From a virus, in IMG/VR virus record IMGVR_UViG_3300006922_002634, positions 1 to 24,277 of that record: DNA of 24,277 nt; one strand, written 5' to 3'. The translations under genes and the position numbers were made by a program. Shown here one piece after another: positions 1-24,277 of this stretch; position 1 is the stretch's first letter; every line of letters begins with the position of its first letter. The notes under the pieces are model-generated. The model did not search any database, had not been told where the DNA came from, and worked only from the letters and a program-made list of their open reading frames with translations.

Positions 1-1042
1 CTATTCCCATCTCCATATAGATTGCTTTTGCAACTCTTGCATAGTCGTCTTGGTCAATGTCTCTTACGAAAACAGTTCCTTTGCCAGGAATGTTTGTGAA
101 GATAGGACTTACATAAGCCATATCTACGATATAAGCATCATTGCTTCCTAAGATGTTTGAGTCAAGAACCATCATTCCAATAGAGCCAAATGGTGTAATG
201 ATAGTATCAATGTCGATACCTCCTACATTTCTGTCTCTTGGAAGAACAGCAGCAGTTGTACCACCTGATTGTGGGTTATGTAGCTGCTTGTTAAGTTCTA
301 ACATGTTAGCTGAGTTAACCAATAGGACTGGATTCTTAACTGGTGCTGAAGCATCATAAAGTTTCTTTAATGATTTTGCTACGCCATCCCAGTCGAGTTT
401 CTTAGCAGTACCACCTGTAGCTTCTGTAGCTGTGTTGAAATATTTGTTACCACCATTCAACGCAGTATGAGCTGCAAGTCCTCTAAATGTTCTATTGTCT
501 CCAACAGGGTTAGAGGCATGAACACCATCTGCAAAAGTACCATTGATAGCGAAGTATTCTACTTCCCTAGCAACTTTTTCTAATGCAAGTTCTAGTTGTT
601 CTGCTAGTTCGTCTGTTATTGGGTTACCTCCGAAAAGAGCTAACTTGTCTGCAGCAGTAAGTGTTCCGTCACCGTCTGAGGTGTTGAATCCTGCTGCGCC
701 TAAATCAAAGGCATTTTGTTGGTTGTAAGCTGCCATAGCTGTGTATGACATTTTTACACCTTTATGAAATATCTGCGTAACCTGAGTATACGCTCCTCTA
801 TTTCTACCAAGGTATTCTGTTGGCTGTCCGCCTTCAGTTCCTTCTGTAGGTGCTGAAGAGATTGTCTCGTTATCAGCAGTTTGGAATTGGAAGAAAGTAG
901 ATTGTATTACTTTTCCTCCGCCTGACAAACCACCAATTGCAGATAAGAAAGGTGTTCTTTGACCACCTACACGAAATAATTCTCCTTGAAAATTATTTAT
1001 ATCGCTTGTGTAGATTGGGTCAGGGGTTGATATTGGTCCCAT
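1..1042 (-). CDS. Major capsid protein, SU10-like (DUF5309) family, 3' end cut by window edge
   Basis: Forms the icosahedral shell of the phage head. Translating the minus strand from ATG 1042 gives 347 codons without a stop, running off the left edge. The N-terminus MGPISTPDPIYTSDINNF, then a segment around GGQRTPFLSAIGGL, and a later block SAPTEGTEGGQPTEYLGRN are typical of the SU10-like/DUF5309 major capsid family, which has the HK97 fold. Members are usually about 300-350 residues, so nearly the whole protein is present. AGGAG lies about 7 bases before the ATG. The gene follows the scaffold-like ORF by 14 bp, the usual scaffold-capsid order. The family call is from recognised sequence, not a search. 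Confidence 0.9.
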   Translation of the reverse strand, partial: MGPISTPDPIYTSDINNFQGELFRVGGQRTPFLSAIGGLSGGGKVIQSTFFQFQTADNETISSAPTEGTEGGQPTEYLGRNRGAYTQVTQIFHKGVKMSYTAMAAYNQQNAFDLGAAGFNTSDGDGTLTAADKLALFGGNPITDELAEQLELALEKVAREVEYFAINGTFADGVHASNPVGDNRTFRGLAAHTALNGGNKYFNTATEATGGTAKKLDWDGVAKSLKKLYDASAPVKNPVLLVNSANMLELNKQLHNPQSGGTTAAVLPRDRNVGGIDIDTIITPFGSIGMMVLDSNILGSNDAYIVDMAYVSPIFTNIPGKGTVFVRDIDQDDYARVAKAIYMEMGI

Positions 1043-1056
1043 TTGAATCTCCTAAA

Positions 1057-1515
1057 TTATTTGTCTTGTTGCTCCATCATTGCCAATTTGGCAGCGATAG
1101 ATTGTTTTGTACTTGTTTCTGAAGAATTAACAAATTGTTTGAACTCAGCCATTGTATCCAGTGGCTTATTGTCTACTCCAACTTTATTTAGTTGCTCTAC
1201 ACGTGATTGAGCTTGAACAACGTTGTCAGCAACAGTAGGCTCTTGAACTGGCTCATTAGTTACATTAGCAACTCCTTCACCAAACTCTTCTTGTACAAAC
1301 TGTGCGATAGATTCACTATTCATTTCACCATCATACAATTTAGTCACAGCCTTACCTATGCCTTTATCAGCTTCTAATCCGATTGATTGCAAAGCAGAAT
1401 TCATAACGTTCTGTTTATATGCTTTATTCTCAGCCTTGAGACGTTTGTATTCATCTCTTAGTTGAGCTATAGCATTATCATCAGATGATTCTGTATTAAT
1501 TTGTTCTTCTGTCAT
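1057..1515 (-). CDS. Probable capsid scaffolding protein
   Basis: A 152-residue acidic, Lys- and Gln-rich protein. Residues 10-40 look like a coiled coil (AQLRDEYKRLKAENKAYKQN), the middle is low complexity with many E, V, Q and N, and the last 35 residues are again helical and charged. No enzymatic motif, signal peptide or membrane segment is visible. It sits directly upstream of the major capsid gene, where phage scaffolds lie, and its size, charge and helical content suit a protein that templates procapsid assembly and is then lost. No family is recognised, so the role is inferred from position and composition. GATGGAG about 8 bases before the ATG is a fair ribosome site. Confidence 0.65.
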   Translation of the reverse strand: MTEEQINTESSDDNAIAQLRDEYKRLKAENKAYKQNVMNSALQSIGLEADKGIGKAVTKLYDGEMNSESIAQFVQEEFGEGVANVTNEPVQEPTVADNVVQAQSRVEQLNKVGVDNKPLDTMAEFKQFVNSSETSTKQSIAAKLAMMEQQDK

Positions 1516-1687
1516 TTATATTCTCCATCTTCTCTAGCATATAAAATCCCATATACATTAATCGCTAGGTAATTAAAGGGATTGTTACACAAGGGTTTGC
1601 GAACAACAAAGAGAACACCTTGGAGGTTCTCTCGAATACGACCCTATATTTAGTGTGCCGAACTCGTCAGGCACTACATGTAGTATA
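1516..1687. promoter_or_regulatory. Only sizeable gap in the late operon, with two hairpins
   Basis: This 172-bp gap separates the upstream virion genes from the scaffold-capsid pair. A perfect 7-bp stem AGAGAAC/GTTCTCT (1610-1616 with 1626-1632) has a 9-base loop and is followed on the minus strand by T-rich TTGTTGTT. A second hairpin pairs 1655-1659 with 1670-1674 (GTGCC/GGCAC). Neither has a full U-tract, so they could be a weak terminator, a processing site or a 5' stabiliser that raises capsid expression. No clear -35/-10 pair could be assigned, though several TATA-like hexamers occur near 1535-1560. Confidence 0.4.
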
Positions 1688-2776
1688 CTAGACTTCTTCT
1701 AAGCCTGCAACTTCTCCTGTTTGTGTTTTCCTAGCACCTGTATCTAATGAGCTGAGAGATGCTTGTTGATTAAGAATACGCTGTTGTTCTATTACAGCTT
1801 GAGGGTCTTGTTGTACTTCTGAAGAAATAATATCTTGTAGTCCTATCTCAGTGGTTCTACCTTGTCCTGTACGTAGTCTGTTTAGTCTTTGAATATACTC
1901 TGAAGCTCTACTAAATAACCTTTGACCACCTGATTGTGTAATACCTGCTTGTATTAATCTTTGTGCTTGTTCTGTAGATAAATCTAAGTTTCTTAATGCA
2001 GCTTCTGCTCCTAGTTCTGCTTGTTGTATCTGACCTTGTAATATTCCTATAGAAATGTCAGGGTCAAGTGCTGCTGCAAATACAGCATTGTCAGACAAAT
2101 CAATATCGAAGTTAGCTGAATAATAAGTTTTAATTTCATCTGCTATAGGGTTATCTCTAAATGCTTGTCTTGTTGATTCTATTCTACCTTTAAATTCTGC
2201 AACGCTCACGTCTCCTGCAATTAATGCAGCTACTTTACCTCTTGCTTCAAAGACAATAGGGTTTAAATCATTCTCTAGTAATATTCTATAAAAACCTTCA
2301 CGAACTTGTTCGTACTGTGATTCATTCATTCTTAATGAACCATCACCTCTTTTGATACCAGGATAATACTCTGCATACTCACCTAAGTTTCTAACTGCAG
2401 CTAATGCAAACTCTGCACTACCTGTCTCTATGTACTGATTTGTATACTCTTGTAACAAGTTACCTTTACCTGCTAACCAAGGTATTAAATCTTCTATCTG
2501 TTGAGGAGTAGCTACAAAATCAGGAGAGCTTGTACTAGAAGCTCCTATGTTTTCTATAGCAGTGCTTAGTTTATTAAACAATGAACTAAAGTCCCCAGTT
2601 AAATCATCATCACCTTCGTCTGTATCAGTATCTGTAGCACGATTATCTGTTAAAGAATATCCTTCTCCTAATAATTTGTCTAAGTCTTCTTGATTAAATG
2701 CTTCATCTCCTCCTGGAGGTGAATCATATCTATATATTTTTACACCTTTTTTAAAATCTTCTTCTGTAAATTCCAT
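1688..2776 (-). CDS. Hypothetical probable virion protein (362 aa)
   Basis: Function not recognised. The N-terminal 75 residues are acidic and disordered-looking, with repeated D, T and E (TDTDTDEGDDD near residues 48-58). The rest is predominantly helical, with Ala-, Glu- and Gln-rich stretches, and the C-terminus is Gln- and Ser-rich. There are no cysteine pairs, nucleotide-binding motifs, signal peptide or membrane segments. Its ATG overlaps the stop of the preceding gene as TAATG, implying coupled translation. Position between the transglycosylase-like gene and the scaffold makes a structural or ejected internal virion protein most likely. That is inferred from context only. Confidence 0.6.
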   Translation of the reverse strand: MEFTEEDFKKGVKIYRYDSPPGGDEAFNQEDLDKLLGEGYSLTDNRATDTDTDEGDDDLTGDFSSLFNKLSTAIENIGASSTSSPDFVATPQQIEDLIPWLAGKGNLLQEYTNQYIETGSAEFALAAVRNLGEYAEYYPGIKRGDGSLRMNESQYEQVREGFYRILLENDLNPIVFEARGKVAALIAGDVSVAEFKGRIESTRQAFRDNPIADEIKTYYSANFDIDLSDNAVFAAALDPDISIGILQGQIQQAELGAEAALRNLDLSTEQAQRLIQAGITQSGGQRLFSRASEYIQRLNRLRTGQGRTTEIGLQDIISSEVQQDPQAVIEQQRILNQQASLSSLDTGARKTQTGEVAGLEEV

Positions 2777-4017
2777 TATCCTTGTCCTGTTATTGTCGGG
2801 CTAAGATATACTGGACTAAATCCTAGCTTAGATAAATCTTGACCCATCTTTTGCAATGCACCTTCATCTCCTACGTTAAGGAAGTGTGCTGTTGCTTGTT
2901 TTCTTTGTTCACTTGGGTCATCAATAGTAAACAAATTATAAACTAAATCTCTATCTCTACCTGTCTCATCAAGCCTACCGTATCTATTTGCCATAGTTCT
3001 AATGCCAATAACAGAGGTAGTGTAGTTTTTACCTTTGTATTTATCCGCTACATTCTCATCCCATACTGTTTGAAGTTGTGCATCTAATAACTGTGAGCCA
3101 TTAGTTTCAGCTAAGACATTACTAAATGTTCTATAGTCATCATCTGTAAACAACCCTGATAAGTACGGTCCTACTTTTGCATTAACTTGGTCTTTAGCTT
3201 TATCAATGTAAGCTAAGTTATCAGGTATAGATATATCTCGAGATGACATAAACTCAACAATATCGTCATTTCTAAATCCTGGAATTTCAGGAAATACTAA
3301 TAACTTATACTGTTCAGCTAATGATTCTTTTGTAAGAATACCTTTAACTCTTTGGTCATATAAATAATCTAATACATCTTGTGGTACTTCATACTGTGCA
3401 TACTTAGAAACTAATCCTGCAAGTTCTATCTTTGCAGTATCTTGTAGTCTTCTTAAAGTTGCATTGGCTTTAGGGTCAGTACCTAATGCCTGAGCTTTAA
3501 AGTATGCTAACTGGTCTCCTGATAAAGCATTTATGTAATCACTAGCAATAGCATAATCCTTGTACTCTGCAGGTCTTCCCTCGAATAAAGATTCTAAAAA
3601 TACTCCTACTGCATTAAAGTTACCATCAGACTCAGCAGCTTTAAGAATATAATCATTTAATTTAAGTTCGTCTTTTAAATCATCTAACAATAGATTGAGA
3701 GGGTTTCTACCTTTCATTCTTGTATCTACTTCAGATAAATCTCCAAAGAATAATCCACTAGCTTTTATATCATCTACATTACCTGTAGTAAAACTTTGTT
3801 TATAGTTTGTTGTGTCTGTGTAATACACTGTTACATCTTGGTCAAGACCATCTATGTCTTCTGCTTTTAATGTATATATAAAGTAAAACAAACCATCATC
3901 ACCTTTAATTAATGTATCAGCTACAGGCATATCCTCTATTGGAGGAGCAGCACTGAGAGATTCGTCTATAATTTTGTTTAACTCTTCTTCAGATAAAGTG
4001 AAATCGTATTCTTCCAT
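2776..4017 (-). CDS. Hypothetical probable virion protein (413 aa)
   Basis: No family recognised. An acidic N-terminus (YDFTLSEEELNKIIDESL) is followed by a short beta-like stretch near residues 40-70 (FYFIYTLKAED, VTVYYTDTTNY), then a long largely helical body of about 300 residues. No catalytic motif, signal peptide or membrane helix is seen. It is linked on both sides by TAATG stop-start overlaps, so it is translated as part of the transglycosylase/virion cassette. The start leaves no gap to the upstream gene and no better in-frame ATG is nearby. A role as an internal virion or portal-associated protein is inferred from the neighbours. Confidence 0.6.
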   Translation of the reverse strand: MEEYDFTLSEEELNKIIDESLSAAPPIEDMPVADTLIKGDDGLFYFIYTLKAEDIDGLDQDVTVYYTDTTNYKQSFTTGNVDDIKASGLFFGDLSEVDTRMKGRNPLNLLLDDLKDELKLNDYILKAAESDGNFNAVGVFLESLFEGRPAEYKDYAIASDYINALSGDQLAYFKAQALGTDPKANATLRRLQDTAKIELAGLVSKYAQYEVPQDVLDYLYDQRVKGILTKESLAEQYKLLVFPEIPGFRNDDIVEFMSSRDISIPDNLAYIDKAKDQVNAKVGPYLSGLFTDDDYRTFSNVLAETNGSQLLDAQLQTVWDENVADKYKGKNYTTSVIGIRTMANRYGRLDETGRDRDLVYNLFTIDDPSEQRKQATAHFLNVGDEGALQKMGQDLSKLGFSPVYLSPTITGQG

Positions 4018-4892
4018 TATTTAGCACCTTCTACTTTTTTCTTACTAAGCTCTCCTAAAAAGTTTAGTATAACTGTATCTAACTCTGAGTAATTAGAACG
4101 TACATCTATAGGTATTTCTGCTGTATCTAATCCTTTCAAGCTAGCTAACATCAATGAAGATTGTCTTATAGTCTCAGGATTAGTAGGGTCTGAAGGATTA
4201 ATTTTCTGTGCAATCTTATCCCTAGACCTTTCAAAAGATACTATCTCTCTTTCCGTAAAGTTTTTAATTCTTCTTTCCTGACCTAGACCACCTCTGAAAT
4301 CACCACCACCAACAACTTCAGGTGCTTCTATATCAGGTGCATCTGAGGCTTGTGGTTCTTCTCCTAATGTTTCTGAACCTGTACTATAGAATGCATCAAC
4401 ATACGCATTGATACCTGCAATCACATCTGACTTTTGTCCTGCTGCATCAGTGCCTCTACCTTTAGGCATTTGACCATTTAGATAAGGTTCTACATAATCT
4501 GTGTATCCTTCCCATACTGAGAAAGGATTATTGTTATTATCTCTGACTATAGGAAACTGTTCAGGATTAGCTTTTACGTCATTTAAATAAGATATCGCAA
4601 AGTTTGCATTATACTGTGGGTCTTTCAATGCTTCTTCAAAATCTGATTCAGACAATGTATTACCTGTAGATTTAAAAAATTTACTTAATGATGGGTCAGG
4701 TTCATTGTTGTCATCATAAAAAGAACTTGCATTTATTTGAAATAAGCCTATAGCTTTTGTTGTATCATTCTGTGCTTCAGTCTCAAAGTTTGATTCATAA
4801 AAAGCAGTCATAACTAATGTAGGAATATCTTCTTTTGAAGCTCCTGCATTCTCTAAATATTTTACAATCTCTTGAGCAGTTACCTTTGCCAT
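4017..4892 (-). CDS. Lytic transglycosylase-like (SLT/lysozyme-fold) virion protein
   Basis: Residues 1-110 look like a lysozyme-fold transglycosylase domain. TAFYESNFETEAQND contains the expected catalytic Glu (E33) in an E-S-N-F context, followed 14 residues later by GLFQIN (49-54), a hallmark of SLT and goose-type lysozyme families. Such domains cleave peptidoglycan glycan strands. The remaining 180 residues contain a Gly/Pro/Glu linker (about 170-205) and a helical tail without recognised domains. Lying inside a block of virion genes rather than beside a holin, it is more likely a structural enzyme that opens the wall during DNA entry than a lysis endolysin; that distinction is inferred. 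AGAGGAG precedes the ATG, which overlaps the upstream stop (TAATG). Confidence 0.75.
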   Translation of the reverse strand: MAKVTAQEIVKYLENAGASKEDIPTLVMTAFYESNFETEAQNDTTKAIGLFQINASSFYDDNNEPDPSLSKFFKSTGNTLSESDFEEALKDPQYNANFAISYLNDVKANPEQFPIVRDNNNNPFSVWEGYTDYVEPYLNGQMPKGRGTDAAGQKSDVIAGINAYVDAFYSTGSETLGEEPQASDAPDIEAPEVVGGGDFRGGLGQERRIKNFTEREIVSFERSRDKIAQKINPSDPTNPETIRQSSLMLASLKGLDTAEIPIDVRSNYSELDTVILNFLGELSKKKVEGAK

Positions 4893-6487
4893 TATGCTCC
4901 TCTACCTAAATTTCTTAGACTACGTGATGCTTGTGCAAAGTTAGCTGTAGCAGCATCAAATGCACTTTGCCTTGCAGAAAAATCTTTTTCCTCACCGTAT
5001 ATATTATCAATAGCTCTATTGAGCCTTCCATTAAATAATGCAGAAAATCTTTCATTCTGTCCTGTTAATGCGAACGGATTACCTGGTGTTGCTGAAGGTC
5101 CAAGCTCTTGACTTGTCTCAACCCTAAACTCTTTCATCTTTGTAGAAACTAATGTATCTAACATTTGGTCATCTGCAAAAGGATATTGTTGTTTAAGAGA
5201 TTGTTTGTATCCTTCTTCACTTCCATACTTATCCAACCATCCTTCATAACCTAACTGTTTAACTTGTGCATCTATATCTTGTTTAATGTTTTGTGTAACC
5301 ATTCCATCCATATCACGTTTAGTTACTTCAAGTAACGAATTAACAACTCCTGCTAAAGACTGAGCTTGTGTAAAACTAATTTTATCTGCACCACCAAAGT
5401 AGTTACGTACTGCATTCATAGCTATGTATCCTGCAGACTCAGTGTCATACTTAGGTACATCTACTGTATAGTTATCTAATAAACGTTCTTCTAAATCATT
5501 AACATCTGTATCTAATTCATTAAAATAAAAATCTCTAATTTCTCTTTTCTTGTCTTCTGTAAATGCATACTGACTCTTATATTGTTTTGCTGCATCACCT
5601 GAATAAATAATCTGATTAGGGTTAGAAGGGTTTATAATTTGTTCTACTACTTCACCATCCTCATTTATTCCTACTGTTGTAGATAAAGTAAGTAACGCAC
5701 CTTCTATAGCAAAACCATCATCAAAATACGGCACTCTACCTTCAAGGTTGTGTGATGTCATTGATGCAGATATAGCTGCTATTGTAGGTGCGTCCATTGT
5801 TCCAGCATCAAAACCACCAACAAGATAACCTGATTTAACTAACTTAGTTTGTAAGTCTCGGACGTATTGTTCTCCTAACATATCGTCCATAAACAGGGTT
5901 GTTATTAGTGGTGTGATATACACAGGATTGTCACCATATCCCTCACCTGCACCTTTATATCCTAAAGGTGTTCCCAAAGTTCCTTCAAATCCTAAAAACT
6001 GTGTTACTCCCTGAGTACCTAGCCTAAGCTGTATAGCTTCATCAGGTGTAAGTGGTGCAACAGGGTCGTTGATTCCAGGAAAAAGATACTCTCCATCTTC
6101 ATCCTTTTCCATTTCTTCTAGTTCCCCATCATCATTAATTACAAATCCATACGGAGGTTTATAGTTAGGGTCTGTGTAATATTCTTTAACAGCTTGGTCA
6201 ATTTCGCTCGGTGATAAAGCTCTAGGTATAACTCCACCTGAACCAACTTCAGGTCCTGGAGTTTGATTTGGTCCTGATGCTGCACCAGTTCTTTGTCCCT
6301 CTTCTAATCTTTGTTCAAATAATGTATAGTCGGTAATAGGTATTCCTGCTGTATCTACTGCATTTCTTACTTCACCCGTATCAGTGTTATACCATAATGC
6401 TTTAGAATAATCAGTAGAAGTAGCTGCAGTAAATTCTGAAACTGCACCTGAGTTTGTAAATAATACTTTAGAAATTAGTTTCCACAT
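4892..6487 (-). CDS. Probable virion protein with a possible peptidoglycan-binding-like segment (531 aa)
   Basis: Mostly unrecognised. Residues 209-245 (VRDLQTKLVKSGYLVGGF, then MDAPTIAAISASM) follow the spacing of PG_binding_1 repeats, LQ..L...GY...(D)...T..A. This would fit with the transglycosylase encoded next, but the glycine and aspartate pattern is imperfect, so the match is tentative. The first 80 residues include a repeat-like beta region and a Gly/Pro-rich linker (70-86), and residues 115-140 are very acidic. The last 200 residues are helical. The ATG overlaps the stop of the 2223-residue gene (TAATG), so expression is probably coupled. A role in the internal core or ejection apparatus is inferred. 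Confidence 0.55.
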   Translation of the reverse strand: MWKLISKVLFTNSGAVSEFTAATSTDYSKALWYNTDTGEVRNAVDTAGIPITDYTLFEQRLEEGQRTGAASGPNQTPGPEVGSGGVIPRALSPSEIDQAVKEYYTDPNYKPPYGFVINDDGELEEMEKDEDGEYLFPGINDPVAPLTPDEAIQLRLGTQGVTQFLGFEGTLGTPLGYKGAGEGYGDNPVYITPLITTLFMDDMLGEQYVRDLQTKLVKSGYLVGGFDAGTMDAPTIAAISASMTSHNLEGRVPYFDDGFAIEGALLTLSTTVGINEDGEVVEQIINPSNPNQIIYSGDAAKQYKSQYAFTEDKKREIRDFYFNELDTDVNDLEERLLDNYTVDVPKYDTESAGYIAMNAVRNYFGGADKISFTQAQSLAGVVNSLLEVTKRDMDGMVTQNIKQDIDAQVKQLGYEGWLDKYGSEEGYKQSLKQQYPFADDQMLDTLVSTKMKEFRVETSQELGPSATPGNPFALTGQNERFSALFNGRLNRAIDNIYGEEKDFSARQSAFDAATANFAQASRSLRNLGRGA

Positions 6488-9400
6488 TATTGGTCTGCCT
6501 TATATAATTGTTGGTTATAAGTATAGCCGTATCTTATCAACTCTTCTTCATTCTCTCTGAGTATTCTATCCAAAACTTGTTCATTTAAAAAGCTAAACAA
6601 AGGATATGCTTTAGATATCTCTTGTCCTTTTAATCTTAATTGGTCTCTTGCTAAATACCAATTAGCGTTTGTTGGGTCAGAACCAGGTCTACCTGTCTCT
6701 GTTGAACGTACTGTAAGTATATTATCATAACTTTCTAGCCATATCTTTAAACCTTTTATAACTTCTTCATTCTGTAAATCAGGGTCTTCAGACATTTGAT
6801 ACAACTGTTTTAGTTTAGTTCCTAAGTCTGTAGGACTTTCTGTCCTAGGTTTTTCTAAATAACCAGGAAAATAATCAGCTAAAGTATCTTTGTATGTCGT
6901 AACCATAATCTCTCTAATAGCTTCGTCTGGTACAAACTGTGGACTATTTGGGTCAGTTATAACTCTTCTGTATCTTTCAAGAGCCATTCTTCCTGCAGCT
7001 TGATTGTGTAATTGCGCCCACTCTCCTAAGTCTAAGTCTGTTCTAGCAGAATAATCTCCTAGATAATTGTCATCAAAAGAGTTAACCCAAGATGCCATAA
7101 CGAATTCATCTGTTCCAATATCAGGTCTTACATAGTAAAACATATCAGGATAAATTTTATATTTTTCTTCATTGTCCATTGCATAATCTAATGCTTCATC
7201 TGTATAAGGTACTCTTCTTATTTCTTTTGACTTTGAAATAATCAATGCGGTTGGGTCAGTACCAAATAAGTGTGTAAATACTTGAGTAGCTATAACTTCA
7301 TCCTCGTATTCTCCAAGTAATCTACCGTACACACTTTGTAAAACATTAAATCCAAATATTCTACCTTCAGGGTCTATACCTCTATCTCTCAAATACTTAG
7401 GGTCTACATGCATACTTCTTCCAGGTTCTACCTCTAGCTCCCATCTAAATGATGGAGACACAAAAGTAAACTGTGCTGCTGATTTAATTAAATGCATAAC
7501 AAGTGCATCTTGTTTTGTTCTCTGTAAAATCTTATTCATCTCATCTTGTGTTCTTGGTTCACGACCTTGCTCTATAGCACCACTAACTAACTTAGCTCTT
7601 AGTACTTCTTTCTGTGTATTAGAGTAAGCTCTTGACCAAGACTGAGGACTTGTACTTATTGCAGAACCTAATTTTTGAATCCATTCAGGTAATAAGTAAT
7701 CTGCTGCTTGTTCTACAGCATTACCTGATGGTTCACCAAAAGGAAATATAAACTCGTATAATGCAGAAGTTTCTTTCATATTAGGCATAATTGCTTTTGC
7801 TGCTATCTGTGCTACAGGTCCTACTCCAGGAACTAAACCACCTGCAACTATGTTTGCTGATGACGTAAATCCTACAGCTCTAAGGTTTACTTCACTTCTA
7901 GGTTGCTGTCCACCTAGGTCTCTACTTTGTACATTTTGGAAAAAGTTTCTAAGTATAGGGTCTACTAATGGATATACAAATACTTCTTCGTTTGTGAGTT
8001 CATCAGTATATACCATAGGCTTATCATCTGCTGCATCCCCACCTAAGAAATCAAAGTTAAATGGATTACCTTCTTTTAAAGTATCTGTTGTTATTTGTAA
8101 CTTACGTAGTTTTCTAGGGTTTTCTGTAAGTAATCTTGTCCACGTTTTAGCTATTTCTAAATGAACTTCAGCGAAAGGAAATAGCAATGCATTAGCCTGT
8201 GTAAACTGTGACCTGTTGTTTAAGCTATATAGTAATTCTTCTGTTTCTGATAATGCTGTAGCTTTAAGAAAATCATCAATATTTTCTAACTCATCTACAC
8301 TTACACCAGTACCTTTTGGTTTAGGTACTAACTGGTCAAGATATTGTCTAGTAGATTTTGGCATAGCTTCCATGATGTCTTTGTTCTTGTATAGCTCTGC
8401 TAAAGTATCTGCTTCAAATCTGTCTGCCATCTTTTCTAAGTTACGATAGTAAAACTGTTTAAAAGCAGGCGCTCTTGATAGTTTGTTTGTTGGCGTTGAC
8501 ATAAAGAAATCAAACGCTCTTTCAATAGCTCCATTGTATGATTTTACATCTACATCATTAATCATCTTCTTAGATACTTTTACTACGTCAGGTCCATTCT
8601 CTGCATAGTCACTAAGTATCTTTGTACCTGTTTTAAATTGTCTTTCAGTGTTCAGACCATTCAATGGCATTTCAAAACTTCTAGTTTTAGTGTTTATCAT
8701 TAGCTTTCTATTAGCAATCCACTCTATGTATTGAAATGTTTTATCTCCTGGAACAAGTTCATACAACATACGTATAGGTAAATCACCATCATTTGCTCCT
8801 GGGTTTTTATAAACTACACCTTTATTTATTTCAACAATGTATCCTTTTTCTAATGCTTCTTCAAAAGATACTGTAGATAAGTCAGGTATTTTATCAGGGT
8901 CAAGTTTTGGGTTTTGTACATATTTTTTAAATCCACCACCACCACCTACTTTGTCATATAGTCTAGCAGCGTATGATTGCAGTAACTCCATAGTTCTGTC
9001 TTTGTCACCACGAATCATTTGCCTACCTGTATTAGTTATGGCATCACCACTATTAGTCCATTCCATAAATGTTTTCTTAGCTGCTTGTGCAGATTTAGTA
9101 TTATCTAATACAGCTAATCTTTCTGCAGGAAAATTACCTGTTAAGTAGTCTCCTAATTCATCTAGGTTTCTAAATGGTGTTCTTGTAGCTTTACCATTAT
9201 CTGCTAGTACATTAGCAATAACAACCATTAACTCATCATCAGCTAGCTGTGTCATTTCTGTTAACCAACCTTTAGCGTATTGTCTACGGCTTTTAGTACT
9301 ATTAGTAACAGAATCTCTTTTAATAGTTTTAAAGAATCTATCTACAGAAGATGCTTTACGCATCATAATTCCATTAGAACCTCTTGACATTGCTTGTTTA

Positions 9401-12400
9401 AATAAAAGTTCTTCAGACATCTTTCTACCTAAAATATCTACTTCTCCTTTTTTTAAACCTGCTACAAACTTTTCTCCAAGTCTTACGTCATCAGGAAAAG
9501 GTAATATATCTAAAGCCTTACTTATATTATTTACTAAATTACTATCGGGTTTGAGAACATAACTCATATGAGCTACAGGATGTGACCATACATTAGTCAT
9601 GTCTGCTGCAAACATTCTTAATTGCTCTTCTGCAATAACCCTTGTTGTCCACGCTAATCTTAACAATGTAAAAGGTTTCCATGCTTGTTGCATTGCGTTG
9701 TTTGCCCAACGTATGTATGCTTTGTTAACAAGTTTTACACCTTCATCTGTAGCTATTTGTGAATAAAACAATTTTGCTATATTCTTAGTAACAGCATTAG
9801 AGGATATGTTACCTACATTAAGTGCTGTGTTTATCTGTGTAGGTGTTGTTAACTGATTAAGTATCTCAAATGTTTCATCATCAATAAGTTCAGCAATCTC
9901 ATCTGAGCTTTTAGCATTTAAAGTAGTTCCTGATATTTTTTCATATTGTTCTATAACTTCTTGTTTAGCTTTAAGTTGTAACTCTCGAATGTAGGACTGT
10001 TTAACTTTCTTATCTGAAGGTGCTTTAACTGGCAATTCCCAATTAGATAAGAACTTTTTAAACTCATCATTAGTTTTAGCTAAAGACAATACAGGGTTTC
10101 TATCTAGTTGTTTACCTAATAGCTGTGGTAAGTCTAATCTTTTAAGACCAGTTAATGTACTTAACCCTGAGATTTTTAACAGAGAGTTACGATATGTACC
10201 TAAAACTCTAAATACTTCGTTGGTATCAAACAAAGGAATATTACCTACAAGCATTTCTGACATAAGCATTGCAGTAGGTTGTGCTATTTCTTGATTACCT
10301 AGTGTAATCATAAACTCAGAAATCTCATCAGCTTTACCTGCTCTAGCTAAACCTTCAAGTTTTTCTAAATCAAGTTCTGTTTTAATCATATCAAATGCTG
10401 TATCTGCTGCTTTTGTAGATGTTTTTGAAGTACCGAACCCAACATCAACAATATGTTCTCCTACTAAAGATACCCAATACTTTCTTGCATCATCTATCTC
10501 TCCAATAAATTTTGTAATACCACCTGCTAAAGGACCAGGAAAACCTTGAGATGTCATTATCTTTTGCAGTTCTCCTAACACACCTGCATTCTTTGGTGTA
10601 CCGTCTCCTATAAGTAGTTTAAAAAATTCTTCGGTTTGTCTTAGTTTTGAGTATGTACCTTGTTCAGCAAACTGACCTAATATAGCTGCATCTGTAGTTG
10701 CAAGTTTTTTATATAAATCTTGTTTAATGTTCTTTTCAAAAGGTAAAGACTTTATAAGTTTTTCCATTTCTTTTAATCCTTGTGTGTGTGAAGCAGAAGT
10801 AATAAATGTAGGACTAACCTGACCAAATATTCTAGCAATAGCAGTATCTTTAAAAGTTCTTTTAGCTACAGCAGATACTCCTAAGAAATTACCCATATCA
10901 GATAAATCTACTAAGTTACCGTCACCTGCAACTCTTCCTGCTTTTCCTAGTAACTTACCTGCATTTCTTGATACGCTACCTTTGAAAGCATAGCTATATG
11001 GGTCTAGTCGTTTTGTTATACCACCAGTTCTAACTTCTCTAGCAATACTTTCTGATACATTTCCTACATTAGGATTTTCTAATATATCTTGTAGAGTAGA
11101 AGGACTAGCTTCAGGCATAAGCTGTCTTAAACTTTCATAATCTAATGACTTATTGGTTACACCATCTGATATAAATTCATAAATAGCTTTACCTGTTGTC
11201 ATATGCCATTCTTCAAAATCTGTTTTATTTAATGATGGTTTTAAAAACTTTTGTAATCCTGATGCATTTTTAGCACCTTCAATATCTGCTATATGTCTAT
11301 TCTTAAAGTTAGTAACCATTTGTTCAACATCTCGTTCTAAATCCCATTGAGACTTTAATCCCATTACACTTTGTGGTTCTCTATCTTTGTTCCACTTAGA
11401 AAAGGCTTTATCTCTTCTTCGTCTTCGTGCAGCCTTGCCCAGTGGATTCCAAATAGATTTATCTAATGCAAATTGTTTTGGTGATTTACCTTTAGCAACC
11501 CAAGTGTGTGCTAGCTCATGGAGTATAGTATTATCTATCAGCTCATCCATAGTGTCGAATTGTTTAGCTTGCCACTTATGGTCAGACTTAAACCATTTAT
11601 AAAATTCTTTTATATGACTTTCATCTGCATCTACCCACTTTAAAACAGCTCTACCAACTTCTTCATCAAAAGTAATATCACTACCATATCTGTTTAAAAA
11701 CAATGCAAATTTATTATTTTTAACTTTATTTAGATTTACTAAGTCAGCCATCTTATTACCAGTCATGTTTAATATTGCGTTGTCTACAAAACTACCACCA
11801 GTTCCTGTTCTTAAACCTTCTGTAAATTTTCCATTACGAAGTTCTGCATTGTCATAAAATTTTATATTGTGTACAAACTTGTCATCTACACCACGTGTAT
11901 AACCTTCACCATAACGATTAGCTCTTAAAAATTCTTGATACTGTCTACTATTGTTTATCTGTGCGCCTTTTCTACCATTGGCTCTAGCTATTTCATTTAA
12001 TTCATCCATAGTGTATGTGATGTCACCACGAAGTATTGTTTCTCCTACATCAACACCTACAACATTTTTATACTGAGCAGCATCTGACATTTTAAAAACA
12101 TTAGCAGTAACTGCTTCATCTGATACTTTAACTGTTTGAAACAATCTATTGCCTTGACCTATAAGAGTTCTTGCTCCTACATTGCCTCCACTAGATACTT
12201 TTTCACCAACAGAAAATGCTTTACCTGCTTTTCCAAGTTTACCAACCCATGCACCTGCAAGGTTTGCAGGGTCTAATCCTAAAGTAACAGCACCATCAAT
12301 AAGACCTGATATAAACTTAAACCTATCTGTTCCTGGTTCAGCCATTTGTACTGCAGCTACTCTTCCAGGACTTATAGTTACACCACGGTATTTATTAGAT

Positions 12401-13158
12401 TCTAACTTTTCTCTTTGTGTTCCTGTTATATCAAAACCAAGTTGTCCCTGTATAACTTTCTCTATTGCAGATAATTGTTGCGGGTCAGATATAGTTTGTG
12501 ATAGCTCTTTATATATATCTGTATCTCTAGCAAGTGTAGAGTTACCAAAATATCCACGTCCTAGGTTTACTCTATTACCTTTAGCCATTTCTTGTATTGC
12601 ATATCCTGCAGTTGTAGGTCCTAGTTCGTCTTTAGCTGTTTCATAATCTTTACGAAAATTACCGTACGCTTCTCCACCCATTGTCATTTCCATTATTGGT
12701 TTATCTAAACCAACTAAGTTTGTAAGTGTGTGTAAATATGCTAGGTTTACATTCATTCCATTGTCTATTAATGAACGTGCTGATGCTTGAAAAGGTCTTT
12801 TAACTGTAGCTTCTGCTAAAGAATCCATACCAACAAAAGCATTTCTTACAAGTCCTCTACCTGCTGCTTTTGTTTTTTCCCAAAAACTTGAGTTCTTTTC
12901 TTTTTCTAACTCTTCGTATCTTTCTAACAGTAAACCTACTTCAGGAGATATAGAAGAAAAACCCATTAAAGCACTACCAACCATTATGTCTTTAGGTAGA
13001 ACGTTACCCCATTTATTTACAATGTCTTCTAAATTATTACCAACTTGAGGTTTTTGTTGAATAGTTTGTTTAATAGCATTATATTTTTGTTCTCGTTCAT
13101 TAGATTTATTTATGTAATCTTCTTCGAGGTCAGGTGGTTCGTAAGCGTAAAATGCCAT
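6487..13158 (-). CDS. Giant 2223-residue probable internal/ejection virion protein with HExxH motif
   Basis: The largest gene, over a quarter of the window. It is mainly helical and charged without long membrane helices. HELAHTW at residues 547-553 has the HExxH zinc-metalloprotease pattern, followed by a strongly basic ARRRRRDKAF near 575. A Trp/Arg-rich helical stretch near 1155-1180 (LLRLAWTTRVIAEEQLRM) and a hydrophobic Gly/Ala stretch near 1766-1792 (NIVAGGLVPGVGPVAQIAAK) could contact membrane. Size and place among virion genes recall T7 gp16 or N4 virion RNA polymerase as giant ejected proteins, but no sequence homology to either was recognised and no polymerase motifs were noticed. 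It could also be a polyvalent protein. There is no Shine-Dalgarno site; the ATG lies 2 bases after the previous stop, so reinitiation is likely. Confidence 0.7.
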   Translation of the reverse strand: MAFYAYEPPDLEEDYINKSNEREQKYNAIKQTIQQKPQVGNNLEDIVNKWGNVLPKDIMVGSALMGFSSISPEVGLLLERYEELEKEKNSSFWEKTKAAGRGLVRNAFVGMDSLAEATVKRPFQASARSLIDNGMNVNLAYLHTLTNLVGLDKPIMEMTMGGEAYGNFRKDYETAKDELGPTTAGYAIQEMAKGNRVNLGRGYFGNSTLARDTDIYKELSQTISDPQQLSAIEKVIQGQLGFDITGTQREKLESNKYRGVTISPGRVAAVQMAEPGTDRFKFISGLIDGAVTLGLDPANLAGAWVGKLGKAGKAFSVGEKVSSGGNVGARTLIGQGNRLFQTVKVSDEAVTANVFKMSDAAQYKNVVGVDVGETILRGDITYTMDELNEIARANGRKGAQINNSRQYQEFLRANRYGEGYTRGVDDKFVHNIKFYDNAELRNGKFTEGLRTGTGGSFVDNAILNMTGNKMADLVNLNKVKNNKFALFLNRYGSDITFDEEVGRAVLKWVDADESHIKEFYKWFKSDHKWQAKQFDTMDELIDNTILHELAHTWVAKGKSPKQFALDKSIWNPLGKAARRRRRDKAFSKWNKDREPQSVMGLKSQWDLERDVEQMVTNFKNRHIADIEGAKNASGLQKFLKPSLNKTDFEEWHMTTGKAIYEFISDGVTNKSLDYESLRQLMPEASPSTLQDILENPNVGNVSESIAREVRTGGITKRLDPYSYAFKGSVSRNAGKLLGKAGRVAGDGNLVDLSDMGNFLGVSAVAKRTFKDTAIARIFGQVSPTFITSASHTQGLKEMEKLIKSLPFEKNIKQDLYKKLATTDAAILGQFAEQGTYSKLRQTEEFFKLLIGDGTPKNAGVLGELQKIMTSQGFPGPLAGGITKFIGEIDDARKYWVSLVGEHIVDVGFGTSKTSTKAADTAFDMIKTELDLEKLEGLARAGKADEISEFMITLGNQEIAQPTAMLMSEMLVGNIPLFDTNEVFRVLGTYRNSLLKISGLSTLTGLKRLDLPQLLGKQLDRNPVLSLAKTNDEFKKFLSNWELPVKAPSDKKVKQSYIRELQLKAKQEVIEQYEKISGTTLNAKSSDEIAELIDDETFEILNQLTTPTQINTALNVGNISSNAVTKNIAKLFYSQIATDEGVKLVNKAYIRWANNAMQQAWKPFTLLRLAWTTRVIAEEQLRMFAADMTNVWSHPVAHMSYVLKPDSNLVNNISKALDILPFPDDVRLGEKFVAGLKKGEVDILGRKMSEELLFKQAMSRGSNGIMMRKASSVDRFFKTIKRDSVTNSTKSRRQYAKGWLTEMTQLADDELMVVIANVLADNGKATRTPFRNLDELGDYLTGNFPAERLAVLDNTKSAQAAKKTFMEWTNSGDAITNTGRQMIRGDKDRTMELLQSYAARLYDKVGGGGGFKKYVQNPKLDPDKIPDLSTVSFEEALEKGYIVEINKGVVYKNPGANDGDLPIRMLYELVPGDKTFQYIEWIANRKLMINTKTRSFEMPLNGLNTERQFKTGTKILSDYAENGPDVVKVSKKMINDVDVKSYNGAIERAFDFFMSTPTNKLSRAPAFKQFYYRNLEKMADRFEADTLAELYKNKDIMEAMPKSTRQYLDQLVPKPKGTGVSVDELENIDDFLKATALSETEELLYSLNNRSQFTQANALLFPFAEVHLEIAKTWTRLLTENPRKLRKLQITTDTLKEGNPFNFDFLGGDAADDKPMVYTDELTNEEVFVYPLVDPILRNFFQNVQSRDLGGQQPRSEVNLRAVGFTSSANIVAGGLVPGVGPVAQIAAKAIMPNMKETSALYEFIFPFGEPSGNAVEQAADYLLPEWIQKLGSAISTSPQSWSRAYSNTQKEVLRAKLVSGAIEQGREPRTQDEMNKILQRTKQDALVMHLIKSAAQFTFVSPSFRWELEVEPGRSMHVDPKYLRDRGIDPEGRIFGFNVLQSVYGRLLGEYEDEVIATQVFTHLFGTDPTALIISKSKEIRRVPYTDEALDYAMDNEEKYKIYPDMFYYVRPDIGTDEFVMASWVNSFDDNYLGDYSARTDLDLGEWAQLHNQAAGRMALERYRRVITDPNSPQFVPDEAIREIMVTTYKDTLADYFPGYLEKPRTESPTDLGTKLKQLYQMSEDPDLQNEEVIKGLKIWLESYDNILTVRSTETGRPGSDPTNANWYLARDQLRLKGQEISKAYPLFSFLNEQVLDRILRENEEELIRYGYTYNQQLYKADQ

Positions 13159-13160
13159 AA

Positions 13161-13523
13161 TTATATTATCATAGCGCTTGCTTCTTCACTACCTCCCAGT
13201 AAATCGTTTATAGCTGCAAGTATCATATTCGTGTTTGATGCTTGACCTGGGTCAACGATTTCAAATTCATCAAACGTTGGACTTTGTTGCATCATTGGAG
13301 TTGTATCGTTAGTTGCTCCAAATGCATTTCCCATCAACTGTTGTGCTTGTATATTTTGTTGAGCTTGCTCAGGAGGTCTTTCCATGTTAATAGGCATTTC
13401 AGTCATAGCTGCTTTATCTTCAGGTAGCAATGGTGCGCCTCTAAGTGCAGCTTCTCTTGCTGCTGAACCTTCTCCTCTTTGTGCATCTATTGCAAATGCA
13501 CCTTTTTTAACTCCTCGTGTCAT
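13161..13523 (-). CDS. Hypothetical small virion-cassette protein (120 aa)
   Basis: Function unknown. It has a basic start (MTRGVKKGAFAIDAQRGEG), an Ala/Glu/Arg-rich segment, a Gln-, Met- and Pro-rich centre around residues 45-85 that looks disordered, and a hydrophobic helical end (NMILAAINDLLGG). Its start overlaps the end of the upstream 78-residue gene by 17 bases, and its stop lies 2 bases before the giant gene, which lacks a ribosome site of its own, so this ORF may serve to deliver ribosomes to it. Likely structural or a chaperone of head assembly from position alone. Confidence 0.55.
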   Translation of the reverse strand: MTRGVKKGAFAIDAQRGEGSAAREAALRGAPLLPEDKAAMTEMPINMERPPEQAQQNIQAQQLMGNAFGATNDTTPMMQQSPTFDEFEIVDPGQASNTNMILAAINDLLGGSEEASAMII

Positions 13524-13743
13524 TATCGTCCTCTATCCATACCATTTGTAATTTACCGAATCCTGGTACATAAATAACTGTTAAGCCATTCATGTCTATC
13601 CACTCTTCAACACTATTGTCTTCTTGTAGTTGGTCATTTAAGTATAGCTCAGCTACATCAACTTTGTTTACTTCCCAATCTTCAGCCATAATAATTTGAT
13701 GAAACAGACTGTTAGTCCTATCAAAATTCATATTGTCTGCCAT
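13507..13743 (-). CDS. Hypothetical small protein after portal (78 aa)
   Basis: A small acidic protein with no recognised domain. The first half is helical (NSLFHQIIMAEDWEVNKVDVAELYLND), the second has short beta-like stretches ending in GFGKLQMVWIEDD. The ATG overlaps the portal stop (TAATG), with AAGGAG just upstream in the portal tail. Its tight coupling to portal suggests a head-completion or portal-associated factor, but nothing in the sequence proves this. Confidence 0.5.
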   Translation of the reverse strand: MADNMNFDRTNSLFHQIIMAEDWEVNKVDVAELYLNDQLQEDNSVEEWIDMNGLTVIYVPGFGKLQMVWIEDDNDTRS

Positions 13744-15512
13744 TACGCTCCTTGTTGTAAGAGACTTAATACATCTTGTGGATTAGGAGGAGGTCCACCT
13801 GCTTGCGGTGATGGTCCACCCATTCCTGCCATCATTGCTTCTTCAGGGTTTGGTTGTGGTTCTTCTGCTGTAAAAAACTTTTTAAGTATCTGACCTATAG
13901 AATTTGGTTTATTGTATATCTCAACTAATGCCATTTGTGCTTTAGCGTCATTGTTACTAGCTCTAGCTAACAAAGATTGAAACATAACTTCTTCTGCTTT
14001 ATCTTTTGTAATACGTTCATTAATAGCTTGTAAATCATCTAGTCCATCCATTTCACGCTGCATAGTCTCTTTGTCTATAATACCTGCTTGTAATAATTGC
14101 AAACCTGTAATAACTTTTCCTGCTTCATCAAATGTAGCCATAGCACCATACTTACGTCTTGTAAGATAGTTACCATCAATATCTGTACCTGGTGTATAGT
14201 TTTCAGCAAACGCTGAACCTCGTAGTGTACCTACTAAAGGTTTACGTTTATTCAAAACTAATTCATCAAGCTCTAATCTTTTGTAATCTATTTGTTGTAT
14301 ACCAACTTGTAATACTTTGTGATATTCATTAACCATAGCTCCAATACCTGCTTGTAGTTCTTCTAATCCTCTACCTGTTACAAAGCTATTAGGAGATATA
14401 GAGTCATCTTGTACTGGGTAACCTGCGACTGTTCTTAGGTGTCTTTCTAGTCTTGATACTTGGTCAAACAACTGATACGGTAAGTTGGTTACTGGTTTTA
14501 TAACTTGTGAACCTGGTGACAAATAGTTAATAGCATTTCTACCTTTTCTATATTGTCCTGATTCTATTTCACCAACTATGTTTGTTTCTGTAAATACAGC
14601 ATCTTCCATAGCAATGATTGACATAATGTTTATCTTTGCCATAGCAGCCATTAATCCTATAACTTGGTCAAACTGTCCTTGTATTTGGTCAAAAGAATAT
14701 CTCTTTACACAAACAAATGCAGGTCCTGATTTCAATGGATTAGGTACAAAGTCAACTATAGTTTTTGACGCTACGTGTACTATGTATGTACCTTCAGGAT
14801 TAATATATTCAACAATAACTTCACCTGATTCATTTTGATTTTCCCATGAACCATCTTGTCCTGGATTTGTATATAAGCCTGATACAAAGTTATAAGGTTC
14901 ATTTGTTTTACGACCTTGGTCATTAAACCAACCTTTAAGTTCAGGATACATTTCTACTAGATATTCTCCTGGTACTTTTCTAATTGACACAAGTTCTTCT
15001 GCCATTTGATTAGCACCTTGATATCCAGGGAATGTAGAGTAAGGGTCTCTTAGTTCTGCTGTTGGATATACATTACCTTGTGGGTCTGTCTTTGTAGTAA
15101 TAACCCATACAGCAAATCCATAACCTGGTAGCCATCTAGCAACTTGTGGTAATTGTAAATCTAAATTTTGAAATTGGTCATAAGCAGTAACTACACGTTC
15201 TAACTTATCTTTTTTCTTTTTATTTCTTTCACTATCTCTAGGGTTTGTGATATGAACATCTAAAGCAGGCGCTCTACCTATCTTCTGAGCTAGTCTGTCT
15301 AGTGCAGATACTAATAAGTTTGGAGCAGGAAGTAATTCTGAATCCATGTTGTTTAATGCAGGACCGAGTAATGCTGCTAGTCCTTGTTCCCCACCATTCA
15401 TAATTGCTCTAAACCTTGCTCTATCAGGCAGAGCTTCATCATGCATTTCTTTAAGATGCGTGGTTCTATTTAAAATATCTTCTACTAACAATCTATCTCC
15501 ATGGAGCGTCAT
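13743..15512 (-). CDS. Phage portal protein
   Basis: Forms the dodecameric ring at one head vertex through which the terminase pumps DNA. The 589 residues follow portal layout: a helical N-terminus, a conserved-looking core near 120-165 (LPGYGFAVWVI, then TDPQGNVYPTAELRDPYSTF), a basic KKKKDK patch near 98-103, a long helical stem/crown region at 330-430 with coiled-coil character, and a Pro/Gly/Met-rich tail after 550. The gene directly follows terminase, overlapping it by 20 bases, the usual terminase-portal order. No clear Shine-Dalgarno site precedes the ATG, so coupling to terminase is likely. The call rests on these patterns and position, not on a search. Confidence 0.82.
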   Translation of the reverse strand: MTLHGDRLLVEDILNRTTHLKEMHDEALPDRARFRAIMNGGEQGLAALLGPALNNMDSELLPAPNLLVSALDRLAQKIGRAPALDVHITNPRDSERNKKKKDKLERVVTAYDQFQNLDLQLPQVARWLPGYGFAVWVITTKTDPQGNVYPTAELRDPYSTFPGYQGANQMAEELVSIRKVPGEYLVEMYPELKGWFNDQGRKTNEPYNFVSGLYTNPGQDGSWENQNESGEVIVEYINPEGTYIVHVASKTIVDFVPNPLKSGPAFVCVKRYSFDQIQGQFDQVIGLMAAMAKINIMSIIAMEDAVFTETNIVGEIESGQYRKGRNAINYLSPGSQVIKPVTNLPYQLFDQVSRLERHLRTVAGYPVQDDSISPNSFVTGRGLEELQAGIGAMVNEYHKVLQVGIQQIDYKRLELDELVLNKRKPLVGTLRGSAFAENYTPGTDIDGNYLTRRKYGAMATFDEAGKVITGLQLLQAGIIDKETMQREMDGLDDLQAINERITKDKAEEVMFQSLLARASNNDAKAQMALVEIYNKPNSIGQILKKFFTAEEPQPNPEEAMMAGMGGPSPQAGGPPPNPQDVLSLLQQGA

Positions 15513-17433
15513 TCCATTCTACTACATCAAAGCCATCATAGCTAGGAGTGTAGTCAATTCCCATATCAGAATAATGAGCTTTTTGCAACTTACGCAAAAC
15601 CTTAATTGGAAACCAACTTGCCATAACTATATCAGATTTGTATACATTTTTCCGTTTGGCAGAAAAATAAGATAACTGTTTCCTATACATTTCAGATTTA
15701 ATCTGTGACTCTGTATTACCGTATGGCAAAACAATTAGTTTATCTTGAAACATAGGAGCTAAAGAAGTTACACCAAAGTGACTATCCCATTTGTTTTTAT
15801 AGGTTTCATGTCCTTCAAGAATAATTCCATTTACATTTGCATATTCTTTTATCCTAGGGTCTTGACGTATAGCTTTCTGAAAGTTGTTTTCTTCAATAAC
15901 CCAGTGATATAAGTTATACATTTTGTGCCATTCTTTAATAACTTGTAATGCTTCTTCTATACCACCACCTTTGTTATTTTGTATATCTATCATCTGTAAT
16001 AGAGAATCTTCCCCATTATCTAATATTGCCCATAAAAATGCTGCTTGATAACCTGATGCTGCAGGGTCTAGTCCTGCAACTAAATAGGAGTTTCTTGGTA
16101 TCTTTCCTACTACTTGCGTATTGTCCATACATTCTGTAATTGCTTCTACATTAAAAATAGATGCTCCACCTTCTCCTGGTCTATTCTGATAAACCATTTC
16201 AAATCTTTGTAAACCACCTGTAGTCATAGCATCTCTACGTCTTGACATTAACCATTTGTATGTTCTAAATCCTGACCATAGCATACAGTCTACGTGTTCT
16301 TCTTCTTCTAACTCAGGTATTTGACAACCTGAATCATGTGCTTCTTCCACGATAGTTTCCCATGCTTCTGAATCTAATAAGGAACTATAGATATCGTCAG
16401 GATGCTGTCTTGAACCAATAACAATAATAGCTGTATGTTCCTCTTTACGTGATGCCAACGTTGTTGTCCACCAGTTTTTTGTATTATGTCTTGCACGTGG
16501 TTGTGCAGTAGAAGCGTGGTCTTCAATGTCATCTGCAATAATTAAATCACAGTCACGAGAAAGTATCTTACCACCTTTACCTATACCAATAAGCGTTGGT
16601 GATTTTATACCATGTACTGTTCTTGTAGATACAGTAAAACCATTTTGTGACCAAGATTTACCAGTTCTTGTTTTAGGTTTAAACGTACCACCTGGTCCAC
16701 AAAAATCTTCTTTAAGTCCTTCGTTTGACTCTAATGTATCTATTACAGAAGACACTGAGTTCTTTGCAATATCTTCATTACCACCTACCCACATAATTCT
16801 TATGTTAGGATTTTTCATAATACGCCAAATAGTAAAGTGAATTAACAACTCAGTCTTACCATGACGTGGAGGTGACAGTATCATTTGCTGTCCACCTTCT
16901 TCTATAGCTTTGTTAAGTGAATTAATCCACTCCATATGGAATGGTGCAGTTTCAAATGGAATACCCTTCTCCGTTAAAAAATATCTATTTCTAAATTCTA
17001 CAAATGACTCTAATGCTTCAATAGCTTGTTCAGGTACATCCCAATCAGCTTGTGCTTTTTCTGATTCTAAATCTTCTTGATATGCTGCAAGAAATCTTGA
17101 TATCTGTGCTTTAGATACTTTAAGTATTTTAGCTGCATCATCTCTTGATATATCATCTTGAAGGACTTCCTGGACCAATCCATCTTTAACAAACTTTTCG
17201 TATACATCACCACGTCTAGCAGAAACCCGTCCATCTTTAGCTGTAGTTTTTTTCTTAGGCTCTTTAGCTTTAAGATTAGTTTTCTTTTCTTCAAGAATAT
17301 AAACTTCACCATTTTGTTTAGCTCGCCATTTTCTTTTATCTACTAACTGTCTACATTTATCAGAACAAAATTTTCTCTGTCCTTTAGGAAGTAAATTACT
17401 GCACTCAGGTACAGCACATACTACATTTACCAT
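15493..17433 (-). CDS. Terminase large subunit with N-terminal zinc finger and helix-turn-helix
   Basis: DNA-packaging motor with ATPase and nuclease domains. Walker A is SPPRHGKTE (residues 187-195), Walker B with catalytic acids is CDLIIADDIED (295-305), and a coupling motif IGSRQH sits at 339-344. The C-terminal RNase H-like nuclease shows AGLDPA (Asp456), VIEENNF (Glu514) and KSDIVMASW (Asp601). The N-terminus is unusual: a four-Cys finger (C6, C11, C23, C27), a Lys-rich linker, and a helix-turn-helix-like stretch at about 94-118 (ISRDDAAKILKVSKAQISRF) of the type expected in a small terminase. No separate small terminase gene is seen. At 646 residues it is longer than many large terminases, in keeping with the added domain. 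It overlaps its neighbours by 7 and 20 bases. Confidence 0.95.
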   Translation of the reverse strand: MVNVVCAVPECSNLLPKGQRKFCSDKCRQLVDKRKWRAKQNGEVYILEEKKTNLKAKEPKKKTTAKDGRVSARRGDVYEKFVKDGLVQEVLQDDISRDDAAKILKVSKAQISRFLAAYQEDLESEKAQADWDVPEQAIEALESFVEFRNRYFLTEKGIPFETAPFHMEWINSLNKAIEEGGQQMILSPPRHGKTELLIHFTIWRIMKNPNIRIMWVGGNEDIAKNSVSSVIDTLESNEGLKEDFCGPGGTFKPKTRTGKSWSQNGFTVSTRTVHGIKSPTLIGIGKGGKILSRDCDLIIADDIEDHASTAQPRARHNTKNWWTTTLASRKEEHTAIIVIGSRQHPDDIYSSLLDSEAWETIVEEAHDSGCQIPELEEEEHVDCMLWSGFRTYKWLMSRRRDAMTTGGLQRFEMVYQNRPGEGGASIFNVEAITECMDNTQVVGKIPRNSYLVAGLDPAASGYQAAFLWAILDNGEDSLLQMIDIQNNKGGGIEEALQVIKEWHKMYNLYHWVIEENNFQKAIRQDPRIKEYANVNGIILEGHETYKNKWDSHFGVTSLAPMFQDKLIVLPYGNTESQIKSEMYRKQLSYFSAKRKNVYKSDIVMASWFPIKVLRKLQKAHYSDMGIDYTPSYDGFDVVEWNDAPWR

Positions 17434-17699
17434 TTCACTTTATCAGCCCAGTAAGCTGCAGACATTTTTCCCTTTTTAATATTTTTAGCATGACGTGCTT
17501 TAAAAGATTTACGTCTAGCTTTCTGTTTAGCAGATGAAGGGTTTTTACCTGCACCCTTAACACCTTTTTGTCCAAAACGAATTAACTTAACTTTCTTGCC
17601 TTGTTTAGCAAGTACAGCATGTGATTTAGTTTTATGTCCAGGGGTACGTTTAGGTTTGTTATAACCTGAAAACTTTTCTCCTCTATAATTAATAGCCAT
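17427..17699 (-). CDS. Small very basic protein, ARRKSFKARH type (90 aa)
   Basis: Lys- and Arg-rich throughout, with no acidic patch. The C-terminal half (FGQKGVKGAGKNPSSAKQK, then ARRKSFKARHAK, and AAYWADKVKW at the end) resembles small proteins I recall from aquatic phages that have a similar ARRKxFxARH...YW...W end; their function is not known to me. The charge fits DNA or RNA binding, or a capsid-internal role. It ends 7 bases inside the terminase start, and its ATG overlaps the previous stop (TAATG). Codon use is as AT-rich as in its neighbours. Confidence 0.65.
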   Translation of the reverse strand: MAINYRGEKFSGYNKPKRTPGHKTKSHAVLAKQGKKVKLIRFGQKGVKGAGKNPSSAKQKARRKSFKARHAKNIKKGKMSAAYWADKVKW

Positions 17700-17893
17700 T
17701 ATTTCTTTTTCCTAACAGCCCTTGATTTCTGTACCTTTTTCAAATTAATATACTTTCCTGCTTTATAAGCAGCAGATGTACTTTTAATCTCACGTGCAAC
17801 AGAGGACTTAGAATTCTTTTTGTTCTTAAGGTACTTAGCAGGTACACCTTTTTCATATTTAACCTTACGTTTACTTCTTTTTTTTGGAGGCAC
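17699..17893 (-). CDS. Small basic protein starting MPPKK (64 aa)
   Basis: Function unknown. The reading frame extends to a GTG at 17905, but a ribosome-site-like GAAAGG directly abuts that codon, whereas it is about 11 bases from the GTG at 17893. Starting there gives MPPKKRSKRKVKYEKGVPAK, which closely parallels the MPPKKKPKRKP start of the next upstream protein. The middle has KGVPAKYLKNKKNSKSS and a helical REIKSTSAAYKAGKY, and the tail is Lys/Arg-rich. It overlaps the upstream gene end by 23 bases. Nucleic-acid binding or a capsid-internal basic protein is plausible from charge alone. Confidence 0.55.
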   Translation of the reverse strand: MPPKKRSKRKVKYEKGVPAKYLKNKKNSKSSVAREIKSTSAAYKAGKYINLKKVQKSRAVRKKK

Positions 17894-18146
17894 GTTTTTT
17901 ACCACCTTTCTTCTTTAAGTCATTATCTTGAGAATGACCACCCCTAATAAAAGAATTAACTCTCCCCATAGCCCAAGCAGCCATGGAAGCTGACTTACTA
18001 CCTGATGATAAATATGCTCCTTGTCCTCTTCGATATACGGAGGCAAGTTGTCCATAGGTGTATTTTGAATTAGCTGCCTTTTTTTGAAGTGTGGCTTTAG
18101 TTTTTGCATTAATAGGTTTCCTTTTAGGTTTTTTCTTAGGCGGCAT
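17871..18146 (-). CDS. DUF5824-like small basic phage protein (91 aa)
   Basis: The centre, with VYRRGQGAYLSSGSKSAS followed by AWAMGRVNSFIRG, matches a pattern I associate with the phage family DUF5824 (VYKRG..AY..SG.R.....AWA.ARV.SF). No function is established for that family to my knowledge. The N-terminus (MPPKKKPKRKP) and C-terminus (KKKGGKKRASKKKK) are strongly basic. It overlaps its neighbours on both sides, by 11 and 23 bases, within the block that precedes terminase. The family name is from memory and should be treated as tentative. Confidence 0.6.
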   Translation of the reverse strand: MPPKKKPKRKPINAKTKATLQKKAANSKYTYGQLASVYRRGQGAYLSSGSKSASMAAWAMGRVNSFIRGGHSQDNDLKKKGGKKRASKKKK

Positions 18147-18324
18147 TAGCTACCCCCTTCCATTTCTTACACCAAGCAAACGGTTGTACAATTGCATTCC
18201 ATAAAGAACAGTTACCTGTATTCTCATAGAAACTACAGTTGCTACATTTCTGATTACCTTTAGGAGCAAGTTGATATGCTTTAGGTAAATTACTAGAAAG
18301 TTGTTCTTGGTCGTTTATAGTCAT
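18136..18324 (-). CDS. Small four-Cys protein, HiPIP-like spacing (62 aa)
   Basis: Cysteines at 27, 30, 39 and 52 in the arrangement CSNCSFYENTGNCSLW and AWCKKWKG follow the order C-x2-C...C...C with an aromatic-rich surround, as in small high-potential iron-sulfur proteins (HiPIP), though the spacings (2, 8, 12) are shorter than the bacterial ones. Similar tiny proteins are frequent in phage genomes and their role is unknown. Binding of a 4Fe-4S cluster or zinc is equally possible from sequence. No Shine-Dalgarno site precedes the ATG, which lies 9 bases after the previous stop, suggesting reinitiation. Confidence 0.6.
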   Translation of the reverse strand: MTINDQEQLSSNLPKAYQLAPKGNQKCSNCSFYENTGNCSLWNAIVQPFAWCKKWKGVANAA

Positions 18325-18333
18325 AAAACTATA

Positions 18334-18405
18334 TTAGTACATTTTTTTAGATTTGCGTTTATTCTTCTTCTTGGACTTTGGTTTTTTCTTCATTCCGTAA
18401 CCCAT
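18334..18405 (-). CDS. Tiny Lys-rich peptide (23 aa), overlapping the zinc-finger gene
   Basis: Encodes MGYGMKKKPKSKKKNKRK and ends SKKMY. An AAGGAG site (18411-18416 on the minus strand) is 5 bases from the ATG at 18405; another in-frame ATG at 18408 would be only 2 bases away, so the second is preferred. It lies mostly inside the 3' half of the upstream Cys-rich ORF in a different frame. Short Lys-rich peptides occur in the head regions of some phages, possibly as DNA-condensing cofactors, but no function can be stated. Support is the strong ribosome site and the fit in the operon. Confidence 0.5.
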   Translation of the reverse strand: MGYGMKKKPKSKKKNKRKSKKMY

Positions 18406-18514
18406 CATATCTCCTTAATTTAACGTTATATTTTATACATGCAAGATTCTTACAATACTTCCACCTTCTAATAAAGGTTAAAGGTTTATTACAAACCTTG
18501 CAAGTTTTAATCAT
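18359..18514 (-). CDS. Mini zinc-finger protein (51 aa), first gene of the late operon
   Basis: Sequence starts MIKTCKVCNKPLTFIRRW; cysteines lie at 5, 8, 21 and 26 (C-x2-C-x12-C-x4-C), followed by a basic helix (IKYNVKLRRYDGLRN) and an acidic end. The order of finger and basic helix parallels the N-terminus of the terminase encoded downstream (C6, C11, C23, C27, then RQLVDKRKWR), although the spacings differ. The start has no Shine-Dalgarno site; instead a TATAAT ends 6 bases before the ATG, as expected for a leaderless mRNA. It may bind nucleic acid or a protein partner. Function is inferred only. Confidence 0.55.
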   Translation of the reverse strand: MIKTCKVCNKPLTFIRRWKYCKNLACIKYNVKLRRYDGLRNEEKTKVQEEE

Positions 18515-18520
18515 TATGAT

Positions 18521-18526
18521 ATTATA
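18521..18526 (-). promoter_or_regulatory. Late-operon -10 box (TATAAT), leaderless arrangement
   Basis: A perfect TATAAT on the minus strand is followed by six bases (ATCATA) and then the ATG at 18514, so +1 would be the A of the start codon. No convincing -35 was identified upstream, where the sequence is already coding on the opposite strand. It overlaps the plus-strand -10 by four bases. Confidence 0.6.
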
Positions 18527-18528
18527 GT
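18523..18528 (+). promoter_or_regulatory. Divergent -10 box (TATAGT), leaderless arrangement
   Basis: TATAGT on the plus strand is followed by six bases (TTACCC) and the ATG at 18535, the same geometry as the opposing promoter. No Shine-Dalgarno site is present before that ATG. Polymerase could probably occupy only one of the two overlapping -10 boxes at a time. Confidence 0.5.
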
Positions 18529-18534
18529 TTACCC

Positions 18535-18771
18535 ATGGATAAGATAACAGACAACGACATCAACAAAAAAGGTAGAGAAATTGCTATACGATTAGATTAT
18601 CTAATGGCACAAGTAGACAGTACATACAACAGACATCAAAGGTGTTTAGTATGTAACGAACAATACAAACACCATAATGATGGACTTCCGTGCATATCAG
18701 ATGATTCTTTAAAACCTATAGTACGCACAGACCGTTGGGGTAACGTTAAGAATAAAGAACCTCATCAATAA
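18535..18771 (+). CDS. Hypothetical Cys-containing protein opposite the late operon (78 aa)
   Basis: The N-terminal 30 residues look helical (DNDINKKGREIAIRLDYLMAQ), followed by CLVCNEQYKHHNDGLPC (C37, C40, H45, H46, C53), which could coordinate a metal as a small knuckle. No family is recognised. It is the only plus-strand gene left of 20471 and lies between the late operon and the nuclease gene, with its last 26 bases overlapping the nuclease stop in convergent orientation. The start lacks a ribosome site but sits 6 bases after a TATAGT, so leaderless initiation is proposed. Position opposite the late promoter makes a regulatory role possible, but this is speculation. Confidence 0.6.
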   Translation: MDKITDNDINKKGREIAIRLDYLMAQVDSTYNRHQRCLVCNEQYKHHNDGLPCISDDSLKPIVRTDRWGNVKNKEPHQ

Positions 18772-19273
18772 GTTCCTGACTTACCTTTATATTTTTTACA
18801 TCACCCGTAGCTTTTAACTCGCTAATAGGGACCAACAAAGAGCGTGAAAAAAAATTTTTATTTTCTGTTTTAACAATCTTATGTCCATCAGCTATCCAGT
18901 CTACAATCCAGGGATTGAGTCGCTTTGGTTGCCAGTAAAGGATTTCGGGTGTTCCATATATCCAGTAGAAGAGAAAGTCAGGGAATGTTTTCATAGCACA
19001 CCCAACGGATTTAAAGCCATCATTATCTACTATCTGTATTTCTAGGGCTACATTACCTGTATCTTTGGCTTGTGTATCTGTCTTAACTTCAAAGTATTTT
19101 GTACCTAACTCATTATTAACTACAAAAAAGTCTGCACCTTGTTGTTGTTCCCATTTCTTTGCAGGTCGTACGATATAGATATTCTTACCGTTCTCTCGCA
19201 TGTTTTCATAGAATCGTTGTATTAGTTTTTCACCCTGCTGTCCCACAGCAAGCTGTTCTTGGAAATCGTAAAT
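18746..19273 (-). CDS. PD-(D/E)XK nuclease-like protein, probable ATT start (175 aa)
   Basis: Likely a DNA endonuclease or recombination/repair nuclease. Counting from the ATT at 19273, GEK has E15 in the first helix, GADFFVV gives D48, and KYFEVKTD gives E62 and K64, matching the E...D...ExK core of the PD-(D/E)XK superfamily. The C-terminus is aromatic-rich (FPDFLFYWIYGTPEILYW). The first standard start in frame is GTG 19246, which has no ribosome site and would cut off part of the first helix. A consensus AAGGAGG (19279-19285) lies exactly 5 bases before an in-frame ATT, and no in-frame ATG exists further upstream, so ATT is preferred. Exact substrate is unknown. Confidence 0.7.
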   Translation of the reverse strand: MYDFQEQLAVGQQGEKLIQRFYENMRENGKNIYIVRPAKKWEQQQGADFFVVNNELGTKYFEVKTDTQAKDTGNVALEIQIVDNDGFKSVGCAMKTFPDFLFYWIYGTPEILYWQPKRLNPWIVDWIADGHKIVKTENKNFFSRSLLVPISELKATGDVKNIKVSQELIDEVLYS

Positions 19274-19278
19274 ATTAT

Positions 19279-19304
19279 CCTCCTTTGTTTCCTTTATAAT
19301 TATA
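19279..19304 (-). promoter_or_regulatory. Nuclease promoter -10 and consensus ribosome site
   Basis: On the minus strand, TATAAT (19304-19299) is preceded at 16 bp by TTGTAT, a fair -35, and followed about 14 bases later by AAGGAGG (19285-19279), five bases from the ATT at 19273. The -10 lies in the palindrome TATAATTATA, so it also reads as TATAAT on the plus strand (19295-19300), where it could start transcription into the gene-free region. Confidence 0.55.
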
Positions 19305-19500
19305 GTGTGGTAGGGTGGTTATACAAACATTTACATAACAGACGTGTTACAGGTAAGTGCTATCGGAGCGGCAAAAAGCTGACTGCATCTTAAAGATGGA
19401 CTGGGATTACCACAAAGTCAGTACCCAAGGACACTGAGGTCTTGTAAATAAAACTTTTAATAGCTTAGACTATATGCCCGCTACTGCCCAAAACGACACA
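19305..19500 (+). other. Gene-free segment with a bulged stem-loop (19379-19421)
   Basis: CTGACT (19379-19384) pairs perfectly with AGTCAG (19416-19421), with a G-T pair extending it, and encloses CATC-TTAAA-GATG (19386-19398). A plus-strand TATAAT at 19295-19300 lies about 80 bases upstream. No ORF with a start signal was found. This may be part of an untranslated RNA, but no known RNA family is recognised and short stems like this can occur by chance. Confidence 0.3.
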
Positions 19501-19566
19501 TTCCCCCCAATCGTACTGTAAGAAAAAGAATTTACTTCTTTTTACTGGACAAGCGTGTGTGTATGC

Positions 19567-19572
19567 TATAAT
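19567..19572 (+). promoter_or_regulatory. Extended -10 promoter (TGCTATAAT)
   Basis: A perfect TATAAT with the extended -10 element TG one base upstream (TG-C-TATAAT, TG at 19564-19565). TGGACA at 19546-19551 is a five-of-six -35 match but with a short 15-bp spacer; extended -10 promoters do not depend strongly on a -35. Six bases after the box begins the hairpin-forming GACACTTATC, so +1 probably falls at about 19579. Confidence 0.6.
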
Positions 19573-19578
19573 AAACTA

Positions 19579-19648
19579 GACACTTATCTACACAGGACAA
19601 ATTATCCTCCTGTAACTGTTATCCCAGTCAACTGTACTGATAAGTGTC
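19579..19648 (+). ncRNA. Candidate structured small RNA, about 70 nt
   Basis: GACACTTATC (19579-19588) and GATAAGTGTC (19639-19648) form a perfect 10-bp closing stem whose 5' end coincides with the predicted +1 of the extended -10 promoter. Inside, ACAGGA/TCCTGT (19592-19597 with 19608-19613) makes a 6-bp hairpin, and short CAGT/ACTG pairings around 19615-19638 may form a third arm. The size and shape are tRNA-like, but there is no TTCRA T-loop, so it is not a normal tRNA. No long ORF or good start is present. The 3' end may lie further downstream: no clear U-tract terminator was found. Confidence 0.45.
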
Positions 19649-19659
19649 ACGTCTAAAAT

Positions 19660-20069
19660 AACCTAGTTACCAGTAATTTTCGCAGACATCACATATAACA
19701 ACCCCCCCACCCCACATTAAATACCCCCGTTACAAGGTCACAACCTGTTATATTTATATCTTACAGTTCCTACCTACCCTACCCCCACCCCTTATTATGT
19801 TGCTCGCTATCGCTCACACCACTTTACTCCCCACCCAATAACTTTTACTTCTATATACCCCCCATATGTTGTATATGTCTAGTATATATATCTCATATGT
19901 ATCCCAATGTTACAAACCTCAGACACTCCCCCATACAAATACATATCTCTGATACATACTATATATTGTATATATACATCTCTATCTAATATATATATTC
20001 ATAGTATTGTTCTTAATGTTTGTATGTATCCTTATAACTTATCCCCCCCCTATATATAATCAATTCAGT
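19660..20069 (+). other. AT-rich, gene-free stretch with plus-strand C-runs
   Basis: No supportable gene. Runs of C lie at 19702-19708, 19710-19713, 19724-19728, 19782-19786, 19788-19791, 19829-19832, 19858-19863, 19928-19932 and 20043-20050, all on the plus strand, with a further run upstream at 19503-19508. Between them are TATATA-rich low-complexity tracts, mainly 19865-20060. The minus strand is correspondingly G-run-rich and may form G-quadruplexes. Origin, packaging or pausing functions are all possible; none is shown. Confidence 0.5.
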
Positions 20070-20085
20070 CTAACCTTCGGGTTAG
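20070..20085 (+). other. UUCG stem-loop without U-tract
   Basis: CTAACC (20070-20075), loop TTCG, and GGTTAG (20080-20085) form a perfect 6-bp stem with a stabilising tetraloop. It is not followed by T-runs on either strand, so a terminator role is unlikely. It lies just upstream of the inverted repeat at 20099. Confidence 0.5.
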
Positions 20086-20098
20086 CGTTATATCAAAA

Positions 20099-20126
20099 GT
20101 ATTAATTATACTATTACAATTAATAC
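20099..20126 (+). promoter_or_regulatory. Operator-like inverted repeat over a -10-like box
   Basis: GTATTAATT (20099-20107) and AATTAATAC (20118-20126) are perfect inverted 9-mers separated by 10 bases, so their centres are about 19 bp apart, or two helical turns. TATACT at 20107-20112 lies in the middle and could be the -10 of a plus-strand promoter feeding the 20471 gene, with +1 near 20119. No strong -35 is seen. A dimeric repressor site is the simplest reading. Confidence 0.5.
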
Positions 20127-20297
20127 CCGTGTTGCTCCATTGTTTATAGTCGTGTCATTCAGAACTCACTGTATCTGTCACTGCAACTCTATCATTCAGT
20201 TCGTTCTTGTATAGCTCGTACGCTCGCTCAACGCTCCCTAGCTTCGCTATAACATTCCACTCCTTAAACAATTACTCAGGCTACTTCCTTCTCACCC

Positions 20298-20338
20298 CTG
20301 TTAGGACAAGCCTAACAGCTCTTGCCGAGACGGCAGAG
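20298..20338 (+). other. Two abutting hairpins in the 5' region of the plus-strand operon
   Basis: CTGTTAGG (20298-20305), loop ACAAG, CCTAACAG (20311-20318) is a perfect 8-bp stem. Immediately next, 20319-20338 forms CTC-T-TGCC with a GAGAC loop and GGCA-GAG, a 7-bp stem with one bulge. No T-run follows. A weaker arm around GGG-TTCGT-CCC (20344-20354) comes after. From about 20127 to 20470 no ORF with a ribosome site was found. A 68-codon open frame at 20207 starts with TTG, has no start signal, and covers the hairpins, so it was not called. Confidence 0.5.
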
Positions 20339-20402
20339 TTACAGGGTTCGTCCCAGTGTAGCCTTCGTAAGCAACACTACTATCTCTTCCTTTCTACATT
20401 CC

Positions 20403-20447
20403 GTAACACTTGACGAAGAGTGTCAAGCGTTACTCACAAGGAGTAAC
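20403..20447 (+). promoter_or_regulatory. Mutually exclusive hairpins just upstream of the 20471 gene
   Basis: Hairpin A pairs GTAAC plus CTTGAC (20403-20414) with GTCAAG plus GTTAC (20422-20433), 11 pairs with one mismatch. Hairpin B pairs GTTACTC (20429-20435) with GAGTAAC (20441-20447), seven perfect pairs around ACAAG. The GTTAC at 20429-20433 is shared, so only one hairpin can form. The ribosome site AGAAAGG follows at 20454-20460. This is the geometry of a riboregulatory switch, but no ligand or known family is recognised. Confidence 0.5.
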
Positions 20448-20470
20448 ACATACAGAAAGGTAATAAGATT

Positions 20471-20923
20471 ATGGCTAAGCCAAAACTTAATACAGAGATA
20501 AATGACTATATGAAAGCTACTACTCCTTTCACTATAGGAAACAAAGCATACAGAGTAGGTGCTGGACGTGTTGATAACGCCGTGATAGGTTCTCAAGGGA
20601 AACCTGTAGCTAGATACGCTCTAGTTATAAACGGTAAACAATCTAAACACTTCCTTAGAAGTTGGCAGACTGTATATCAGGTACATCAAATTATACTTGG
20701 TGGTGACGCTGATAAGTTATTCACTAAGACTGGTGACCTAAAAGCTAGTATGCTTGTAGACCTTGGTACTGATAAGATAAGAGAAACATTCTCTTACGTA
20801 TGCCCTATCGGATTATACAATACAAATCCAGAGGCTAAGAAAGCTATCAACATAGCTGTAAAGAACCAAGTCAATCTCAAGAAAGATAACGTTTGGGAAC
20901 AATTCCTAACGTTTACAGAATAA
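20471..20923 (+). CDS. Hypothetical protein, first gene of the plus-strand operon (150 aa)
   Basis: No family recognised. A basic N-terminus (MAKPKLNTEINDYMKAT) is followed by short strands around residues 18-55 (FTIGNKAYRVGAGRV and PVARYALVINGKQSKHF), a helical stretch near 62-85 (RSWQTVYQVHQIILGGDADK), and a mixed C-terminal half. The beta-rich, Lys-rich first half might bind nucleic acid, but no motif proves it. No signal peptide or membrane segment is present. AGAAAGG lies 10 bases before the ATG, slightly far but usable. The long structured leader and candidate operator upstream suggest tight control. The stop overlaps the next mini-ORF as TAATG. Confidence 0.75.
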   Translation: MAKPKLNTEINDYMKATTPFTIGNKAYRVGAGRVDNAVIGSQGKPVARYALVINGKQSKHFLRSWQTVYQVHQIILGGDADKLFTKTGDLKASMLVDLGTDKIRETFSYVCPIGLYNTNPEAKKAINIAVKNQVNLKKDNVWEQFLTFTE

Positions 20924-21000
20924 TGGAAGATTGTGAACATGATATGTTTGAGTGTACTTGTTTAGATACTTGGTACATTGAGAATACATTTCATATATAA
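20923..21000 (+). CDS. Mini Cys-rich peptide (25 aa), coupled to the upstream gene
   Basis: Sequence begins MEDCEHDMFECTCLDTWY. C4, H6, C11 and C13 could bind zinc, and the rest is acidic and aromatic. Its ATG overlaps the previous stop (TAATG), so translation would be by reinitiation, and its stop lies 10 bases before the terminator stem, leaving it as the last gene of this transcript. Too short for family assignment; support is the junction and the cysteine pattern. Confidence 0.45.
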   Translation: MEDCEHDMFECTCLDTWYIENTFHI

Positions 21001-21010
21001 ATTAAGAAAG

Positions 21011-21039
21011 GGTAGGGAGTTCGCTCTCTACCTTTTTTT
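21011..21039 (+). terminator. Strong rho-independent terminator
   Basis: GGTAGGGAG (21011-21019), loop TTCG, CTCTCTACC (21024-21032): nine pairs with one G-U, preceded by A-rich sequence and followed by seven T (21033-21039). It ends the 20471-21000 transcript, so the downstream genes probably have their own promoter or depend on antitermination. Confidence 0.9.
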
Positions 21040-21380
21040 ATGCTCATCAATTCTCATCCCCGTTTGGAAACCTCAGAACTAATCTATCTACCATTAAATA
21101 TAACTAATGTAATCATAATAATAAATAATAATATATATAAATATAAAGAGAGAGAATACGATTGGTACATATACGACAAAATTTTTTTGGAAATTTCTAC
21201 ACATGGGGGCGTGTTAAAACCAATAGTATATATCAATCGCTCATGTGTTATAACCCAGGGACGTGCGTCAAAAAACCTGCCGAAACTCTACGAATCTATA
21301 CAGTTAACGTCAGAGCTTGTGGTAGCTTGGAAGACCAAAGCCAAACGGCACTGATTGTTTTATACAGAAAGGATATAACA
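21040..21380 (+). promoter_or_regulatory. 340-bp gene-free leader before the zinc-ribbon operon
   Basis: Starts with AT-rich low-complexity sequence (21110-21160). Later parts are less AT-rich and contain possible stems: GACGT (21260-21264) with ACGTC (21307-21311), TGCCG (21278-21282) with CGGCA (21346-21350), and GCTTGG-AAGA-CCAAAGC (21325-21341) with one bulged A. TATAAC near 21250, preceded by TGTGT, is a possible -10 for a leader that would carry these stems. A 104-codon open frame at 21040 has no ribosome site and starts within the terminator tail, so it is not called. Confidence 0.35.
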
Positions 21381-21779
21381 ATGGATAACAAAGATAAACT
21401 CGCCGACCTTGAACAAGAAGTAAAGGAACGCCGTAGTATCAAGACTACATCATGGAATACATTTCATATTCCTGATGAGGCACTGCCTAAGAATATAGAT
21501 AATAAATACAGATGCAGTATATGTGACAAGAAAATACCTAGAGATAATAACTTCTGTTACGCTTGCCGTAAAGAATACTCTATCTCACGTGAAGGTATCT
21601 TCAAATATAATATACCAAAGTATGAGAAGGAACGACAGCAATCTATCGCTGATGTTTATAACGAGGACAAGTCTTTCCCAAACAAGTGTATCTTATGCCG
21701 TAAGAGAAGAGTAAAGAGAAATGACGGTATGTGTGTGAGATGCTTAAAGTTTATGGGAATAATAGAGGAGGAAGAATAA
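21381..21779 (+). CDS. Double zinc-ribbon protein (132 aa)
   Basis: A longer open frame extends upstream to about 21162, but the ATG at 21381 has GAAAGG 8 bases before it and gives a coherent start (MDNKDKLADLEQEV). Residues 45-62 hold a first CxxC pair set (CSICDKKIPRDNNFCYAC), and a second lies near the C-terminus (CILCRKRRVKRNDGMCVRC), each fitting a four-Cys zinc ribbon. The region between is charged and helical. Such phage proteins often bind nucleic acid or host polymerase partners, but no family is recognised; function is unknown. The stop overlaps the next start (TAATG). Confidence 0.75.
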   Translation: MDNKDKLADLEQEVKERRSIKTTSWNTFHIPDEALPKNIDNKYRCSICDKKIPRDNNFCYACRKEYSISREGIFKYNIPKYEKERQQSIADVYNEDKSFPNKCILCRKRRVKRNDGMCVRCLKFMGIIEEEE

Positions 21780-22009
21780 TGGATAAAGAAAAATCACATA
21801 GCTATCAAGATATGGCTAACTTAACACACGAAACACAAGTTAAAGAATTTAATTTTTGTTTATGTGAAGAACAAGAGCAATTTCCATACGAAGATTGTCC
21901 AAAAGAAAATCAATCAATGGAAGATAATATATCTTACTTATTTGATTTAGCTGAAACTAAAAACAAATTGATAAGAGAATTTAATTCTATGAAAGAGGAG
22001 GAAGAATGA
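21779..22009 (+). CDS. Hypothetical acidic Cys-containing protein (76 aa)
   Basis: ATG at 21779 overlaps the previous stop (TAATG) and follows GAGGAGG at a good distance, so this start is preferred over an in-frame ATG 48 bases upstream. The centre has FNFCLCEEQEQFPYEDC, with three cysteines that could bind a metal together with His23 or another residue. The last 35 residues are a charged helix (NISYLFDLAETKNKLIREF). No family recognised. It is in an overlapping chain with both neighbours. Confidence 0.65.
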   Translation: MDKEKSHSYQDMANLTHETQVKEFNFCLCEEQEQFPYEDCPKENQSMEDNISYLFDLAETKNKLIREFNSMKEEEE

Positions 22010-22335
22010 GTATAAATATAATAGTCACTAATCCTATTATACATAGGGCGAAGGACAGATTAGCTAGAGAAGAATACTATAAGAATAATAAACGGGATGA
22101 CATGATTATCTTTGATACCTTAGTAGACACAGGCATTGGAGATGACGATTGGATGTGTGACTTCTGTAATGTAAACATGGACGTAGGTACTGTTGATGAG
22201 CCACTAGGTTTATTAATACACGGTAGCTATGCACTATGTGAGCCTTGCGTAGAAAGTAGTAAGGAGAAATATCCTGAAGAATTTATAGATACACAAGTAT
22301 GTAAATGCTGTGAGAACGGAAATGATATCAAATGA
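22006..22335 (+). CDS. Zinc-ribbon-like protein (109 aa)
   Basis: Paired cysteines at CDFC (51-54), CEPC (79-82) and CKCC (99-102) suggest at least one zinc site; the first two pairs, separated by a beta-rich GLLIHGSYAL segment, look like a classic ribbon. The N-terminal 45 residues are charged and contain an Arg/Lys-rich helix (HRAKDRLAREEYYKNN). No known family. GAGGAGG lies before the ATG, which overlaps the previous stop as ATGA. Regulatory or host-modifying function is inferred only from small size, early-type location and zinc sites. Confidence 0.7.
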   Translation: MSINIIVTNPIIHRAKDRLAREEYYKNNKRDDMIIFDTLVDTGIGDDDWMCDFCNVNMDVGTVDEPLGLLIHGSYALCEPCVESSKEKYPEEFIDTQVCKCCENGNDIK

Positions 22336-22472
22336 ATGATGTAGAAATTATACAACAGTTATGGCACTGCTTAGATATGGGTTATACCTATGACGAGGCA
22401 AAGATACACATGGCTGCTGTAAGTATTGGTAAGACTACGACCAAAGAAGTAGTAGTAAAGGACAAAGAATAA
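22332..22472 (+). CDS. Hypothetical small protein (46 aa)
   Basis: Starts MNDVEIIQQLWHCLDMGY and continues TYDEAKIHMAAVSIGKTT, then a Lys/Val-rich tail. It looks like a compact helical protein resembling a UBA or helix-turn-helix-sized unit, but no family can be assigned. ATG overlaps the previous stop (ATGA) and its stop overlaps the next start (TAATG), which is the main evidence that it is a real gene. Confidence 0.55.
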   Translation: MNDVEIIQQLWHCLDMGYTYDEAKIHMAAVSIGKTTTKEVVVKDKE

Positions 22473-22636
22473 TGGCTAAAGATACTGAACAGTTAGATTA
22501 TGCATGCAGATTAATGTATGGACATACTGACTGGGAATTTGTAGACAGTAAGTTATTAAAAAGATTTGATGATGGTAACTATACAGTAGTTTTATTTCAT
22601 CACGAAGATAGAGAAAGGAAAGAAAAGTATGGCTAA
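22472..22636 (+). CDS. Hypothetical small protein (54 aa)
   Basis: Starts MAKDTEQLDYACRLMYGH, followed by WEFVDSKLLKRFDDGN and a strand YTVVLFHHE with a Lys/Glu-rich end. No family recognised. Its start overlaps the previous stop (TAATG) and its last 8 bases overlap the next gene. The opening MAKD is shared with the next gene, but otherwise the two are not similar. The gene carries the ribosome site of the next gene within its 3' end. Confidence 0.55.
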   Translation: MAKDTEQLDYACRLMYGHTDWEFVDSKLLKRFDDGNYTVVLFHHEDRERKEKYG

Positions 22637-22850
22637 AGACCACACAACGTTTACCTCTGAAGAGTTTGTTGACGGCAAAATCTTAGAGATGAATGAAGCT
22701 AACAGAATATATAGAGAGATGGCTAGTGCTATCAAAGCTGACACAACTATCGCTGACCAACTTATGGGTAGAGGTAGTGAGAACAGAGCATTGCTTAGGT
22801 CTATACGCAACAGGTTAAATGAAATGATACCTGAAGAAGTATACGGTTAA
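22629..22850 (+). CDS. Hypothetical helical protein (73 aa)
   Basis: A charged, mostly helical protein (MAKDHTTFTSEEFVDGKI, NEANRIYREMASAIKAD, ALLRSIRNRLNEMI) without cysteines. GAAAGGAAAGA lies before the ATG. An opposite-strand open frame over the same bases is a shadow. No domain is recognised and the function is unknown; the context is a run of small plus-strand genes. Confidence 0.65.
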   Translation: MAKDHTTFTSEEFVDGKILEMNEANRIYREMASAIKADTTIADQLMGRGSENRALLRSIRNRLNEMIPEEVYG

Positions 22851-22873
22851 ATGCATAGCGAAGAAAGGTAAGA

Positions 22874-23104
22874 ATGAGCGACACTAATAGTACACAAGTG
22901 TACGAGTTTGTAGATAAGAATATGAAGAAAGCTGAGAATATATTAACAGTTGACTTTCACTTTAGTACTGAGGTTACTGCTGATGAGGCTATAGTTATGG
23001 TAGATAAAATGGTATCAATGTTAGATGATAGCACTGATGCAGTAGCCAAAGAGTTTACTGCACACAGACCATTTATATACTGTAAGTTTTCAACAGAAGA
23101 ATAA
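22874..23104 (+). CDS. Hypothetical small protein (76 aa)
   Basis: Starts MSDTNSTQVYEFVDKNMK with a strand-like NILTVDFHFSTEV, a helix around EAIVMVDKMVSMLDD and a final strand FIYCKFS, a small alpha/beta pattern. No family recognised. GAAAGG precedes the ATG by 6 bases. It lies 23 bases after the previous gene, so it is probably in the same transcript. Confidence 0.65.
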   Translation: MSDTNSTQVYEFVDKNMKKAENILTVDFHFSTEVTADEAIVMVDKMVSMLDDSTDAVAKEFTAHRPFIYCKFSTEE

Positions 23105-23129
23105 ATAATAAAAAACGGAAGGAGTTCCT

Positions 23130-23306
23130 ATGACAGGAATGATATGTGATAATTGCAGGTTAGATGAATACAAGAAGTTAGCTATTCATTCTAACGTGAA
23201 GTCATCTGTTCTATACATTGTAAAGTGTTGGACATGTGGCTATGAAACAGTAAAGAAATTAAATACAAAAATGAAAGGAGAGACTTATGCCAAAGCAGTT
23301 CGATAA
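23130..23306 (+). CDS. Small zinc-ribbon protein (58 aa)
   Basis: C6-x2-C9 (ICDNCRLDEY) and C33-x2-C36 (VKCWTCGYET) form the two knuckles of a zinc ribbon separated by 23 residues, with a strand SSVLYIVK between. GGAAGGAG lies 6 bases before the ATG. Its final 20 bases overlap the next gene in another frame. Function unknown; ribbons of this kind commonly bind nucleic acid or transcription proteins. Confidence 0.7.
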   Translation: MTGMICDNCRLDEYKKLAIHSNVKSSVLYIVKCWTCGYETVKKLNTKMKGETYAKAVR

Positions 23307-23898
23307 CTTTGGAGAAGTAAATAAAGTAAATAGGGAGTACGATAAACGTACTTACTTTGCTCGTGCCTTTGTTGCATTGGATGGTAACAGTAAGGATACG
23401 GACGCAGAGGATTTAGAAGTATTCGACTATGAGTTCGAGGCTACTTCTTTTCAAGATGCAATGGGACAATACGCGGCACATCAGTTACAGGTTGCTATTA
23501 ATAACCAAGCATTGAGAATGAGTAGATTACTTATGGAGGCATTAACAAGTGCTGTGAGTGGTGAAGGTGATGGCTTTGATACACTAATAGAATACATGGG
23601 TGAAGAAAGCAAAGACCTTGTATTGGAAGGTATACGTCTTATGAAAGAAGAAAACATGCAGGATATGCCAATACCTGCAGGATGGATAGCAGCAGTAATA
23701 CATGCTGTTCAAAAAATGTTTGACTATGAGAACAACGGAGCTTTTTGGCAAGAGCCTCAGTTAGTTATGATAGGCAATCCTGCTTTAATATCTAACATGT
23801 TCGTACAAGCACAAACAGCTTCTGATGTTGCCGAGGAAGGAGTAACAAAGATTGAAGAATTCCTTAAAGATAAGTTATCTAATCTTGAAGAGGAATAA
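23287..23898 (+). CDS. Hypothetical acidic protein (203 aa)
   Basis: The largest plus-strand gene in the window, strongly acidic. The first 60 residues look like a small beta-rich domain (KRTYFARAFVALDG and LEVFDYEFEATSFQDAM), followed by a mainly helical body (QLQVAINNQALRMSRLLMEAL, positions 67-87) and an acidic C-terminal helix ending NLEEE. No cysteine pairs, membrane segment or catalytic motif. AAAGGAG lies 6 bases before the ATG, inside the previous gene. No family recognised; it could be a replication- or host-interaction factor, but this is not supported directly. Confidence 0.75.
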   Translation: MPKQFDNFGEVNKVNREYDKRTYFARAFVALDGNSKDTDAEDLEVFDYEFEATSFQDAMGQYAAHQLQVAINNQALRMSRLLMEALTSAVSGEGDGFDTLIEYMGEESKDLVLEGIRLMKEENMQDMPIPAGWIAAVIHAVQKMFDYENNGAFWQEPQLVMIGNPALISNMFVQAQTASDVAEEGVTKIEEFLKDKLSNLEEE

Positions 23899-23924
23899 CT
23901 ATAAAGCTATTCATGGGACAGTGA

Positions 23925-24240
23925 GTAGCTTGTACCTGATGAAGACATTGACTTATTTACTAGTCAACCTTTCTGTATATTCTCTGTCAGGTACAAGGTA
24001 CTCGTAGCCCGATTACCCAATGCAATGCTACCTATTAGTAAGAGCCATAATTTCAGCCCTGTTTGCATGGCGACTGAACGTAGGTAGCTTGTAGCACATA
24101 ATAAAGGTTGGTAGCTCATTACTACCTAGACACGAAACAACTAAATGCAGACCTCGTTAATTGTGTGTTACAAGCTATCTATACGTACGTAGCTTACAGT
24201 GCATAAGTACTTTCATAATATGCACTGTGAGCTGTATATG
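23925..24240 (+). ncRNA. Gene-free region with several long hairpins and GTAGCTT repeats
   Basis: No ORF with a start signal was found from 23899 to 24263. Hairpin 1 pairs CTTGTACCTGA (23929-23939) with TCAGGTACAAG (23987-23997), 11 perfect pairs enclosing TTGACT/AGTCAA (23948-23953 with 23962-23967). Hairpin 2 pairs GCTACCTA (24027-24034) with TAGGTAGC (24081-24088) and encloses GCCAT/ATGGC. Hairpin 3 is GGTAG/CTACC (24110-24126). Hairpin 4 pairs 24191-24205 with 24219-24233, 15 pairs with one G-U. GTAGCTT recurs at 23925, 24084 and 24189, and GGTAGCT at 24083 and 24110. This is far more structure than neighbouring DNA and may be an untranslated RNA or regulatory leader; RNA status is unproven. 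Confidence 0.45.
24191..24233 (+). promoter_or_regulatory. 15-bp hairpin before the last gene
   Basis: AGCTTACAGTGCATA (24191-24205) and the matching arm at 24219-24233 pair with a single G-U, around a 13-base loop. The next gene's ribosome site AAAGGAG (24253-24259) begins 20 bases downstream, so the hairpin would sit in its leader. No T-run follows, so it is not a typical terminator. Confidence 0.55.
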
Positions 24241-24263
24241 TTTACAGCAGAAAAAGGAGAATA

Positions 24264-24277
24264 ATGACGGAAATAAA
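24264..24277 (+). CDS. Start of a new gene, cut by right edge
   Basis: An ATG at 24264 lies 4 bases after the strong ribosome site AAAAAGGAG and opens MTEI before the sequence ends. Only the first 14 bases are present, so no product can be named. The structured region before it suggests a separately controlled gene. Confidence 0.5.

Follow-up and report, generated by a model that had tools for sequence, protein, structure and literature searches.

How are two protein-coding genes expressed from start codons that face away from each other across only 20 bp? M51 and P78 raise this question in the window, by which we mean the whole stretch of DNA that was analyzed, a 24-kb virus record (24,277 nucleotides) with terminase, portal, and capsid genes on its minus strand. 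M51 is the first gene downstream of the putative minus-strand promoter and is followed by small genes and then by the terminase, portal, and capsid genes. From 18512 to 18537, the plus strand of the window sequence reads CAT TATGAT ATTATAGT TTACCC ATG. An earlier note on this DNA had pointed to a minus-strand TATAAT and a plus-strand TATAGT that overlap by four bases (18523-18526) and end six bases before their respective ATGs; both boxes and their spacing are confirmed, with the A of the M51 ATG at 18514 and that of the P78 ATG at 18535. Its further statement that neither start has a ribosome site also held, since no Shine-Dalgarno-like sequence lies upstream of the M51 or P78 start, while many other genes in the window have one. 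The plus strand carries an additional -10 hexamer that the note did not mention, TATTAT, extended by TGn and preceded by TTGCAA as its -35; the 16-bp spacer between TTGCAA and TATTAT ends in TGA. The features considered here are as follows.

18359 to 18514, minus strand: M51, 51 amino acids, four conserved cysteines (C-x2-C, C-x4-C), with homologs that occur with and without P78.
18535 to 18771, plus strand: P78, 78 amino acids, divergent from M51, with the invariant motif H..C..C...HH.DGLPC.
18521 to 18526, minus strand: -10 element TATAAT, 6 nt before the M51 ATG, predicted transcription start at 18514, also found in relatives.
18520 to 18525, plus strand: best-supported -10 element TATTAT, N9 to the P78 ATG, preceded by TGA at 18517-18519, register kept in 21 of 24 regions.
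18523 to 18528, plus strand: alternative -10 element TATAGT, N6 to the P78 ATG, the choice of the earlier note, N6/7 register kept in 12 of 24 regions.
18498 to 18503, plus strand: -35-like TTGCAA, within the M51 coding sequence (first cysteine codon and the next codon).
18532 to 18535, plus strand: predicted start zone, inferred from the -10 positions (18532 from TATTAT, 18535 from TATAGT).

From the sequence and its conservation, we think it likely that a single bidirectional sigma-70-type promoter serves both M51 and P78, giving no leader on the minus side and at most a very short one on the plus side. Polymerase bound in one orientation would use TATAAT, and the M51 (late-cluster) message would begin at the A of the ATG. 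In the opposite orientation, TTGCAA together with TGA-TATTAT (or TATAGT) would start the P78 message 0 to 3 nt before its ATG. Both messages would lack a Shine-Dalgarno sequence, and their translation would follow the leaderless mode that is common in Actinobacteria. Because the opposite-strand -10 elements have bases in common (18521-18525 for TATTAT or 18523-18526 for TATAGT, shared with TATAAT at 18521-18526), only one polymerase could bind at a time; we infer this mutual exclusion, as we do the start sites, the order of evolution, and the switching discussed below.

A simple promoter scan of the window picks TTGCAA-16-TATTAT with TG for the plus strand. The window's consensus promoter matches did not exceed those in shuffled sequences, and the scan was dropped as stand-alone evidence; the case therefore depends on conservation. 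An archaeal promoter was rejected: the boxes lie 12 bp before the starts rather than about 26 to 30 bp, and the capsid relatives are actinophages.

IMG/VR scans with the terminase and with P78 turned up 160 loci. A back-to-back arrangement of P78 and M51 was looked for in 70 loci and in the window, and the pair was present in all except L149. These pairs reduce to 24 distinct intergenic sequences, from relatives that are not independent and that form 8 clusters at 70% P78 identity. Every one of the 24 regions has a minus-strand TANNNT box 6 or 7 nt ahead of the start codon of M51. Minus, plus, and both TANNNT-N6/7 boxes were found in 24, 12, and 12 of the 24, compared with means of 2.3, 3.3, and 0.25 when the intergenic bases were shuffled, and TANNNT at a gap of 6 or 7 occurs at 31 of 418 related-phage gene starts generally. 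In 14 distinct relatives that lack P78, where the upstream nuclease-like gene is followed directly by M51, TATAAT-N6/7-ATG was again present without exception (14/14). The presence of the box in all regions with P78 and all relatives without it indicates that the leaderless minus promoter is conserved independently of P78. Conservation of both -10 boxes, which the earlier note had proposed as a check, is thus borne out for the minus box, and the TATAGT register is kept in only half of the regions. The 20-bp spacing proved usual rather than fixed: the start-to-start gap among relatives is 14, 20, 21, or 22 bp, and the boxes track the starts. No conserved -35 for the minus promoter was seen by eye at 17 to 19 bp in relatives with or without P78.

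The likely host is consistent with this arrangement. Relatives of the capsid protein are mostly phages of Mycobacterium, Propionibacterium, and Bifidobacterium, and the best terminase matches are Streptomyces phages. One related phage carries WhiB, which is absent from 19 of 20 related records and was set aside as a host marker. Three of five genome matches fall in one Actinomycetota MAG, RS345, and the other two fall in MAGs labelled proteobacteria, so that binning is no proof of host. RS345 has a GC content of 33.6% in the contigs sampled and is a putative host. Of 455 RS345 genes, 48 have a TANNNT that ends exactly 6 nt ahead of the ATG, compared with a background of 13.4 per position; comparison with host promoter rules, another check suggested by the earlier note, therefore came out in agreement. 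A TANNNT leaderless rule has been described for Actinobacteria, whose TA-led leaderless genes carry TANNNT some 12 bp ahead of the start codon and no Shine-Dalgarno sequence (PMC3160421), as here; the present locus differs in its two facing-away starts with common bases and in its low GC.

The plus side is less simple. The earlier note envisaged strictly leaderless promoters on both strands (TATAAT and TATAGT, each at N6) whose direct competition would switch expression between P78 and the late cluster, a reading that we regard as unlikely. It is favored by the presence of both boxes and by their joint retention at N6/7 in 12 of the 24 regions, as well as by L101, L104, and L114, in which the sole in-range plus -10 with TANNNT is a perfect TATAAT at N6; moreover, A at +1 is a favored initiating base. 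However, the remaining 12 regions have lost the plus N6/7 box (e.g., TCTAGT, CATAGT, and TATAAC) and keep an intact TANNNT three bases upstream (TATTAT, TATCAT, TAATCT, or TAACAT), at N9/N10. Overall, an N9/N10 TANNNT precedes the P78 ATG in 21 of the 24 regions, with TGn in front of it in 17 and TTGCA 16 or 17 bp away in 21. A comparable plus -35/-10 pair is present in all 24 distinct regions: 17 have TTGCA-16-TGn-TANNNT, 4 have a 17-bp spacer, and 3 have TTGCA-N19-TATAAT (N6). The strict pair is further disfavored by the absence of basal competition at five Escherichia coli bidirectional promoters (PMC12825309). TTGCAA/TATTAT is accordingly the better-supported plus promoter on sequence grounds, and TATAGT may be an alternative -10 used in the window's own lineage. 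The P78 message may start 0 to 3 nt before the ATG in the window and, with the N9/N10 box, may carry a leader of 3 to 4 nt. A start at the A of the ATG (18535) is possible; at 18532 the first base of the message would be C, with which initiation is disfavored. The prediction of a leaderless start is supported for M51, where TANNNT ends 6 to 7 nt upstream of the start in the window and in all distinct relatives with and without P78; the P78 message may be leaderless or nearly so.

The conserved bases might instead be mainly a regulator operator, with a phage protein (perhaps M51 or P78) binding TTGCA or the 20-bp region and controlling both directions. We consider this quite unlikely, although several features are compatible with it. 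TTGCAA falls within a 10-nt imperfect palindrome, the minus promoter lacks an evident conserved -35, as might be expected if an activator is needed, and both products resemble small zinc proteins: the M51 cysteines C5, C8, C21, and C26 are invariant among homologs in relatives, the invariant P78 motif is probably zinc binding, and the cysteine and histidine patterns of the two proteins together suggest the same. Yet TTGCA stands at a normal -35 distance (16 to 17 bp) from the -10 in 21 of 24 regions, and no DNA-binding fold was recognized for M51 or P78. Searches for P78 function in Pfam, PHROGs, solved structures, and annotated phages and by two fold searches returned nothing reliable; its structure model (pLDDT 86) matched no fold. 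M51 gave just subthreshold zinc-finger-like matches and a structure model of low confidence. An Rfam search over 17400-20600 gave no match.

The plus-strand TTGCA is formed by M51's first cysteine codon together with the one that follows, and the form of that cysteine codon tracks P78. The first cysteine codon is TGC in 24 of 24 M51 genes with P78 and in 1 of 14 without it (Fisher p about 3e-9). The remaining cysteine codons of these 24 genes are TGC in 23 of 72 cases (Fisher p about 6e-10 relative to the first codon). With the relatives grouped into the 8 clusters (70% P78 identity), all-TGC at the background rate has a probability of about 1e-4. In L101, L104, and L114, two extra codons precede the first cysteine of M51 and the start gap has lost 6 bp; TTGCA nonetheless stays 32 nt from the P78 ATG, and this distance is 33 to 34 nt where gaps are 21 to 22 bp. 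Given the TGC bias and the kept distance, the opposite gene's promoter appears to maintain a silent position in M51. Other bases behave similarly: TGn-TANNNT is found in 17 of 24 regions with P78 and at the corresponding place in 0 of 14 without it, and the A that follows the minus -10 is present in 21 of 21 regions with P78 and gaps of 20 to 22 bp but in 8 of 14 without P78. It is therefore very improbable that only the minus promoter is real and that P78 is expressed from elsewhere, the plus elements being by-products of -10 symmetry and M51 coding: TATAAT is nearly palindromic, so that reverse hexamers come free, and the minus box fixes two of the N9 box's three defining bases, but the bases that it does not fix (the TGC, the TGn-TANNNT, and the A) are conserved only with P78.

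Within the bidirectional promoter that we favor, the minus promoter is probably older than the plus promoter, as it is present without P78 and the phages with P78 have extra conserved reverse-strand bases. A one-way leaderless promoter would have gained a divergent gene, after which the reverse-direction bases would have become fixed. The alternative history is that P78 was lost and the reverse-direction bases relaxed. Competition might act as a switch between the M51 and P78 directions. At the five E. coli bidirectional promoters, basal firing is too low for competition without strong one-sided activation (PMC12825309); the late phase of phage growth could conceivably supply such activation. 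A more elaborate proposal is a minimal phage decision element in which late-promoter activation occludes P78 and P78 or M51 feeds back on the 20 bp, so that two leaderless zinc proteins and a shared -10 region would form a complete regulatory circuit; this we think improbable.

Bidirectional promoters are known mainly from transcription start maps of model bacteria, and the reverse RNA is often noncoding. The proposed promoter between M51 and P78 is an unusually compact case of this known type, its arrangement conserved in many related marine phages. In the bidirectional promoters described by Warman, Grainger, and colleagues, divergent starts flank a shared, pseudosymmetric -10, as they would here, and the most frequent start-to-start distance is 18 bp, with 10 and 23 bp also common and small deviations tolerated (PMC12825309, PMC10268837). 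The predicted starts in the window are 18 bp apart for 18514/18532 and 21 bp apart for 18514/18535, so the 18-bp distance would be matched if the plus start is 18532. The present case differs in that both products are proteins, the messages would have no or almost no leader, the promoter would fill the intergenic region, and the plus -35 lies within the opposite gene; it also belongs to a phage, some of whose relatives are without the divergent gene. The csoR-cueA divergon of Bradyrhizobium likewise has overlapping divergent -10 elements and a csoR message mapped as leaderless, but the second message of that pair carries a leader of 42 nt, and the site is bound by a known repressor (PMC5057107), whereas both sides are predicted to be leaderless or nearly so here. 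In RS345, der-like and ispH-like genes stand back to back with 26 bp between their starts (L218:16791-16818) and a TANNNT-N6-ATG box on each side (TATATT-N6-ATG and TATCCT-N6-ATG), so close leaderless divergence is not limited to phage; unlike the phage pair, these genes are cellular, and their -10 elements are 2 bp apart and do not overlap.

The locus is valuable in that a leaderless promoter is caught both without a divergent coding gene (14 distinct relatives) and with one (24 regions), and the bases newly constrained by reverse-side use, including a silent position in the opposite gene, are identified. It offers a concrete, testable route from a one-way to a two-way promoter, a case of leaderless translation letting a promoter occupy the whole intergenic region, and a rule for annotating gene starts in phages that belong to low-GC marine Actinobacteria.

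Several further observations concern the surroundings. P78 homologs in L152-L161 lie directly after, or overlap the end of, another gene and have no adjoining M51, which marks P78 as a module moving between contexts. Relatives without P78 have a strong hairpin with a Shine-Dalgarno-like AAGGAGG loop immediately upstream of the M51 -10 element (L034:4342-4390, L045:870-915, L036 about 4247-4292, and L033 about 2093-2134). Its stem bases vary by lineage with pairing preserved, and the folds beat shuffles (z -2.7 to -6.6); the window showed no such hairpin. The gene that comes after M51 in the late cluster (18136-18324, minus strand) also has a leaderless-type box, TAATAT-N6-ATG, and no ribosome site. 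The minus-strand late cluster is separated from the plus-strand genes by about 1.2 kb (19274-20470) that is C-rich on the plus strand and without an evident gene, possibly a control or origin region; the part of it inside 17400-20600 matched nothing in Rfam.

The 3' end of P78 overlaps by 26 bp a convergent nuclease-like gene that lies upstream of the late cluster (18746-19273, minus strand). The first listed start of this gene is a GTG at 19246, and its homology extends upstream of that codon (IYDF.EQL), with AAAGGAGG just before an ATT at 19273. Translation probably begins at this ATT (AUU) codon. Distant relatives have ATG at the ATT position (MFDFEEQL), and the ATT is kept in most near relatives (L002, L004, L006, L008, L010, L012, L017, and L021).
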